From NCBI GenBank assembly GCA_030041515.1, contig JASHNS010000113.1:1-64000 (forward strand): DNA of 64,000 bases. Direction: 5' to 3'. The first letter of the stretch is position 1. Each line of letters starts with the position of its first letter. A program made the position numbers and the translations under genes. The DNA comes from Acidobacteriaceae bacterium. GTDB taxonomy: Bacteria; Acidobacteriota; Terriglobia; Terriglobales; Acidobacteriaceae. Below, one piece after another: positions 1 through 64,000 of the stretch. Under the pieces are notes generated by a model. It did not search any database. It was not told where the DNA came from and saw nothing but the letters and a program-made list of their open reading frames with translations.

Positions 1-425
1 GTGGGCTTGCCGTAGTCGCCATCGCCGGAGATGAGGCAGCCGAGACGCCCGAGACCGTAGCCAACGGCGGCGGAGGGAGCGGCGAGGTCGAGCATGCGGA
101 GCGCGCCGATCTTATAGACGCGCCCCTGCCACAGGAGCGCCGCGATGCCGACGAGGAGACCGCCGTACCAGGCGAACCCGGCGCGGTTAAAGAGCAGAAC
201 AACAGGATGATGCCAGAGCTCGACGGGAGTCTCCAGAACGTGCCAGAGCTTGGCGCCGATGATGCCGCTCACAGCGACGACGGCGACGATGCTGATGGCG
301 TCCGCGTCCAGCTTGAAGCGGCGGAAGTTGCGATACAGAACCCAGCAGGCGCCGACGGCCGCGAACCACAGCAGGATGCCGAACGTGCCGATGGAGAGAC
401 TGCCAATGTGAATAAAGGGATACAT
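1..425 (-). CDS. lgt: Prolipoprotein diacylglyceryl transferase family protein, 3' end beyond window
   Basis: Read from an ATG at 425 leftwards, the frame stays open for 141 codons to the window edge, so the C-terminal half is missing. The visible protein begins MYPFIHIGSLSIGTFGILL, a membrane segment, and later carries FAWYGGLLVG and an AVGYGLGRLGC stretch followed by an SGDGDYG motif. These match the N-terminal half of Lgt, the inner-membrane enzyme that moves diacylglycerol from phosphatidylglycerol to the lipobox cysteine of prolipoproteins. The conserved Arg of the GR-GC motif is present. It is transcribed divergently from the VWFA-related gene. Some acidobacteria carry several Lgt-like paralogues, so it need not be the housekeeping copy. 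Confidence 0.8.
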   Translation of the reverse strand, partial: MYPFIHIGSLSIGTFGILLWFAAVGACWVLYRNFRRFKLDADAISIVAVVAVSGIIGAKLWHVLETPVELWHHPVVLLFNRAGFAWYGGLLVGIAALLWQGRVYKIGALRMLDLAAPSAAVGYGLGRLGCLISGDGDYGKP

Positions 426-564
426 GGGGGCGTCGTCTCCAGTATAAATGGGCGCGCGGAGGGGTTCCGCGGCCGCCGCGCCAGCGAAGAAGGGGCGACG
501 ACGTGAGACCGAGCCGATGAGCGGCCCGTCCAACGGAGTACAGGCAGTCCGCACAGGCAGGTTC

Positions 565-2157
565 ATGATGATCCGATGGGTGGGGGCGGGTGTGCTCATG
601 AGTTGGTGGGTGGCCGGCGCGACGATGATCGCGGCGCAGGCGGGCGGCGCGCAGGGGAAGGCTGCTCCACCGACGTTCCAGGTGAACACGCGGATTGTGC
701 TGACCGACGTGACGGTTACGGACAAGTACGGGAATCCGGTGCGGGGGCTGAAGGAGCAGGATTTCCGGATTTTCGACAACCGAAATCCACAAAAGCTGGA
801 TTCGTTTGAGGAACACCTGGAGAAAGCCACTCCCTCCTTTGAACTCCCGACGACACCTTCAGGCGTGTATACCAACGCAGCGATGCTGCATCCACCGGCA
901 TTGGTGAATGTCATCCTGATCGACACCACCACGATCAGCCTGGTGGACCAGATGTACCTGTATGAGGAACTGAGGAAGTTTGTGCAGAAGCTGCCCGCGG
1001 GCGAGCCGGTGGCGATCTTCTGCCGGGCCGGGCAGATGACGCTTTTGCTGCAGGAGTTCACGTCGGATCACGCGAAGCTGATGAAGGCGATCCGGCAGGC
1101 GGTTCCGCACTTTCAGGAGCCGGATGCGGAGTACGCCAGCGGTTTCGACACGCTGCGGCAGGTGGGGTTCTACCTGAGCCAGGTACCAGGGCGAAAGAAC
1201 ATTCTTTGGTTCACGGGCGGATCGAATCTGGTATTAGAGACAGACCCCGATAATCCATTGCCGCCGATGTACGAGCAGCTGCGCCAGGAGACTTACGACC
1301 TGCTGGAAAAGGAACGAATCGCGCTGTATCCGATCGATGCGCGGGGACTGGTCGCGTTCAGTGGGCCGGCGTTGGGGGTAATTCGGGCTCTTGGCGTGCA
1401 GCACATGCTGATGAGCGAGGATGCGGAGGCGACGGGCGGGCAGGCCTGGTTCAACACGAATGGGCTGGCGCAGGCGGCCGAGCGCATTCTGGCGACCGAT
1501 GGGGATTACTATACGCTGGCATATTCGCCGGACGATTTGCGCGGGAACGGCAAATGGCACAACGTGGAAGTGAAGCTGGTCGAGGGCAGATATCACCTGA
1601 GTTATCGGCACGGCTATTTCGACGATGGCGGCAACGGCACGGCGCCGCCGGGAAAGACAAGGACGCTGCTGCGTGCCGGTGGCGGCACGAGTCAGGTTCC
1701 AAACGATCGCAGCCAGCCGATCCCGTTTGTTGCTCGCGTGCTTCCATTCACTGCTGAGCAGACGACAGCGGCGATTGCCGCGGGCAAACTGCGGAAGCCG
1801 AAGCGCGGCGAGAGCGCGTATTTGATCGTCTATCAGGTGCCCGCCTCGGCGCTCACGCCGGAAAGTGTGAAGTCCGAGCAAGCGATGTTTGCGCTGGGTT
1901 GCGCTGTCCTGGCCTTCGACCACGATGGGACGCCGGCGGTTCGCCAGGTCTGGAAGATCCGTTTAGGCGCAAATGAGAGAAAACTCCGGGCATTTCCGCA
2001 GGGCAGCCTCGCCTTTACAGCGAGCGTCAATCTGCCGCGAGGCAAAGACTATCTGGATCTGGCGGTGTGGGACACGACGACCGGCCGGCTGGGTACGATG
2101 AACCTGTCATTCGATGCGAAAAAGCCAGCCACTCCGAAGAATCCTGCGAAACCCTAA
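565..2157 (+). CDS. Secreted VWFA-related acidobacterial domain protein (copy 1)
   Basis: The 530-residue protein starts with a signal peptide (MMIRWVGAGVLMSWWVAG, cleavage near AAQA). It then has a beta-rich segment (VLTDVTVTDKYGNPVRGLK and an FRIFDN turn) and a von Willebrand A-like fold beginning VNVILIDTTT. Further landmarks are GRKNILWFTGG, LYPIDARGL and ATDGDYYTLAYSPDD. This is the layout of the VWFA-related domain family (TIGR03436) expanded in Acidobacteria. The expected MIDAS sequence DxSxS reads DTTTI, so metal binding may be impaired. ATGs at 448 and 517 are in frame, but only starts at 565 or 568 put the hydrophobic stretch at the N-terminus. Function is not established; an envelope role is inferred from the signal peptide. 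Confidence 0.85.
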   Translation: MMIRWVGAGVLMSWWVAGATMIAAQAGGAQGKAAPPTFQVNTRIVLTDVTVTDKYGNPVRGLKEQDFRIFDNRNPQKLDSFEEHLEKATPSFELPTTPSGVYTNAAMLHPPALVNVILIDTTTISLVDQMYLYEELRKFVQKLPAGEPVAIFCRAGQMTLLLQEFTSDHAKLMKAIRQAVPHFQEPDAEYASGFDTLRQVGFYLSQVPGRKNILWFTGGSNLVLETDPDNPLPPMYEQLRQETYDLLEKERIALYPIDARGLVAFSGPALGVIRALGVQHMLMSEDAEATGGQAWFNTNGLAQAAERILATDGDYYTLAYSPDDLRGNGKWHNVEVKLVEGRYHLSYRHGYFDDGGNGTAPPGKTRTLLRAGGGTSQVPNDRSQPIPFVARVLPFTAEQTTAAIAAGKLRKPKRGESAYLIVYQVPASALTPESVKSEQAMFALGCAVLAFDHDGTPAVRQVWKIRLGANERKLRAFPQGSLAFTASVNLPRGKDYLDLAVWDTTTGRLGTMNLSFDAKKPATPKNPAKP

Positions 2158-2280
2158 GCGATTTCCGGTTAGAACCTGCGAAGAGGATGCGAAGATCAGC
2201 GGAGGAGCGGGGAAAATGATGCGCCAGGCGCGATCCGGGGCGGGTGCCGAAGCTGAAGGAGCAATCCACATTGGTGGCTT

Positions 2281-3918
2281 ATGGTGATCCGGAAGCCGCT
2301 GCACGGTTTGGTGCTGGCTTGCTGTGTGGCCGGGATGGCGACGGCGTTGGGCCAGGCAGCCAGCGCAGGACAGACCCTGCGGGGGAAACCAAACTCGCCG
2401 ACGTTTCACGTAAGCACGCGCGTGGTGCTGACCGACGTGACGGTCACCGACAGGAACGGAAATCCGGTGCGGGGGTTGAAGCAGCGGGATTTCCAGATCT
2501 TCGACGACGGGCGGCCGGAAGCGCTGAAGTCGTTTGAGGAACACATTGCCGGGCCGAGCCCAGCCTACGACGCCGCGACAAGGCCTCCCGGCGTGTACAC
2601 AAACGCGGCCATGCTGCATCCGCCGGCGGTGGTCAACGCGATTCTGATCGATACGACCACAATCGATCTCGTGGATCAGATGTATCTGTATGAGGAGCTG
2701 ACGAAGTTCGTGAAGCAACTGCCGCCGGGCGAGCCGGTGGCCATCTTCTGCCGCGCCGGGCAGATGACGCTGGAACTGGAGGGATTCACCTCGGATCATG
2801 CGGCGCTGATGAAGGCGATTCGGAAAGCAATTCCGCGCATTCAGGAGACGGCTGCTGAGTATGCGACCGATTACGGCACGATGCAGCAGATGGCTTTTTA
2901 TCTGAACCAGGTGCCTGGGAAGAAGAACCTGCTGTGGTTCAGCGGAGGGTCAAGTGCATATCTGCACGTGGACCCAATGGCGGACCAGCAGGGCGCGGGC
3001 ATGACCGCGACATCGATGGGCGCCACGGCCGCGCAGATGGCGCCGACGGGCACGGACCTGCCGGCGCAGCCGGACTACCGCGCAATGTATGACGTTCTGG
3101 AGCAGGAACGGATCACACTTTATCCGATCGATGCGCGAGGATTGGTGGCGTCTGTCAGCGAGCAGATGAACGAGCAGCACCTGCAGATGTCTGCGGACGC
3201 GGAAGCGACCGGAGGACAGGCGCGTTACGACACGAATGAACTGGCGCAGGCGACGGAGCGGATTCTGGCGACGGATGGGGATTACTACACGCTGACGTAC
3301 TCCCCCGACGACTTGCGCAACAACGGACGATGGCATCGAGTGGCCGTGAAGCTGCGCGGGCACGGCTACCGGCTGAGCTATCGCCGCGGCTATTTCGACG
3401 ATGAGAAAAACGGTGAGTCACCGGCGGCGCGCTCGCGGGCCTTGCTGGAGGCGAAGGGCACGAGCAGGGAGGTGCTGGACCCGAAGAGCGATCCCATCGC
3501 GTTTACGGCGCAGGTGGCGGAGATTTCGTCGCTCGCCGAGGAGTCAGCGGTGCGCGCCGGCGAGATCGGGGCGCCGAAGAACGGTGAGGTTCCGTACGCG
3601 ATCGTTTACCAGGTTCCGGCCGCGGATCTGGCGCCGCAGAGCGTGGACGCCGGGCACAGGGGCACGTATCGGGTGGGAGCGGGCGTGCTGGCCTTCGACC
3701 GCCACGGCACGCTGGTCAGGCGCGAAGGGCAAACGCTGACCATGACCGTAGACGAGCGGGAGATTCGCGCCAAGCCGGACGGCCAAATGAAATTTGACGA
3801 GGAGGTCGATCTGCCGGTGGGGCAGGATTACCTCTATCTGGTGGTATGGGACGCGACCACGGGGCGGCTGGGCACGATGAACGTGCCCCTGCTTGTGAAG
3901 AGGCCGGCCAGGCCATAG
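2281..3918 (+). CDS. Secreted VWFA-related acidobacterial domain protein (copy 2)
   Basis: This 545-residue tandem paralogue of the preceding gene shares long near-identical blocks such as LTDVTVTDRNGNPVRGLK, GVYTNAAMLHPPA, GEPVAIFCRAGQMTL and ILATDGDYYTL. It begins with a signal peptide (MVIRKPLHGLVLACCVAG, cleavage near ASAG). Compared with copy 1 it carries an insertion rich in Ala, Met, Thr and Gly between the GGSSAYLHVD segment and the LYPIDARGL segment. The MIDAS position again reads IDTTT, followed by IDL. The start ATG follows GGTGG at a usable distance. The 123-bp gap, same strand and similarity point to a local duplication. Probably periplasmic or exported; no enzymatic role can be assigned. 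Confidence 0.85.
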   Translation: MVIRKPLHGLVLACCVAGMATALGQAASAGQTLRGKPNSPTFHVSTRVVLTDVTVTDRNGNPVRGLKQRDFQIFDDGRPEALKSFEEHIAGPSPAYDAATRPPGVYTNAAMLHPPAVVNAILIDTTTIDLVDQMYLYEELTKFVKQLPPGEPVAIFCRAGQMTLELEGFTSDHAALMKAIRKAIPRIQETAAEYATDYGTMQQMAFYLNQVPGKKNLLWFSGGSSAYLHVDPMADQQGAGMTATSMGATAAQMAPTGTDLPAQPDYRAMYDVLEQERITLYPIDARGLVASVSEQMNEQHLQMSADAEATGGQARYDTNELAQATERILATDGDYYTLTYSPDDLRNNGRWHRVAVKLRGHGYRLSYRRGYFDDEKNGESPAARSRALLEAKGTSREVLDPKSDPIAFTAQVAEISSLAEESAVRAGEIGAPKNGEVPYAIVYQVPAADLAPQSVDAGHRGTYRVGAGVLAFDRHGTLVRREGQTLTMTVDEREIRAKPDGQMKFDEEVDLPVGQDYLYLVVWDATTGRLGTMNVPLLVKRPARP

Positions 3919-3951
3919 CCAGGCCGGGACGGTTCGGAGATAATCGGTGGT

Positions 3952-4494
3952 GTGACCAGCACAGTGGAATCGGGACTACAGATTCTTTTCAGCCGCGAGC
4001 AGATTCGCCAGCGCGTGGCGGAGCTGGGGCGGCAGGTCGACCGTGATTACGCGGGCGAGAAGGTCGTTCTGGTCGGCGTGCTGAAAGGGGCGGCGATCTT
4101 TCTGGCCGATCTGGCGCGCAGCATCTCCGTCGACAATACGTTCGACTTCGTCGCCGTTTCGAGCTACGGCAAGGGGCATCAGACGAGCGGGGCCGTGAAG
4201 CTGATCAAGGACCTCGATCAGTCGATTGAGGGAAAGAACGTCATCATCGTCGAGGACATCCTCGACACCGGGCTGACGCTGCACTTTCTGCGCGGCCTCT
4301 TCGAGCAACACCAGCCGAAGACGCTGCGGATTGCGGCGCTGCTGGACAAACCGTCGCGCCGCCTGGAAAAGATCGAAGCCGATTATGTGGGATTCACAAT
4401 CCCGAACGAGTTTGTGATCGGCTACGGGATGGATTTTGCGGAGCGCTACCGGAATCTGCCGGACATTTGCCTGATGCCGGTGGAAAACAGCTAA
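3952..4494 (+). CDS. hpt: Hypoxanthine phosphoribosyltransferase
   Basis: The 180-residue cytosolic enzyme would convert hypoxanthine or guanine plus PRPP to IMP or GMP in purine salvage. The diagnostic PRPP-binding motif VIIVEDILDTGLTL lies at about residues 98-111, the flexible-loop segment SSYGKG at about 67-72, and the C-terminal FVIGYGMDFAERYRNLP block is typical of the family. Length is normal for a bacterial HPRT. The start is a GTG; a GATAAT hexamer lies seven bases upstream, and GGTGG also overlaps this spot, so either a leaderless or a weakly Shine-Dalgarno-led start is possible. Its last codons AGC TAA form the start of a 15-bp degenerate repeat array that continues downstream in the same frame. 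Confidence 0.95.
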   Translation: MTSTVESGLQILFSREQIRQRVAELGRQVDRDYAGEKVVLVGVLKGAAIFLADLARSISVDNTFDFVAVSSYGKGHQTSGAVKLIKDLDQSIEGKNVIIVEDILDTGLTLHFLRGLFEQHQPKTLRIAALLDKPSRRLEKIEADYVGFTIPNEFVIGYGMDFAERYRNLPDICLMPVENS

Positions 4495-4592
4495 AAGCCG
4501 GCAGCTAAGAACCGGTCTGCCAAAAACCGGCCCGCGAAGAGGCAGTCAGCTCAGAACCGGGCGGCGAAAGAACGGTGAGCGGAAGAACGACT
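4489..4592 (+). repeat. Seven-unit degenerate 15-bp tandem repeat beginning on the hpt stop codon
   Basis: Units start at 4489 (14 bp), 4503, 4518, 4533, 4548, 4563 and 4578 (15 bp each), with a consensus close to AGCTAAGAACCGGTC. The first unit contains the hpt TAA. Read on in the hpt frame, the 27 codons after TAA encode a pentapeptide repeat (AKNRS, AKNRP and variants) up to a TGA at 4576. A matching array follows the CNNM-type gene at 62468-62542, and a weaker relative follows the CDF gene at 23431. Confidence 0.75.
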
Positions 4593-4698
4593 GGGCCTGA
4601 ACTTTTCTCTCCTGCGGAGTTGCTGTCGTCTTTATTTGCCGAACACGTATGATGGCAGTCGATTGCGGGTGGCGAAGCTGCGCGCAACCAGGGGATTT

Positions 4699-6531
4699 GT
4701 GAGCGAAGAGTTGCAGGACAAGCCGCGAAGTGCGCCGGAGGCCGCCCATGGATGGGAGGGAGATTACCGGCCGGCGTCCGGCGAGGCTGCGCATCGCGGC
4801 CAGCCGCACGTCGATCCTCCGCAAACGGAATTCCTGGTCCGGCTCACCGACACGCTGAATACGACCCTGGACCTGAATACGCTTTTGGAGCGGACGGCCT
4901 CGCTGGTGCGGGCGGTGATCGATTACAAAATTTTCGCCATCCTGCTCATCAATGATCGAACCAACGACCTGCGGATGCGGTTCCAGATCGGACACAAGCC
5001 GGAGGTGGAGCGGCTGCGCATCCGGATGGGGCACGGCGTGGTGGGGCAGGTAGCGCAGACCCGGCAGCCCATGCTGCTGAACGACGTACGCCAGGAGAAG
5101 AACTACATCGACGCCAATCCGGAGGTGCGGTCGGAGCTGGCCGTGCCTCTGATCCGGAAGAACCGCGTAATCGGGGTCATCGATATCCAGGCGGAACAGC
5201 TCAACTATTTCACCCAGGAGCATCTTCAGCTGCTGACGCTGACGGCGTCGCGGATTGCGGGCGCAGTGGAGAACGCGCGCCTGTACACGCGGGTGGCCAG
5301 GCAGGCGCAGACGCTGCAGGTGCTGAACGAGATCAGCCGGGAAATCACCTCGATTCTGGATCCGGACGAGCTGCTGGAGCGGGTGGGGCAATTGATCCGG
5401 CGGATTATCGACTACCAGATGCTTTCAATCTGGCTGGTGGATGAGCCTGAACACCAGCTGACGAATCGTCTCGCCATCCGCTTCGGTCAGCGATTCAACC
5501 CGAAGGAGAAGCTGCCGCTGGATCGGGGTCTGGTGGGCGCGGCGATGACGGAGAAGCGGGTGGTGGTGGTGCCGGACGTGCGCAAGGACCCGCGGTATCA
5601 CATGGTGAATCCGGAGACGCGCTCGGAGATGACGGTCCCGCTCTTCTACAAAGGTCGGGCGATGGGCGTGCTGGACATCGAGCACACGCGGGCGCACTTC
5701 TTCAACGAGGATCACGAGCGGGCGCTGACCACGCTGGCGGCGCAGATCGCGATCGCGCTCGAAAACGCGCAGTTGTACCAGCGCGTGGCGCAGCAGGAGC
5801 AGCGGCTGGAGCGGGATCTGGCCATGGCGCGCGAGGTGCAGCTGCGGCTGCTGCCGCAGAGGAAGCCGGAACACCAGAAAGCGGAGTTTGCGGCGAGGTT
5901 TCTGCCGGCACGGACCATTGGCGGCGATTTCTACGACTTTTTGCCCTACGACAGGGATTCGAGCGGCATCGCGCTGGGAGACGTGAGCGGGAAGGCCGCT
6001 CCGGCGGCCCTGTACGCCGCGCTGGTGAGCGGCGTGCTGCGTTCTGAGGCGACGACGCATCCATCGCCTTCGGTCATGCTGAAGGTGCTGAATGACGCTC
6101 TGCAGGAGCGCAAGCTGGACTCGCAGTACGTGGCCATGGTGTATGCGGTGTGGAATGACCAGAACCTGACGCTCCAGATCGCGAACGGCGGCGCGGTACA
6201 GCCTCTGATCTGCCGCGGCGAGGAGGTCGACACCATTCGCGCAGAGGGATTTCCGGTGGGAATGTTTCCAAACGCGACCTGGGAGGAGTTTTCGATCGCC
6301 ATGCAGCCGGGGGACGCGGTGGTCTTCTTCAGCGACGGGCTTTCCGACGCCCAGAACGCCGCCGGCGAGATGTACGGGACCGACCGGCTGGTGGCGTGCG
6401 TGAAGAAGCACCGCAACAAGTCGGCATCGAAGCTGGCCGAGGCCCTCCTGAACGAGGTAGGGCGGTTCCAGCACGGGCAGGAACGGTTCGATGACGAGAC
6501 GGTGGTCGTGGTGAAAGTGACCGGAAAATAG
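4699..6531 (+). CDS. GAF-GAF-PP2C (RsbU/SpoIIE-type) serine phosphatase
   Basis: The protein (610 residues from this start) has two GAF sensory domains at about residues 40-190 and 195-370, each with the typical SELAVPL or SEMTVPL strand and ENARLY or ENAQLY end. A short coiled linker with the LAMAREVQLRLLPQ signature of RsbU phosphatases follows. The C-terminal PP2C-like domain shows the metal-binding aspartates in GGDFYDF, LGDVSGKA, FSDGLSDA and FDDETVVVV. It should dephosphorylate anti-anti-sigma-type STAS proteins in a partner-switching pathway; no such partner is encoded nearby. A TTG at 4636 is in frame, but the GTG at 4699 follows AGGGGATTT and is preferred. No membrane segment, so cytosolic. 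Confidence 0.85.
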   Translation: MSEELQDKPRSAPEAAHGWEGDYRPASGEAAHRGQPHVDPPQTEFLVRLTDTLNTTLDLNTLLERTASLVRAVIDYKIFAILLINDRTNDLRMRFQIGHKPEVERLRIRMGHGVVGQVAQTRQPMLLNDVRQEKNYIDANPEVRSELAVPLIRKNRVIGVIDIQAEQLNYFTQEHLQLLTLTASRIAGAVENARLYTRVARQAQTLQVLNEISREITSILDPDELLERVGQLIRRIIDYQMLSIWLVDEPEHQLTNRLAIRFGQRFNPKEKLPLDRGLVGAAMTEKRVVVVPDVRKDPRYHMVNPETRSEMTVPLFYKGRAMGVLDIEHTRAHFFNEDHERALTTLAAQIAIALENAQLYQRVAQQEQRLERDLAMAREVQLRLLPQRKPEHQKAEFAARFLPARTIGGDFYDFLPYDRDSSGIALGDVSGKAAPAALYAALVSGVLRSEATTHPSPSVMLKVLNDALQERKLDSQYVAMVYAVWNDQNLTLQIANGGAVQPLICRGEEVDTIRAEGFPVGMFPNATWEEFSIAMQPGDAVVFFSDGLSDAQNAAGEMYGTDRLVACVKKHRNKSASKLAEALLNEVGRFQHGQERFDDETVVVVKVTGK

Positions 6532-6567
6532 AGACCTCTGGCCGGCAACGGGGCAGATTTACCTGAT

Positions 6568-6589
6568 CAGGAACGGGTCCAGGTTCCTG
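6568..6589 (+). terminator. Hairpin after the phosphatase gene, no U-tract
   Basis: A seven-base-pair inverted repeat (CAGGAAC, eight-base loop, GTTCCTG) lies 37 bases past the stop codon. It is not followed by a run of T, so intrinsic termination is doubtful; it may only protect the 3' end or be incidental. Confidence 0.3.
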
Positions 6590-6743
6590 TAGTTCCCAAA
6601 ACAGGTTACCGAACAGAGCGCGTCTGGTGACGAACGCGCAAAATTAACGCCAAAGTATCAAGATTGCTCCCTCTTCAGGGGATGTAACGAGGGCGATTCC
6701 GCTACTAAACCGGTATTGCGCGGGAACTTAGCAAGGAGTCGCA

Positions 6744-6887
6744 ATGAAAAAAGCGGAAAAACTGCTGACTTATCTTCTTATCCTTTTTGCCGGAATCGTC
6801 GTTGGAATCATGACGCCCCCGTCCTGGTACCCCGGCGGAGGGGCGCTGCGGGCGCATACCAGCGTGCGGGCATCGTTGCAGCGGTAA
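6744..6887 (+). CDS. Small single-pass membrane protein, 47 residues
   Basis: An ATG preceded at ideal spacing by AAGGAG opens a 47-codon frame ending in TAA. The product starts MKKAEKLLTYLLILFAGIVV: a basic N-terminus followed by one hydrophobic helix, then a short Pro/Gly/Ala-rich tail ending in SLQR. The strong ribosome-binding site and the clean basic-then-hydrophobic layout argue for a real gene despite its size. It stands alone, 212 bp after the phosphatase and 160 bp before a PEGA protein. I do not recognise the family. It could be a membrane micropeptide or a short-lived exported peptide. Confidence 0.55.
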   Translation: MKKAEKLLTYLLILFAGIVVGIMTPPSWYPGGGALRAHTSVRASLQR

Positions 6888-6979
6888 AGGAAGAGTTATT
6901 CTCGAATTTTCCTTCAGCGGCAATCCCCCACACTCGCCGCGGGGTTGAGGAGCAGAATATCTGTTCCCCAGTTAGTGAA

Positions 6980-7008
6980 TTGACACTCCCCGGAGATGAG
7001 CCGATGAT
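6980..7008 (+). promoter_or_regulatory. Candidate sigma-70 promoter of the PEGA protein gene
   Basis: TTGACA at 6980-6985 is followed after 17 bases by GATGAT at 7003-7008 (four of six matches to TATAAT). Transcription would begin near 7015 and leave a leader of about 33 bases with the GGAGGT site just before the ATG at 7048. Confidence 0.5.
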
Positions 7009-7047
7009 AGGGAGCGCTTCCCAAAAAGCTCACCGTTGGAGGTCAGG

Positions 7048-7983
7048 ATGCGCCGCGGCGTCTTCCAATTTGCCTTGGTTTCGTTTCTTCTACCCAGTTT
7101 CCTGATGGCGCAACAGGCGCCGCTCACCCAGCCTCAGCAGGCTGCCGCTTCCGCGCAAACGGCCACAACTTCTCCGGAATCCTCATCGGCATCAGAGCCT
7201 AAGGCCGCGACCTCTTCCGCTTCCGTACCAGCGGTTGCGACATCCGCAGCCCCGCCGCCTGACACCCTGCTGGATGGGACGCCGGTGAAGCTGCGGCTCG
7301 CCCAGACGATATCGTCCCATGACGCAAAAGTCGGACAGGAGGTGCCCTTCGAGGTGATTGAGGACGTCGATGTGGATGGCGTGCCGGTCATTGCAAAAGG
7401 CGCGACCGCAATTGGCACCGTGACCGAAGCCCAGCCGAGGCGGAGCATGGGCCGCGCGGGAAAACTGAACATCAGCATCAGTTACGTGCGCCTTCGCGAC
7501 AACGAAAAGGCGATGTTGCGGGCGGTCAAAGATGAAAAAGGCGGCGGTCATGTGGGCGCGATGACGGGGGCGATGGTAGCCACGTCGATCGTTTTCTTTC
7601 CGGCAGCTCCGCTTTTTCTGTTTGTGCATGGCAAAGACATCACAATTCCGCAGGGAACGGAGATTACCGCCTTCGTTCAGGGAGACATGCACCTGAACAT
7701 GGCGCAGATTGAAGACGCGGGCGCCACCGCCGCCCCGACGGCAGTGACCACTGCCACGCCGGCCGGTTGCTCGCTGATTGTTTCGTCCACGCCGCCGGGA
7801 GCCGATATCGATATCGACGGGGCTTTCGTGGGCAACACGCCGTCGACGGTGACGGTGAGCGCGGGCAGCCACGAAGTCGTCGTGAAAAAGCAGGGGTACA
7901 CGGACTGGAGCCGCAAGCTGAGCGTAACTGCCGGCAGCGTGCATCTGGATGCGACGCTCAACCCGTCTGCAGCCGGGAGTTAA
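7048..7983 (+). CDS. Exported PEGA-domain protein
   Basis: The 311-residue product begins with a signal peptide (MRRGVFQFALVSFLLPSFLM, cleavage near MAQQ) and a low-complexity Ala/Ser/Thr/Pro stretch to about residue 70. A beta-rich core follows (DGTPVKLRLAQTISSHDAK), then a hydrophobic segment near residues 170-195. The C-terminal PEGA domain starts at about residue 243 with SLIVSSTPPGADIDIDG and includes GNTPSTV and KKQGYTDW. PEGA domains occur on bacterial cell-surface and lipoprotein-associated proteins, so an envelope role is likely; the molecular function is unknown. A TTG at 7036 is in frame, but GGAGGT sits four bases before the ATG used here. A terminator closes the unit. Confidence 0.75.
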   Translation: MRRGVFQFALVSFLLPSFLMAQQAPLTQPQQAAASAQTATTSPESSSASEPKAATSSASVPAVATSAAPPPDTLLDGTPVKLRLAQTISSHDAKVGQEVPFEVIEDVDVDGVPVIAKGATAIGTVTEAQPRRSMGRAGKLNISISYVRLRDNEKAMLRAVKDEKGGGHVGAMTGAMVATSIVFFPAAPLFLFVHGKDITIPQGTEITAFVQGDMHLNMAQIEDAGATAAPTAVTTATPAGCSLIVSSTPPGADIDIDGAFVGNTPSTVTVSAGSHEVVVKKQGYTDWSRKLSVTAGSVHLDATLNPSAAGS

Positions 7984-8005
7984 AAAAGTTTCCTGGCATA
8001 TTCAG

Positions 8006-8030
8006 AAGGGCACCCGGACGGGTGCCCTTT
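8006..8030 (+). terminator. Rho-independent terminator after the PEGA gene
   Basis: A perfect 11-base inverted repeat (AAGGGCACCCG, two bases, CGGGTGCCCTT) lies 22 bases downstream of the stop codon and ends in a short T run. The GC-rich stem is convincing; the T-tract is short. Confidence 0.75.
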
Positions 8031-8178
8031 CGCTCTTGGGATAAATCTGCCCGAGAAGGCAGGGAAATCCCGCCAAAGAGGAACAGCGATGCGATCTGGG
8101 GCGGAGGATTTGGTATCCTCAAGGGTTTTATTCCCTGTCGTGGAAAGATTGGGGACAGGCGGCCAAATGGGAGCGGAG

Positions 8179-8550
8179 ATGCCGGAACAGCGGGGACGAA
8201 AGTATCACCAGGAGCGGGTGGCGGAGACGCTGCGGGACGAGATCGGGGCCATGATCGAGGGGGAGCTGTCGGACCCGCGGATCAGCTTCGCGTACGTCAG
8301 CCAGGTGGTCCTGAATCCAGGCGGGAAATCCGCGCTGATTTACGTGGCCGTGGACGGCGGGGCGCAGGAAGAAGCAGACACGCTGGAGGCACTGATGGCG
8401 GCGCGGGGGTATATCCGGCACGAGCTGTTGGAGCGGATGGGGGTGCGGTTTGTGCCGGAGCTGACCTTCCATATCGACCGTTCGGACAAGATGAAGGCGC
8501 GGATTGATGAGCTGTTGGGGAGGAAACGCAGGACAGGATTGAGAGGGTAG
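8179..8550 (+). CDS. rbfA: 30S ribosome-binding factor A
   Basis: The 123-residue protein matches RbfA, which helps 16S rRNA 5'-end maturation and 30S assembly, notably in the cold. Family landmarks are the N-terminal helix YHQERVAETLRDEIGAMI, ELSDPRISFAYVSQVVL, and the C-terminal segment PELTFHIDRSDK. The ATG chosen follows GGGAG; in-frame ATGs at 8089 and 8167 would add residues that do not resemble the family. In many genomes rbfA follows infB; here infB is absent and nrnA lies downstream, as is common in several phyla. A small inverted repeat (AGGATTTGGTATCCT) lies about 65 bases upstream. Confidence 0.92.
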   Translation: MPEQRGRKYHQERVAETLRDEIGAMIEGELSDPRISFAYVSQVVLNPGGKSALIYVAVDGGAQEEADTLEALMAARGYIRHELLERMGVRFVPELTFHIDRSDKMKARIDELLGRKRRTGLRG

Positions 8551-8669
8551 CGTTCAGGAACCAGGCAGGGGCAACGGATCACGGTTTAGAAGTTAGGAGC
8601 GGGGAGACGGAGACGCGGGCCAATTCGGGGAACGGCGAGAGGCAGCACGGGATCCACGGGCTGGAGGCG

Positions 8670-9662
8670 GTGCTGGACGTGGTGCGGCGCGGGCAGAAAT
8701 TCGCCGTGTGCTCGCACGCGCGGCCCGACGGCGATGCGGTCGGATCGATGCTGGCGTGTGGCATGTTGCTGGCCGGGCTGAACAAGCAGGCGGATCTCTA
8801 CTCGGCCGATCCGGTGCCGCAAATCTATCGATGGCTGCCGTGCGCGGAGACCATCCGGCGGGTGACCCGCGTCGAGGGCAGCTACGACGCGGCGATCCTG
8901 CTGGAATGCGACGGATTAGCGCGGACGCGGCTCGAGGGTCTCGAAGGACGGTTCCTGGTGAACATCGACCATCATGCGAGCTGGAAGGCATTCGCGGCGG
9001 TGAACTGGATTGAGGAAGGCGCCTGTGCCGTGGCGGAGATGGTCTACCGGCTGACCCGGGCCGCGGGAGGCGCGATGACCCCGGCCATGGCGACATGCCT
9101 GTACACCGCGGTGCTCACCGACACGGGATCGTTCTGCTACGAGGGAACGGACGCGCATGCTTTCGACTTGGCGCGCGACCTGGTGGTGTGCGGGGCGCGG
9201 CCGGCGGAGATTGCGCGGGAAGTGTATTTTTCCAATCCGTTGCCGAAGATGGCGCTGCTGGGGACGGCGCTGACGCGTCTGCGCCGCGAGGGGCGGCTCG
9301 CGTGGCTCTGGGTGACCGACGAGGACATGACGCGCGCGCACGCCACGGAAGAAGACTGCGAAGGAATCGTGAACTACGCGATCGGCATCGCAGGCGTGGA
9401 GGCAGCGGTGCTGCTGCGGGAGCTGAGCGACGGCAGGATCCGGCTTTCGCTGCGCAGCAAGGGCGGCGTGGATGTGGCGCGGATCGCCGCAAGCTTCGGC
9501 GGAGGTGGACATCGGCATGCCGGCGGCTGCACGCTGGAGGGGCCCCTGCACGCGGCGATGGAGAGAATCCTGGAGACGATGCGGCGCGAACTCAGCAGGG
9601 AAAACCAGAAGATACGCGAAGCCTCGCGGGCGGAATCGCGCGGGATGAATCTGTTAGGCTGA
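8670..9662 (+). CDS. nrnA: DHH/DHHA1 phosphoesterase, NrnA-type oligoribonuclease / pAp phosphatase
   Basis: The 330-residue enzyme has the DHH-family core: the HARPDGDAVGS metal-binding motif near the N-terminus, ILLECDG, and VNIDHHASW, the name-giving DHH triad. The DHHA1 substrate-binding domain ends with SFGGGGHRHAGGC. NrnA-type proteins degrade nano-RNAs and/or dephosphorylate 3'-phosphoadenosine 5'-phosphate, and cytosolic action is expected. GTG at 8670 is the only usable start that keeps the usual short N-terminus; GGAGG lies unusually close, two bases before it. The rbfA-nrnA order is a conserved neighbourhood, and the 119-bp spacing is compatible with cotranscription. Confidence 0.9.
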   Translation: MLDVVRRGQKFAVCSHARPDGDAVGSMLACGMLLAGLNKQADLYSADPVPQIYRWLPCAETIRRVTRVEGSYDAAILLECDGLARTRLEGLEGRFLVNIDHHASWKAFAAVNWIEEGACAVAEMVYRLTRAAGGAMTPAMATCLYTAVLTDTGSFCYEGTDAHAFDLARDLVVCGARPAEIAREVYFSNPLPKMALLGTALTRLRREGRLAWLWVTDEDMTRAHATEEDCEGIVNYAIGIAGVEAAVLLRELSDGRIRLSLRSKGGVDVARIAASFGGGGHRHAGGCTLEGPLHAAMERILETMRRELSRENQKIREASRAESRGMNLLG

Positions 9663-9714
9663 CTTCGGCCTTTAGTGGTTAGACCTGCGGCGATGACCCT
9701 CAGCCGCGTCCCCT

Positions 9715-11850
9715 TTGGACGTGTCGGTGCGGAAGCCGCGGGCTCAATTCCGAGGATCGCAAACCAGCCCAGTGACTGAGTCATCTCCAGAAGACGGAAA
9801 AGAGAAGGCGGGCGGCCGATATGCCGGCGGCGAAGCGCAACTGAAGGCGCGGGAGCCGGGGCTCGTATTGCGGCTGTGGCGGCGGATTCCCGGCATCGAT
9901 GTGCCCATGGAAACGGCGACGCTGCTGGTGATGACGGCGTTCTTCATCTTTTACGGGCTGGTGCCGATCTTCGGGGGCGACGGCCTGGGCCTGGTCGGCG
10001 CCGACGAGCCGCGTTACGCGCAGATTGCGCGGGAGATGCTCAAGCGCCGCGACTACATTACGCCGGTGCTGTGGGGGCATCCGTGGCTGGAGAAACCTGC
10101 GCTGTACTACTGGCGGGCGATGTTCGCCTTCAAGGAGTTCGGGATTCACGACTGGTCGGCGAGGCTGCCTTCAGCAAGCTTCGCTTTTATGCTGGTGTTC
10201 CTGATCTGGCTGCACATGCGCCGGTTCCGCAACGGAGGACAGCTGGATGCGGCGCTGCTGACGGCATCGTGCGCGGGAATCCTGAGCTTCGCACGCGGGG
10301 CCTCGACGGACATGCAGCTGGCAGCGCCCTTCTGCATCGGCATGCTGGGCTGGTACGCGTGGTATGAGACGAACAGCAAATTCTGGCTCTTCGACCTCTA
10401 CTTTTTTGTCGGGGCGGCCACCCTGGCGAAGGGGCCGGTCGCCCCGCTCCTGGCGCTGGTGATTATCGGAATCTTCGCCGGGCTGCGGCGGGAGTGGTCG
10501 CTGTTCCGGCGAAGTTTGTGGCCGGCCGGGTTTGTGCTGTATTTCGCGATGGTGCTGCCCTGGTACATCGAGGTGCAGCGCCGGAATCCCACATTTCTGA
10601 AGGTTTTCTTTCTCCAGCAGAACCTGGAACGGCTGGCGACGAACCGCTTCGAGCACTACCACCCTTTCTGGTATTTCATTCCGGTGGTGCTGCTGGGGCT
10701 GACGCCCTGGGCGGTGATCGCGGTAACGGCGTTTGCCGACGCCGTGGGCGGCTCGATCAACGAATGGAAAGCGCGAGGGGCGAAGGGGCGGTATATCGGT
10801 CATGAGCGCGCCGGAGACGCGTTTCCTGAATTCCTGGTGCTGTGGGCCGTGGTGGTCATCGTGTTCTTCTCGTTTTCCGAGTCGAAGCTGCCGGGATTCA
10901 TTCTGCCCGCGATTCCGCCGCTGACGATTCTGGCCGGCGACTATCTGAACCGCATCCGGCGGCGGGGGTTGAAGACCTGGCTGCTGGTGCTGCACGCCGT
11001 TGCGACGGGAATTCTGACCATGTTCGTGCTGCTGATGCCCCTGCACCTGACCGCGCCGGAGTCGATTCCTCCGGGAATTGCAATTGTGGCGGCGGGGGTG
11101 GTGGGCCTGGCAGCGACGGTATTCATTCTGATCATGGTGGCGCGGTTCGGCCTGAAGCGGCTGCGTCTGGCTACGCTGACGCCCATCGTGATGCTGCTCT
11201 TCTACATTGTGGGGGTGGGGCCGGTTTTCGGAATCAAGGCGGTACCGAATACGAAGCGCAATATCGAGCTGATGAACATGACGTTTTCGGCGCGGCCCAT
11301 GGCGCGCATTCTGAACGCGATCAGCCCGCCGCCGGGAGTGGTGGCGGTGTTTCGGGTGCGGCGCGAGCTGCAATATGGACTGGGGTTCTATCGCGATGAG
11401 CGCATCGTGAATTACGATGTGGGCATCGTGGTGGACAATCCGCCGGCCAGCGCCGGGCCGGGGCCGCACGGCGTGGTGATTGAGGATGTCAAAGAAGGGT
11501 CATCGGCGGACGAATTTGGGATGGTGCAGAAGATTGGCGACGATCTGGTCGCAGTGAACGGCCAGCCGGTGCTGAATGCCGCGGACTTCGACCAGATGGA
11601 AGCGGGGTGGCATCCCGGGGAGAAGGTGGAGTTCGAGATTCTGGATCCGCGGATGCCCGAGGAGCCGCCGCAGTTTCTGGGCGGCGCAATGGACGATGGC
11701 GTTCCGCAGGGGCAGCATCTGCTGGTGGCGCCGGAAAGCGCCGTGGAGGCGCTGAAGAAGAAACTGGCGGGGAGAGAGTACGAGCCGCTGTTCTCGTATC
11801 CGTGGCAAGACCTCGAAGTGTATCGAGTGATGGCAGCGGGGCAGCGGTAG
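9715..11850 (+). CDS. ArnT/PMT-like polytopic glycosyltransferase with inserted PDZ-like domain
   Basis: The 711-residue integral membrane protein resembles lipid-linked-sugar glycosyltransferases of the ArnT/GT39-GT83 group. The first periplasmic loop has GADEPRYAQIAREML and WLEKPALYYW, with the acidic catalytic Asp-Glu pair, followed by roughly ten further hydrophobic segments. The soluble C-terminal part is unusual: from about residue 585 to 650 it reads as a PDZ domain (VVIEDVKEGSSADEFG, GDDLVAVNGQPV, GEKVEFEIL). The ordinary transferase tail (HLLVAPESAVEALKKKL) then resumes. Donor and acceptor are unknown; these enzymes typically modify lipid A or proteins from polyprenyl-phosphate sugars. 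The start is uncertain (TTG 9715, GTG 9721 or 9727). Confidence 0.8.
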   Translation: MDVSVRKPRAQFRGSQTSPVTESSPEDGKEKAGGRYAGGEAQLKAREPGLVLRLWRRIPGIDVPMETATLLVMTAFFIFYGLVPIFGGDGLGLVGADEPRYAQIAREMLKRRDYITPVLWGHPWLEKPALYYWRAMFAFKEFGIHDWSARLPSASFAFMLVFLIWLHMRRFRNGGQLDAALLTASCAGILSFARGASTDMQLAAPFCIGMLGWYAWYETNSKFWLFDLYFFVGAATLAKGPVAPLLALVIIGIFAGLRREWSLFRRSLWPAGFVLYFAMVLPWYIEVQRRNPTFLKVFFLQQNLERLATNRFEHYHPFWYFIPVVLLGLTPWAVIAVTAFADAVGGSINEWKARGAKGRYIGHERAGDAFPEFLVLWAVVVIVFFSFSESKLPGFILPAIPPLTILAGDYLNRIRRRGLKTWLLVLHAVATGILTMFVLLMPLHLTAPESIPPGIAIVAAGVVGLAATVFILIMVARFGLKRLRLATLTPIVMLLFYIVGVGPVFGIKAVPNTKRNIELMNMTFSARPMARILNAISPPPGVVAVFRVRRELQYGLGFYRDERIVNYDVGIVVDNPPASAGPGPHGVVIEDVKEGSSADEFGMVQKIGDDLVAVNGQPVLNAADFDQMEAGWHPGEKVEFEILDPRMPEEPPQFLGGAMDDGVPQGQHLLVAPESAVEALKKKLAGREYEPLFSYPWQDLEVYRVMAAGQR

Positions 11851-11964
11851 GGCGGCTGAGAAGCAGTGAGCCAATCGGCCGTTGGCACGTGAGCGGGAGA
11901 CATGCATCTGGTGAGCGAGAGGAGAGCCGCAGCGAGTTTGTGAAGCTGCGGAGGTCTGGTATCC

Positions 11965-12975
11965 ATGGCGGCGGCATTGCAGTTTGAGGTGCTCGATCTG
12001 CGTCACTTTTCAGCGGGCATCATGCGGCCGCTGCTGGAGGCGGAGAGCCGCGTTTGGAGTGAGCGGCTGCACTGGGACTATCGGGGCTCGGCAGACCTGC
12101 TGCTGCAGTATCTGGACTCGCGCGTGTTGCCGGGCTATGTGGCCGTGGAAAACGGGCGCGTTGTCGGCTATGTGTTCTGCGTGTATGAGGGACACAAGGC
12201 CGTCATTGGCGACATTTTTGCCCTGGAGTCCGGGGAGCCGGGGCGCACCGCCGGCGGAGGCGGATCCAGTGCGGCCGAAGTGCGAGCCGAACTGCTGCGG
12301 CGGTTGCTGGAAATGCTGCAAAATACGCCGGGCGTCACCCGGATTGAATCCCAGCTGCTGCTGCACCCCCACGGAGACCATACAGGAGCCTTCGAGCAGG
12401 CGGGATTCGAGGTTTACGAGCGCATCTTTATGGAGTGCCCGCTGCGCCGGGCGGTGCCACCCGGCACGCCGGCGCCCGTTGGCGAAACGCTGACGATGCG
12501 GCGCTGGGCGGAAGGCGATTTCGCGGCCGCTGGGCGCCTGATTGCCGCCTGCTATGAAGGCCATCTGGACAGCCACATCAACGAGCAGTACCGCACCGCC
12601 GCGGGATCGCAGCGTTTTCTGCACAATATTGTGCGGTTTCCGGGCTGCGGATATTTTGACGCTGAGTCGTCGCGGACGCTGAGCGAGCCGGGGAGCACGG
12701 AGCTGGCGGGGCTGCTGCTGTGTTCGCGCGTGCGAGAGGATGTGGGACACGTGACGCAAATCTGCGTGGCGCCGCAACTTCGCGGCCGAGGGCTGGGAAA
12801 GGCGCTGATGCAGGAATGCGCGCGAAACCTGGCCCAGCGCGGGTACCAGATGCTGACCCTGACCGTGACGGCGTCGAACCAGAACGCGGTCGCGCTGTAC
12901 GAGCGAATGGGATTCCAGGGCACGCATCGCTTCGACGCGATGGTATGGGACCCGAGCGAGCACGGGCGGGCGTGA
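11965..12975 (+). CDS. Double GNAT-family N-acetyltransferase
   Basis: The 336-residue protein holds two GNAT folds in tandem. The N-terminal one (about 1-155) includes YVAVENGRVVGYVFCVYEG but has a weak acetyl-CoA loop. The C-terminal one (about 165-330) has a complete loop (QICVAPQLRGRGLGKALM) and the terminal NQNAVALYERMGF signature. The likely activity is acetyl transfer from acetyl-CoA to a small molecule or a protein N-terminus; no substrate can be inferred. In such tandem proteins often only one half is catalytic, here probably the C-terminal one. GGAGGT lies about ten bases before the ATG. It is flanked by the glycosyltransferase and the GH57 gene without an obvious functional link. 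Confidence 0.8.
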   Translation: MAAALQFEVLDLRHFSAGIMRPLLEAESRVWSERLHWDYRGSADLLLQYLDSRVLPGYVAVENGRVVGYVFCVYEGHKAVIGDIFALESGEPGRTAGGGGSSAAEVRAELLRRLLEMLQNTPGVTRIESQLLLHPHGDHTGAFEQAGFEVYERIFMECPLRRAVPPGTPAPVGETLTMRRWAEGDFAAAGRLIAACYEGHLDSHINEQYRTAAGSQRFLHNIVRFPGCGYFDAESSRTLSEPGSTELAGLLLCSRVREDVGHVTQICVAPQLRGRGLGKALMQECARNLAQRGYQMLTLTVTASNQNAVALYERMGFQGTHRFDAMVWDPSEHGRA

Positions 12976-13185
12976 GCGCTGGTAAACTGAAGGTGCAGCG
13001 AAACCGTTGACAACCTTTGCGGTTCGAGGCCGCGTCTCTACTTCGGAACTGCTTCACTCATCAGAACTCTTCGGCCCGCAGGCGGACGCTGCAGTTCCAT
13101 CAGCATCAGGCGTCCCCGGGCGGACGCCGGGAACCGCCGCATTGGCGGAAGATCCACATCAACCGGGACCACGAGGAGCCTTCCC

Positions 13186-14925
13186 ATGAAGAATGGCCGT
13201 CCGAAGGGCTACATCACCTTCACATTGCACGCCCATCTGCCTTACGTCGTTCACCATGGAACCTGGCCGCATGGCCTGGAGTGGCTGCTGGAAGCCGCGG
13301 CGGAGACCTATCTGCCGCTGCTGCGCGTGCTGAAGAACCTGGAACGAGACGGTCTGGCGCTCAAGGCGAACATCAACATGTCGCCGGTGTTGCTGGAGCA
13401 ACTCGCGCACCCGACGTTCCAGAAGGAATTGCCTGAGTACCTGAAGCGGAAGATCCTCGCGACGGAGGAAGACGAAGAGTATTTCAGGCAAAGCGGCGAC
13501 ACCCACTTCGCAAAGACGGCGCATTACTGGAGGGATTTCTTTCAGCAGGCGCTGGAGGATTTCGAGGCGATGGGTCGCGACATTATCAAGGGTTTCCGCT
13601 ACTTCAACGATGCGGGATTGATTGAAGTGATCACCTGCGGCGCGACGCACGGCTATATGCCGCTGCTGGGTACCGATGAGAGCGTGGTGGCGCAGGTGAA
13701 GACAGGGGTGGCGACGCACCAGCGGCACATGGGCAAGCAGCCGAAAGGCATCTGGGCGCCGGAATGCGGGTACCGGCCGGCGGGACGCTGGCAGACGCCG
13801 GTGATCCCGGCCGGGAGCACGGGGCCGTGGCCTCCGCAGGAGCGGATCGGCGTGGAAGAAGCCCTCGCCGAGGGCGGAATCCAGTTCTTTTTTGTGGACA
13901 CGCACCTGGTGGAAAGCTCGGTGGGGTTCACCCCGTACGACCTGAAGATGGCCGGCGGGCCGGTGGGCGCGGCGGCGGCGCTGCCGAAGCCCGGCACCGA
14001 CGATCGGGCGCTGTATCACTCGTACTTTGTGGACGGGCCGTGCGCGCACCAGCATCCGGTGGCGATCTTTCCGCGCGATCCGAAGACGGGACTGCAGGTA
14101 TGGAGCGGCGAGACGGGCTATCCGGGAGACGCGAACTACCTGGACTTCCACAAGAAGCGCTGGCCGGGCGGACACCGCTACTGGCAGGTGACGCACGCCA
14201 AGGCCGATCTGGCGCAGAAGACGCCGTATTATCCGGAGCGGGCCAGCGCGCGCACCCGCGACCACGCGGAGCATTTTGTGGGCGTGGTGTACGAGGCGCT
14301 GAAGGATCACCTGAACGAGAAGAATCCTCCGGTGCTGAGCTCGCCCTTCGACGCGGAACTGTTCGGGCACTGGTGGTACGAGGGTCCGACCTGGCTGGAG
14401 CACGTGGCGCGGATCATCGCGAGGGATGACTTCCCGATTGAGCTGTGCACGGGATCGGAATACCTGCAGCGGCATCCGGCGACGGGGTACCTGGCCATCG
14501 GCGAAGGCTCGTGGGGCAAGAACGGGACCAACGAGGTATGGCTGAATCCTGATACTGCGTGGACATGGACTTATATCTATCCGGCGGAAGCGAAGGTGCG
14601 CGACGTAGCGACGGAAGGGAAGTGGAAGGACGGCGGGCTGGGCGAGCGGATCGCGAAACAACTGTGCCGCGAGCTGTTGCTGCTGGAGTCGTCGGACTGG
14701 CAGTTCCTGATCACCACGGAGGCGGCGCGCGATTACGCGGAACAGCGCTTCCAGACGCATCTGGATCAGTTCAACGATGTGGCGAAGGCGTGGGACGAGT
14801 TCGCGGCGACAGGGAGCCTGAAGGCTGCGACTGAAGACCGCCTGTGGCAGATCGAGGAGCGGGATAACATCTTTGCAGACGTAGACCCGGGATTGTGGAA
14901 GAAGCGCGACGCGGCGTGCGGGTGA
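13186..14925 (+). CDS. GH57 family 1,4-alpha-glucan branching enzyme
   Basis: The 579-residue protein begins GYITFTLHAHLPYV, the first conserved GH57 region. The nucleophile region is GIWAPECGYRP, with Glu193, and the acid/base region is SPFDAELFGHWWYEG, with Asp389; positions and spacing agree with characterised GH57 branching enzymes. The C-terminal helical part (from about residue 420) corresponds to the DUF1957-type domain. It should cut alpha-1,4 and form alpha-1,6 glucan branches during glycogen synthesis in the cytosol. GAGGAG lies seven bases before the ATG. No other glycogen genes are in the window. An amylolytic GH57 activity is the main alternative. Confidence 0.88.
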   Translation: MKNGRPKGYITFTLHAHLPYVVHHGTWPHGLEWLLEAAAETYLPLLRVLKNLERDGLALKANINMSPVLLEQLAHPTFQKELPEYLKRKILATEEDEEYFRQSGDTHFAKTAHYWRDFFQQALEDFEAMGRDIIKGFRYFNDAGLIEVITCGATHGYMPLLGTDESVVAQVKTGVATHQRHMGKQPKGIWAPECGYRPAGRWQTPVIPAGSTGPWPPQERIGVEEALAEGGIQFFFVDTHLVESSVGFTPYDLKMAGGPVGAAAALPKPGTDDRALYHSYFVDGPCAHQHPVAIFPRDPKTGLQVWSGETGYPGDANYLDFHKKRWPGGHRYWQVTHAKADLAQKTPYYPERASARTRDHAEHFVGVVYEALKDHLNEKNPPVLSSPFDAELFGHWWYEGPTWLEHVARIIARDDFPIELCTGSEYLQRHPATGYLAIGEGSWGKNGTNEVWLNPDTAWTWTYIYPAEAKVRDVATEGKWKDGGLGERIAKQLCRELLLLESSDWQFLITTEAARDYAEQRFQTHLDQFNDVAKAWDEFAATGSLKAATEDRLWQIEERDNIFADVDPGLWKKRDAACG

Positions 14926-15034
14926 GAAGCGTTTTCACCACAGAGGTCACGGAGGTGCGGCCGCATGGGCGGAGGTGCCTAAGGAGAAACGTGGTGATAT
15001 AAGCGGTTTTCGGCAGCCAGGGCTGCGGCGATGC

Positions 15035-15772
15035 TCAAATCACGCGGCACCCGTCGACTAATCTCCGCTGGCTCTCATCGAGTTCAAAGGGAGCAATACG
15101 GATACCCTCGCCGTGAATGCGTCCGGTCTGAGGATTGCGAACAACGCGGGTAACCCACTCGTATCCGAAATCCAGGTCCGCCGCATTGAACCAATCCTGT
15201 GGGTACAGCCGATAAGTACCCTGGGCCGGATTGGCCGCCAGCAGGGCGAGGTCCGCACGCATTCCTGGGATTCTCGGAATTGCAGGGGAGTGGCAGAGGA
15301 TCAATAGCTCCTCGACCTGGTAAAGCTCTTGCGGGAAATCGGCCGCCATATCCTGATCGATGGTGCCTGTGCTCAAATCGCCAGAGGCGAGAGGCTTCCC
15401 GGCCAGTTCCATCCGGCTCCCCGATGCATCCATTCTCCCTGCGATCTCTTCCACATCAGTCTCAAACGCTGGCAGAAGGCTCGGGCGCAACACCACCAGC
15501 CGGATGGAGGAGGATTCGGTCTGATTCCACGCCAGGAGCGTCGAGTCATCCAGCCGCATGATCCAGTTCCCGAAATCAAATATCGCGACAGTCCCAGTTG
15601 CTCCCACCAGCAGGGTCTTGCCCGCAAGTTGGGACGGACCGGTCGCATTCTTCTGCGCGCCGAGCGGCGTTTTCTGCCAGGTAAAACCCTCCACGGCCGT
15701 TGTCCCCGCGCGCACATACCAGGGAGTTGGTCCGGGTACGCCATCGAACAGGCGGCTGAATTGGCTCTCCAC
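15035..15772 (-). CDS. Hypothetical protein, last gene of the ars-linked run
   Basis: The 245-residue product has no signal peptide or obvious membrane helix. It is beta-rich and starts with GTG as VESQFSRLFDGVPGPTPWYV. Recognisable only as features are an acidic/hydrophobic middle (LPAFETDVEEIAGRMD) and a Trp/Tyr-rich end (DLDFGYEWVTRV). I do not recognise the family. It lies 49 bases downstream of the cytidylate-kinase-like gene on the same strand and could be its transcriptional partner. No good ribosome-binding site precedes the GTG, and the frame is open upstream without another start, so the N-terminus is uncertain. Confidence 0.5.
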   Translation of the reverse strand: MESQFSRLFDGVPGPTPWYVRAGTTAVEGFTWQKTPLGAQKNATGPSQLAGKTLLVGATGTVAIFDFGNWIMRLDDSTLLAWNQTESSSIRLVVLRPSLLPAFETDVEEIAGRMDASGSRMELAGKPLASGDLSTGTIDQDMAADFPQELYQVEELLILCHSPAIPRIPGMRADLALLAANPAQGTYRLYPQDWFNAADLDFGYEWVTRVVRNPQTGRIHGEGIRIAPFELDESQRRLVDGCRVI

Positions 15773-15821
15773 CTGGAAAGGATAGCTCTGTGCCTGAATA
15801 TGAATCGAGCAGCCGGCGCGA

Positions 15822-16457
15822 TTACCCCCCGGCGCCCACCCGCTCCGGGGCGCGTAAGCCTGCCGCGACGAGCGTAGCGTCGATCATGGCGTCCATGCCC
15901 ATGCAGGAATTCATCATGAGGTGGTAGAGGCGGCGGTCGTCCCACTCGCGCTGATGGAAGCGGCGGATGTAGTCGGAGCGGCGGCGATCGGTGGCGACGA
16001 TTTCGCGCTCGGCGTCGCCGGCGTGTTCGGGGAACTGCTGCTGGATGAAGCGGATCTTGCGTGCCAGCGAGGCATAGACGAAGACGTGGAAGGCGCCGGG
16101 CGCTTTGGCGAGGACGCAGGCGGCGGCGCGTCCGAGGACGACGCAGTTGCCCTGGGCGGCCTGGTCGATCAGATAGCCGCGGACGAACTCGACCATGCGC
16201 TCGCTGTCGAAGACCTCGGGGTCACCCGGGAGGCGTTCGAGAGAACCGAACCAGATGGCCTTGCCGAAGCGGTAAAACCAGGGGTCGACACGCTCGTCGC
16301 AGCGCTTGACGAGGTCAGGGGTGACGCCGGCTTTGCGGGCGACGTCCTCGATGACGCAACTATCGATGAGCCGCCAGCCGAGGCGTTCGGCGAGGCGATG
16401 GGCGAAGTCTGCGCCCTGGCTTCCGTATTCGCGCTCGACCGTGATGACCTGGATCAT
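15822..16457 (-). CDS. Cytidylate kinase-like family protein
   Basis: The 211-residue protein begins MIQVITVEREYGSQGADFAH, the modified phosphate-binding loop seen in the Cytidylate_kin2 family (E-YGSQG rather than a full Walker A). A lid-like region rich in Arg follows (ATDRRRSDYIRRFHQREW). Members bind nucleoside triphosphates and are assumed to phosphorylate a nucleotide or small metabolite, but most are uncharacterised. AGGGGAAG precedes the chosen ATG. A longer frame to 16640 exists but adds an Arg/Pro-rich sequence overlapping the acr3 3' end. It lies 179 bases after acr3, so it may be cotranscribed with the arsenic genes or only be a neighbour. Confidence 0.75.
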   Translation of the reverse strand: MIQVITVEREYGSQGADFAHRLAERLGWRLIDSCVIEDVARKAGVTPDLVKRCDERVDPWFYRFGKAIWFGSLERLPGDPEVFDSERMVEFVRGYLIDQAAQGNCVVLGRAAACVLAKAPGAFHVFVYASLARKIRFIQQQFPEHAGDAEREIVATDRRRSDYIRRFHQREWDDRRLYHLMMNSCMGMDAMIDATLVAAGLRAPERVGAGG

Positions 16458-16636
16458 GGCTTCCCCTTTCGTTGCGGCGCCTCTGCCACTGGTTGGACGC
16501 GAGTGTGCAATTTTTTGAGGGGCGTCGTCAAGGGACTGCGCGTCCAGCGGGAGGCGCCTGCGGCTCGGGACTGGGAGTCCGAGAGGGCGTCGCCTGGCGC
16601 GGATGGGTCGTCCCGGGACTGTGCCTGGGGCGCGGA

Positions 16637-17719
16637 TCACGGCATTTTCGAGACGCAGATGGACTCGACCCCGGCGGCTTCGGGGTTGGGGAACCAGCGG
16701 CGCTGGAAGACCTGGGCAAGGTTGACCAGGCCAATCATGACCGGGACTTCAACGAGCGGTCCAATGACGGCAGCAAAGGCGGCGCCGGAATTGATACCGA
16801 AGACGGAGACGGCGACGGCAATCGCCAGCTCGAAGTTGTTGGACGCAGCCGTGAAGGACAGGGTCGTGGTTTTGGAGTAATCCGCGCCGAAGCGGCGGCC
16901 CATCCAGAACGAAACCAGGAACATGAGGACGAAGTAGAGGAGCAGCGGGACGGCGATGCGGAGAACGTCAAGGGGCAGGCGCACGATGTAGCCGCCCTTG
17001 AGCGAGAACATGACGACGATGGTGAAGAGCAGGGCGACCAGCGTGAGCGGGGCGACGCGCGGGACGAAGCTGCGGTCGTACCAGGCGCGGCCCCTGGCGC
17101 GGATGAGCACCGTGCGGGTGAGAAATCCGGTGAGGAAGGGAAGGCCAAGGTAGATGAAGACGCTTTTGGCGATGGCAGCCATCGAGACGTTGACGACGGT
17201 GTCGCGCAGCCCGAACCAGCCAGGCAGGAGGGTCATAAAGACCCAGCAGTAGACGGAATAGAAGAAGACCTGGAAGAGGGAATTGAAGGCGACCAGGCCG
17301 GCGGCATAGTCGGTGTCGCCTTTGGCCAGCTCGTTCCAGACGATAACCATGGCGATGCAGCGGGCGAGGCCGATCATGATGACGCCGGCCATGTACTGCG
17401 GATAGCCGTGGAGGAAGACGATGGCCAGCAGAAACATGAGGATGGGCCCAACAATCCAGTTCTGGACGAGGGAGAGACCGAGAATCTTTTTGTTGCGGAA
17501 GACTTCGTGCAACTCCTCGTAGCGGACCCGTGTAAAGGGCGGATACATCATGACGATGAGGCCGACAGCAATGGGGATCGAAGTGGTGCCGACACTGAAG
17601 CGGTTGAGGAGCGGCACGATCCCGGGCGCGAGCCAGCCGAGAGCAACGCCGGCGGCCATCGCGGCAAAAATCCAGCCGGTCAGATAGCGATCGATAAACG
17701 AAAGCCGACTCTTTTTCAT
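16637..17719 (-). CDS. acr3: ACR3-family arsenite efflux transporter
   Basis: The 360-residue inner-membrane protein has about ten hydrophobic helices and the ACR3 signatures [18 protein letters not shown] and [19 protein letters not shown]. The latter carries the essential cysteine (Cys121) of this arsenite/H+ antiporter family. It exports the As(III) produced by the arsenate reductase encoded 27 bases upstream. Length is normal and the helices look intact. The start [16 protein letters not shown] fits the cytosolic N-terminus of the family; GGAGTTGCGCC lies just before the ATG. Its position after arsM and arsC on the same strand marks it as the efflux component of the operon. Confidence 0.93.
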
Positions 17720-17746
17720 GGCGCAACTCCTGGAACCATGCGCCGC

Positions 17747-18238
17747 TCAGGAGCGGCCGATGCGATCAATCTCGTTTTGAATGGCCATGCGCTGCAGGGT
17801 GCTGAGCGGCAGCGACAGAAAGAGGCCGATGCGCCGGTCGAGGATCATGAAGGCGTCGTGGAAGGCGCGGGCGATCTCTTCCGGCGTGCCGGTTACGGCA
17901 GCGGGATCGGGGATGCCCCAATGCGCGGTCATGGGCTGGCCAGGCCAGATGGGGCAAACTTCGCGAGCGGCGTTATCGCAGACGGTGAAGACGAAGTGCA
18001 TGGGCGGAGCGCCGGGCGCGGAGAACTCGTCCCAGGATTTGCTGCGCAGACCCTCGGTGGGAAGGCCGGAGCGCTCAAGCTGGCTCAGAGCTTCGGGGCG
18101 GACTTTGCCGGAAGGGTGACTTCCGGCGCTCCAGGCCGCAAAGGCCTCTTTGCCACGGTGGTTCAGGATGGCCTCGGCCATGATGGAACGCGCCGAGTTG
18201 CCGGTGCAGAGGAAAAGAACGTTGTAGCGCTCGGCCAT
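17747..18238 (-). CDS. arsC: Thioredoxin-coupled arsenate reductase
   Basis: The 163-residue protein has the low-molecular-weight phosphatase loop LFLCTGNSARS with Cys11, and two more cysteines in FTVCDNAAREVCP (Cys87 and Cys95). This three-cysteine relay is that of the thioredoxin-linked ArsC class typified by the pI258 enzyme, which reduces arsenate to arsenite in the cytosol. The PDP motif (GIPDPAAV) completes the phosphatase-like active site. It begins four bases after the arsM stop codon, so the two are almost certainly translated from one mRNA. The C-terminal helix is slightly longer than in the pI258 form. Confidence 0.93.
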   Translation of the reverse strand: MAERYNVLFLCTGNSARSIMAEAILNHRGKEAFAAWSAGSHPSGKVRPEALSQLERSGLPTEGLRSKSWDEFSAPGAPPMHFVFTVCDNAAREVCPIWPGQPMTAHWGIPDPAAVTGTPEEIARAFHDAFMILDRRIGLFLSLPLSTLQRMAIQNEIDRIGRS

Positions 18239-18242
18239 CGGT

Positions 18243-18926
18243 CTATGCCTTTACTCCGGAGCAGCCGGAGGTACCGCAGCAGGACTGCATCGGCTTCGTC
18301 GCGCGGATGAAGGCGCTGACGAATTTGCCTTCCACCTGCGGTGCAATCGCGTCGACGTCGATGCCGGCTTCGGTAAGGAAGTGGCGGGCATCCTCGATGC
18401 TGTAGGTGCGGATCGTTTCGACGTCTGCGTCGGCAAAGCACGCGGCGGCTAGCTTGGCGCGATAGTCGTTTTCGTCGAGCGCTCCCGCGATGCAACCGAC
18501 CCAGAGCATCATGCTCTGGCGAACTGCGGCGGGAACGGCCCCGCGGGTCACCACGTCCGACACGGCGAAGCGGCCGCCAGGGCGCAGGACGCGGAAAGCT
18601 TCGCGCAGGACGCGGTCTTTGTCGGCGGAGAGATTGATGACGCAGTTGGAGATGATGACATCAACGGAGCTGTCGGGAAGGGGGATATTTTCGATCTCGC
18701 CCTGGAGGAACTCGACATTCTCAACTCCGGCCTGGCGCTGATTTTCGCGAGCGAGGGCCAGCATTTCATCCGTCATGTCGAGGCCATAGGCTTTGCCGGT
18801 GGGGCCGACGCGGCGCGCCGACAACAGCACGTCGATGCCCCCGCCGGAGCCGAGGTCGAGGACGATTTGGCCGGGCTTGAGATCGATGAGAGCGGTGGGG
18901 TTCCCGCAGCCGAGAGAAGCGCGCAT
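18243..18926 (-). CDS. arsM: Arsenite methyltransferase, catalytic part downstream of an in-frame stop
   Basis: From ATG 18926 the frame encodes 227 residues of Ars[12 protein letters not shown], the SAM-binding [24 protein letters not shown], and the conserved arsenic-ligand cysteines in IISNCVINL (Cys95) and WVGCIAGA (Cys145). The tail is Cys-rich ([10 protein letters not shown]). Intact ArsM proteins have about 55 more residues at the N-terminus, with further cysteines. Here those residues are encoded in the same frame just upstream but are cut off by a TAA at 18930-18932. The ATG starts three bases after that TAA, so reinitiation could make this shorter protein. Function of the shortened product is uncertain; it still has the Rossmann fold. 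Confidence 0.85.
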
Positions 18927-18929
18927 GGC

Positions 18930-19097
18930 TTATTCCGGAACCGCCCCAGCCTGGTCCGCGCTGTAAAGACCCGTGGTGATGGGATCGCAACAGCGCAGGC
19001 CGGGTTTGCAGCAGGAGGCTTTGGCCCCGATCACCGCCCGGGCGGCGCTTGCATATCTCTCGCGGACTTCCTCTTTGGTGGCGGAGGTGATTTCCAT
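18930..19097 (-). pseudogene. arsM: arsM N-terminal fragment ended by an in-frame TAA
   Basis: ATG 19097, preceded by AGGAAA at good spacing and a strong promoter, opens 55 codons. They contain the usual ArsM beginning: a helix with EEVRERYASAARAV, two CysCys pairs (SCCKPG and RCCDP) and [12 protein letters not shown]. The next codon is TAA where ArsM relatives usually carry Glu, followed by [17 protein letters not shown] in the same frame. One G-to-T change would explain it. The alternatives are a sequencing error or a genuine split gene translated by termination-reinitiation. Confidence 0.8.
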
Positions 19098-19112
19098 GCG
19101 GATTTCCTATAT

Positions 19113-19130
19113 ATGCATGGACGAATGTAT
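19113..19130. promoter_or_regulatory. Imperfect palindrome over the ars -10 box, possible ArsR operator
   Basis: On the plus strand ATGCAT and ATGTAT flank six bases, overlapping the -10 hexamer and the transcription start. Position fits repression by a small winged-helix repressor of the ArsR type, but the symmetry has one mismatch and no arsR gene is in the window. Confidence 0.3.
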
Positions 19131-19152
19131 TCTCCGCAAACACATCTGTCAA
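19124..19152 (-). promoter_or_regulatory. Strong sigma-70 promoter of the arsM-arsC-acr3 unit
   Basis: On the minus strand TTGACA (19147-19152) is separated by exactly 17 bases from TACATT (19124-19129), about 26 bases before the arsM ATG at 19097. This is one of the closest matches to the sigma-70 consensus in the window. Confidence 0.75.
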
Positions 19153-19275
19153 GGCGCATATTACGGATGGGACCCGAGCCGGCCGGAAAGATCGACACGG
19201 CGCGCTGTTGCCTCGCTTTCTGAGCCTGTGCGGATGGAGACCAGGCTCCATCCCGAACAGGACCGCGAAGGCAGA

Positions 19276-20412
19276 TCAGGATTGCGGGGCGTGGAGGCCG
19301 AGGGCCTGCAGCACATCGAGGTTGGGAGTGGTGACGCCGCTGGTTTTGCTGACGACGCCGAAGGGCGTTTGGTAGTCCCACATGGCCCAGCCGATGTTGT
19401 ATTTCTCAAGGGCGACGCGCATGTCGTGGATCCACGCGACGCGGCTGGCGGGCGGCGCGACGAGGCCGTAGGAGCCGAATTCCCCGCAGTAGACGGGGAC
19501 GTGGTGGAGCTGCGACCACTTCTCCGCGTAACCGACGTAGTCGTCGATGCGGGCGGCATCCCAGCGATCCCAACCATACTGATCGACGAAGAGCTGGCCT
19601 GCGAGGGTGGGTTCTTCGCTGAGCTCGGGTGCGACGTTCTCAGGCGTGGAGGGATAGGGAATGCCGTGCTCGTAACGCGATTGAGGGAGGGTCCAGGTGG
19701 CTCCCTGATGCGTGAAGGGGAAGGGCTCGTAGTCGTGGAAGGTGTAGATGACGTTGGGATCGGCGAGGGGCTCGAGCTGGAGCAGGTCTGGAATCCCCGA
19801 GTAATGCGCGGCGGTGGCGATGATGGTGTTCTGCGGGGCGGCCTGGCGGATGACGGAGGCGATGGTGGCCTGGATGCCCATCCAGCGGTACGGATCGGAC
19901 TGCTCCGGCTCGTTGAGAATCTCGAAGAAGACGTGGTCGGGATCGAGGGGCGCATAGTGAGCGGCGAGAGCGTGCCAGAGCGCCATGAAGCGGTAGACGC
20001 CGTCGGAGCCCTGAAAGAGCGTGGCCTTGAACTCGTCGCTGGGGTGGATGTCGATGATGACGGAGAGATGGTCGGCGAGCGCGGTGTGGACGGCGCGGTC
20101 GAGCTCGTCGAGGAACATGGTCGGCTGGCCGGAGTAAACCCAGGGCTCGAGCGCATCGGCGTCGATGCTGAGGCGGATGTGGTCGAAGCCCATCTGGTGA
20201 ATGAGCTCGAGGTCCTGCGGGGTGGTGAAGGTTTCGAGATAGTCCTTCGAGTAGTGACCCATCTGGGCGAACCAGAGGCTGGTATTGATGCCGTGTTGCA
20301 GGTTGCGGGCGCGCTGGTAGGCGATGGCTGTCGGATCCTGAGCGGCGGCGGAGAGAACCGGGAGAAGCAGGAGGCAGAGCACAGAAGGCAGAAAACTGCG
20401 TGAAGTTTTCAT
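19276..20412 (-). CDS. Secreted glycoside hydrolase family 5 enzyme
   Basis: The 378-residue protein has a signal peptide (MKTSRSFLPSVLCLLLLPVL, cleavage near AAAQD) and a GH5-type barrel. The acid/base Glu168 lies in FEILNEP and the nucleophile Glu311 in YCGEFG, with the DIHPSDEF and TFHDYEPF strands in the expected order. GH5 enzymes hydrolyse beta-linked glucans or mannans; the subfamily, and hence the substrate, cannot be fixed from motifs. Export to periplasm or surface is expected. A plant-polysaccharide substrate would suit a soil acidobacterium. There is no linked transporter; the next gene upstream encodes a small anchored Ig-like protein. Confidence 0.88.
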   Translation of the reverse strand: MKTSRSFLPSVLCLLLLPVLSAAAQDPTAIAYQRARNLQHGINTSLWFAQMGHYSKDYLETFTTPQDLELIHQMGFDHIRLSIDADALEPWVYSGQPTMFLDELDRAVHTALADHLSVIIDIHPSDEFKATLFQGSDGVYRFMALWHALAAHYAPLDPDHVFFEILNEPEQSDPYRWMGIQATIASVIRQAAPQNTIIATAAHYSGIPDLLQLEPLADPNVIYTFHDYEPFPFTHQGATWTLPQSRYEHGIPYPSTPENVAPELSEEPTLAGQLFVDQYGWDRWDAARIDDYVGYAEKWSQLHHVPVYCGEFGSYGLVAPPASRVAWIHDMRVALEKYNIGWAMWDYQTPFGVVSKTSGVTTPNLDVLQALGLHAPQS

Positions 20413-20485
20413 AGGGGGAAGTGTAACGCCGGGGGCTGTGGCGGACGCTGGCTGACAGCCTCGGGAGTTCTCCGAGCGGGACTGC

Positions 20486-21106
20486 CTACATCGCGTTGGC
20501 GGGAATGCCGGGCGGCACGGTAACTTTGACTGTCGTCGCTGCGGTCACATTCGTGGAAGTGTCGAAGGCCGTCAGCGTGTAGTCGTAGGTCCCCGGAGTC
20601 AATGTCGGAGGGCCGCCGCCGCAGGCGTTCAGTGTGGCCAGTCCAGCCAGCGTGCCGGCAACCAGCAGCAGGACCGACAGCCAGCGGGCTCTCCGCCGAA
20701 TGAAGCCGAGTGAGAGCAGCACAACGCCGGCCATGGCCCAGCCTGCGTCTGACCCGCGGCCTGGAGCGTTGGACCCGCCTGCGGAGGCAAGAGGAACAGG
20801 GCCTGCCGTCAGACCGACCACTCCCGTCGCGGTGCCATTGGCGGCGAGGGTGATTTGAGAGACGGGTCCGCCGCCGCAATAGGGCAAGCGAGCTCCCGCA
20901 GGAGGATTGGCAGCCTCGCAATTCACGCCCAGCTTGCCCGCGTATCCATCCACAGAGGTCAGCGTGAACCGAATAGAGGCGCCGCTGGCCGACATGGTGG
21001 CGTTGGTTGCCGAGATGACGAAGTGGGGTGCGGCCTGTGCTGAGGCCGCGCCGGCGCTGAGCGCGAAGAGAAAAGTCAGAACAGGGATTGCGTACCTGCG
21101 CATCAT
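20486..21106 (-). CDS. Small secreted Ig-like protein with two-helix, cysteine-tail C-terminal module
   Basis: The 206-residue protein has a signal peptide (MMRRYAIPVLTFLFALSAG, cleavage near ASAQA) and a short Ig-like beta domain with the FTLTSVDGYAGKLGVNCEA pattern. The C-terminal module follows: helix (AMAGVVLLSLGF), basic loop IRRRARW, second helix (LSVLLLVAGTLAGLA), LNACGGG, then TPGTYDYTLTAFD. The same order ends the two 1346-residue proteins at 32022 and 36187, so this is a minimal version of that architecture. AAGG lies eight bases before the chosen ATG; a start at 21112 adds two residues. Function is unknown; envelope anchoring is inferred. Confidence 0.7.
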   Translation of the reverse strand: MMRRYAIPVLTFLFALSAGAASAQAAPHFVISATNATMSASGASIRFTLTSVDGYAGKLGVNCEAANPPAGARLPYCGGGPVSQITLAANGTATGVVGLTAGPVPLASAGGSNAPGRGSDAGWAMAGVVLLSLGFIRRRARWLSVLLLVAGTLAGLATLNACGGGPPTLTPGTYDYTLTAFDTSTNVTAATTVKVTVPPGIPANAM

Positions 21107-21221
21107 GAGCATCCTTTCCCGGACTGCGCCTGGCAGTGCGACGAGGATGGCCTGCAGCGACCGTACGGCTCCATCATACCCCGGGGGTCGGCATCCTGTC
21201 GGGCCTGCGATATGCTGACGT

Positions 21222-21992
21222 TTGCGCAACCAGGATCATGCGGCGGGATCGCGTCCGGCGGGGGCGAGCGACGAGGCGAGTTCGGCGCGCGCGGTGCGGG
21301 AGATGTTCGACCGGATCGCGCCTCGATACGACCTGTTGAACCATGTGCTCTCGTGCAATGTGGACCGGCTGTGGTGGCGGCGGACGGCGCGGCGGTTCCG
21401 GCACATTCTGGAACGGCCCGACGCGCGGGTGCTGGACATCTGCTGCGGAACCGGCGACATGACCATGGCACTCCTGCGGCTGCGTCCGACAGGCGTGGAG
21501 CCGCCGCCTGAACCCGTAGTCGCGGCGGATTTTGCTCCGGCGATGCTGGAGCGCGCGCGACGGAAACTGGCCGGACGCCCGGCGCGAGTGACGGAGGCGG
21601 ACGCGCTGCACTTGCCCTTCGCGGACGGTTCGCTGGATCTGATCACGACGGCATTCGGATTCCGGAACCTCGCGAATTATCGGGCGGGGCTGGAGGAGTT
21701 TTCTCGTGTGCTGGCCCCCGGCGGGGAAGCGGGGATTCTGGACTTCAGCGAGCCGGGGGGGGTGGTCGGCAAGTTGTACGCGTTTTACTTTCGGCGCGTG
21801 CTGCCGGCAGTGGGGAGTTGGCTGTCAAGGGATCGGGGGGCATATGGATATCTGCCGGAGTCGGTGCAGCGATTTCCGCGGCCGGAGGCGATGCTCGAGA
21901 TGATGCGGCAGGCGGGGTTTGTCGACGTGGAGTGGACGCCGTACAGCTTTGGGATCGCGGGGCTGTGGCGGGGCGTAAAGGCGGTAGCCTGA
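21222..21992 (+). CDS. ubiE: Demethylmenaquinone / ubiquinone methyltransferase
   Basis: The 256-residue protein shows the UbiE/MenG block MFDRIAPRYDLLNHVLS, the SAM motif VLDICCGTGDMTMAL, and DLITTAFGFRNLANYR. It performs the C-methylation step in menaquinone (or ubiquinone) synthesis; acidobacteria mainly use menaquinone, so MenG is the likelier role. The start is a TTG, with TATGCT only five bases upstream and no Shine-Dalgarno site; the family core begins about 28 residues in, so the true start could be slightly later. The CDF gene follows after eight bases, suggesting an operon. Confidence 0.9.
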   Translation: MRNQDHAAGSRPAGASDEASSARAVREMFDRIAPRYDLLNHVLSCNVDRLWWRRTARRFRHILERPDARVLDICCGTGDMTMALLRLRPTGVEPPPEPVVAADFAPAMLERARRKLAGRPARVTEADALHLPFADGSLDLITTAFGFRNLANYRAGLEEFSRVLAPGGEAGILDFSEPGGVVGKLYAFYFRRVLPAVGSWLSRDRGAYGYLPESVQRFPRPEAMLEMMRQAGFVDVEWTPYSFGIAGLWRGVKAVA

Positions 21993-22000
21993 AAGAAACC

Positions 22001-23434
22001 ATGTCCAGCGCGGCCATTCCGGGAGGAGCACGAGCGAGCGCGGAGAAGCGCGGCGTGGCGCTGGTGTCCGTCGGCGCGGCGTGCGTGATGACCGCGCTCA
22101 AGCTGGTGGTGGGGCTGCTGACGGGCAGCCTGGGCGTACTGTCGGACGCGGCGCATTCGGCGCTGGATCTGGCGGGATCGGCGCTGACGTTTCTTTCGGT
22201 GATGGTGTCGGACCGGCCGGCGGACTGGAACCACCCGTACGGTCATGCAAAGGTCGAGAACATTTCCGCGTTTACGGAAACGGGGTTGATGGCCCTCTCA
22301 GCGGTGTGGATCACGGCCGAGGCGGTCGACCGCATCTTCTTCCACCCGGTTGCACTGCGGTTTTCCGCGTGGCCCTTCCTGGTCCTGGGCGCATCCATCG
22401 TCGTGGACCTGTGGCGCTCGCGGCGGCTGCGCAGCGTGGCGCAGCGCACAGGCAGCGAGGCGCTCGCGGCGGACGCCCTGCACTTCGCGTCCGACATCTG
22501 GGCCAGCGTTGCCGTGCTGCTGGGACTGACGGCAGCGTGGCTGGGACGCATCGAGCATATCGCGTGGTTGCGCTATGCCGATCCGGCGGCGGCGCTGATC
22601 GTGTCCGGCATGATTCTGGTGTTCGGATGGCGGCTGGCGTGGCGCGCGGTGGGCGCATTGACGGATGCGATCTCGCCCGAGCTGCACACGCAAATGCTGG
22701 ATGCCGTGCGCGGCGTCAAGGGCGTGCTGGGCGTGGATCAGGCGCGGGTACGGCGGTCCGGCAGCTCGTATTTTGCCGATGTCACGCTGTCGCTGCCGCG
22801 CAAGCTGACGTTCCAGCGGACGGAAGCTCTGGTGCGCGAGGCCACGGCGGCGGTGGAGCGCGTGCTGCCGGGAGCGGATGTAATGATCCGGACGGTGCCG
22901 CGGCCAACGGTGGCGGAAAGCGTCTTCGACAAAGTGCGCGGCGTGGCGGCGCGGCACAACGCGGTGGTGCACGACGTGAGCATCGAGGCGTTTGAAGACG
23001 GCCTGCACGTGGAGCAGCACATCGAAGTGGCGGAAACCATGACGCTGCTGGACGGGCATCGGTTTGTGCATGGCCTCGAAGAGGAGATCCGGCGCGAGGT
23101 GCCGCAGGTGCATTCGGTGCTGACGCACATTGAGAGCGAGCCGGCGACCATCGAGGCGCCGGTTCGGGTGGAGCGGGACCGGCGCATCAGCGCGGCTCTG
23201 CGTGAGGCGGCGAGCGAGATGACGGAGGTGGTGGATATCCATGAGATTCTGGTGGATCGTGTGGGTGAGCGGGTGCACGTGACCTGCCACTGCACGTTGC
23301 CGGACTCCATGGAGATGCGGCGCGTGCATGAATCGATTACGGCGCTGGAGAATCGCTTTAAGGTGAGATGTCCGGAGGTGGATCGCGTGCTGATCCATCC
23401 GGAGCCGGCGTCGGACAATCGGCACAGGCAATGA
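22001..23434 (+). CDS. Cation diffusion facilitator with extended C-terminal cytosolic region
   Basis: The 477-residue transporter has six helices in the first 215 residues with paired zinc-site motifs: AAHSALD in helix 2 and ALHFASD in helix 5. The loop sequence WNHPYGHAKVENISAF is typical of CDF metal/proton antiporters (Zn, Co, Fe or Mn). A normal CDF has one cytosolic ferredoxin-like dimer domain. Here the segment after residue 215 looks like three in a row (about 225-300, 305-385 and 395-470), judged by repeated patterns ending SVLTHIESEP and RVLIHPEPA. An upstream ATG at 21818 lies inside ubiE and is rejected. Stop and next start overlap as ATGA. Confidence 0.88.
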   Translation: MSSAAIPGGARASAEKRGVALVSVGAACVMTALKLVVGLLTGSLGVLSDAAHSALDLAGSALTFLSVMVSDRPADWNHPYGHAKVENISAFTETGLMALSAVWITAEAVDRIFFHPVALRFSAWPFLVLGASIVVDLWRSRRLRSVAQRTGSEALAADALHFASDIWASVAVLLGLTAAWLGRIEHIAWLRYADPAAALIVSGMILVFGWRLAWRAVGALTDAISPELHTQMLDAVRGVKGVLGVDQARVRRSGSSYFADVTLSLPRKLTFQRTEALVREATAAVERVLPGADVMIRTVPRPTVAESVFDKVRGVAARHNAVVHDVSIEAFEDGLHVEQHIEVAETMTLLDGHRFVHGLEEEIRREVPQVHSVLTHIESEPATIEAPVRVERDRRISAALREAASEMTEVVDIHEILVDRVGERVHVTCHCTLPDSMEMRRVHESITALENRFKVRCPEVDRVLIHPEPASDNRHRQ

Positions 23435-23487
23435 AAGAGCGGTTCGGCATGGCGCGGTTCGGAAAGAAACGGTTATTGGGGGAATGA
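23431..23487 (+). CDS. Possible 18-codon linker ORF between CDF and osmC
   Basis: The ATG overlaps the CDF stop and the TGA overlaps the osmC start, both as ATGA. The peptide would be MKERFGMARFGKKRLLGE, built from five-residue units with an R-F-G core. The DNA is a three-unit, 15-bp degenerate repeat related to the array after hpt. It may be translated merely to couple the flanking genes, or be repeat DNA that happens to be open. Confidence 0.3.
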   Translation: MKERFGMARFGKKRLLGE

Positions 23488-23888
23488 TGATTGCGAGTGC
23501 GGAGTGGAAAGAGGGAATGCTGTTCGAGGGGAGATCGCAGAGCGGGCACACGGTGCGGTTTGACGGAACATCAGAGCATTCGGCGGGGCCGAGCCCGATG
23601 GAGATGGTGCTGGCGGCGCTGTGCGGATGCACGTCGGTCGACGTGGTGAGCATCCTGCAGAAGAAGCGCGAGCCGCTGGAAGGGCTGATGGTGACGGCTG
23701 AAGCCGAGCAGGCAGTGGAAGCGCCGCGAGTGTTCACGAAGATTCATCTGACCTACAGAATCCGCGGGAAGGTAGCGCAGAAGGCCGCGGAGGACGCGGT
23801 GTCGCTTTCGAAGAACAAATACTGCTCCGTGTCGAAGATGCTGGAGAAAGCGGCGACGGTCGATTACTCGATCGAATACGAAAAATGA
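23484..23888 (+). CDS. OsmC family protein
   Basis: The 134-residue cytosolic protein belongs to the OsmC/Ohr fold group: GPSPMEMVLAALCGCTSVDV carries a conserved cysteine, and LEGLMVTAEAEQ and the closing SKMLEKAATVDYSIEYE strand fit. Only the cysteine pair CGC in this first block is visible; a second redox cysteine later in the chain (YCSVSKML) could serve as peroxidatic partner. Members reduce organic hydroperoxides or have uncharacterised roles (YhfA-like). GGGGGA precedes the ATG. The end overlaps the PASTA gene by ATGA, so translation is probably coupled. Confidence 0.85.
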   Translation: MMIASAEWKEGMLFEGRSQSGHTVRFDGTSEHSAGPSPMEMVLAALCGCTSVDVVSILQKKREPLEGLMVTAEAEQAVEAPRVFTKIHLTYRIRGKVAQKAAEDAVSLSKNKYCSVSKMLEKAATVDYSIEYEK

Positions 23889-24601
23889 GAGGACTGTTCC
23901 GGTTTGCGCTGCTGGCGCTGCTGCTGATTGCGGTGGGGATGACTTCTGCGATCGTGACGATGCACTTTGCGATTCATGGGGCGGAGGTGAAAGTGCCGAA
24001 TCTGCGTGGGATGACGCTCGCGGAAGCCGGCCAGCAGACGGCGGGGTTGGGGCTGGGCATCCACGTGGAGTCGCGGCTCTACTCAGCCGATGTAGCCGAA
24101 GGGCGAGTCGCCAACCAGTCCCCGGCAGCGGGCACGGTGGTAAGGCGCGGCTGGCGCGTGTGGCTGACGCAGAGTCTGGGGCCGATGAAACGGGCGATTC
24201 CAAATGTGGTGGGGATGGATCAGCGGACGGCGACGTTAGCCATCCGGGGTGCCGGACTGGAGTTGGGGGAAAGCGCGGAGATGCCGTGGCCGGATGCCGA
24301 CCCGGGGACGGTGATGGCGCAGAGCCCGGCAGCCAGTGCGCCGGACGTGGCGAGCCCGGTGGTGAATTTGCTGACCGCCGCCACCATGCTGCCGGTGGAG
24401 GACGGCCTGGTGATGCCGGATGTCGAGGGGCAGGTGTTCACGGCGGCGGCCCTGGCGCTGACGCGCGCGGGGTTGAAAATGGCTCCGGTGAAGGAGAGGG
24501 CAGCGCCTGGAATCGGGACCGGCATCGTGGTCGGACAAGCGCCTCCGGCCGGGTTCCGTGTGGATCCCACAATGACCGTGACGCTGACGGTAGCAAAGTA
24601 G
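23885..24601 (+). CDS. Membrane-anchored PASTA-domain protein
   Basis: The 238-residue protein has an N-terminal membrane anchor (LFRFALLALLLIAVGMTSAI) and three PASTA repeats. The first starts VKVPNLRGMTLAEA, the second IPNVVGMDQRTAT and the third VMPDVEGQVFTAAA; each ends with a QSPAAG- or QAPPAG-type turn. PASTA domains bind muropeptides or beta-lactams and usually sit on Ser/Thr kinases or penicillin-binding proteins. Here there is no kinase or transpeptidase domain, so it is a stand-alone periplasmic sensor or scaffold. It overlaps osmC by ATGA and abuts the BNR gene. Confidence 0.85.
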   Translation: MRGLFRFALLALLLIAVGMTSAIVTMHFAIHGAEVKVPNLRGMTLAEAGQQTAGLGLGIHVESRLYSADVAEGRVANQSPAAGTVVRRGWRVWLTQSLGPMKRAIPNVVGMDQRTATLAIRGAGLELGESAEMPWPDADPGTVMAQSPAASAPDVASPVVNLLTAATMLPVEDGLVMPDVEGQVFTAAALALTRAGLKMAPVKERAAPGIGTGIVVGQAPPAGFRVDPTMTVTLTVAK

Positions 24602-24616
24602 ATGAGGACGGATAGC

Positions 24617-26011
24617 ATGACGATGAAAACTGCACTGATGGCCGGGCTGCTGAGCGCCGGCGCGATCGCCGCTGCGGCGCAAACGACAACTCCGGGTCCG
24701 GCCCCGAGTGCGGCACCGGCTCTGCCGCCAGCGCCGGGCGCGGTGATCACGAATCTGACGCCGCAGCCGGGATTTTTTACGGAGCCGGGAGTGTCAGTGA
24801 ATCCGCTGAACCCGCGGCAGGTGGTGGTGGTATTCCAGGACAACGCGCAGGCGGCGTATTCCGACGACAGCGGGAAGACGTGGCACCTGGCGGCGGGCGT
24901 GACGCCGCATTTGTACCGGGTGTCGGGCGACGTGTCGACGGTGTTCGACAACAAGGGGCACGCGTTTCTGTCGTGCATCTCGTTCGACAAGCTGGGCGCG
25001 TTCAACTACTGGGCCGAGGGGGCCATTCGGAACTCGATCCTGGTGCGCCGCTCGCTGGACGGCGGCGAGACGTGGGAGCCGGAAGTGCGGACGGTGGTGG
25101 CGCAGCCGACGAAACCGGGGATTCCGTTCGAAGACAAGCCGTACATTGTGGCGGACACGTCGAAGCAGAGCCCGTATGCCGGGAACCTGTACATCGGCTG
25201 GACGCGGTGGAGGATCGCCGATTCGGAGATTTTGTTCACGCGTTCGACCGACGACGGCGTGACGTGGTCGTCGCCGATCGATATCTCGACCGTGCACGGG
25301 CTGCCGCGCGACGATAACGGGGCCGTGGAGGGATTCGACGGAGCCGTCGGGCCGGATGGAACGCTGTACGCGGTGTGGGCTTTCAACGATCACATCGTGA
25401 TGGTGGAGTCGCACGACGGCGGGAAGACGTTCAGCAGGACGCGCAACATTGTGTGGACGGCGCCGACGATGTTTGCGATCGAGGGGATGGATCGGGCGAA
25501 TGGGTTTCCGCAGATTGCGATCGATCCGCGGGGCGGGAAAAAGGGCGGCCCGATCTATGTGACGTGGAGCGACTATCGCAACGGCGATGTCGACGTGTTC
25601 TCGATCGTGTCGCGCGACCACGGGCGGAGCTGGAGCGCACCGGTGCGGGTGAATGACGATCCGCTGCACGATGGGGCGGATCATTTCTTTCAGTGGCTGG
25701 CGGTGGACCCCATATCGGGCGCGGTGAACGTGGTGTTTTACGACCAGCGGACGGATCCGCGGCACCGGAAGCCGACGGTGGTGTTGGCGCGTTCGCAGGA
25801 CGGCGGACGGACATTTAAGAATTACGCCTGGACCCACGATGAGTTCGATCCCAGCGGCGTGTTCATGGGCGATTATCTGGGCCTGGCAGCGTGGGGCAAT
25901 CGTGTATACGGTGCATGGCCGGTACGGCCCGGACCAAAACGTGGGACGGTTCTGCAGGTCGGCGTTGCGGATTTCAGCGCTTCCGGGAGCGACGGAGCTC
26001 CGCACCAGTAG
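24617..26011 (+). CDS. Secreted sialidase-like BNR/Asp-box repeat protein
   Basis: The 464-residue product has a signal peptide (MTMKTALMAGLLSAGAIAAA) and at least six Asp-box motifs of the S-x-D-x-G-x-T-W type: SDDSGKTW, SLDGGETW, STDDGVTW, SHDGGKTF, SRDHGRSW and SQDGGRTF. These predict a six-bladed propeller of the sialidase superfamily. True sialidase activity needs an Arg triad and a Tyr/Glu pair that cannot be confirmed by eye, so a carbohydrate-binding or other hydrolase role is possible. In-frame ATG 24602 directly follows the PASTA stop; 24617 is preferred because GGACGG lies upstream of it. Likely co-translated with the upstream genes. Confidence 0.78.
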   Translation: MTMKTALMAGLLSAGAIAAAAQTTTPGPAPSAAPALPPAPGAVITNLTPQPGFFTEPGVSVNPLNPRQVVVVFQDNAQAAYSDDSGKTWHLAAGVTPHLYRVSGDVSTVFDNKGHAFLSCISFDKLGAFNYWAEGAIRNSILVRRSLDGGETWEPEVRTVVAQPTKPGIPFEDKPYIVADTSKQSPYAGNLYIGWTRWRIADSEILFTRSTDDGVTWSSPIDISTVHGLPRDDNGAVEGFDGAVGPDGTLYAVWAFNDHIVMVESHDGGKTFSRTRNIVWTAPTMFAIEGMDRANGFPQIAIDPRGGKKGGPIYVTWSDYRNGDVDVFSIVSRDHGRSWSAPVRVNDDPLHDGADHFFQWLAVDPISGAVNVVFYDQRTDPRHRKPTVVLARSQDGGRTFKNYAWTHDEFDPSGVFMGDYLGLAAWGNRVYGAWPVRPGPKRGTVLQVGVADFSASGSDGAPHQ

Positions 26012-26095
26012 TTCGATTTATCTCTGCAAAATCGTGTAAGCAGAACAGGGCCCCGAGCGGCTGCCTGGCGGCTGCGTCTATAATTCAGGGACATT

Positions 26096-27211
26096 ATGCG
26101 GCCCCCGGGAGCAAGTAAGCACGAGACCGTGCGCAGGAGTACAACCATGGCGGACGTGGCGCGGCTCGCCGGCGTGGGGAAGATGACGGTCTCACGGGTG
26201 CTGAGCGGAAGCGCCAACGTGTCCGATGCGACGGCGGACCGCGTACAGCGGGCCATCCGGCTGCTGAATTACCAGCCGAACGAGCTGGCGCGGAGCCTGC
26301 GCTCGCTGCACTCCAAAACCATCGCTGTTATCGTTCCCTATTTGTACGACTCGTTCTTTGCCACGTGCGCGCACGCCATTTCGACAGTGGCCAAGCAGCA
26401 CGGGTACTCGGTGATCCTGACAACCTCGGACGAAGAGCACGAGACCGAGCAGCGGCAGACGAATCTGATGGTGCGCCGGCGTATCGACGGCATGGTGATT
26501 ATCCCTGCCCCCGGAGATGATAAGTATCTGCGCTCAGAGATCTACTCGCGCGTACATATTGTCACGCTCGATCGGCCGCTCGCGGACCCGCGCTTCGATT
26601 CCGTGCTGGTGAACAACAGCGCCGGCACGAAGATGGCAGTGGAACACCTGCTTGGGCACGGCCACAGGCGTATCGGTTTTCTGGGCGTGGGACGCGAGCT
26701 TTACACAATGAAGGCACGCTACGCCGGCTACCGCCAGGCCATGATGCGAGCCGGGCTGACGGCGGAGCCGTACATGGAGTGCCGGACTCCGGAGAAAGCC
26801 GTCGACCAGGTGCGCGCCGCACTGCATTGCAGCGAGCCGCTGACGGCGCTGTTTGCCGCGAACAACCTGACAACGCGCTACCTTTTGCATGCGCTGAATG
26901 TGCTGCGCGTGGAGGTTCCCGGAAAAGTTGCGACCGCCGGCTTTGACGATCTGGACGTCGCCGACGTTCTGCAGCCGACCCTGACGGTTGTGCGGCAGCC
27001 GGTGTACCAGATTGGAGAAGCGGCGGCGAATCTTCTGTTCCAGAGGATCCAGCGCCAGGAGTTCCCTTCCACGGGGCGGCGCATCGTTTTACCGCTGCAG
27101 CTCGTGGTGCGCTGTTCATGCGGATGCCGCGAGAGCGGCACGGCGAGCGAGGACGGGAAAGCGTCCATGGCCGGCCGAGATTCCTGTGCGCCTGCTCGTT
27201 CGATGCGCTAG
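26096..27211 (+). CDS. LacI-family transcriptional regulator
   Basis: The 371-residue protein has the LacI helix-turn-helix at residues 17-65 (TMADVARLAGVGKMTVSRVL and the hinge helix PNELARSLRS). A periplasmic-binding-protein-like effector domain follows (TIAVIVPYLYDSFFA, TAGFDDLDVADVLQPTLT). It should bind an operator as a dimer and respond to a sugar or related ligand. The C-terminal 35 residues after the conserved LVVRCSCG are an unstructured extension. TATAAT lies 11 bases before the ATG, so the leader would be only a few bases. It precedes the TonB receptor locus across a 677-bp gap and is the obvious candidate regulator of it. Confidence 0.88.
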   Translation: MRPPGASKHETVRRSTTMADVARLAGVGKMTVSRVLSGSANVSDATADRVQRAIRLLNYQPNELARSLRSLHSKTIAVIVPYLYDSFFATCAHAISTVAKQHGYSVILTTSDEEHETEQRQTNLMVRRRIDGMVIIPAPGDDKYLRSEIYSRVHIVTLDRPLADPRFDSVLVNNSAGTKMAVEHLLGHGHRRIGFLGVGRELYTMKARYAGYRQAMMRAGLTAEPYMECRTPEKAVDQVRAALHCSEPLTALFAANNLTTRYLLHALNVLRVEVPGKVATAGFDDLDVADVLQPTLTVVRQPVYQIGEAAANLLFQRIQRQEFPSTGRRIVLPLQLVVRCSCGCRESGTASEDGKASMAGRDSCAPARSMR

Positions 27212-27736
27212 ATCGCCAGGTCAACCGTCGTCTTCGACCAGCGGATCCTGCAAGGGAGACGCCGGGCCTGTGAATATCTGACGGCTGCCGGCCGAGTGTT
27301 TGCCGTCCTGTTAACCACGTTAATAACCTGGCATGCGAGTCGGCCGGCCGGCTACGCCGAACCTGCCTGAGCGTCGTGTCTCCCTGCGACGCCATGCCGG
27401 GCGTTCCCGGAACTGCCCTGGGTCTCCCTGCGGCACACTTCTCACACTCATGAGCAATCGAGAGCCGGCGAAACCAGTGATGACGTTCGCGCGCGGGGAC
27501 ATCGCGATGGCCTCGAGATGCCAGGTTGATACCGATCCAAAAGTAATCTTTCCTCAATCGTGTCGCCGTGATTTGCTGACTTAGCATCCGGGGCGAAGGG
27601 CCTGATAGCCCGCAACAGGTTGAGTCAGCAACGGAGCCCGGCAGGGATCGCGCATCGTGGGAGCGTTGATTTATACAGATGAGTAATAACTAGCTAAGCA
27701 ATTAAACGGCTGGATGTAACTCAGCGAAAAAACCGC

Positions 27737-27766
27737 TTGACCGATTTATCAGCCGCGGCCCATAAT
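27737..27766 (+). promoter_or_regulatory. Candidate promoter of the TonB receptor gene
   Basis: TTGACC (27737-27742) and CATAAT (27761-27766) are separated by 18 bases, each matching the sigma-70 consensus at five of six positions. Transcription would start near 27773, leaving a leader of about 115 bases. Confidence 0.55.
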
Positions 27767-27827
27767 TCACAGCGGAATCCAGCCAGCCAATGAGCAGTCC
27801 AGTGCGAGGGAAAAACCGCGTCACGAA

Positions 27828-27843
27828 TGTGATCGATATCACA
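27828..27843. promoter_or_regulatory. CRP-type palindrome TGTGATCGATATCACA
   Basis: The two half-sites TGTGA and TCACA are perfect and spaced by six bases, the canonical CRP/FNR-superfamily arrangement; the spacer itself is nearly symmetric. It lies 46 bases before the receptor ATG and downstream of the best promoter, which would suit roadblock repression or an as yet unseen second promoter. Confidence 0.6.
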
Positions 27844-27888
27844 GCGCCGCAAAGACGCAAAGGAAGCTAGCCGAGGGGGGTCGTTACG

Positions 27889-30800
27889 ATGACGTTCATA
27901 CCTAGAATCAGAGCGGCAATCGCGCTGTCGGCGCTGCTGATGGCAGGGCTCCTGCTGGGGCAAATGCCGGCTTCGGCGCAAAGCACGGGAACCGTGACGG
28001 GGGTTGTGCAGGATGCGACCGGTGCCGTGATTCCAGGGGCCGCCGTGGTCCTGACCGATCTGGACAACAAATCCGAGCGACGGGCGACCAGTGACGGCGC
28101 AGGGGAATTTGTGATTCCCGCCGTGGCATCCGCCCTTCACTATCAGATTCAGGTGGAGATGAAGGGCTTCACGACGTGGCAGTCGCAGCCGTTTCCGCTC
28201 CGGCCCGGCGATCAGATTGCCTTCAGCGACATCAGGATGCAGGTGGCGACGGCGACGACGCAGGTGACCGTGGAAGCGCTGGCCAATCAGGCCGTGAAAC
28301 CGCTGGATACGCCCGAACGCAGTGACGTGATTACAGCCAAGGATCTGGACACGCTGGCGATTGAGGGCCGCGATGCGACGGAGCTGGTGGAGATGCTCCC
28401 CGGCTTCGCGATGATCAGTCCTGGCGTCAACAACCAGGGGCCGAATACCGCTGTGGTGGGCATGAGCGGTCCCATCGGCTCCTATTCCGCCAATGGAGCG
28501 GGACCGACGGGGAGCGACATCGTCATGGACGGCGTCTCCCTGACCAACATCGAGACGCGCGAAGGCAGCGTGCAGACAGTCAACCCGGATATGGTCCAGG
28601 ACATCAAGGTGACTACATCCACCTTCAGCGCGGAATACTCCAAGGGCCCCGCCGTTCTGGCGGGCACCACCAAGGCGGGATCCAGCGCGTATCACGGCGA
28701 TGCGTATCTTTACGCGCGCGACACCTCGCTGAATGCCAACGACTGGTACAACAACTTTCTGCAGCAAACTCGCCCCCCGGGCAGATATATGTATCCTGGC
28801 GGAGAACTGGGCGGACCGGTCTGGATTCCCGGCACCCGTTTCGGACCGCATAACAACAAGCTGTTTTTCTTTGCAGGCTACGAGTACGACTACCAGAACT
28901 TCTGGAGCGAGACGCTGGGTTCCTGGGTGCCGACGATGTCAGAGCGGCAGGGCGACTTCAGCGCGGCCTCGCTGGATGCGGAGCTCTGCGGTGCGCGTCC
29001 CGATGGGGGCGTGAACCTGAATGCGGTTCTGCCAATGTGCGAGACCGAGAACTACCTGCCCAACGGCCAGGCCGTCGCCAATGGCAATGTCACGGCCTAC
29101 GCGAATCCCAGCGGCGTTTCCCTTGTGAACTGGCTGCCCCTGCCCAACGCCGACCCGTTCACCAATCTGGAGGGATACAACTACGAGCAGGAAGTCATCC
29201 AGGAGCAGAATACAACCCAGCTGCACGCACGCCTCGATTACGACCTCAACGATAACAATAAGTTCTACGCCACCTGGGGCCGTCAGGCAGAGATTCAGCA
29301 GCAGCCGGTCGCCTACGGCTACATTCCCGATTACTCCATGGAGTATCCGGGAAATGTAACGTCCGGCAATATCTCGAATATTTTCTCGGGGCATTACACG
29401 CGAACCTTCGGCGCCACGATGACGAATGAGCTCAGTGCAGCGATGTCGTTCATCAGCGAGCCGGGGGATATGGGCGATCCACAGGCCGTGGACCGTTTCG
29501 ACATGAACCACTACAACTGCAACAATGCCGCGGAACGGGCAGCGGGCACCTGCAGCAATCCCGCGTCGGATACATTCAGCTATCTCGGCGAGTATAAGAA
29601 TGCGGGCGACTATTCCGTGCCGGCGCTCTCCGATTACAGCAGCCTGGGATATCCCAACCTGCAGATGATTGGGGGTTTCTATAACAACCAGATCAAACTA
29701 AAAATGATGGTGCCGGACGTAACGGATACCGTCGACTGGGTCAGGGGACCGCACACGATTGCCTTCGGCGTGTATTTCGAAAAGGGCATCCTGAATGGCA
29801 CCGCGGACGAGGGCGGCGCTTACCCCCAGGGCGAATACACGTTCAATCCCGAAGACTATTTCGAGTACGGCGGCGAGGTTGGCCCAAATTCGCAGTTCAC
29901 CGGCTGCGAAAACCCCAACCCGCTGGGGACAGTGCGTCCGTCCGGAGCCAGCTACATCGGTGACTGTATGAACCCCATCGCCCTGATGTACATGGGCGAT
30001 ACCGATACCTACACCCAGACCAACTTTACTCCACTGGTTGACATGCAATACACCACGCTCGCCGGCTTCGCCAACGACTCGTGGAAAATTCACCGGGTGA
30101 CGCTGATGCTGGGCGCTCGCGTCGAGCACCTGGGCCCCTGGTACGACCGTCACGGAAACGGTTTGGCCACGTTCTCCCCAACTCTGTACGACAAGCAGTG
30201 CACCGGCCGCAACTGCGTCAGCAGCGGGGCCATGCCTGGGATCAGCTGGCACAGCGCAGACAATTCCATCGCCAATTCCGTCAGCAATCCCGCCATGGTC
30301 TATGTTTCGCCGCGGCTGGGCGCTTCCTGGGATGTCTTCGGGGCCGGGAAAACGGTGCTGCGCGGCGGCTGGGGCATTTACCGCAATGAAGAGCAGTTTG
30401 CTCCCTATGCGCTGGCCGGCGCCACCGCACAGGGATACAAGACTTCGTACACCTTCGGTGAAGACACCTTTGACCTGATCGATAACCAGTCGCCGGTGAA
30501 TCCTCCCGATTTCAGCGTGTACACGTTGTCGGCCAGCGATACTAACCGGCCCATTTACTACGAGTACAACGCAACCGTCGATCAGCGCCTGCCATGGAAT
30601 TCACTGCTGGAAGTTGCCTATGTCGGCGAAGATGGCGCGGACCTGCCCAGCTATAACGTCGAGGCCAGCGGCTATAACGGCGCATCGGACCTGAACCTGA
30701 TTCCGGCCGGCTATTTATTCGGCCCGGTCAACTGCGGCGGCGAGAAGCAGGACGACCCTCTTGTCTGCATTCCAGGTTCGCTGGAGACCGACGCGAACCC

Positions 30801-31842
30801 AGGACAGTCCATTGGAGACCTGGATACACAGCAGACGGACTTCTACCGCCCCTATCCGTTTTATGAGCACATTTACTCGTTGAAGCACAACTACTACTCC
30901 AACTACAACTCGGGGCAAATTGCCTGGAACAGGAACTCGGGCATGGTGCAGTATGGCGCCAACTACGTGTTCTCCAAGAATCTGGCTACCGCTGCTTCGT
31001 ATAACAACGTCATCCCCAACCCGCTGAACCTCCGCGACGAATACAATCCGTCACCGGCGGATCGCAGCCAGGTATTCAATATTCACTATCTGGTGAATCT
31101 GGGGAAGCGCGTCGGCTCCGGCAATCGCCTTTTATCCGGAATCGCAAACGGCTGGCAGGTCTCCGGATGGTCCACGGTGCAGAGTGGTCCCGATCTGACC
31201 TCCGAACAGGGCGAAAATTTCGGCTTTGGTTACGGCTCGACGGAGCCCACGCAGGTGTACACGAGCTGGCAGCAGCCCGATCCGGAGATCGCCAAGACCT
31301 GTGCCACGGTCTATGGCATCCCTGCCGACAAGAACGGCAATCAATTTTGCCTGACCGGCATCAACCCGGTGGTGTGGACAGGCAGTCCCGACTACCAGCT
31401 GATGCCTACGCTGTATTGCAACCCGGCCGGCGGCCCGCACAAACACCAGTACATGAATGCCACCTGCTTCGGAGTTCCCGTTCCAGGCAGCCCTGCCACC
31501 GGCGCTTATGCGCTGTCCAGCAATCCCAGTGGTCAGGGGCAATACCGGCTGCCTTATATGCACGGTCCCGCCTATCTCCAGAACAACATCGCCCTCATCA
31601 AGGACTTTACCGTTGGCGAAGGGAAGACGCTGGAGCTGCATGCCGAGTCTTTCAATTTTCTGAATCATCCTCTGGTTTCGTTCAACAACGACGACAACTC
31701 CAACCTGAGCCTCAGCAACCTGCTGTACGCGGTGCCCGGCAAGCAACTAACTGAGGACGAGCTGGGGTACAAGAATTTCGGAATTGCCGACATCAAGTAC
31801 GGCTCGCGCCTGATGGAGCTGAGCGCGAAGTTCTCGTTCTGA
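27889..31842 (+). CDS. Oar-like TonB-dependent outer-membrane receptor with CarboxypepD_reg-like domain
   Basis: The 1317-residue protein has a signal peptide (IALSALLMAGLLLGQMPAS, cleavage near ASAQ) and an N-terminal carboxypeptidase-regulatory-like Ig fold at about 33-120 (TGVVQDATGAVIPGAAVVL). A plug follows at about 130-270 (MDGVSLTNIETREGSVQTV and TSTFSAEYSKGPAVLAG). A long beta-barrel ends in LSAKFSF with the terminal Phe expected of BAM substrates. Cysteine-containing extracellular loops (CNNAAERAAGTC and others) are present. These receptors import oligosaccharides, peptides or metal chelates in Acidobacteria and Bacteroidota; the ligand is unknown here. GAGGGGGG lies eight bases before the ATG. 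It is followed by two giant exoproteins on the same strand. Confidence 0.9.
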   Translation: MTFIPRIRAAIALSALLMAGLLLGQMPASAQSTGTVTGVVQDATGAVIPGAAVVLTDLDNKSERRATSDGAGEFVIPAVASALHYQIQVEMKGFTTWQSQPFPLRPGDQIAFSDIRMQVATATTQVTVEALANQAVKPLDTPERSDVITAKDLDTLAIEGRDATELVEMLPGFAMISPGVNNQGPNTAVVGMSGPIGSYSANGAGPTGSDIVMDGVSLTNIETREGSVQTVNPDMVQDIKVTTSTFSAEYSKGPAVLAGTTKAGSSAYHGDAYLYARDTSLNANDWYNNFLQQTRPPGRYMYPGGELGGPVWIPGTRFGPHNNKLFFFAGYEYDYQNFWSETLGSWVPTMSERQGDFSAASLDAELCGARPDGGVNLNAVLPMCETENYLPNGQAVANGNVTAYANPSGVSLVNWLPLPNADPFTNLEGYNYEQEVIQEQNTTQLHARLDYDLNDNNKFYATWGRQAEIQQQPVAYGYIPDYSMEYPGNVTSGNISNIFSGHYTRTFGATMTNELSAAMSFISEPGDMGDPQAVDRFDMNHYNCNNAAERAAGTCSNPASDTFSYLGEYKNAGDYSVPALSDYSSLGYPNLQMIGGFYNNQIKLKMMVPDVTDTVDWVRGPHTIAFGVYFEKGILNGTADEGGAYPQGEYTFNPEDYFEYGGEVGPNSQFTGCENPNPLGTVRPSGASYIGDCMNPIALMYMGDTDTYTQTNFTPLVDMQYTTLAGFANDSWKIHRVTLMLGARVEHLGPWYDRHGNGLATFSPTLYDKQCTGRNCVSSGAMPGISWHSADNSIANSVSNPAMVYVSPRLGASWDVFGAGKTVLRGGWGIYRNEEQFAPYALAGATAQGYKTSYTFGEDTFDLIDNQSPVNPPDFSVYTLSASDTNRPIYYEYNATVDQRLPWNSLLEVAYVGEDGADLPSYNVEASGYNGASDLNLIPAGYLFGPVNCGGEKQDDPLVCIPGSLETDANPGQSIGDLDTQQTDFYRPYPFYEHIYSLKHNYYSNYNSGQIAWNRNSGMVQYGANYVFSKNLATAASYNNVIPNPLNLRDEYNPSPADRSQVFNIHYLVNLGKRVGSGNRLLSGIANGWQVSGWSTVQSGPDLTSEQGENFGFGYGSTEPTQVYTSWQQPDPEIAKTCATVYGIPADKNGNQFCLTGINPVVWTGSPDYQLMPTLYCNPAGGPHKHQYMNATCFGVPVPGSPATGAYALSSNPSGQGQYRLPYMHGPAYLQNNIALIKDFTVGEGKTLELHAESFNFLNHPLVSFNNDDNSNLSLSNLLYAVPGKQLTEDELGYKNFGIADIKYGSRLMELSAKFSF

Positions 31843-32021
31843 AGCACCACGCGGCTGCGCGAGCCGAAGGCTCGTGCTCCCGCAGCAATGGCAACCGGTG
31901 GGCGGAATTGACCGGTTGCGGGGAACTGGATGGCTGCCGGATGAGGCGGCTTCAACACGCGGACGGCGACTGAGACTGTTCGCAGAAGTATAGATCGAGA
32001 TTGTTCGGGAGGTTATTCATC

Positions 32022-35000
32022 ATGGCCATCAAGAGTACATCGTACTTTCGCCGTCTGGCGCGCTCCGTAACGTGGCTTCTGATGGGGGCGTTATCCCTGG
32101 GCGGCGTGGCCGCGGCGCAGGCCCCGCCGCCGGTGACGACCGGCTCGATCATTCCTCTGCAGCACGATGAGTTCAACCAGATCTATAAGATTCTCTACTA
32201 TCAGGGCAATGTTCTCATGCTGGATACGGCGGCCAGCATCCTGTATCAAATGTCTCCGGGATCTACAACCCTGACCGCCATCGCTACGGGTCCCACTGAG
32301 GCCAATCTGGCCGGTCCTCCAGCGTCCCAGGGAAGCTACTGGAACATGGATATGGCCATCGACAATGAGGGGACTCTCTATTTCGACGAGCGCTATGGAA
32401 CCAGCACTTCGAACGGCCTTTTCTGGCGCGTGCCCTATAACTCGCAAACCGGTACCTGGAACTGGGACGCGAATGATGGATGGGGAGGAGACATCCAGGT
32501 TCCGGGAGTTGGCAGCCTGCTCAGCGCCGGCTCGGATTGTGTTGCCTTTTGGGATAGCGGAAAAGGCGATGGCAGCGGCGTCCTCTACTGGATGACGGAA
32601 GGTTCCCCGGTCACCATCTATGAGCTGCCCGTCGGAGCCAATGGGGCTCTTCCCAGCCCGGCAGTCCCGACGGCGATCGTGACCGGCTTGCTCGCCAACC
32701 AGGGCGAGATGGCGGTGGATGCCAGCCAGAATATCTATTTCGTGGAGGGCGGCACCTCGGACGCGGATCGCGGCAATGGCGTGTTCTTCATCCCGGCGGG
32801 AAGCACTGGAATTACGGCGTCCGGCGGCAGCAGCGTGGAGTCGGTCCTGGCCAGCGAATTCGGTATGATCCTCCCCACTTCCTATTACAGCGCCAACCCG
32901 CCCAATAAGTTCGACGGCGTAGCACTCGACCCGGTTGGCAATCTCTATCTCAGCAGCGAGTCGGACGGCTACGGGGGCACGTTTAACGGCGAGATCATGA
33001 TCCCGAATAGCTGCGGGAATCAGGCAAATATCACCGCAGCCGGCTGCTTCAACTGGAGCAGCGCTTCGTATGTCTCACCGGTCGGCAGCAATCATTCGGT
33101 GATGATCGATCCAAGAGGATACCTGTGGATCCCCAGTTACGGCGCCTGGTCATTTACCGGATCGAGCGCCTATGGCGGCGGGGAGAACACCACAACGGGC
33201 GTGTGCGTGGGCGGCGCCTGTAATTTCGTCATCTGGGCCATGGGTTCCGACAACCTCGGGGTCTCGCCCGTCGGAACCGCCACGGGAACAGCAAGCGCGC
33301 CTGCGGGAACCGTTTTTGTGAATTTCAATAACTCGGAAACTCTCGGGAGCATCGGTTTCTCGCAGCCAGGGAGCACACCCAACAGCGCTACCACGCCGGA
33401 TTTCGCCACCACCCCCAACAACCCCTACGCGGTTTCGTCGTCATCGACCACCACGCCCACGGCGCCGTGCATGGCGGCCACCACACCTGCAACCACCTAT
33501 GCGGTGCAGTCTACCTGTCCGGTCTGGGTCACGATGACTCCCCAAACGGCGGGCGCTGTTGGCGGCCAGTTGACGCTGACGGACTCGGGCGGCAATTTGC
33601 TCTCTACGACATATCTCAACGGAGTTGGCGAAGGGCCCATGGCTTCTCTGCTCGGGACCCCCCAGCAAACCGCGCTGGCCACCGGACTGCAAACTCCCTC
33701 CCAGGTGGCGGCCGATTCGCTGGGCAACGTTTATGTTGCCGATTCCGGACTCGGAGAGGTCCTGGAATATAAAGCCGGATCGACAACGGGCACGAAGATC
33801 TACGGTTCGGGCCATCCCACCGGCGTCGCGGTCGACGCATCCGGCGATGTCTATATTGGCGATTCGGGCAGCATTTACGAGCTTCCGTTTGTCAACGGTG
33901 CACTGACCGCGAAGACCGCTCTGGTGACCTCGGATACCGCGAACGGTCTCCCCCTCGGGAACACCTTGAATCTGGCCGTCGACGGGTCGGGTGACGTGTA
34001 TGCGGCCGATCCCGACGACAAGCAGGTCGTGAAGATCGAAAACCCGCAAACGGCCCCTTCGCAGACCAGCTATACCGTCGTGGGCACGGGATTCAACGAT
34101 CCCACCGCGGTGGCCGTCGATGGTTACGGCAACCTGTATGTTGCCGACAACACCTCCAGCGGCACCGCTACCCTGTATGAGATCTCGCAGTGGAGTCAGC
34201 AGACCCCGATCGACAAAAAACTCTCGTCGCCGGTGACTGGCCTTGCGATCGAACCCTCCGGCTCCGTGCTGGTGACGCAGCAGGGCACGACGCCGGGGGT
34301 CTGGCGTATTCCCTCCCTGGCCGGCAGCTTCACGCCGAACGACATCATGCAGGTGGACGGCGTGCTCACGGCGCCCAACAGCGTGGCCATCGACAACCAG
34401 GGCAATCTGTATGTCACCGATATGACGGGGGGGACACCGAATCTTTTCCAGCTCAGCATCAACGCTGCGTACGACTTCGGCAACGTGGGCGTGAACTCTC
34501 AGCAGCAGGGGCCTGACCTCGCTGTTTATAACACGGGAAATGGGCCTCTTGGGTTCTCCGCCAATCCCACATTCGGCGGAACCGACGCTCCGTGGTTCTC
34601 GCTGGCGACTCCGGCGGAATCTCAGTGCGACACCACCGGGAGCACGACAGTTGAATCCGGCGCCTCGTGCGCTTTCGGCCTGGACATTGAGGGGCTGGCT
34701 GTGGGGCCGGCCAGCGGCACCATGTCGATCACCTCGACGGCCATCAACGGCACGCTGACCGCGAACCTTTCCGCGAACGTGCTCAACGTGGTTGCGACGT
34801 CGACGACTGTCAGCCTGAGCCCCGCAACTGCCACCTTCCCCGGCAGCACAACGGCGACGATGAATATCGCGCCGACGACGAGCAGCACCACGACGGTTCC
34901 AATGGACGCGCCGGTAACAGTAACCCTTACCTCCACGGTGAAGGGGAGCACGCAACCGCCGATCGTGTTCTCAGGACAGGCGACGGGAACGAGCACCAGC

Positions 35001-36062
35001 GCGACAGCCACTGTCAATCTGACCAACTTACCCGGTGGCTCCTATAACGTCCAGGCGAAATACGATGGCAATACGACCTTCGGTGGCAGCACGGCTACAA
35101 CCACGCTCGCAGTGAGCCCCGTACCGCCAACCATCACTGTCCCCGAACCCGCGGTGACTCCCGGCGGAGCGGTGAATCTCGCCGGCGGCGTTTATTACAT
35201 TCTTGTCAAGTCGGACACTACACTCACCGCCACCGTTCAATCCGGGGTGGGGACCCCGACCGGCACGGTGACGTTCATGAATGGTTCACAACCGGCCGAT
35301 CCGACTCAGGTCAACGAGCCCCTGGATTCCGATGGGCAGGTTGTCTTCAGCCTCGAGAATCTGACTGCGGGAACCTATAACCTGACCGCGGTTTATAGCG
35401 GGGACTCGAACTTCGCCGCGATTACTTCCACTCCGGTGCCGCTCCAGATCATTCCCAAGAGCGTACTGATTTCGTCCAGCCCTGCGTCGGTAGCGGCGAC
35501 GGCTGGCACTCCGGTGTCGAGCACCCTCACTTTGGAGTCGCTGGTCGGCTTCGCCAATTCGGGGGTCAATATCACCTGCGACACCGCTACGGTGCCGGCG
35601 TACGCGGAGTGCACCTTCAACAACCCGCAGCCCGCGCTGTGCGCTGCACCGCTCCCCGGCCAGACTGCACAGTGTCCATCGGTCACCACCACGGTGGTTA
35701 CACTCAGCACGAATATCCCGACAAACATCCCATCCAGCGCCGGCAATCTGCCGGCTCAGCCCGCGCCCTTTGCTCTGGCCGGCATTTTTGGCCTCGGGTT
35801 GCTGGGGTTGGGACTGCGTAAGCGAAGACTCGTCAGTCGAGGTCTGTTTCAGGTGTTGTGCCTGACGCTGTTGCTGGCGGGCTCGATCCTGGGATTCTCC
35901 GGTTGCACAAACTCGGGTTATACGCACACTCCACCGGCGCCGCATTACACCACGCCGGCCGGCACATACAACATCAGCATCGTGGTCACGGACGAGGCGT
36001 CAGGTCAGCAGTATTCGCTGCCCTTCGCGCTCCCCGTGACAATTTCTTCCGCCTCCCAGTAA
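32022..36062 (+). CDS. Giant secreted NHL-repeat / Ig-like protein (paralogue A, 1346 residues)
   Basis: After a signal peptide (SVTWLLMGALSLGGVAAAQA) come an N-terminal propeller-like half (MAIDNEGTLYFDE, MAVDASQNIYFVE, VALDPVGNLYLSS) and a linker. A cleaner NHL propeller follows at about 560-820, with SQVAADSLGNVYVADSG, PTGVAVDASGDVYIGDSG and PNSVAIDNQGNLYVTD. Then an ASH-like segment, two Ig-like repeats (GTVTFMNG, AVYSGDSNFA) and the C-terminal module: helix GLGLLGLGLRKRR, second helix, FSGCTN, TPAGTYNISIVV. The start at 32022 follows GGGAGG; TTG 32001 is in frame but has no such site. Role unknown; surface ligand binding or adhesion is plausible. Same length as its neighbour. Confidence 0.85.
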   Translation: MAIKSTSYFRRLARSVTWLLMGALSLGGVAAAQAPPPVTTGSIIPLQHDEFNQIYKILYYQGNVLMLDTAASILYQMSPGSTTLTAIATGPTEANLAGPPASQGSYWNMDMAIDNEGTLYFDERYGTSTSNGLFWRVPYNSQTGTWNWDANDGWGGDIQVPGVGSLLSAGSDCVAFWDSGKGDGSGVLYWMTEGSPVTIYELPVGANGALPSPAVPTAIVTGLLANQGEMAVDASQNIYFVEGGTSDADRGNGVFFIPAGSTGITASGGSSVESVLASEFGMILPTSYYSANPPNKFDGVALDPVGNLYLSSESDGYGGTFNGEIMIPNSCGNQANITAAGCFNWSSASYVSPVGSNHSVMIDPRGYLWIPSYGAWSFTGSSAYGGGENTTTGVCVGGACNFVIWAMGSDNLGVSPVGTATGTASAPAGTVFVNFNNSETLGSIGFSQPGSTPNSATTPDFATTPNNPYAVSSSSTTTPTAPCMAATTPATTYAVQSTCPVWVTMTPQTAGAVGGQLTLTDSGGNLLSTTYLNGVGEGPMASLLGTPQQTALATGLQTPSQVAADSLGNVYVADSGLGEVLEYKAGSTTGTKIYGSGHPTGVAVDASGDVYIGDSGSIYELPFVNGALTAKTALVTSDTANGLPLGNTLNLAVDGSGDVYAADPDDKQVVKIENPQTAPSQTSYTVVGTGFNDPTAVAVDGYGNLYVADNTSSGTATLYEISQWSQQTPIDKKLSSPVTGLAIEPSGSVLVTQQGTTPGVWRIPSLAGSFTPNDIMQVDGVLTAPNSVAIDNQGNLYVTDMTGGTPNLFQLSINAAYDFGNVGVNSQQQGPDLAVYNTGNGPLGFSANPTFGGTDAPWFSLATPAESQCDTTGSTTVESGASCAFGLDIEGLAVGPASGTMSITSTAINGTLTANLSANVLNVVATSTTVSLSPATATFPGSTTATMNIAPTTSSTTTVPMDAPVTVTLTSTVKGSTQPPIVFSGQATGTSTSATATVNLTNLPGGSYNVQAKYDGNTTFGGSTATTTLAVSPVPPTITVPEPAVTPGGAVNLAGGVYYILVKSDTTLTATVQSGVGTPTGTVTFMNGSQPADPTQVNEPLDSDGQVVFSLENLTAGTYNLTAVYSGDSNFAAITSTPVPLQIIPKSVLISSSPASVAATAGTPVSSTLTLESLVGFANSGVNITCDTATVPAYAECTFNNPQPALCAAPLPGQTAQCPSVTTTVVTLSTNIPTNIPSSAGNLPAQPAPFALAGIFGLGLLGLGLRKRRLVSRGLFQVLCLTLLLAGSILGFSGCTNSGYTHTPPAPHYTTPAGTYNISIVVTDEASGQQYSLPFALPVTISSASQ

Positions 36063-36186
36063 GCGGGATGCAGCCAGCTTCCGGATAAGCGTGCAGCGCT
36101 CTCCGGAAGCGGCGGAGTACAGGCTTTTGATGTCGCGGTTTCACGCAACGAGCAGGGCGGGTATCAGGATTTCAGGGAGAAATATC

Positions 36187-39100
36187 ATGTTCAGCAAGTC
36201 ATCCATGTCGCTGCGCCGCTTTCCGGTTATTGCGCTGACACTCCTGCTGTCCGGGAGTCTTTGCCCTGGTGGCGCTGAAGCCCAGACCACGCCGGTAGTG
36301 ACCGCGAGCGTCGCGCAGGGACTGAACCACCCGACCGGATGGGGTGCGATCGAACAGACCGCCGTGGATAGTTACGGTGACTGGCTGATTGTCGACGATT
36401 CGAAAGGCGCCTTGTACGAATTTCCTGCCGGCGGCGGAGCGGAGGTCACTCTGCTGGCGGCAGGCATCCTGGGCGGCGGCAATAACCCGGGCATTGCCAT
36501 CGATGCCAGCAACAACCTGTATCTGGAAGGGAACTGGAGCAATTGCCTGCTGGCGTTTCCTTACGATACGACGACCCATACCTGGGATGGCCTGTCCACC
36601 CTCTCCACGGCATCTCCGTCGTCAGGCTGTGCGGCGCCGTATGCATGGAATTCGAGCTACGATGTGTTGCCCGCCTGGAATTGGGGTTTCCAGCCCTGGG
36701 GCATCGCGCCGGGACCCAATAACACTCTCGTGATCGCCAACCAGACCGATAACAATTTTCTGTTCACACTGGCGGTGAACGGCAGCGGCGCGTCGGCTGC
36801 TCCGGGCACCACGACCGAAATCATCGATTCGATGACGGTGCGGGCGAGCTCCGTCGCAGAAGACAAGTTCGGCAACATCTACTTTGTCGAAGAGCCGCCG
36901 CCGGCCTCATCCGGCGGACTGCCTGGCGTGTATATGGTGCCGGCCGGTGAGACTGGGCTTGCGACGGACACCGATCCGTCGATCGTGCGGGTCGACCCGA
37001 AGCTGCCCGCCGTAACCGGAGTTCTCACGAATGCCAACGGAAACCTGTACATCAGCGATGCCCAGGACGGCGTCTTCATGATTCCGAACCCGTCGGGCAC
37101 CCCCGAGACCAATTCCGCTGTTTTGCTTACTTCGATTCCCGCCCAGGGCCAGGTGGCCATTGACTGGTCGCGTAACATCCTGTACGTCCCCACTACGCAG
37201 GCGCAGTCGAATGGCCAGGCGGACGTTGCAGAGGTCCTGTTTGACGAGGCGGAGTTCGGAACAGCGACGATCGGCGCGACGACGCCGGCGCAGCAGAGTG
37301 TGTCATTCTCATTCAGCGGAGCTGTTACACCGGGATCGTTCCAGATCGTGGAAGCAGGCGCAGCGAACCCGGACTTTGCCTTGGCCTCCGGCGGAACCTG
37401 CACGACGGGCAAGGCCGCTGCCGCCCGGAGCAGCTGCACCGAGAATGTCAGCTTCACTCCCCATTCCGCAGGCAGCATTTCCGCCAAACTGTTCATGCTG
37501 GATGGTTCTGGCAACGTGTTGGCCTCGATACCGCTCCATGGCACCGGGATCAGCGCGGCTGTGCAGGCCCAGAACGGAGCGCAGTCCGTGATTGGCACGG
37601 GACTGAAGACCCCGAGCCAGGTGACGGTGGATGCGGCCGGCAATGTGTATGTAGCCGATTCCGGACTGGGCGCCGTGGAGGAATATCCGGCGGGCTCCGG
37701 CGCAACCGCGGCCACCATGACGGTGGGCACTGGGCTAACGGCGCCCACCGGCGTAGCCGTGGACGGGACGGGCGACGTCTTCATCGCGGACAGTGGCAAC
37801 GTATATGAGGTTCCTGAGGGCACAAAGGGACTGAACGCAGCGGGCCAGACGACTTTGACCACGGGGTTGGGCTCGAATCTGCAGCTGGCGGTCGATGGCC
37901 GCGACAACCTCTACATTCTGGACCCCGGCAACAAGCGCGTGGTTGAGCTCTCGAACATCGGAGGGGCGCTCGATTCCATCGCCGAAAGCACCATTACCGG
38001 GTTCACCACCCCTTCCGCGATTGCCGTAGACTCCAGCGGCAACCTTTATATCGCCGACGGATCGAACCTTGACGAAGTTCCTGCGGGGGGCGGGGCAACA
38101 ACCACGCTGCTGAGCAGCCTGAGCGGCGCCACAGGCCTGGCCGTCGATGCTTCCGGCTCGGTATACGTCTCAATGACCGGAGGAACGCTGCGCATTCCGG
38201 TCGTGAGCGGCACCCTCAATGCCTCCGATGAAACCACCGTCGCCACGAACGTGAGCGCACCGGCCTCGGTGGCGCTGGACGCCCAGGGCGATGTTTACGT
38301 TCTGGACGCCACTGCGCTGAATGTGAACATGACCAGCGCAAGCACCGCGTACGATTTCCCGACGCAGACAACGCCTACCGGAACTTCCTCGCAAACGTTC
38401 ACTCTGTTCAATAGCGGAAACACGGCGCTCAATGTCACCGGGTACACCAGCACGCCTGACTTCAGTGCGACTGGGGATACCTGCACCGGAACCGCCGTCG
38501 CGGTCGACGCCAGCTGCACGGTGACCGTAACCTTCAACCCCGGTCCCGGCGACGACGGAACCCTTACCGGCCTGGTTGCGGTGCAGGGCAACGTCGGCAG
38601 TACTCCGGAAGGGGTATTGGGTACAGGCGTGGGCTACACATTGGCCGGTACAACAACCACCATGACGTCAGGTGGAGCGCCGACCACCGATAGTGCTCCG
38701 ATTGTCGCAACTGTGGCCGCAACTTCAGCCGGCGGCCCGGCGCTGACGGGGAACGCGAGCCTGATTGTGAGCGGGAATGGCATTACGCCGATTACGATTA
38801 CCCAGCCCGTTGCGACAGGCGCAATGCAATTCGACCCCGAGAACCTGCCGGCGGGGAGTTACACGTTCACCGTGGCGTATAGCGGAGACCGGACATACGT
38901 GAAGTCCAGTGCGACGGCGCCCGTCATTATCGCGCCCGGCGCGGTTACCATGACTCAGCCGTCCCTGTCCTCCGTCGCGGCGAACGCCCCGCCCTTCCAG
39001 ATGCCTCAGGCATATCAGGCGACACTGGGCAGCGGAACAGGCTACCTGGTGCTTTCCAATCAAACCGGATCCGCAGCGGTGTACGACGGAACAGAAGATA

Positions 39101-40227
39101 CCTGGTTCTATAACTACTCCACCACAGTCACAGCGGCCAATGGCTCTCCCCTGGTGTGCACGCCGGTTTACACGACTTCAGGCGGGACACAATCCCTCGT
39201 GCGTGAAAACTGCGGGAGCGTCACGTATAAACTTTCCACCGGGTTAATCGACTGTCCTTCCAATGCACTCACGGCAGATCAGGTCGATGTCTCCGGGACT
39301 ACCGGCACTGCGACGCTGGCAACCGACTGCCTTGAAGTCAACAACAGCAACACCACCATTCCGGATCTCATGAGCTTCTACACCATCACCCCGGTGTACA
39401 GCGGGGCCGATGTGGAAGGCGATCCGTCGAACCCCAACTACGCCTCATTTACAGGAACGCCCATTAGTTTCTGGGCGCTGCGCAATCCCATGGTGCGGAT
39501 CAGTTCCAGTCCCGCGTCTCTCTCCGTCGCCCAGGGTTCGACCGTGCAGGCTACCCTGACGCTGACTTCGGTGCTGGGCTACGGATATACGGGGCGCAAT
39601 GGCCAGCTGAACAACTATGCGCTGCCGTTGGATTTGCAGTGCGACGGGCTACCCGCGTACGCCTCGTGCAGCTTCACGTATCTGGCGCCCGCCGCTTCCG
39701 ATCCCAACGCGGCTGGAGTGGCCTGCCCGGCTGGATCGACAACTCAATATTGCGCCGTCAACGTAGGTCCAACGCCGGGAACCATCCTGCAAAACGGGTC
39801 GGCCTGCGAAGACAGCGATGGCTGTATCGGGCCAGGAACCGTTTTGATGACCATTCATACGAATGTCCCCGTGGGCACGCAGAGCAGTTTGCGCGCCGAC
39901 CCGGAAAATCTGGCCTTTGCAGCGATGCTGGGGCTGGGCCTTCTGGGTCTCGGTTTCCGCAGGAAGGCGCAGCGATGGGGAGGCCTGCTGCTGCTGGCCT
40001 GCGTGGCGCTGTGCGGTGGCGGCATGTTTGGGATCACGGCATGCGGCACCACAAATCTGAGCCCAAGTTCCGCGTCCACCACCCCGGCGGGGACCTATAA
40101 CGTAACCGTGACAGCAAAAGAGACCGGGACGATTCCTGTCACAGTCAACGGCGTTACACAGACGGTTTATGGCAATGCAAACCAGATGTCGTTGCCGTAT
40201 ACGATCAGCGTGGCCATCCAGAAGTAG
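36187..40227 (+). CDS. Giant secreted NHL-repeat / Ig-like protein (paralogue B, 1346 residues)
   Basis: The start ATG follows AGGGAGA, and a signal peptide is evident (FPVIALTLLLSGSLCPGG, cleavage near AEAQ). The N-terminal half again has propeller-like strands (GIAIDASNNLYLEGN, VLTNANGNLYISDAQDG). An ASH-like segment and an NHL propeller follow (SQVTVDAAGNVYVADSG, PTGVAVDGTGDVFIADSG, PSAIAVDSSGNLYIADGS), then Ig-like repeats (TFTVAYSGDRTYVKSSA). It closes with a Cys-containing domain and the module GLGLLGLGFRRKAQRW, helix, ITACGTT, TPAGTYNVTVTA. It is a divergent tandem paralogue of the gene upstream, with exactly the same number of codons. Function unknown; probably displayed at the envelope. 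Confidence 0.85.
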   Translation: MFSKSSMSLRRFPVIALTLLLSGSLCPGGAEAQTTPVVTASVAQGLNHPTGWGAIEQTAVDSYGDWLIVDDSKGALYEFPAGGGAEVTLLAAGILGGGNNPGIAIDASNNLYLEGNWSNCLLAFPYDTTTHTWDGLSTLSTASPSSGCAAPYAWNSSYDVLPAWNWGFQPWGIAPGPNNTLVIANQTDNNFLFTLAVNGSGASAAPGTTTEIIDSMTVRASSVAEDKFGNIYFVEEPPPASSGGLPGVYMVPAGETGLATDTDPSIVRVDPKLPAVTGVLTNANGNLYISDAQDGVFMIPNPSGTPETNSAVLLTSIPAQGQVAIDWSRNILYVPTTQAQSNGQADVAEVLFDEAEFGTATIGATTPAQQSVSFSFSGAVTPGSFQIVEAGAANPDFALASGGTCTTGKAAAARSSCTENVSFTPHSAGSISAKLFMLDGSGNVLASIPLHGTGISAAVQAQNGAQSVIGTGLKTPSQVTVDAAGNVYVADSGLGAVEEYPAGSGATAATMTVGTGLTAPTGVAVDGTGDVFIADSGNVYEVPEGTKGLNAAGQTTLTTGLGSNLQLAVDGRDNLYILDPGNKRVVELSNIGGALDSIAESTITGFTTPSAIAVDSSGNLYIADGSNLDEVPAGGGATTTLLSSLSGATGLAVDASGSVYVSMTGGTLRIPVVSGTLNASDETTVATNVSAPASVALDAQGDVYVLDATALNVNMTSASTAYDFPTQTTPTGTSSQTFTLFNSGNTALNVTGYTSTPDFSATGDTCTGTAVAVDASCTVTVTFNPGPGDDGTLTGLVAVQGNVGSTPEGVLGTGVGYTLAGTTTTMTSGGAPTTDSAPIVATVAATSAGGPALTGNASLIVSGNGITPITITQPVATGAMQFDPENLPAGSYTFTVAYSGDRTYVKSSATAPVIIAPGAVTMTQPSLSSVAANAPPFQMPQAYQATLGSGTGYLVLSNQTGSAAVYDGTEDTWFYNYSTTVTAANGSPLVCTPVYTTSGGTQSLVRENCGSVTYKLSTGLIDCPSNALTADQVDVSGTTGTATLATDCLEVNNSNTTIPDLMSFYTITPVYSGADVEGDPSNPNYASFTGTPISFWALRNPMVRISSSPASLSVAQGSTVQATLTLTSVLGYGYTGRNGQLNNYALPLDLQCDGLPAYASCSFTYLAPAASDPNAAGVACPAGSTTQYCAVNVGPTPGTILQNGSACEDSDGCIGPGTVLMTIHTNVPVGTQSSLRADPENLAFAAMLGLGLLGLGFRRKAQRWGGLLLLACVALCGGGMFGITACGTTNLSPSSASTTPAGTYNVTVTAKETGTIPVTVNGVTQTVYGNANQMSLPYTISVAIQK

Positions 40228-40441
40228 CGGATCATCCGGGAGTTCCGCCGCAGAAATCAGGCGTGGCGGCGGACCCCTGGATTTGCGAATTGTCCCGATT
40301 CCCTGAACGGATGCTGTTCGCAGTGCCCGTCGCTCCACACGTTTTCCACTGTTTTCTCGGGTGTCTGTGCTGCCAATGCCCGAACAACAGCGCGCTGCCT
40401 CCGCTGGGTTCGTTTGCCGAAGCCGATATACTGAAAGGTGT

Positions 40442-41764
40442 ATGGCTTCCCGGAAGACCTTCTACATCGAAACGTTCGGCTGCCAGATGAACGTCCATGA
40501 CTCGGAGAAGGTCATTGGCACACTGGAACACCACGGCTACGCCCGGGTAGAAACCGAGGAAGCCGCCGATCTGATCCTCTACAACACGTGTTCGATCCGC
40601 GATAAGGCGGAACAGAAGGTTTTTCATCGCCTGAACGACTACAAGTCGCTGTACCGGCAGGGCAAGCGCTTCGGGGTGCTGGGCTGCGTGGCGCAGCAGG
40701 AGGGCGAGCGCATCTTCGAGCGCGCCCCATTTGTCTCGCTGGTTTCCGGCTCCGCGTCCTACCGCAAACTGCCCGAAATGCTGGTGCAGATCGAGCAGGG
40801 TGCGACGCGGGTGACCGGCCTGGACGACAGGCAGACCGAGGAAACCTTCGAAACGGAATTTACCGCGCGCTCCAATCCCCATCGGGGTTACATCACCATC
40901 ATTGAAGGATGCGACAAGTTCTGCGCATACTGTGTGGTGCCCTACACCCGGGGGAAAGAGCGCAGCCGGCGTTCGCAGTCCGTGCTGGACGAAGCGCAAA
41001 GGATGGCAGACAGCGGTTTCACCGAAATTCAGCTGCTTGGGCAAAACGTGAACTCGTACCGGGATCCGGACGGCCGCCGCACTTTCGCGGAGTTGCTGGC
41101 TGCGGTGGGCGTGGTGCCTGGCATTCGGCGCGTGCGTTTCACGACATCGCATCCGCGCGACTTCACCCGCGATATCGTGCAGGCGATCGACGCCGTTCCC
41201 GCCCTCTGCGACCACGTGCATCTGCCTGTGCAGAGCGGATCGTCGAAAGTTTTGCGCCTGATGCAGCGCGAATATACGCGCGAACAGTATCTGGAGCGCA
41301 TCGGATGGATCAGGGAGGCGAAGCGGACGATCAGCCTGACCACCGATATCATCGCCGGCTTCCCGGGGGAGACCGCGCAGGACTTCGAGGAGACGATGGA
41401 CCTGCTGGATCAGGTGCAGTACGACGGCGTATTCGCATTCAAATACTCGCCGCGGCCCAACACGCCCGCACTCTCGATGGCCGATTCGATTCCAGAGGAA
41501 GAGAAGTCGAAGCGCTTGCAGGTCCTGCTCGATCGTCAGCGGGAAATCCAGCGCGTCAATTACGAGAAGCATCTGGGGGAAGTACTGGAAGCGATGGTGG
41601 AAGGAGTGAATCCGGCCAGAGCGCAGATTGTGGGCCGCACTTCACAAAACAAGACTCTCAATTTCACCACCGGCCAGCCCATCGCTCCGGCTCCGGGCTC
41701 GTATCTGCCGGTGCGCGTGACCAAAACCTTTCCGAACAGCCTGGTCGGCGAGGCCCTTGCGTAG
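40442..41764 (+). CDS. miaB: tRNA-2-methylthio-N6-dimethylallyladenosine synthase
   Basis: The 440-residue enzyme adds a methylthio group to i6A37 of tRNAs using two 4Fe-4S clusters. The N-terminal MTTase domain holds Cys14 (FGCQMNVHDSE), Cys50 (NTCSIRDKAEQK) and Cys82 (GCVAQ). The radical-SAM cluster is C157-x3-C161-x2-C164 (EGCDKFCAYC), followed by PYTRGKERSR. TTDIIAGFPGET and the C-terminal TRAM domain (NKTLNFTTG, VRVTKTFPNSLVGE) complete the family. The short NVHDSEK and DKAEQK motifs identify MiaB rather than RimO or MtaB. TATACT lies nine bases before the ATG. A longer frame from 40361 lacks family sequence. Confidence 0.95.
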   Translation: MASRKTFYIETFGCQMNVHDSEKVIGTLEHHGYARVETEEAADLILYNTCSIRDKAEQKVFHRLNDYKSLYRQGKRFGVLGCVAQQEGERIFERAPFVSLVSGSASYRKLPEMLVQIEQGATRVTGLDDRQTEETFETEFTARSNPHRGYITIIEGCDKFCAYCVVPYTRGKERSRRSQSVLDEAQRMADSGFTEIQLLGQNVNSYRDPDGRRTFAELLAAVGVVPGIRRVRFTTSHPRDFTRDIVQAIDAVPALCDHVHLPVQSGSSKVLRLMQREYTREQYLERIGWIREAKRTISLTTDIIAGFPGETAQDFEETMDLLDQVQYDGVFAFKYSPRPNTPALSMADSIPEEEKSKRLQVLLDRQREIQRVNYEKHLGEVLEAMVEGVNPARAQIVGRTSQNKTLNFTTGQPIAPAPGSYLPVRVTKTFPNSLVGEALA

Positions 41765-41774
41765 CGAGGACGTC

Positions 41775-42263
41775 ATGGAAGTGGAAATGAAAATTCGTGG
41801 TCTGATGGTGGATCCTTCCACCAACATGCCGGTGGTGATCCTCAAAGATCCAAAGAGTGAGGCCGTGCTGCCCATCTGGGTCGGATTGTACGAGGCCCAG
41901 GCAATTGCCCTTGAAGTCGAGAAGTCCACGACCGCGCGGCCGCTGACCCACGACCTCCTGAAGAACATGGTGACCGGGCTCAACGCGCAGGTGCAGCGCG
42001 TGGTGGTTTCCGAACTGCGCGGCGATACCTTCTACGCTGTCATCTGGATGGAACAGAACGGCGAAATTGTAGGCATCGACGCGCGCCCGTCGGATGCGCT
42101 GGCCCTCGCCCTGCGTTCCGATTGCCCGATTTTTGTTGCCGAGGAAGTTCTTCAGACCGCCAAAGTGCTGCCCAACACCCCTGAGTCCCAGCCCAGCGAA
42201 CAGGAGATGCGGCGCTGGCTGGAAAACCTCGGGGACGAGGACCTGGGCCGGTATAAGATGTAG
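41775..42263 (+). CDS. Bifunctional nuclease (DUF151/BFN) family protein
   Basis: The 162-residue cytosolic protein matches the BFN/DUF151 family: MKIRGLMVDPSTNMPVVILKD at the start, LPIWVGLYEAQAIALE, RPLTHDLLKNMV and IDARPSDALALALR. Plant and thermophile members have been described as single-strand DNA/RNA nucleases; in most bacteria the role is unknown. It lies ten bases after miaB, a frequent pairing in several phyla, and GAGGAC precedes the ATG at 41775. A UVR-like element is not present. The last 20 residues are acidic and rich in Glu, Asp and Arg. Confidence 0.88.
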   Translation: MEVEMKIRGLMVDPSTNMPVVILKDPKSEAVLPIWVGLYEAQAIALEVEKSTTARPLTHDLLKNMVTGLNAQVQRVVVSELRGDTFYAVIWMEQNGEIVGIDARPSDALALALRSDCPIFVAEEVLQTAKVLPNTPESQPSEQEMRRWLENLGDEDLGRYKM

Positions 42264-42453
42264 TCACTGTTCCTCCCCAAATGAAGCGTTTTCGACACCC
42301 ACTGTCGATCCCTGACTCCATGAAGAAGACCTCCTCCGGCCACCTGCGCCGGAACGGGGGATTCCTGCGCCCCCTGATGCCGGGGGACGAGCGCCCAACC
42401 GCCGATCCGGCCCGTTTACCAGCATCGCCTGGCGTGGCCAGAGTGTTCTTCGT

Positions 42454-43977
42454 ATGAGCCTCCGCAGGATACTCAAACTCCTGGGCGCCTTCCTCATGTC
42501 GCAGGGCGTTTCTGTCGTCACCCAGCTGCTGGTGCCCCCCATCTTCCTCCACCGTTATCCCCATGGGGTGGAGATGTACGGTGAGTGGATCGCCCTCACC
42601 GCCGCCGTGAGTTACCTGGCTACGCTCCACAGCGGCATTCAGACCTATGGCAATAACCAGATGACGTTGCACTATAACCGGGGGGAGATCCGGGAATTCA
42701 GAATTGTCCAGTCCAGCACCATGCGCCTGATGCTGGTTAATTTTCTGGTAGCCGGCGGCCTGGGCCTCGTCATTCTTCGCGTCCCTGTCGCTCACTGGAT
42801 GGGGCTTCGCTACATTGGGGCGAGAGCGGCGGCTCTCACGCTGTTCCTGTTCGTGCTCCGGCTGGTGGCCGGCTGGTTTTTCAATTTTGTGTCCAACAGC
42901 TACCAGGTGATCGGCGAATTGCACAGGGGGCTGGTTTGGCAGAACCTGCAGCGCCTCGCGGCCATGCTGCTCCTCGCCGGCTTTCTTTGGGAGCGTGCCT
43001 CGTTTCCCGTCCTGGCCCTCACGCAGCTTGCGTCCATGGTCGCCTTCGCCGCGATTGTGATGGTCGAGCTGCGCTTCCGCGCCCGGGTGCTGCTGCCTTC
43101 CTTCCGCTATGGCGGATTGCGGGATATGCTCGCCGTCCTGAAACCCGGCGCCTACTACATGCTTTTTGGCCTGGGCGGTTTTCTCTGCTGGCAGGGCCCT
43201 GTTCTGGTCATCGAGAAAATTCTGGGACCGGCAGCGGTCGCGATTTTCGCTCTGACCCGGGTGGTTTTCAATGTCTCGCGGCAACTGCTGAGCATCCTCA
43301 GTTCTTCTCTCAGTCAGGAGACCATCAACCTGATTGCTCGCAGAAGCTGGGGGCAGCTGCGCCGCATCTATGACCTGTCAGAACGCGTTGTGCTCCTGCT
43401 GGACTCCGGCCTCGCCGTGGGCACGCTGCTGGCCTGCCCCTTCCTTTTGAGCGTGTGGCTGCACAAAAGGGGATTGTATGACCCCGGCGTATGCATGCTC
43501 ATGGCCGCCATTTCCGCGGTCATGGGAATCAGGGAGCACAAATACACGTTCCAGCGGCAAAGCAACCGGCATCAGGGAGTCGCGAAAGTCTGTTTTGTGG
43601 CGTACATGGGTACCATTCTGGCCGGAGCTCTGACGATGAGGTTTTGGGGAGTCGATGGCTATCTGGGATCGTGGCTCATCGCGGAATTGGCGATTACAAC
43701 GTATGTGATTCGCCAAAACCTGAAGCTGTTTCCATCGGAGTTCCTGCCTTCGCTCGCGCCTCTTCCCCGGGCTGCAGGGTTGCTGCTCTTCGCCTTCGGT
43801 GCAGCTGCGTGGCCGGCATGGCACGACGGCGCCTGGCCGCTGTACCAGGTTGCCCTGGTCGCCTTAGCTGGAACGCTTCTGCTGTTGGCCATCAGCTACT
43901 TTGTCTTCGGAGTGCGCGAGGTTCAGGCTGTCTTCGAGAACCGGTTGCGCCGGCGATTTGCGCTGCGGCAATCCTGA
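42454..43977 (+). CDS. Polysaccharide flippase (Wzx/MOP superfamily)
   Basis: The 507-residue membrane protein has about twelve hydrophobic segments and the N-terminal pattern of MOP-superfamily oligosaccharide flippases (LLVPPIFLHRYPHGVEMYGEW). It has short, charged cytosolic loops and no soluble domain. It likely moves lipid-linked glycan units across the inner membrane. It opens a cluster of sulfotransferase, methyltransferase, glycosyltransferase and epimerase genes extending to 50.5 kb, supporting a role in surface or exopolysaccharide assembly. No polymerase (Wzy), chain-length regulator or priming transferase is visible. No ribosome-binding site is evident before the ATG. Confidence 0.78.
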   Translation: MSLRRILKLLGAFLMSQGVSVVTQLLVPPIFLHRYPHGVEMYGEWIALTAAVSYLATLHSGIQTYGNNQMTLHYNRGEIREFRIVQSSTMRLMLVNFLVAGGLGLVILRVPVAHWMGLRYIGARAAALTLFLFVLRLVAGWFFNFVSNSYQVIGELHRGLVWQNLQRLAAMLLLAGFLWERASFPVLALTQLASMVAFAAIVMVELRFRARVLLPSFRYGGLRDMLAVLKPGAYYMLFGLGGFLCWQGPVLVIEKILGPAAVAIFALTRVVFNVSRQLLSILSSSLSQETINLIARRSWGQLRRIYDLSERVVLLLDSGLAVGTLLACPFLLSVWLHKRGLYDPGVCMLMAAISAVMGIREHKYTFQRQSNRHQGVAKVCFVAYMGTILAGALTMRFWGVDGYLGSWLIAELAITTYVIRQNLKLFPSEFLPSLAPLPRAAGLLLFAFGAAAWPAWHDGAWPLYQVALVALAGTLLLLAISYFVFGVREVQAVFENRLRRRFALRQS

Positions 43978-43986
43978 AAACTCAGG

Positions 43987-44937
43987 TTATCGCCACGTCT
44001 TCCTTAATTCAGGCAGCTTCCGCCCCAGCAGCTCTTCCAGACGGGTCAGATCCGGATCGTACAGTTCCTGCAGGCGCCGGCGCGACTCGTCATCCAAAGG
44101 AGGCTTCTGCATGTTGAACAGAAACGGCCGCAGGGCGAGTTTGAGTGAAGCGGGCAGATGCTTGGTCAGCTTCAGGCTCTGCGCCCAGCTGACGGCGTTG
44201 GATTTGGGCGCAAAATAGACGTTGTGCGCTTCGGAGAAATCTCGTCCCACGAAAAACTCCGGATCTACGCCAATATGACGCGCAATTTCTCCCAGAAGCT
44301 GGTTCGGATCTCTGGCCAGATTCTCGAAGAGGAGTATCAGTACTGAGTCGCTGCCAAACGTCTCAAGGTAGCGGCGAACCTGCCCATAGTAGGACCCGTG
44401 CTCAATGAACTCCTGCGAGGGTTCACCCCTCCTGTCCGGTCTCGCCTCATACTCGAGCAGAGCTTTCCGAAAGGACTCCGTGTCAGCGTTCCGGTGCTCA
44501 TACAGGAAATGAGAATAGGCGCGCTCTACCGGATCACGCAGCATGATCACAATCTTCGCACCGGGACAGACCTTCCGGATACGCTCTGCCGCGCCCTCTT
44601 TCGGTAGGTAGAAGGGGGTAATGTCTCCGATCGCCGTGTAGCCGGCGGCGCCCGCATAGAGCGCCCGGTACTGTTCGAGACTCAGACTTTCTCTGACCTC
44701 TGGCGTGAAATACCTGGGTTCCTTCACGCTGGGAAGAAAAACCTCGGGATGACGCTTCAGGTGAAAATAGAGCGAGGTCGTTCCGGCTTTGTGAGCTCCG
44801 ACTACAAAAAAATTCGGCCAGCTCACCTCCTGCGAAACATCCCTTGGATTGAATTCGACAAGGGGTTCCAGCGATTTTCCCGGTGGCGCCCCGGATTTCT
44901 CCTGGGGACTTTCAAAGTTTTCGTGGGTGGTTTCCAT
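43987..44937 (-). CDS. PAPS-dependent sulfotransferase (copy 1)
   Basis: The 316-residue protein has the 5'-phosphosulfate-binding loop FFVVGAHKAGTTSLYFHL at about 43-60 and the 3'-phosphate motif IVIMLRDPVERAYSHF. The C-terminal KPPLDDESRRRLQ segment is characteristic of bacterial sulfotransferases acting on glycans, including heparan-sulfate-like enzymes. It would transfer sulfate from PAPS to a sugar hydroxyl or amine in the cytosol. AGGGGCT lies close before the ATG at 44937; an earlier in-frame ATG at 45045 has none. The stop is nine bases from the convergent flippase stop. It is highly similar to the next sulfotransferase gene. Confidence 0.87.
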   Translation of the reverse strand: METTHENFESPQEKSGAPPGKSLEPLVEFNPRDVSQEVSWPNFFVVGAHKAGTTSLYFHLKRHPEVFLPSVKEPRYFTPEVRESLSLEQYRALYAGAAGYTAIGDITPFYLPKEGAAERIRKVCPGAKIVIMLRDPVERAYSHFLYEHRNADTESFRKALLEYEARPDRRGEPSQEFIEHGSYYGQVRRYLETFGSDSVLILLFENLARDPNQLLGEIARHIGVDPEFFVGRDFSEAHNVYFAPKSNAVSWAQSLKLTKHLPASLKLALRPFLFNMQKPPLDDESRRRLQELYDPDLTRLEELLGRKLPELRKTWR

Positions 44938-45287
44938 AGCCCCTGATGACAACCCGGATACCAGGCCCGGCGGACCCTGTGTCGGGAAGCTTGAATGGCT
45001 CCGGAGGTCTTCGATTAGACGCCCTCTTTGAAGGGCGAGTTTCATGGCCTGGATTCTTCACGGCAACAAATCGAACGGAGCCGGAATCATCCCACAACCT
45101 CGCCGGTATCGCTATCAAATTCAGCCCAGTGGGAAGCAGAATCCATCGGGCACACTCAGGACCCCAGAACCCTCCGAACTCCTCCAGCTTGAGTTGCAAT
45201 AGGCGTCTTATAACAGATGAAAAATCAATCGGCAACAACTTTTTGCCGGTACTGGAGGCAGCGGAAAGGCGTCACAGAGGGGAGGCG
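44938..45287 (-). other. 350-bp gap between the two sulfotransferase genes
   Basis: No gene is apparent on either strand. It contains the terminator of the upstream sulfotransferase near 45218-45248, and a TATAAG hexamer on the minus strand at about 45210. The remainder shows nothing recognisable; its sequence does not look like an eroded third sulfotransferase copy. Confidence 0.5.
45218..45248 (-). terminator. Rho-independent terminator of sulfotransferase copy 2
   Basis: On the minus strand CGGCAA and TTGCCG enclose a seven-base loop and are followed by ATTGATTTTT. The stem is short (six pairs) but the T-rich tail is good, and it lies 40 bases after the stop codon. Confidence 0.55.
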
Positions 45288-46157
45288 TCAGACCCACGAC
45301 TTGCGCAGTTCAGGAAGCTTACGTCCAAGCAGTTCTTCCAGGCGTGTCAGGTCTGCGTCGTACAAGTCCTGCAGCAAGCGCCGCGATTCGTCGTCCAGCG
45401 GAGGCTTTTCCATGTTGAACAGAAAGGGGCGCACGGCCATCTTCAGGGATGCCGGAACGCGTCTCGTGACTTTCAGGTTCTGAATCCAGCGAACGGGGGC
45501 GGACTTCGGCACGTAGTACGGATTGTGGACTTCGGAAACATCTCGTTCTTCGAAGAATCCAGGATCAACGCCGATGTGCCGTGCGATCTGCGCCAGAAGC
45601 TGATTCGGACCCCGAGCGAGATCCTCAAAGAGGAGCACCAAGACTGCCTCGCTTCCAAAGGCGTCCAGATAGCGCCGGACCTGCGCGTGGTAGAGCCCGT
45701 GTTCCACATATTCCTGCGAAAAAGACCATCCCTTTGCCGATCTGTCCTGGTACCGGTCAAGTGCTTCACGAAAGGACTCCACGCGATCCTTGCCCGCCCT
45801 CTGAAAGTGGAGGAAATGCGAATAGGAGCGCTCCACTGGGTCGCGCAGGATGACGATAATCCTGGCAGCCGGGCAAACCTCCCGAATCAGATTCGGGCTC
45901 TCCTCTGTCGGAAGATAAAATGGACTGATGTCGCCGATGGCTTTATAGCCGGCCACGCCCGCATAGAGAGAGCGATACTCATCTAGAGTGACCCTGTTGG
46001 GTGCGCCCGGCGCGAAGTATCTTGGCTCTTTCGTGGTGGGAAGAAACACTTCGGGATGGCGCTTGAGATGCGCGTCGAGGGAAGTGGTGCCCGCCTTGTG
46101 AGCCCCAACCACAAAAAAATTCGGCCAGTTCACATCCTGGCTCTTAGCTGATCCCAT
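45288..46157 (-). CDS. PAPS-dependent sulfotransferase (copy 2)
   Basis: The 289-residue paralogue of the gene at 43987 has the phosphosulfate loop FFVVGAHKAGTTSLDAHL starting near residue 14 and the 3'-phosphate motif VILRDPVERSYSHF. The shared closing segment is LTRLEELLGRKLPELRK. It lacks the 25-residue hydrophilic N-terminal extension of copy 1. Likely a second regiospecific sulfation of the same glycan, or a duplicate in divergence. The start ATG has no Shine-Dalgarno site, but TATTCT lies six bases upstream (46164-46169), so it may be leaderless. GC content and codon use resemble its neighbours. Confidence 0.87.
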   Translation of the reverse strand: MGSAKSQDVNWPNFFVVGAHKAGTTSLDAHLKRHPEVFLPTTKEPRYFAPGAPNRVTLDEYRSLYAGVAGYKAIGDISPFYLPTEESPNLIREVCPAARIIVILRDPVERSYSHFLHFQRAGKDRVESFREALDRYQDRSAKGWSFSQEYVEHGLYHAQVRRYLDAFGSEAVLVLLFEDLARGPNQLLAQIARHIGVDPGFFEERDVSEVHNPYYVPKSAPVRWIQNLKVTRRVPASLKMAVRPFLFNMEKPPLDDESRRLLQDLYDADLTRLEELLGRKLPELRKSWV

Positions 46158-46272
46158 GTTGTCAGAATATCAACCAGGCCCTGGCGCAAGGAACTCAAAC
46201 GGCGCTCAGGACCCATCTCTGTGGCGTTGGCGAGGGCCGCAACGCGCCATGCGCCCCGAAGCAGCGAAGGGA

Positions 46273-47094
46273 TCAACCCCTGCGCCGGAGATTCCGGCAA
46301 ATGGTCAGTTCGCCGCCGGTGCTCAGGTCGTAGTCATAGCCCCTGAGGGCGTCCAGAAAAACCCGCTCGCAGTCCGCGCCATGTAACTCGATGCAAATGT
46401 TGCGCACCCGCGGCAGCCACGCCTCGCACCCGCTGCCGAATAGCTCCAGCTCGCCCCGTTCGATATCGACCTTCAGCAGATCCACATACTCCGCGCCCGC
46501 CATTTGCAGGAGGCCTGGCACATCCCATGCCTCCACCGCCTCTTCTGATGAGTCACCCTCGTTCTCGCGAACCTGAATCGCCCATTCACGGCCATCGCCG
46601 GAACTACGGGAAAGCGCCAGCCGCGAACGCCGGGACCACACCGCTCCGTGGAGCGCAGTTGCCCGCTCCCCGTAGGGAGCAAGATTCTTTCCGCAGATCT
46701 CAAAATTTTCCGGGTCCGGCTCAACGGCCAGCACTTTGGCCGAGGGAAAGCGGCTCAGGAAGTAGGCGCTCGCATAGCCGACGTTCGCCCCCAAATCCAG
46801 AATCAGCCGGGGAGAGTTCAGGTCGCCCACGGCGGCGTACTGGCAAAAGACAAAAATCTGGCTGTAGCAATCGGCGTCGCTGGAACCTCCAAGGCGAGCC
46901 ACCACGGGGAAATTCGCCCGCCGGGGCTTCGTTCTCAGCTGAAGCCTTAGATCCCTGAGCCCGAGGCGTCGCATCGACCACACCGCCGTGAGCATCAGTG
47001 CCGGCCGCCAACCCGCCGATTCCGCCAGGACGCGAAAATTCTGATATCGCTGCGTCGTCCTTCGCCGAATCCATGCCCGGGTCCGAGGAAGCAT
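46273..47094 (-). CDS. FkbM-family methyltransferase
   Basis: The 273-residue protein has a SAM-binding core starting LILDLGANVGYASAYFLSRF, the acidic ribose-binding VLAVEPDPENFEIC, and the FkbM signature YVDLLKVDIERGELELF. FkbM-type enzymes O-methylate sugars or polyketides; in a glycan cluster, sugar O-methylation is the likely task. ATG 47094 is preceded by TATAAT with seven bases between, and by no Shine-Dalgarno site; a longer open frame to 47808 runs under the divergent glycosyltransferase and is a shadow. ATG 47145 is a less likely alternative. The N-terminal 60 residues are basic and unlike a signal peptide. Confidence 0.82.
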   Translation of the reverse strand: MLPRTRAWIRRRTTQRYQNFRVLAESAGWRPALMLTAVWSMRRLGLRDLRLQLRTKPRRANFPVVARLGGSSDADCYSQIFVFCQYAAVGDLNSPRLILDLGANVGYASAYFLSRFPSAKVLAVEPDPENFEICGKNLAPYGERATALHGAVWSRRSRLALSRSSGDGREWAIQVRENEGDSSEEAVEAWDVPGLLQMAGAEYVDLLKVDIERGELELFGSGCEAWLPRVRNICIELHGADCERVFLDALRGYDYDLSTGGELTICRNLRRRG

Positions 47095-47101
47095 GGAGGT
47101 G

Positions 47102-47157
47102 ATTATACTTTGGCTCGCGCGCGCCCATGCAGGGCCAGGGCTCATGCCCGCTATAAT
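47102..47157. promoter_or_regulatory. Divergent pair of TATAAT boxes abutting both start codons
   Basis: On the minus strand TATAAT occupies 47102-47107, seven bases before the FkbM ATG (47094). On the plus strand TATAAT occupies 47152-47157, six bases before the GTG at 47164. Transcription starts expected 6-8 bases past a -10 box would coincide with both start codons. No -35 boxes stand out. Confidence 0.6.
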
Positions 47158-47163
47158 CGCTGC

Positions 47164-48123
47164 GTGCCTGCCCCCCGCATCGCCTTCCTCATTCTGGCGC
47201 ATCAGGATGCGCCGCTTCTGGAGCGGCTTTGTCGCAGGCTGGGCCATCATGCGGTGTTCGTTCACGTCGATGCAGCCGCAGCGGATTTTCCTGTGAAGAG
47301 CATCGCCGCTCTGCCGCAGGTCGAGCTCGTAAGTCCCCGGCATCGGGTGCACTGGGGCGACTTCTCCATGATCGAGGCGACGCTGACGCTGATGAGAACG
47401 GCTCACAACCGCGGACCGTTCGACCGCTTTGTGCTCTTGTCGGGGGCGTGCTACCCCGTCAAGCCTCTCGCCGAGCTCGAGGCAGCCTTCGCGCGCGAGC
47501 CGGACCGTGAGTGGATGGCTGTCACTCCGATCAGTCCCCATTCCCGCCTCCGTCCACTCATCGGCCGCCGCTGGCGGATGGCTCCCCTCACGCGGCCTCG
47601 CGCCGTCGACGTGAAAGTGCGGGCCCTCTGGAACCGAGCCAGCAAGTGGATAGGCAGGGATCTCGAACGCGAGATCGGCATGACGCCGCATTTTGGCAGC
47701 CAGTGGTGGGGCCTGTCGCGTGCTTGTGTAGCGAAGATATTGAGCTTTGTGGATGCAAACCCCGCCTTCGCCCGCTCCTATCGAACCGTCTATGCGCCCG
47801 ACGAGCACTTTTTCCAGACGATCGTCGCCAATTCAGAATTTGGCGCCGCCGCTCTTCGCGTCGAGGATCGCGGCGATGCCACCAATCAGCTTGCTCCCCT
47901 GCACCTGATTGCCCCGGCGGCAGATCGCTACTTTCGCTCTTCGGAAAGTGACTTCGCTCTGGCAGCGAGCACGCCCAGGTTCTTCATCCGGAAGGTATCC
48001 ACGGTTCGCAGCGCGGGACTGCTCGACCGGATTGACGTCGAGCTGCTCCAGGCGTCCCACGCGAACAGATCGGACGGGACTGCCGCGGAACCACGGCACG
48101 ATCCGTCAGCCCTCAGCCGTTAG
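47164..48123 (+). CDS. Core-2/I-branching-type glycosyltransferase (GT14)
   Basis: The 319-residue protein matches the Branch family (beta-1,6-N-acetylglucosaminyl / xylosyl transferases). Landmarks are RIAFLILAHQD at the start, VHVDAAAADF, FVLLSGACYPVKPLAELE, GSQWWGLSRACV and the catalytic-region APDEHFFQTIVANS. It would add a branching sugar to a glycan or lipid-linked acceptor at the cytosolic face. The GTG start sits six bases after TATAAT, and upstream codons give only Arg/Ala-rich sequence, so a leaderless GTG is preferred. The last 18 bases overlap the convergent GT4 gene. Confidence 0.83.
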   Translation: MPAPRIAFLILAHQDAPLLERLCRRLGHHAVFVHVDAAAADFPVKSIAALPQVELVSPRHRVHWGDFSMIEATLTLMRTAHNRGPFDRFVLLSGACYPVKPLAELEAAFAREPDREWMAVTPISPHSRLRPLIGRRWRMAPLTRPRAVDVKVRALWNRASKWIGRDLEREIGMTPHFGSQWWGLSRACVAKILSFVDANPAFARSYRTVYAPDEHFFQTIVANSEFGAAALRVEDRGDATNQLAPLHLIAPAADRYFRSSESDFALAASTPRFFIRKVSTVRSAGLLDRIDVELLQASHANRSDGTAAEPRHDPSALSR

Positions 48124-49296
48124 GGTGCGCAGGAGTTCCACCCAGGCGTCGCCGTACTCTTTCCAGCCGCCAATCTGCTGAACCCGCCGGAGCGCCGCTT
48201 CGCTCATGCGCTGCTGCAGGGCGGGATCGTCGGCGAGCTGCTGCAGTTTCCCGGCAATGGCATCCGCGGAGCGGATGGGCACCAGAAACCCTTCGATGCC
48301 ATCCGTAAACAGATCTTCGCCTCCGGTGTTGCTGCTGCTGATCAGTGGGCATCCACACGCCAGGGCCTGGCCCTGCACGAGAGCCAGCCCTTCCTGCACG
48401 GAGGGCAGCACCATCACGTGACTCTTGCTCATCATCTCCGGCAGCTCCTGCTGCGGAAGCCGGCCGATGAACTCAACATCCCCCTGGGGCAAGCGCGGCA
48501 ATACCTGCCGCAGGTCGGCCTGGATGTCCCCCACGATCCGCAGCCGTTTGCGCGGATGCTTCACCCGCGCGAAGGCCTGCAACAACCAGGGAACACCCTT
48601 TTGCAGAGAGCCTGCGCCCACAAACAGGACTTCGAACCGGTCCCGGGGCGGCTCGGCAATGCGCCGGAAGCGCTCCAGCCGTACGCCGTACGGAATGCGA
48701 TGCAGCTTTTCCGGCGGAACCCCCATTTCCACAAAGGAGCGCCGCGCGAACTCCGAAGGAATCGTAATGGCGTCGGCCTGCTCGTACTCGGCTTCCTCGC
48801 GTGCGATCGTGCGAGGGTCGACGATGATATCGCAGTCGACGCCCCAGATCGCGAATTCTTCACGCAGGATGCGGTCCTGGTAGCGGATATGGGCAGAGCC
48901 CCGGTCGCAGATATACTTTGCCCCGCTTTCCTGCGCCTTCTTTCCGGCGCGCAGTCCCGTGCCTGAGATGCCGATGAATGCATCGCAGCGCGGCATCGTC
49001 CGCGTGACCCACGCATCGAAGCTGCGAAGCATCAGCTGGGACAGCATCCGGTTCATCCGCGCGGGAATCAGTCCACGGCCTCCGAGGACGAATTGCGGCG
49101 TGTGAATCCAGGGAAACGTCCGCACTTTGTCCCGGGCAACGCCTTCCCTCTGCAAACGGGCCCAGGGAAAGGTGGAATAGATACGTTTCAAATAGCCGCG
49201 AGCCGCCAGTTCCCGAGCCAGATCGAAATGATGAAAGGTGCCGCAGACTGCCTGCACCACTTCGAGGCGGCGTTCACTCTGCTCGGAATCGGGCAT
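48106..49296 (-). CDS. GT4-family glycosyltransferase
   Basis: The 396-residue GT-B enzyme shows a C-terminal nucleotide-sugar domain: FEVLFVGAGSLQKGVPWLLQ, RIVGDIQADL, and the EGLALVQGQALACGCPLI motif with the conserved Glu. The final GGEDLFTDGIEGFLVPIRSA completes the retaining GT4 signature. The N-terminal acceptor domain begins LEVVQAVCGTFHHFDLARELA. It likely transfers a hexose or related sugar in glycan assembly. TAGAAT lies eight bases before the ATG and there is no Shine-Dalgarno site, so a leaderless start is possible. It overlaps the GT14 gene tail to tail by 18 bases. Confidence 0.88.
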   Translation of the reverse strand: MPDSEQSERRLEVVQAVCGTFHHFDLARELAARGYLKRIYSTFPWARLQREGVARDKVRTFPWIHTPQFVLGGRGLIPARMNRMLSQLMLRSFDAWVTRTMPRCDAFIGISGTGLRAGKKAQESGAKYICDRGSAHIRYQDRILREEFAIWGVDCDIIVDPRTIAREEAEYEQADAITIPSEFARRSFVEMGVPPEKLHRIPYGVRLERFRRIAEPPRDRFEVLFVGAGSLQKGVPWLLQAFARVKHPRKRLRIVGDIQADLRQVLPRLPQGDVEFIGRLPQQELPEMMSKSHVMVLPSVQEGLALVQGQALACGCPLISSSNTGGEDLFTDGIEGFLVPIRSADAIAGKLQQLADDPALQQRMSEAALRRVQQIGGWKEYGDAWVELLRTLTAEG

Positions 49297-49563
49297 ATGG
49301 CGCCATTCTATCCAGGGCCTGGTTCGAGGCAGTGGAGTCGAGAACAGGCAGGCTGAATGCGGGTAAACCGCAGGGTGCCTGTCGGGAAAGCGCTTTCCCG
49401 CCGGTGGTTACGAAAGTCCACTCTACTTCCGTTATCTTGTCGCTCGATGGGAACGCCCCTACAACTATATCCAGCTAACAACGCAATCTGGGGAACGGGG
49501 CTGGAGGCGGCGGATCATCTGCTGCCCGGCCCCAATTTTTTGCTGGGCACAGGATCGCGCCCC

Positions 49564-50502
49564 TCAGGCTCTGCCGCGATACCAATCCACAGTACGCCGC
49601 AGGCCTTCGCGGAAATCGATCCGAGTACGATACCCCAGCAGTTCTTCGGCGCGCCGGATATCCGCCAGCGAGTCGCGAATGTCGCCGGCACGGGGCGCAG
49701 CATAGGCCGGCTCTCCGCGATAGCCAGTCAGCTCGCGAAGGATTGCGAATGTCTCGTTCAGCGTGATGCGAGATCCGGTGGCCACGTTCATCATCTGCCC
49801 GGCCACTTTGTCCGCAGGAGCAGCAGCCGCGAGCAGGTTCGCCTCAACCACATTGTCGATGTAGGTGAAGTCGCGGCTCTGTTGGCCGTCGCCATAAATA
49901 ATCGGCTGCTCGCCGGCCAGCATGCGCTGGCAGAAGACGGCCAGGACGCCGGAGTAGGGCGATCCGGGATCCTGATGCGGACCAAAGACATTGAAGTACC
50001 GCAGCACAACCGTTTCCAGACCGTACACGCGCGCAAAGGCAAGCATGTAGTGCTCCCCCGCCAGTTTCGCGACGGCATAGGGAGAAATCGGATTCGGCGG
50101 CATGGATTCCTGCTTGGGAAGCGTGGGCGTGTCGCCGTACGCGGAGGATGATCCCGCATAGACCACGCGGCGCACGCCGGCCTGGCGAGCCGCTACAAGC
50201 AGGTTCAGCGTGGCCTCCACGCAGTTGCGATGCGTCGAAACCGGGTCCTCGACCGAGCGCGGAACCGAGGCAAGAGCCGCCTCGTGAAATATGGTGTCGA
50301 TACCCGCGCAGGCGCGCGCGCATGCCCCCGCATCGCTCAGATCGCCTTCCTGAAATTCCATGGCTTCAAGACCGGCAAGGTTTTCCCGTTTGCCGGTGAG
50401 AAGGTTGTCCACCCCCCGCACGGATTCGCCGCGAGCCAGAAGCGCCGCAGCGATAGAACAGCCGATGAATCCTGCAACTCCCGTGACCAGGCAGCGAGCC
50501 AA
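49564..50502 (-). CDS. NAD-dependent UDP-sugar 4-epimerase-like protein
   Basis: The 312-residue extended short-chain dehydrogenase has the NAD-binding TGVAGFIGCSIA, FHEAALASVPRSVEDP and the catalytic Ser-Tyr-Lys set (SSSAYG, SPYAVAK). VVLRYFNVFGPHQDP and QQSRDFTYIDNVV follow. The SVPRSVEDP and YFNVFGPHQDP variants resemble the WbpP/UDP-GlcNAc 4-epimerase branch rather than GalE. It supplies an activated sugar for the cluster. The start is a TTG, supported by GGAGG seven bases upstream; no in-frame ATG lies near. The 267-bp gap to the GT4 gene holds nothing recognisable. Confidence 0.87.
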   Translation of the reverse strand: MARCLVTGVAGFIGCSIAAALLARGESVRGVDNLLTGKRENLAGLEAMEFQEGDLSDAGACARACAGIDTIFHEAALASVPRSVEDPVSTHRNCVEATLNLLVAARQAGVRRVVYAGSSSAYGDTPTLPKQESMPPNPISPYAVAKLAGEHYMLAFARVYGLETVVLRYFNVFGPHQDPGSPYSGVLAVFCQRMLAGEQPIIYGDGQQSRDFTYIDNVVEANLLAAAAPADKVAGQMMNVATGSRITLNETFAILRELTGYRGEPAYAAPRAGDIRDSLADIRRAEELLGYRTRIDFREGLRRTVDWYRGRA

Positions 50503-50836
50503 ATGAGTCCTCCGATGAGAAAAGCTTTGGTTCCCACTCTATCGACTGCGAATCGGTTCTGCCAGCCCACGCCGGATGGACGCGATTTCGCCGGTCCCAG
50601 GATTTGCGCCTCCGGCTTCTCAACCTTCCGTTCGGAGCGCGCATCGTACTCAGCGGACCTCTGCGGAGACGGCGCGGCGAGATTCCCGCTGGGAGCTTCA
50701 GGCTGACCGCCTGAAAATTCTGAACACGCGGAAATCTCACGGCGCTCTGCTCTTTCTGCCCTGGGTTCATCCGGTTGCGATAGTATTAACGGAAGCTGCT
50801 GGAAGCGCATCTTTTTTGAATGGAGAAATCAAACAT

Positions 50837-51529
50837 ATGAAAAGGCTTGTAGTTCTGCTTACTGTAGCCGCGCTGGCGGTTCCGGCATTCGCTCAGGTTC
50901 CGCAAAAACTCATCAACCGTCTCGATGCGGCGCAGCAGACCCTGAATGCCATCATGTCCGTCCCGGACAAATCCATTCCTGCGTCGATCCTGGAGGAGGC
51001 GACCTGCGTCGGCGTGGTCCCGGGGCTCCTCAAGGGTGCTTTTATCTTTGGCGCGGAATACGGACAGGGTGTGGTCACCTGCCGCACTCCAAGGGGTTGG
51101 AGCGGACCGGTCTTCATACGGATGGCCGGCGGATCCTGGGGCTTCCAGATCGGCGGCAAGGGCACGGATCTGGTGCTGGTTGCCGTGAACAGGAAAGGCT
51201 TCCAGGACCTGCTGCAGAGCAAATTCAAGATCGGCGCCGGCGCGTCGGCAGCCGCGGGGCCCGTGGGCCGCGATGCCGGAGCGGCGACCAACTGGAAGAT
51301 GCAGTCGGAATTGTTGACCTGGTCGCGCGCTCGCGGATTGTTTGCGGGCGTGGATCTGAATGGCGTTTCGGTTACGCAGAATACTGCAGACACTCAGTTG
51401 CTGTACGGCGCGCCGCATACGTTCAACTCGATCCTCGCGGGCGACGTCCCTGTTCCGCCCGACGCGCGCCCGTTCGTCCGCACTGTGGCCAAATACTTCC
51501 ACGAATCCAAAACAGTGGCGAATCAGTAG
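50837..51529 (+). CDS. Secreted SYLF/Ysc84-type lipid-binding protein
   Basis: The 230-residue product begins with a signal peptide (MKRLVVLLTVAALAVPAFAQ) and then a complete SYLF domain: RLDAAQQTLNAIMSVPDKSI, CVGVVPGLLKGAFIFGAEYG, GGSWGFQIGGKGTDLVLV, DAGAATNWKMQSELLTWSRA and GLFAGVDLNG. SYLF domains bind phosphoinositide or other phospholipids in eukaryotes; bacterial members are common exported proteins of unknown role. GGAGAAATC lies upstream of the ATG. The frame is open upstream to 50576, but without a signal sequence or family match there. Confidence 0.87.
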   Translation: MKRLVVLLTVAALAVPAFAQVPQKLINRLDAAQQTLNAIMSVPDKSIPASILEEATCVGVVPGLLKGAFIFGAEYGQGVVTCRTPRGWSGPVFIRMAGGSWGFQIGGKGTDLVLVAVNRKGFQDLLQSKFKIGAGASAAAGPVGRDAGAATNWKMQSELLTWSRARGLFAGVDLNGVSVTQNTADTQLLYGAPHTFNSILAGDVPVPPDARPFVRTVAKYFHESKTVANQ

Positions 51530-51772
51530 CAAATTCGCCTGCCTGGTGCGCCGGGACCCGCGGCAACGGGTCCCGGCTTCAGCTTCCTCACGCTCATCCC
51601 GCAGCCTCTGACGGGGAGTTCGCTGCGCCGCTCCCAGGGATCCGCATTTACACTGGCCTTTTCAGGAATGCCTGAGTCGCCGCGATCGTTGATTCGCGTG
51701 CAGTGCCGCCGCATCGCGCCGGCCTGTTTGCGGTCTCCTGCGGGCGCCGCGACTCGATTGCGACATCCTTCC

Positions 51773-52672
51773 ATGCGAGAAGCCCTGGAATATGCGTTTG
51801 TCTGGGCGCTGCTGAGCGGCTTTGCCGTTCTGCCCCGCGGGCTGGCCCTGCGTGTGGGTGCATGGGTCGGCGGCCTCGCATGGCTCGCGCTTCCTGGTCT
51901 GCGCCGCACAGGATTGCGCAATCTGGAAATGGCCTTCCCGGAGATGCCAGCGGCGGATCGTGAAAAGCTGCTGCGGCGCCTCTACCGTCACCTCGGTTGG
52001 CAACTGGCCGAATTCTGCCGCATGCCCCGCTACACTCCCGAAAATACCCGCACCCTTATCCGCTATGAAGGGTTAGAGCACTACCTCGCCGCCCGAGAAC
52101 GCGGACAGGGCGTGCTCATTGTCACTGGCCACCTCGGCGCATGGGAACTGTCCAGCTTTTGGCATTCGCTCATGGGCTATCCCATGACGATGGTGATTCG
52201 CCGCCTCGATAATCCTCGCGTCGACCGCCTGGTGAACCGCATCCGCTGCCTGCATGGCAATCGCGTGGTCCATAAGGACGACTTCGCCCGCGGCCTGCTG
52301 GCTGCCATGCGCCGGGGGGACACGGTCGGCATCCTGATGGACACCAACATGACGCCGCCACAAGGCGTCTTCGTGCCCTTTTTCGGCCTCGAGGCCTGCA
52401 CCGCCTCCGGGCTGGCCCGCGTCGCCCTGCGCACCGGCGCGGCTGTGCTGCCCGGGTTCCTCGTATGGGAGCAGCCGGAACAGCGTTATGTGTTGCGCTT
52501 CGGTCCGGAAATTGCGCTGCTGAAGACCGGAGATGATGAGCGCGACATCGTTGAGAACACGGCCCGGTTCACCGCCGCAATCGAAGAATCAGTCCGCCGC
52601 TATCCCGATCAGTGGCTCTGGGTTCATCGCCGCTGGAAGACCCGGCCCCCGGGGGGAGCGCCCATCTACTGA
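51773..52672 (+). CDS. LpxL/HtrB-type lysophospholipid / lipid A acyltransferase
   Basis: The 299-residue inner-membrane-associated protein has an N-terminal hydrophobic segment (YAFVWALLSGFAVL) and the acyltransferase motif VTGHLGAWELSSF, the H-x4-E catalytic pair of the LpxL family. Further blocks are GDTVGILMDTNM, VPFFGLEACTASG and the closing YPDQWLWVHRRWKTRP. It would transfer an acyl chain to lipid A precursor or a related lipid. ATG 51773 matches family N-termini; an ATG at 51668 adds 35 Arg/Pro-rich residues. Neither has a good Shine-Dalgarno site. Confidence 0.88.
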   Translation: MREALEYAFVWALLSGFAVLPRGLALRVGAWVGGLAWLALPGLRRTGLRNLEMAFPEMPAADREKLLRRLYRHLGWQLAEFCRMPRYTPENTRTLIRYEGLEHYLAARERGQGVLIVTGHLGAWELSSFWHSLMGYPMTMVIRRLDNPRVDRLVNRIRCLHGNRVVHKDDFARGLLAAMRRGDTVGILMDTNMTPPQGVFVPFFGLEACTASGLARVALRTGAAVLPGFLVWEQPEQRYVLRFGPEIALLKTGDDERDIVENTARFTAAIEESVRRYPDQWLWVHRRWKTRPPGGAPIY

Positions 52673-52697
52673 GGCCTGTTGTTCAGGTCGATCGCGA

Positions 52698-54110
52698 TCA
52701 GTCGGCTGCGGCGCGAGGATCGGGCGGCGGCGCCTCTGTCCCAGGGGTCGCTCGCGCGTCGCGCGCGGTCGGATCCAGAGACGGTGTGACAGCCGGATCC
52801 TCTGCGCCTGGCTGGTGCGGCCAGCCCGGCAGACTCTGGCTGCCATAGATGAGCCGGACGCCGCTCGAAAACGTGAAGTAGTTCCAGACCCACTGAGAAA
52901 GCACCGCCAGCCGGTTGCGGAAACCGATGAGGAAGTAAATGTGGACCAGGAGCCACGCGGCCCACGCCGGGAATCCACTGAGCTCCGCGCGGAACGGCCA
53001 CTTCACGTCGGCGACCGCGGCCATGCGCCCGATCGTGGCCATATCCCCCTTGTCGAAATACCGGAAGGCCGGCCGCGGCTGATTGTTCAGATCGGCGGCG
53101 ATCATTCTCGCGGCGTGATCGCCCATCTGCATGGCGGGTTGCGCGACGCCGGGCACCTGTTTGCCATTCTGCTCGAAGTGGGCTAAATCGCCACAAACGA
53201 AAATCTCCGGATGGCCCTCGGGATTGAGCGTCGCGTTCACGTGAACGCATCCGCGTTTGTCCGTAGGAACGCCGATCATCTTGCCGAGCGGCGAGGCCTG
53301 CACGCCCGCCGCCCACAGGGTGCACACGGAATCGATCCTTTGGCCGGCGGCGATCACATATCCGGGCTGCACGTCGCTGACCGTCATGTGGTTATGGATT
53401 TCCACGCCCAGTTCGGCCAGTTGCTGCCCGGCCTTCACCGAGAGATGTTCGGGGTAAGAAGGCAACAGCCTCGGGCCGCCTTCCACGAGCAGCACGCGCG
53501 CTTTCGCCGGGTCGATGTGGCGGAAGTCGCGGCGCAGGTAATACCGGGTGATGTCGCAAATGGCGCCCGCCAGTTCCACGCCTGTTGGCCCGCCGCCTAC
53601 CACGACAAAGTTGAGCGGGGGATGCGACCCGGTTTCCAGCTTGCGGCGCTCCGCCAGTTCGAAAGCGAGCAGGACGCGGCGTCGAATCTCGATCGCGTCC
53701 TCCACCGTCTTCAGGCCCGGAGCAGTCGCGGCCCACTCGCTGTGCCCGAAATAGGAGTGTGTCGCGCCCGTAGCCAGGATCAGGTAGTCGTAGGGCATCG
53801 AGGCGCCGCTGTGCAGCCGCACTTTTCGCTGCGCCAGGTCGAAGCCGACAACTTCGTCCATCAGCACCTCAGTGTTCGAGTTGCCGCGAAGGATGGTGCG
53901 GATGGGCGAAGCGATGTCAGCCGGCGACAGAACGGCCAGCGCCACCTGATAAAGCAGCGGCTGAAAGGTGAAATGATTGCGCCGATCGACGATGGTGACA
54001 TCCACGGGCTGGCGCCCAAGGGCCTGCGCCGCGTGCGTTCCCGCAAAGCCTCCACCGACGATCAGGACCCTTGGCCGGTGGCGAATATCGTGCCTGGTTT
54101 CCAGTACCAT
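52698..54110 (-). CDS. ndh: Type II NADH dehydrogenase (NDH-2)
   Basis: The 470-residue flavoprotein has an FAD-binding motif VLIVGGGFAGTHAAQAL, HFTFQPLLYQVALA, the NADH-binding VVVGGGPTGVELAGAI and CGDLAHFEQ near the second FAD contact. The C-terminal part (WAAWLLVHIYFLIGFRNRL) is the amphipathic membrane-attachment region of NDH-2. It passes electrons from NADH to menaquinone without proton pumping. The final 45 residues are Pro/Ala/Asp-rich and probably disordered. GGGAGG lies four bases before the ATG. The next upstream gene on this strand encodes a DUF1275 protein. Confidence 0.9.
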   Translation of the reverse strand: MVLETRHDIRHRPRVLIVGGGFAGTHAAQALGRQPVDVTIVDRRNHFTFQPLLYQVALAVLSPADIASPIRTILRGNSNTEVLMDEVVGFDLAQRKVRLHSGASMPYDYLILATGATHSYFGHSEWAATAPGLKTVEDAIEIRRRVLLAFELAERRKLETGSHPPLNFVVVGGGPTGVELAGAICDITRYYLRRDFRHIDPAKARVLLVEGGPRLLPSYPEHLSVKAGQQLAELGVEIHNHMTVSDVQPGYVIAAGQRIDSVCTLWAAGVQASPLGKMIGVPTDKRGCVHVNATLNPEGHPEIFVCGDLAHFEQNGKQVPGVAQPAMQMGDHAARMIAADLNNQPRPAFRYFDKGDMATIGRMAAVADVKWPFRAELSGFPAWAAWLLVHIYFLIGFRNRLAVLSQWVWNYFTFSSGVRLIYGSQSLPGWPHQPGAEDPAVTPSLDPTARDARATPGTEAPPPDPRAAAD

Positions 54111-54183
54111 CGATCCTCCCGCAAAGTGTCTTCATCAGCAGAGATGCATCCGGCCGTCAAACGATGGAGTTTCAGCAGATGCC

Positions 54184-54879
54184 TCAGGCGCCTGCGTGGT
54201 GGAAGATCGTGTAGACAGCCACCAGCAGAACAGCCAGAGTGGGGATCGCGCCCACCAAATCCGCCGCGCTCCGAAAGGCCCAGCCGCTCAGCGCCGCGGC
54301 GAAAAAATAAGCGGCGAGTACGGCGCCCTGGAGCTCGAAACTCTCTTCAAGCTTCGTTCTGTCGCGGACCGCCCTGGCCTGGCGCGATACCAGCAGGGTA
54401 ATGCCGCTCGTCAGCACCGTCCACGTGCCCGTAATGTACGTCGTGACCACGCCAGGAATGCGCAGCTGGAGCATGGATCCGCTCTGCAGGCCGATGGCGA
54501 TGGCGATCCATCCGAGCAGAGCCAGTTCCAGACCATGGCCGGGATGGTGATGCGCGGCGACCCAGACGGATTCCGCCAGCGCCAGAAACAGCGCTTCCAG
54601 CAGCAGAGTCAGCGAAACTGACTGAGCCCAGATCGCACCCGCGTGGACGCGCCGGTTCAGCACGGTTCCGGCGGCTGTGCCCAGAACATAACCGCCCAGC
54701 GCTACGAGCGGATGCGCCATATCGAAAGCGATGTGGAAGACGGAGATGCCGATCAGCACCGTATTCCCGGTCATGTTCGCGACGAACGCGTGACCGAGAC
54801 CGAAGAAACTCCATGCGTCCGCCGAGCCGGAAGCGGCGGCGAGGATCACCAGCAGCGCGTCACGCTGGGCAGTTCGCAA
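54184..54879 (-). CDS. YoaK/DUF1275-family membrane protein
   Basis: The 231-residue protein has six likely membrane helices and the family core: GSADAWSFFGLGHAFVANMTGNTVLIG, GSMLQLRIPGVVTTYITGTW. The function of DUF1275 proteins is unknown. The start is taken as TTG 54879 because GGAGG lies exactly six bases upstream and the family sequence begins there. ATGs at 54942 and 54960 are in frame but would overlap the promoter region of the divergent padR gene and add a basic tail. NDH-2 follows after 73 bases on the same strand. Confidence 0.82.
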   Translation of the reverse strand: MRTAQRDALLVILAAASGSADAWSFFGLGHAFVANMTGNTVLIGISVFHIAFDMAHPLVALGGYVLGTAAGTVLNRRVHAGAIWAQSVSLTLLLEALFLALAESVWVAAHHHPGHGLELALLGWIAIAIGLQSGSMLQLRIPGVVTTYITGTWTVLTSGITLLVSRQARAVRDRTKLEESFELQGAVLAAYFFAAALSGWAFRSAADLVGAIPTLAVLLVAVYTIFHHAGA

Positions 54880-54925
54880 ATGCAGCCTCCGGTGGAGTTG
54901 GATGCCGTCCTTTTTGTATCTCCTT

Positions 54926-54953
54926 TTGACATACCCATACATCTGGGCATAAA
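54926..54953 (+). promoter_or_regulatory. Candidate padR-ADOP operon promoter
   Basis: TTGACA (54926-54931) and CATAAA (54948-54953) are separated by 16 bases. The spacer holds ATACCCATACAT and is AT-rich with several ATAC/GCAT elements, a plausible autoregulatory PadR operator, though no clean palindrome is visible. The padR GTG lies 30 bases downstream. Confidence 0.5.
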
Positions 54954-54983
54954 GTCGCATACCAAGATGGAAAGGGGTTGGGA

Positions 54984-55322
54984 GTGGCCAAAAACGATCT
55001 GCAGGGAAGCCTCGATCTGCTTGTGCTGAAGACGCTGGCGCAGCGTGGCCGGCTGCACGGGTACGGCATGACGCTCCACATCCAGCGCGCGAGCGATGAC
55101 CTGCTGCGCGTCGAGGAGGGGTCGCTCTATCCGGCGCTGCACCGCATGGAACAGAGCGGATGGATCGCCTCGGAATGGTCTCTGACCGAGACCGGCAGGC
55201 GTGCGAAGTATTACCGGCTGACCGCGGCAGGGCAGAAACGGCTCGCGGAAGCGGAACGGGAGTTTGAGGTCCTTGTGCGGGGGGTGCGGGCGGTGCTCAG
55301 TGTTGCAACAGTCAGCAGCTAA
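54984..55322 (+). CDS. PadR-family transcriptional regulator
   Basis: The 112-residue protein is a single PadR winged-helix domain: DLQGSLDLLVLKTLAQRGRLHGYGM, EEGSLYPALHRMEQSGWI and TGRRAKYYRLTAAGQKRL. Short acidobacterial PadR proteins of this kind regularly precede ADOP-type permease genes and are presumed to repress them in response to a small ligand or membrane stress. GTG 54984 follows AAAGGGG at six bases; TTG 54978 lies within that site. The two permease genes follow on the same strand after 82 bases. Confidence 0.9.
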   Translation: MAKNDLQGSLDLLVLKTLAQRGRLHGYGMTLHIQRASDDLLRVEEGSLYPALHRMEQSGWIASEWSLTETGRRAKYYRLTAAGQKRLAEAEREFEVLVRGVRAVLSVATVSS

Positions 55323-55404
55323 CGGAGCACAGACCTCAGGGCTCTGAGCTCCGGGATGATGGTGCAGCGGGGCAGCGGCTAGCCGGCCGCTGGGAGCAGA
55401 ACGA

Positions 55405-58101
55405 ATGGGATGGACGGCGAGAGTTCGGAATTTGTGGCGGCGAGGCAGAGTGGATGCCGAGATTGAGGATGAGCTGCGCGCGCACATCGAGATGGCGGTG
55501 GAAGATGGCGTTCGGGCGGGAATGAACGAAGAAGAAGCGCGGCGAGCGGCGCGGCTGCGGTTTGGCAATCCGGTCACGGTGAAGGAGCGGACGATGGGCG
55601 AGGACGCGGCGTTGGGACTGGAGAGCCTGGGGCGCGATGTGAGGTTCGCGTTCCGGAAGCTCAGGAAATCGCGAGGGTTCACCGTCACAGCCCTTTTGAC
55701 GTTGGCGATTGGGATTGGGGCGAACGCCGCGGTATTTACCGTGATCGACCGCGTGCTGCTGCGGCCGCTGCCGTATCCCGGAGCGGATCGGCTGGTGGCG
55801 TTGAATCTGGACGCCCCGGGCGCCGGAGGACTGGCAAGTTTCTCCAGCGGGCTGCAGCTTTCGCGGTCGATGTACTTCACGTTTGCGCAGCATAACCGCA
55901 GTTTCGCGTCCATGGGAGTCTGGGCGCCGGGCGAGGCGAATGTCACTGGACTGGCACAGCCGCAGCAGGTGCATACGGCGCTGGTCAGCGGCGGACTGCT
56001 GGAAACGCTGGATGTGCCGGCAGTTCTGGGCCGGTGGTTCACGGCGGCGGAACAGGACCCGCGCGGGGCACAGACCGTAATGCTGAGTTACGGTTACTGG
56101 CAGCGGGCGTTTGGCGGCAAGCGCGACGTGATCGGGCGCACCCTCCAGGTGGACAACCAGCCGCGGGAGATCGTAGGCGTAATGCCACGGGGTTTTCGCA
56201 TAGCGGACTACGATTTCGATCTGCTGGTTCCGCTCGCTCCTGACCCGGTCAACGAACAGCTGGCGCCGTTCTTTTTGGACGGGATTGCTCGGCTGAAGCC
56301 GGATGTGACGACGGCGCAGGCCGATGCCGATGTGGCGCGGCTGATTCCCGTCTGGATGGATTCCTGGACGAATGGACCGGGAACGAATCCCCACTTCTAC
56401 GAACGCTGGCAGATCACTCCGCATTTCCGCTCATTGCAGAAGCAGGTGGTGGGCGGGGTGAGCCGGATGCTGTGGGTGGTGATGTCGACGCTGGCGCTGG
56501 TGATGCTCATTGCGTGCGCGAACATCGCAAATCTGCTGATGGTGCGCGCGGAATCGCGGCAGCAGGAACTCGCGGTACGGGGCGCGCTGGGCGCCGGACG
56601 CCTGCGGCTGATACGAGAACTGCTGATCGAAAGCGTAACGCTGGGGCTTGCCGGCGGCGCCCTTGCGGTCGGCATCGCGTGGGCGGGGCTGCGGCTGCTG
56701 GTATTTGCCGGCCCCGCGCACCTGCCGCGTCTGGCGGAGATTCGACTGGATGGCTGGTCGCTCGCATTCACGCTTCTGCTCGCGGTCCTTTGCGGCGTTC
56801 TGTTTGGGGCAATTCCGGCGTGGCGATATTCCCGCGTTTCGCTGACGATGGGCGGCACGGCTCGGACCGCAAGCGCAGGCCGGGCACAGCTGCGGTCGCG
56901 CGATGCGCTGGTAGTGGCGCAGATGGCCATAGCCCTGGTGCTGCTGGTGAGCGCGATCCTGATGATCCGCACTTTTGCCGCGCTGCGGCGGGTGAATCCC
57001 GGGTTCTCCGATCCCGCGCATGTGCAGACGATCAGCATGGCGATTCCGGAGCAGCTCATTGCCGATCCACGGATGGTGACGCGCACGGAAAACGATGTCG
57101 CCGGCCGCCTCGCGGCGATTCCGGGAGTGAGAACTGTGGGTTTTGCCGCCGCAGTGCCCATGGATGGAGTCGATCCGGACTGGGATGAGATGCATGTGGA
57201 AGGCAAGGTATATCCGAGCGGAGAGCCTCCCATCTACCTGTTCGACTTTGTATCGCCAGGTTACTTTTCGGCGATGGGAACAAAGCTCGTGGCCGGTCGC
57301 GATTTCACCTGGGAGGATGTGTACGGGTTGCTTCCCAGGGTAATCGTTTCGGAGATCTTCGCGCGGCAGGCATGGGGATCGGCGGCAGCGGCCGTCGGAA
57401 AGCGGGTGAAGCAGTACAGCAATTCGCCATGGCAGCAGGTGATCGGCGTGGTGGAGGATGTGCGCGTGCACGGCCCAAATGAGGCCGCTCCGGCGACGGT
57501 TTACTGGCCCGCGATGTGGATGAGCCCGTATACGCGGCCGGCGCGTGTGGCGGGGCAGCGCTCCGTGACGTTTGCGATCCGCAGCGCGCTGGCGGGACAA
57601 CCGGGATTTCTCCATCAGGTGGAACAGGCGGTCTGGTCGGTGAATGGCAATTTGCCGGTGGCTCAGATACGGACGATGGAGGACCTCTATGGCCAATCGA
57701 TGGCGCGGACCTCGTTCACGCTGACCATGCTCGCGATTGCGGGCGCGATGGCGCTGGCGCTGAGCATCATCGGAATTTACGGAGTGATTGCCTATGCAGT
57801 CTCTCAGCGAACGAAGGAGATCGGGATCCGCCTGGCGCTGGGAGCGCCAAAGCAACAGGTGAGCTGGGTGTTTGTGCGCTCGGCACTGGCGATGACCGTC
57901 ACAGGAGTGACCATCGGCGCCGGGGCTGCAGCCTTGCTGACTCGGTTGATGCAGACGCTGCTGTTCGGCGTCAGCTCGCTGGATCCAGCGACCTACGTGA
58001 CGGTACTGGCAGTTCTGACGGCATCGGCGCTGATGGCGAGCTGGCTGCCGGCACAGCGAGCGGCGAAAGTGGATCCGATGGAGGCGCTCAGGAGCGAATA
58101 G
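55405..58101 (+). CDS. ADOP-type MacB/FtsX permease (copy 1)
   Basis: The 898-residue protein has a cytosolic N-terminal helical segment (DAEIEDELRAHIEMAVEDGV, EEARRAARLRFGNP), then a MacB-like periplasmic domain after the first helix (ALLTLAIGIGANAAVFTVID). It has two FtsX-type three-helix blocks at about 350-460 and 770-890. The second ends KEIGIRLALGAPKQQV and AAKVDPMEALRSE. This long fused design is the acidobacterial duplicated orphan permease family; MacB-like proteins use mechanotransmission, but no ATPase gene is adjacent. Regulation by the upstream PadR is inferred from position. Function and substrate unknown. Confidence 0.9.
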   Translation: MGWTARVRNLWRRGRVDAEIEDELRAHIEMAVEDGVRAGMNEEEARRAARLRFGNPVTVKERTMGEDAALGLESLGRDVRFAFRKLRKSRGFTVTALLTLAIGIGANAAVFTVIDRVLLRPLPYPGADRLVALNLDAPGAGGLASFSSGLQLSRSMYFTFAQHNRSFASMGVWAPGEANVTGLAQPQQVHTALVSGGLLETLDVPAVLGRWFTAAEQDPRGAQTVMLSYGYWQRAFGGKRDVIGRTLQVDNQPREIVGVMPRGFRIADYDFDLLVPLAPDPVNEQLAPFFLDGIARLKPDVTTAQADADVARLIPVWMDSWTNGPGTNPHFYERWQITPHFRSLQKQVVGGVSRMLWVVMSTLALVMLIACANIANLLMVRAESRQQELAVRGALGAGRLRLIRELLIESVTLGLAGGALAVGIAWAGLRLLVFAGPAHLPRLAEIRLDGWSLAFTLLLAVLCGVLFGAIPAWRYSRVSLTMGGTARTASAGRAQLRSRDALVVAQMAIALVLLVSAILMIRTFAALRRVNPGFSDPAHVQTISMAIPEQLIADPRMVTRTENDVAGRLAAIPGVRTVGFAAAVPMDGVDPDWDEMHVEGKVYPSGEPPIYLFDFVSPGYFSAMGTKLVAGRDFTWEDVYGLLPRVIVSEIFARQAWGSAAAAVGKRVKQYSNSPWQQVIGVVEDVRVHGPNEAAPATVYWPAMWMSPYTRPARVAGQRSVTFAIRSALAGQPGFLHQVEQAVWSVNGNLPVAQIRTMEDLYGQSMARTSFTLTMLAIAGAMALALSIIGIYGVIAYAVSQRTKEIGIRLALGAPKQQVSWVFVRSALAMTVTGVTIGAGAAALLTRLMQTLLFGVSSLDPATYVTVLAVLTASALMASWLPAQRAAKVDPMEALRSE

Positions 58102-58158
58102 GGACTGGCCGTCCAGGCGCAGGCGCTTCGCGCATTCTGACCAGGGAGGGGGTAGCCG

Positions 58159-60852
58159 ATGAGCTGGACAGCAAGAATTCGGAATCTGGGACGGCGAGGC
58201 AAAGTCGACGCCGACATCGACGAAGAACTGCGCGCGCACATCGAGATGGCCGTGGAAGACAGCGTGCGCCAGGGATTGACAGAGCAAGAGGCGCGCCGAG
58301 CGGCCCGGCTGCGGTTCGGCAATCCAGTGGTCATGAAGGAGCGGACCATGAGCGCGGACGCTGCACTCGGTTTGGACAGTCTTTTGCGTGACCTGAAGTT
58401 CGCTCTCCGGCAGATGAACAAGTCGCCGGGCTACAGCGCAGCCGTGGTGGCCACACTCACGCTGGCGATAGGAGTGAACACCGCGGTCTTCAGCATGCTG
58501 GATGGTTTTCTGCTCCGGAAGCTGCCCTACTCGCAGCCGGATCGCATTGCAGCCTTGATGGTTCACGCCGAAGGCATGGCGTCCTACTGCCATTGCATGG
58601 TACGCGACGACGACGACGGGGCGGACACCCCCACGTGGCAAGCCCTCCAGCACTCCGTGACGGCAGCGACAGTCGCAGCATACGGCGCGGAGTTCGGGCT
58701 GTCGGATGGCGTAAATCTCCAGGCAGGCTCCGCCGGCAATCACGCTGCTCTGTACGTCCACAGCGCGACGGTTTCGGCACACTATTTCGATGTGCTGGGC
58801 ATACGGCCTTATCTCGGCCGGGAGTTTACGCCTGGCGAAGACAGCGCGGCTGGTCCCAACGTGGCGATGCTGAGCTACGGACTGTGGCGCACCGTATTTC
58901 ATGCCAATCAAAACATCGTGGGGCAGGTAATCGACTTGAAGGGCGAGCCCTTCACGGTCGTCGGCGTTCTTCCGGCGGGCGCGGTCACGCCGGATCCGGC
59001 GCAGATCTGGGTTCCTGTTCGGGCAGGCGATCCGAATGGAGTGTGCGGTGAAGGAGATAACTGCGGCGTGCTGATGCGGCTGAAGCCAGGCGCGACGTGG
59101 CAGCAGGTTGCGGCGCAGCTGAGCCGCCTGCCAAGGCCCGGTTATCTGGGTGCGGGGTTAACGAAAACGTGGTTTTACGCAAAGCCGCTGCAGCAATACG
59201 AAACCAGCGACATGCGGCCGCAGGTGGAAGCGCTGATGCTGGCGGTAGGGTTCATTCTGCTGATCGCCTGCGCGAACCTGGCTGGGCTGACGCTGGTGCG
59301 GGTTGCAGAACGTACGCAGGAGATGGCGACGCGGCTCGCGCTGGGTGCCTCGCAGGCGGCTGTTCTGCGACAGATTTGGGTGGAGAGCCTGACCCTCGGC
59401 CTGCTTGGGTCGGGAGCCGGCGTCGGCGTTGCTGTTCTGATTCAGGCAGGCCTGCAGCGGCTGTTGCCGGCATGGATGATTCCCGCTGGCGGACTCTCGC
59501 TGGATTGGCGCGTTTTCGGATTTGCGCTTGCGGCGGCGCTGGCCACGAGCCTGATCTTCGGCGTGCTGCCCGCGCTGGCAGTCCGGCGCGTGGACCTGCG
59601 TTCCTCGCTCTCGGCGGGTGGTCGATCGGTCGCCGGCGGATCCGGCAAGGCGCGTCGCCTTCTCATCGGCGGTGAAGTTGCGCTCACCGTGGTGCTCCTC
59701 GCTGCAGCCGGTCTTCTGGTCCGCACCCTGGTGCATCTGGAGACGCTGCCGCCGGGCTTCGATCCCCACAACGTGATGACCGCCAAGGCCTCTCTGAACG
59801 ATGCGCGGTACCGCAATGCCGCGGCATTTCAATCGGTATTGACCGAGAGCATCGCCGCCATGAAACGCATTCCCGGTGTCGAAGATGCGGCGGTGGGGCT
59901 GAGCGCCCCCTACGAGCGGGGACTGAATACGGGCGTCGTGATCCAGGATGGCCCGCGCGCCGGTGCTCCCGACACCGCATCGAGCACCTCGTATGTGACG
60001 CCCGGATACTTCCGGGTACTGCGCATCCCAATCCTGGCGGGACGGGCATTCACCGACAGTGATTCAGCCGGCAGCGAGCCGGTCGCGTTGGTCAACGAAT
60101 CGTTCGCGCGCAAGTTCTTCCATAAGCGCGATCCTGTCGGACAACACTTCGAGATTTCGGAGAGGGCTGGCGAACAGCCGGTGACGATCGTCGGCATCGT
60201 TCAGAACGTGGTGAAGGAACCAGGCGTGTATGGCAACGCGCCGCTGGCCACCGAGTCGGTGTTTTACATCCCGGCAGCCCAGGTCAAGCATCCCGCTTCC
60301 TGGCATGTTTGGTTTCAGCCCTCCTGGATCGTGCGCACGCGTGGTTCCGTCCCTGGGCTGACAGCATCGATGCAGAAGGCCCTGGCCAGCGTCGATCCCG
60401 ATCTCCCGTTTTCCGGCTTTTATTCGATGGATGATCTGATGGATCGCGAGTTGCAGACGCAGCGAATCGAAGTGCTGCTCCTGAGTGTGCTGGCTGGTCT
60501 CGCGCTGCTGCTCTCCGCTGTCGGCATCTTCGCGCTGGTCTCGAACCTGGTCGTGCAACGCAAACGCGAGATCGGAATTCGGATTGCTCTGGGTGCCTCG
60601 TTCCGCGATGCCATTCGACAAGTCGCGTGGTCGGGGGTGACGGCAGCCTGTCTCGGCGCAGCCGCGGGCCTCACCTGTTCCTTTTTCGTGCTGCGCGTGA
60701 TGAAAAGCGCACTTTACGGAGTGCGGCCGTCGGATCCGGTCACGCTCACGCTTGTTCCGTTGCTGCTGATGGCCGTTGCCGGATTAGCGAGCTTGCTGCC
60801 AGCGCTCCGCATCACGCGCATCGATCCGGCTACGACGCTGCGTGCGGAGTGA
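58159..60852 (+). CDS. ADOP-type MacB/FtsX permease (copy 2)
   Basis: The 897-residue tandem paralogue of the gene before it starts almost identically (MSWTARIRNLGRRGKVDADI, EELRAHIEMAVEDSV) but diverges strongly in the periplasmic domain, which carries a Cys/His-containing loop (ASYCHCMVRDDDDGADTP). FtsX-type blocks lie at about 350-480 and 760-890 and end RKREIGIRIALGASFRDA and RITRIDPATTLRAE. GGGAGGGGGT precedes the ATG at good spacing. Only 57 bases separate it from copy 1, so cotranscription is likely. There is again no partner ATPase nearby; it may form a heteromeric complex with copy 1. Confidence 0.9.
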   Translation: MSWTARIRNLGRRGKVDADIDEELRAHIEMAVEDSVRQGLTEQEARRAARLRFGNPVVMKERTMSADAALGLDSLLRDLKFALRQMNKSPGYSAAVVATLTLAIGVNTAVFSMLDGFLLRKLPYSQPDRIAALMVHAEGMASYCHCMVRDDDDGADTPTWQALQHSVTAATVAAYGAEFGLSDGVNLQAGSAGNHAALYVHSATVSAHYFDVLGIRPYLGREFTPGEDSAAGPNVAMLSYGLWRTVFHANQNIVGQVIDLKGEPFTVVGVLPAGAVTPDPAQIWVPVRAGDPNGVCGEGDNCGVLMRLKPGATWQQVAAQLSRLPRPGYLGAGLTKTWFYAKPLQQYETSDMRPQVEALMLAVGFILLIACANLAGLTLVRVAERTQEMATRLALGASQAAVLRQIWVESLTLGLLGSGAGVGVAVLIQAGLQRLLPAWMIPAGGLSLDWRVFGFALAAALATSLIFGVLPALAVRRVDLRSSLSAGGRSVAGGSGKARRLLIGGEVALTVVLLAAAGLLVRTLVHLETLPPGFDPHNVMTAKASLNDARYRNAAAFQSVLTESIAAMKRIPGVEDAAVGLSAPYERGLNTGVVIQDGPRAGAPDTASSTSYVTPGYFRVLRIPILAGRAFTDSDSAGSEPVALVNESFARKFFHKRDPVGQHFEISERAGEQPVTIVGIVQNVVKEPGVYGNAPLATESVFYIPAAQVKHPASWHVWFQPSWIVRTRGSVPGLTASMQKALASVDPDLPFSGFYSMDDLMDRELQTQRIEVLLLSVLAGLALLLSAVGIFALVSNLVVQRKREIGIRIALGASFRDAIRQVAWSGVTAACLGAAAGLTCSFFVLRVMKSALYGVRPSDPVTLTLVPLLLMAVAGLASLLPALRITRIDPATTLRAE

Positions 60853-60921
60853 GACGCGCAAACAACTGCGAGCAGGGAACTGGCAGCCAGGCGCATCGCA
60901 CATTGCCTGTACCCTGTTCCT

Positions 60922-61383
60922 ATGCGCTTCGGCGTCATCTCTGACACCCATGGTCTGCTGCGCGCCGAAGCTCTGGCCGCGCTTCAGGGTTCTCAGCACA
61001 TACTTCATGCCGGCGACGTCGGCAATGTCGCGATTCTCGATCGTCTGCGCGCAATCGCTCCCCTCACGGCCATCCGCGGCAATGTCGACGTGGTCGGCGC
61101 GTGTGCGCAACTGCCCGACACGCAACTCGTCCAGCTCGCAGGCCACAGCATTTACATGCTTCATGATCGTCAGACACTCGATCTCGATCCAGTCGCCGCC
61201 GGCATCGCTGTCGTCGTCAGCGGTCACTCGCACCACCCCGCCATCCAGTGGCACAAAGGCGTGCTCTATTTCAATCCTGGCAGCGCCGGACCGCGCCGCT
61301 TCTCCATGCCGGTCTCGCTGGGCTTCCTCACGATCACGGAAACAGCGATTGAGCCGCGTGTGGTCGAGTTGCTGCCCAGCTGA
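60922..61383 (+). CDS. YfcE/MJ0936-type metallophosphoesterase
   Basis: The 153-residue protein carries the calcineurin-like motifs of the small phosphodiesterase family: GVISDTHG, HAGDVG, RGNVD, MLHD and SGHSHHP, followed by NPGSAGPRR. It should hydrolyse phosphodiesters with two bound divalent metals (Mn2+ or similar) in the cytosol; the physiological substrate is unknown. The usual RGNCD/GNxD and H-G elements are present with minor variation. The ATG has no Shine-Dalgarno site; TACCCT lies six bases upstream. It is 69 bases after the second permease gene. Confidence 0.88.
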   Translation: MRFGVISDTHGLLRAEALAALQGSQHILHAGDVGNVAILDRLRAIAPLTAIRGNVDVVGACAQLPDTQLVQLAGHSIYMLHDRQTLDLDPVAAGIAVVVSGHSHHPAIQWHKGVLYFNPGSAGPRRFSMPVSLGFLTITETAIEPRVVELLPS

Positions 61384-61421
61384 AAATGCGCGACGCGCGT
61401 GCGCCCGTCCGGCCAGGACCC

Positions 61422-62354
61422 CTAATCCCTGATCCTCGGATTCACCACCATGTACAGCACATCGGTCGCCAGGTTCACCAACACGTAGGTCAGCCCGATG
61501 GCGAGGATGCATCCCTGGAGCAGCGGATAATCTCGATTCGAAATGGCCGAGACGGTCAGTCGCCCAATTCCCGGCCAGCTGAAAATCGTCTCGGTGACGA
61601 TGGCGCCGGCCAGCAGCACGCCGAATTGCAGCCCGATCAGCGTCATCACCGGTATCATCGCGTTGCGCAGCGCGTGCTTGTAGACCACCACCCGTTCCGG
61701 CAATCCCTTGGCGCGCGCGGTGCGGATGTAATCCTGGCCGAGCTCCTCCAGCATCGAGGTCCGAACCATCCGCGTCAGGATAGCCGCCAGTGCGCTGCCC
61801 ATCGTCACCGCCGGCAGCACCAGATGCTTCCAGTCGCCCGCGCCCGACACAGGCAGCCATCCCAGCTTGATCGAGACCAGCACGATCAGGATCGGCCCCA
61901 GCGCGAATGCGGGAATCGACAGCCCCAGCAGGCTCACCACGCCGATCACCTGATCTCGTGCCTTGCCCCGCTTCACCGCCGCCGCAATGCCTCCGGGCAC
62001 CGCCAGCAGGATCGCGAACACCAGCGCCGCGGCTGTCAGCTCCATCGTGTATGGATAGCGTGTCAGCACCAGGTGCGTCACCGAATCGTTGAGCCGGATC
62101 GACTGGCCGAGGTTCCCGTGCAGCACGCCTTTCCAGTAGCGGAGGTACTGCACGCCCAGCGGCCGGTCCAGCCCGTACGCATGGCGCAGCGCGGCGATAT
62201 CCGCCGGTCGCGCCCCCTCGCCCAGCATCTGCTCCACCGGATCGCCCGGCACCAGATGGATGAGCAGGAACACAACCGACACCACCAGCCAAAGCACCGG
62301 CAGCGTCCACACCAGCCGCATCAGCGTCGCCTTCAGCAGCTTCGGCACGCCCAC
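61422..62354 (-). CDS. DppB/OppB-type ABC transporter permease
   Basis: The 310-residue inner-membrane protein has the first-helix/loop signature LIHLVPGDPVEQMLG and GLDRPLGVQYLRYWKGVLHG. The EAA-type loop (DYIRTARAKGLPERVVVYKHALRN) and PVMTLIGLQFGVLLAGAIVTE follow. It belongs to the dipeptide/oligopeptide/nickel importer class (DppB). DppC, ATPases and the binding protein are not adjacent on either side, so it is either an orphan or its partners lie elsewhere. GTG 62354 is the assumed start; ATG 62321 with AAGG upstream is an alternative that would still include the first helix. Confidence 0.88.
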   Translation of the reverse strand: MGVPKLLKATLMRLVWTLPVLWLVVSVVFLLIHLVPGDPVEQMLGEGARPADIAALRHAYGLDRPLGVQYLRYWKGVLHGNLGQSIRLNDSVTHLVLTRYPYTMELTAAALVFAILLAVPGGIAAAVKRGKARDQVIGVVSLLGLSIPAFALGPILIVLVSIKLGWLPVSGAGDWKHLVLPAVTMGSALAAILTRMVRTSMLEELGQDYIRTARAKGLPERVVVYKHALRNAMIPVMTLIGLQFGVLLAGAIVTETIFSWPGIGRLTVSAISNRDYPLLQGCILAIGLTYVLVNLATDVLYMVVNPRIRD

Positions 62355-62392
62355 CCCGCTTCAATTGTCACCAAAATCTGCATCTCTGAGTT

Positions 62393-62465
62393 GCTAACTC
62401 GATAACTCGCTAACTTGCCACTTCGCTAACTCGCTAACGTCGCAAATCGTTAACTCGCCAACTCC
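62393..62465. repeat. Short tandem array of an 8-bp unit (GCTAACTC)
   Basis: Between the DppB-like gene and the 15-bp array, copies and near-copies of GCTAACTC (minus strand GAGTTAGC) occur about eight times in 73 bases, some separated by 2-8 other bases. It lies in an untranslated spacer directly downstream of the CNNM-type gene. Confidence 0.6.
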
Positions 62466-62467
62466 CT

Positions 62468-62542
62468 GACGGCTTCACCGCTGGCCGCACTGTGGCTGAC
62501 CGGATCATAGCTGACCGTACCTTAGCCGACTGGTTCTTAGCT
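62468..62542 (-). repeat. Five-unit degenerate 15-bp tandem repeat beginning on the CNNM gene stop codon
   Basis: On the minus strand the units start AGCTAAGAACCAGTC, GGCTAAGGTACGGTC and AGCTATGATCCGGTC, followed by two more diverged 15-mers, in perfect 15-base phase (unit edges 62542, 62527, 62512, 62497, 62482). The first unit contains the gene's AGC TAA end, as in the array after hpt at 4489. Frame +1 encodes AKNQS, AKVRS, AMIRS and variants, the same pentapeptide as there. Confidence 0.75.
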
Positions 62543-63889
62543 TTTGCCTTCCTCTCTGTCCTGTTCCACCCTCACCTTGCTGATCCGGTTGCCGTTCATC
62601 TCCAGCACAGTCAGGCGGCGCCCCTCGTAAGCAATGCTCTCGCCGCCTTTCGGAATTCTTCCCAGTCTCATCAGCATGAATCCCGCCAGCGTCTCCACAC
62701 CACCCTCGCGGGGCAGCGTCCAGCGCATCTGAGTTTCCAGGTCGCGCAGGCTCACGCTGCCATCGATCACCATACCGCCGGCCGCGCTCGTCACCACGCC
62801 ACCCGGCGCTACGTCGAATTCGTCCTCCAACTCGCCGATGAGTTGCTCGATCGCGTCCTCCACACTCACCAGACCCACCGTCGATCCAAATTCGTCCACT
62901 ACGATCGCGATGTGCCGCCGCCGCTGCCGGAACTCATGCAGCAGGTCGAGCACCGGCTTGGTCTCCGGCACCACCAGAATCTCGCGCATGATCTGGCGCA
63001 GCCGCATCTCCGTGAATGCCGTTTCTGAAAACCGCCGCGCCGCTGACACGCGAAAGTGCATCAGGCGGCTCACGTCCTTTGAGTAAACCACGCCGATGAT
63101 GAACTCCGGGCCGCGTACCGGATCGTAAACCGGAATGCGCGAGTGCTGTTCTTCCACAATGCGCGCGCTCGCTTCTTCCACCGGCATGTCGGCGGGCAGG
63201 GAGAAGATTCTCTGCCGCGGCGTCATGATCTCCCGTGTCACCACCTGGCTGATCTCAACGGCGCGATGGATCAGAGCCTCCTGATACTCCGGCAGCATGC
63301 CCACCCGCCGCGCCGCCGTCGCCATCAGCTTCAGCTCTTCGGGCGAGTGCACTCCGCCCTCCTGCGTAAGAGGCGCGCGAAACAGCCGCAGCACCAGGGT
63401 GGCCGACCGGTTCAGCAGCCGCACCAGCGGCCGCGCGATCTGGATGAACGCCTCCATCGGCCCCGCGACGGCCATCGCCATCTGGTCGGTCCGTTGCAGT
63501 GCCAGCGCCTTGGGTACCAGCTCGCCCAGCAGCACCATGAAGTACGTGATCAGGATGAAAGCCAGCGGTACCGCCGCCAGATGCGCATAGATCCGCGCGT
63601 GTGGCAGCCCGCGCATCGCCTGCTCAAAACCCGATGCGATGAACGGCTCGCCCAGCCAGCCCATCGCCAGACTGCACAAGGTCACCCCCAGCTGCACCGC
63701 TGGAAGGAAGTCGCCCAGGTTTTCCTGCATGCGCCGGACAATCCGCGCCCCCGGCCGCCGTTCCGCGATCAGCTGCTCGATGCGCGTCTCGCGCATGCTG
63801 ACCAGCGCGAACTCCGCCGCCACGAAAAACCCGTTCGCCAGGATCAGGATGACGATGGCGACGCCGTGAAAGAGGAGAAACTCCGACAT
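62537..63889 (-). CDS. CNNM/HlyC (CorC-like) ion transporter family protein
   Basis: The 450-residue protein has an N-terminal DUF21/CNNM membrane domain at about 5-195 (ANGFFVAAEFALVSMRETRI, ITYFMVLLGELVPKALAL) and two CBS domains at about 215-340 (IMTPRQRIFSLPADMPV, ILVVPETKPVLDLL). A C-terminal CorC_HlyC domain spans about 355-440 (GGVETLAGFMLMRLGRIP). Members transport or regulate Mg2+ or Na+/Mg2+ exchange; older annotations call them hemolysins without evidence of toxicity. The ATG lacks a Shine-Dalgarno site; TAGACT lies seven bases upstream (63897-63902). Its stop starts the 15-bp repeat array. Confidence 0.92.
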   Translation of the reverse strand: MSEFLLFHGVAIVILILANGFFVAAEFALVSMRETRIEQLIAERRPGARIVRRMQENLGDFLPAVQLGVTLCSLAMGWLGEPFIASGFEQAMRGLPHARIYAHLAAVPLAFILITYFMVLLGELVPKALALQRTDQMAMAVAGPMEAFIQIARPLVRLLNRSATLVLRLFRAPLTQEGGVHSPEELKLMATAARRVGMLPEYQEALIHRAVEISQVVTREIMTPRQRIFSLPADMPVEEASARIVEEQHSRIPVYDPVRGPEFIIGVVYSKDVSRLMHFRVSAARRFSETAFTEMRLRQIMREILVVPETKPVLDLLHEFRQRRRHIAIVVDEFGSTVGLVSVEDAIEQLIGELEDEFDVAPGGVVTSAAGGMVIDGSVSLRDLETQMRWTLPREGGVETLAGFMLMRLGRIPKGGESIAYEGRRLTVLEMNGNRISKVRVEQDREEGKS

Positions 63890-63910
63890 TTTGTCGAGTC
63901 TACCTTACCC

Positions 63911-63950
63911 CAAAAAGCGAAGGGCGCAGATGGTCTTCCCACCTGCGCCC
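63911..63950 (-). terminator. Terminator of a gene entering from the right
   Basis: On the minus strand a stem GGGCGCAG...CTGCGCCC, extended by TGG/CCA pairs past one mismatch, is followed by TTCGCTTTTT. It lies between the window end and the CNNM start, so a minus-strand gene beyond the window probably ends just before it. Confidence 0.55.
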
Positions 63951-64000
63951 GTATTCCTGAACCGTATTCCGTAATCCCTACTCCGTGCTCCTGATGAACG

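Follow-up and report, generated by a model that had tools for sequence, protein, structure and literature searches.

A PDZ domain almost certainly stands at residues 569-659 of the protein encoded at 9715-11850 of the window (the whole stretch of DNA that was analysed, 64,000 nucleotides), within the soluble periplasmic tail of an ArnT-like GT-C membrane glycosyltransferase, and it very probably descends from the C-terminal PDZ domain (PDZ2) of an HtrA-type protease. The transferase-PDZ architecture is a new combination of known parts. The preliminary description knew of no GT83/GT39 enzyme with such an insert, and none was found in the literature as judged from titles and abstract openings; in a survey of PDZ proteins in microbes (PMC6411480), the words "glycosyl" and "transferase" were found 0 times in the main text. 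The window gene is an unusually clear instance of domain capture, as the recipient with and without the insert, the donor family and the single origin are all readable from genomes. Descent from an HtrA PDZ2 and a docking role of the insert, taken jointly, are given an even chance.

The transferase and the inserted domain

The features of the locus, with coordinates in the window, are given below.

8089..8550, plus strand: rbfA, conserved upstream neighbour (synteny anchor)
8670..9662, plus strand: DHH/DHHA1 phosphoesterase, directly upstream neighbour, which we take to be NrnA-like
9715..11850, plus strand: ArnT-like membrane glycosyltransferase of the GT-C fold that carries the PDZ insert; 711 aa from a TTG start, upstream of which the frame stays open for another 6 codons
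10003..10008, plus strand: catalytic-type Asp-Glu pair D97-E98, aligned with D55/E56 of Cupriavidus metallidurans ArnT (5ezm)
10090..10095, plus strand: E126-K127, aligned with metal/phosphate-binding E84/K85 of 5ezm
10093..10566, plus strand: match to PMT_2 (PF13231), residues 127-284, by Pfam
11248..11418, plus strand: part of the host periplasmic domain that precedes the insert, residues 512-568 (ending ...FYRDERIVNYD), by hydropathy and alignment
11419..11691, plus strand: inserted PDZ domain, residues 569-659, homologous lengthwise to PDZ2, the C-terminal domain of the HtrA/Do protease of the same genome
11419..11433, plus strand: PDZ ligand-loop motif V-G-I-V-V, from the comparison of 9 inserts with 17 near HtrA PDZ2s
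11692..11850, plus strand: host periplasmic domain resumes (DDGVPQGQHLLVAPES... from about here), residues 660-711 and stop, by the relatives' alignment
11965..12975, plus strand: GNAT acetyltransferase, conserved neighbour directly downstream

ArnT-type enzymes have a soluble C-terminal periplasmic domain, and the modelled protein is of the same ArnT-like GT-C fold with such a domain. The full-length AlphaFold2 model (residues 57-711, built with 54 sequences, mean pLDDT 82.6, pTM 0.83) was aligned with 498 residues of ArnT from C. metallidurans, the GT83 lipid A aminoarabinose transferase (5f15; Z 37.7, 3.7 A, 23% identity), and the closest solved sequence was the same enzyme (5ezm, 115 bits, best stretch residues 76-493). 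PMT_2 was matched by the 711-aa protein with 33.6 bits (cut-off 26.1), and the last hydrophobic segment ended at about residue 511 by hydropathy. The D-E and E-K pairs of the two enzymes were aligned with each other, the 5ezm chain index and the published numbers apparently differing by a constant 3, and the roles of the 5ezm residues (D55/E56, metal/phosphate-binding E84/K85) were taken from a passage of PMC7801869. D97-E98 and E126-K127 were invariant in all 54 rows of the transferase alignment. Since these pairs known from ArnT are kept, the GT-C core probably uses a lipid-carried sugar as donor and acts on the periplasmic side; as the NCBIfam ArnT equivalog score (139.7 bits) lies far below its cut-off of 567, donor sugar and acceptor may differ from those of ArnT.

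The C. metallidurans enzyme differs from the window protein in having no PDZ: the alignment with 5ezm/5f15 passes around the insert, and to our knowledge the ArnT structure contains no such domain. Oligosaccharyltransferases and the Pmt protein O-mannosyltransferases, which belong to the GT-C clan, were also among the structural matches, well below ArnT. The extra soluble domains of these two groups and of the TMTCs are, as far as we know, not PDZ. Human TMTCs, members of the same clan, have been compared with 5ezm (passage of PMC7801869).

By Pfam, the whole protein scored barely above the cut-off for PDZ (PF00595, residues 579-642, 23.3 bits against 23.2), and the scores were 27.6 bits for the insert alone and 27.9 bits in the whole-genome search. 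Residues 513..607 of the AlphaFold2 model (569-663 of the protein) superposed on a PDZ of Legionella fallonii DegQ (3pv5_B, residues 248-344) with Z 13.1 and an rmsd of 1.9 A over 87 aligned residues. The ten-residue blocks inside the insert had pLDDT values of 64-83 in the full-length model, and the model of the insert folded alone with short flanks (117 residues, 9 sequences) was unusable at pLDDT 47. With Foldseek alone the DegQ chains ranked only at E of about 0.01-0.1, because the transferase fills the match list, and the segment-level match came from the VIA realignment. The domain had earlier been placed at about residues 585-650; it is indeed there, and the true insert is slightly wider, 569-659.

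Relatives without the insert

The best 80 of 105 relatives were fetched, of which 9 carried the segment (L009-L017) and 69 were without it; in the other 2 (L023, L058) the contig ended before that point. In all 69 non-carriers the 91 insert columns were filled by no more than 5 residues and the host tail beyond was retained, a pattern not due to chance; in many of them BLAST joined residue ~568 directly to 660 or 661, and the closest non-carrier in the alignment was 73% identical to the window protein. The orthologues of Paracidobacterium, Silvibacterium and Acidipila (L018, L019, L021), which are the same gene with rbfA, DHH and GNAT neighbours, had 66-70% identity over the best segment, and in their BLAST alignments 568 directly adjoins 660 with no PDZ between. 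An insert hidden in the fetched relatives was rejected, as the insert model matched only 9 of the 80. The alignment of insert-less relatives stops at about residue 568 and picks up at about 660, so the transferase continues beyond the PDZ, as had been claimed.

These relatives also bear on the reading that the segment is an ordinary ArnT/PMT C-terminal domain merely resembling a PDZ. The AlphaFold2 model does align to ArnT up to the end of ArnT, which such a reading would expect; it is refuted by the 69 of 69 relatives lacking the segment and by the DegQ fold match, and is given virtually no credence. Thus neither of the outcomes named beforehand as refuting (no PDZ fold, or an ordinary part of the family's C-terminal domain) occurred, and the presence of a PDZ domain inside the soluble tail of an ArnT/PMT-like transferase is borne out by sequence models, by the fold match, by relatives with an empty site and by a donor family that can be identified.

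The transferase tree was built with the insert columns removed from 54 rows (the window and 53 of the 80 loci) by a quick search, and the 9 carriers (the window and L009-L016) formed one clade with an SH-aLRT value of 100. The rooting was loose, as the outgroup was not on one side of a branch, and the carriers were one side of a branch at 100. On this tree, the insert has one origin among the sampled carriers.

Distribution of the insert

Of the window's genus, 12 genomes were searched with the insert model: 9 had complete unbroken genes, all of them with the whole insert, and none of the 12 was shown to be without it. In the remaining 3, the frame was broken inside the insert (G220), the gene was split between contigs with the end of the insert on the second contig (G181), or the gene was cut before the insert (G232). 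In G220 (contig C44; L017 / L141), positions 1-71 of the insert model were found in one frame and 70-93 in another, and the frame break is either an assembly error or a decaying copy.

In the family-wide search the transferase was matched at E 1e-30 or better in 378 of 398 genomes, and past query residue 588 only rows of the window's genus were found among the matches listed. Across the class, at least 186 of 399 genomes matched the insert model at E 1e-6 in a search that scored part of each genome's candidates (13 in most rows). From 58 stretches (L120-L177, some covering the same place), 59 insert-like frames were obtained, 52 of which matched the protease model; the other 7 comprised one of the genus's transferases, 2 more fragments of genes of the genus and 4 weak frames of 608-630 aa with 31-50 bits to the protease model and no transferase match. 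In the window's own genome there were 10 PMT_2 places and 12 PDZ places, and the only one common to both was the frame at 9715-11850. Acidobacteriaceae-like transferase loci were also seen in records titled Rhodanobacteraceae and Verrucomicrobia (L077, L082), which are probably mislabelled or mixed metagenome bins.

Probable origin from the second PDZ domain of an HtrA protease

Beyond the insert itself, the next best match to the insert model in the own genome was one frame on contig C115, which covered positions 2-92 of 93 with 79.5 bits. The match after that reached 24.9 bits, and on these scores an origin from another own-genome PDZ was rejected. The C115 frame (L129:2021-3805, minus strand, genome G000) encodes a Do-family serine protease of 595 aa with a Trypsin_2 domain and a TIGR02037 score of 396.6 bits, slightly below the cut-off of 416.2. 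Two of its stretches matched the insert model, and the better one was C-terminal, at residues 504-594 of 595. The protease itself has been retained in the genomes of this genus. The insert has in common with the PDZ2 of HtrA/DegP/DegQ the G-I-x-V loop and the DP..P.....G tail, and differs from it in place, HtrA PDZ2 being the C-terminus of the protease and the insert standing in the middle of the tail of a membrane transferase.

The window insert was about 42% identical to the own-genome HtrA PDZ2 and 33-43% identical to 17 PDZ2s of the genus and near genera, 13 of the 17 being aligned without gaps. Identities were 39-43% for PDZ2s of its own genus (11 rows) and 33-42% for those of other genera (6 rows); by sequence identity, some HtrA PDZ2s of other genera are as close to the window insert as those of its own genus. 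In a tree of 46 domains the inserts formed one clade (100/100) with a long stem branch of 1.12 and were grouped with the 17 near HtrA PDZ2s (100/97). Three alternative placements were left unrejected by the AU test, namely a clade of the near HtrA domains that excludes the inserts (p 0.49), one of all family HtrA except L155 that excludes them (p 0.19) and the inserts with the genus's own HtrA (p 0.30), so that "HtrA PDZ2 of this bacterial family" is supported as the source and the exact branch is not. The best PDB match of the insert profile was the "Protease do" chain 2zle, presumably E. coli DegP, with a whole-chain E of 1.1e-7; the best stretch, 375-424, lay in the second PDZ, beyond the first, and by itself had E 7.9e-4.

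The 9 inserts and the 17 near HtrA PDZ2s had ten invariant residues in common (G570, V573, G586, V587, G595, A598, G608, G635, P645 and G657), with I571 found in 9/9 and 15/17, respectively. Eight residues (P584, E594, D609, G616, L620, W632, P652 and M659) were invariant in the inserts and absent from all 17 PDZ2s. Two of them, D609 and G616, are canonical PDZ residues, and the insert therefore either reverted at these positions or left the HtrA PDZ2 line earlier. The near Acidobacteriaceae HtrA PDZ2s have lost the usual PDZ residues (G-D replaced by G-G/F, N-G by N-R/K), and in other families of the class several PDZ2s of HtrA keep G-D.

Selection and possible function of the insert

The codon comparison was done as a simple pairwise NG86 test, the values of which are rough as dS was near 1.1. 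Of the four regions, the insert had the highest median dN/dS, 0.199 (from 35 usable pairs out of 36), with 0.079 for the membrane part (36/36), 0.129 for the host tail before the insert (35/36) and 0.162 for that after it (27/36). By this comparison, the insert is under purifying selection that is somewhat weaker than in the adjacent host tail. That the PDZ2 copy is a tolerated passenger, folding by itself in a surface loop and selected only against misfolding with no ligand, would fit the highest dN/dS, the long stem branch of the insert clade and an insertion point which, being short in all 69 non-carriers, looks permissive. A pure passenger should nevertheless tend to lose G570, I571 and V573 together with the lineage-specific E594, W632 and P652, all of which are invariant in 9/9, and the insert itself was kept in every one of the complete unbroken genes of the genus; this reading is thus considered rather unlikely.

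The insert is judged slightly more likely than not to be a protein-docking module at all. The PDZ2 copy would have been kept as a folded docking module, by which the transferase, held to a partner in the periplasm, would be positioned or gated at that site, the GT-C core meanwhile doing ordinary lipid-linked sugar transfer. The ligand loop of the 9 inserts is of the hydrophobic-G-hydrophobic kind, with the pattern V/L/D-G-I-x-V; in one insert the hydrophobic residue ahead of G is replaced by D. Directly before the V-G-I loop all 9 inserts have D, where the HtrA PDZ2s of L129 and L131 have R, which calls for caution on classical C-terminal carboxylate binding, as the D may weaken it. The preliminary description had suggested selection of protein acceptors or docking on an envelope protease or secretion factor. 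Nothing in the analysis favours a protein acceptor, and ArnT, the nearest solved relative, modifies lipid A; the HtrA-type origin of the domain makes docking on an envelope protease more plausible.

The most likely partner would be something that HtrA PDZ2 contacts, with the PDZ1 face of the HtrA trimer as first choice and a client or peptide recognised by PDZ2 as second. In DegP, PDZ2 contacts PDZ1 of a neighbour and holds trimers together (passages of PMC11642142 and PMC8654288), cages are assembled by PDZ1-PDZ2' contacts between protomers (passage of PMC11642142), and Tyr444 locks onto Met280 of PDZ1 (passage of PMC8654288). This contact makes the PDZ1 of HtrA the most specific candidate, and by analogy HtrA itself is a possible, still doubtful, partner of the insert. 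At residue 654, F was found in 8 of the 9 inserts and Y or F in 10 of the 17 near HtrA PDZ2s. By alignment with the DegP C-terminal sequence, the column plausibly corresponds to DegP Tyr444. An aromatic residue at such a counterpart position favours a retained PDZ1-PDZ2' contact, by which the captured domain would draw the transferase to HtrA trimers or membrane-bound bowls; argued by analogy with DegP, this is put forward as a long shot, less probable than HtrA being the partner in any manner.

The same residue can be read otherwise. W632 (9/9) and F654 (8/9) could be packing residues if the PDZ acted within its own chain, by packing against the periplasmic domain of the host or against another transferase copy and gating the active site or dimerising, with no outside ligand. 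The periplasmic domain of ArnT-type enzymes lies near the active-site cavity. In the model the insert is within this domain, which is also present in ArnT-type enzymes, and the assembly of DegP cages through contacts between protomers is a precedent for a PDZ2 acting on copies of its own protein; an action of this kind is nonetheless judged improbable.

The docking reading is the preferred one. The donor, a periplasmic protease, and the recipient, an envelope sugar transferase, share a compartment, and we know of no contact between an HtrA-type protease and an envelope sugar transferase. Should the captured PDZ bind HtrA or clients of HtrA, the modification of envelope glycans would be tied to protein quality control in a way that can be tested directly, and nature would have supplied a case of a PDZ module steering a GT-C enzyme. 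If in particular the PDZ1-PDZ2' contact is made, envelope sugar transfer and periplasmic quality control would be physically coupled in the genus, with sugars added, for example, at sites of envelope stress or even onto HtrA-bound clients.

Gene neighbourhood

The order DHH - transferase - GNAT was found in 9/9 carriers and 56/69 non-carriers, with rbfA ahead of it in 8 carriers and 55 non-carriers. As these neighbours are common to the carriers and most non-carriers, the PDZ entered an existing gene in place. Upstream of rbfA, at 7036-7983 of the window, a protein whose C-terminal part is a PEGA domain (61.8 bits) is encoded; it was found in 3/9 carrier loci, 1/2 cut loci and 0/69 non-carrier loci, these counts being limited by the locus ends. 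A GAF-GAF-SpoIIE phosphatase at 4636-6531, upstream of the cluster, was found in 4/9 carrier loci, 2/2 cut loci and 0/69 non-carrier loci, with counts limited in the same manner, and represents a change of neighbourhood in the same genus as the insert.
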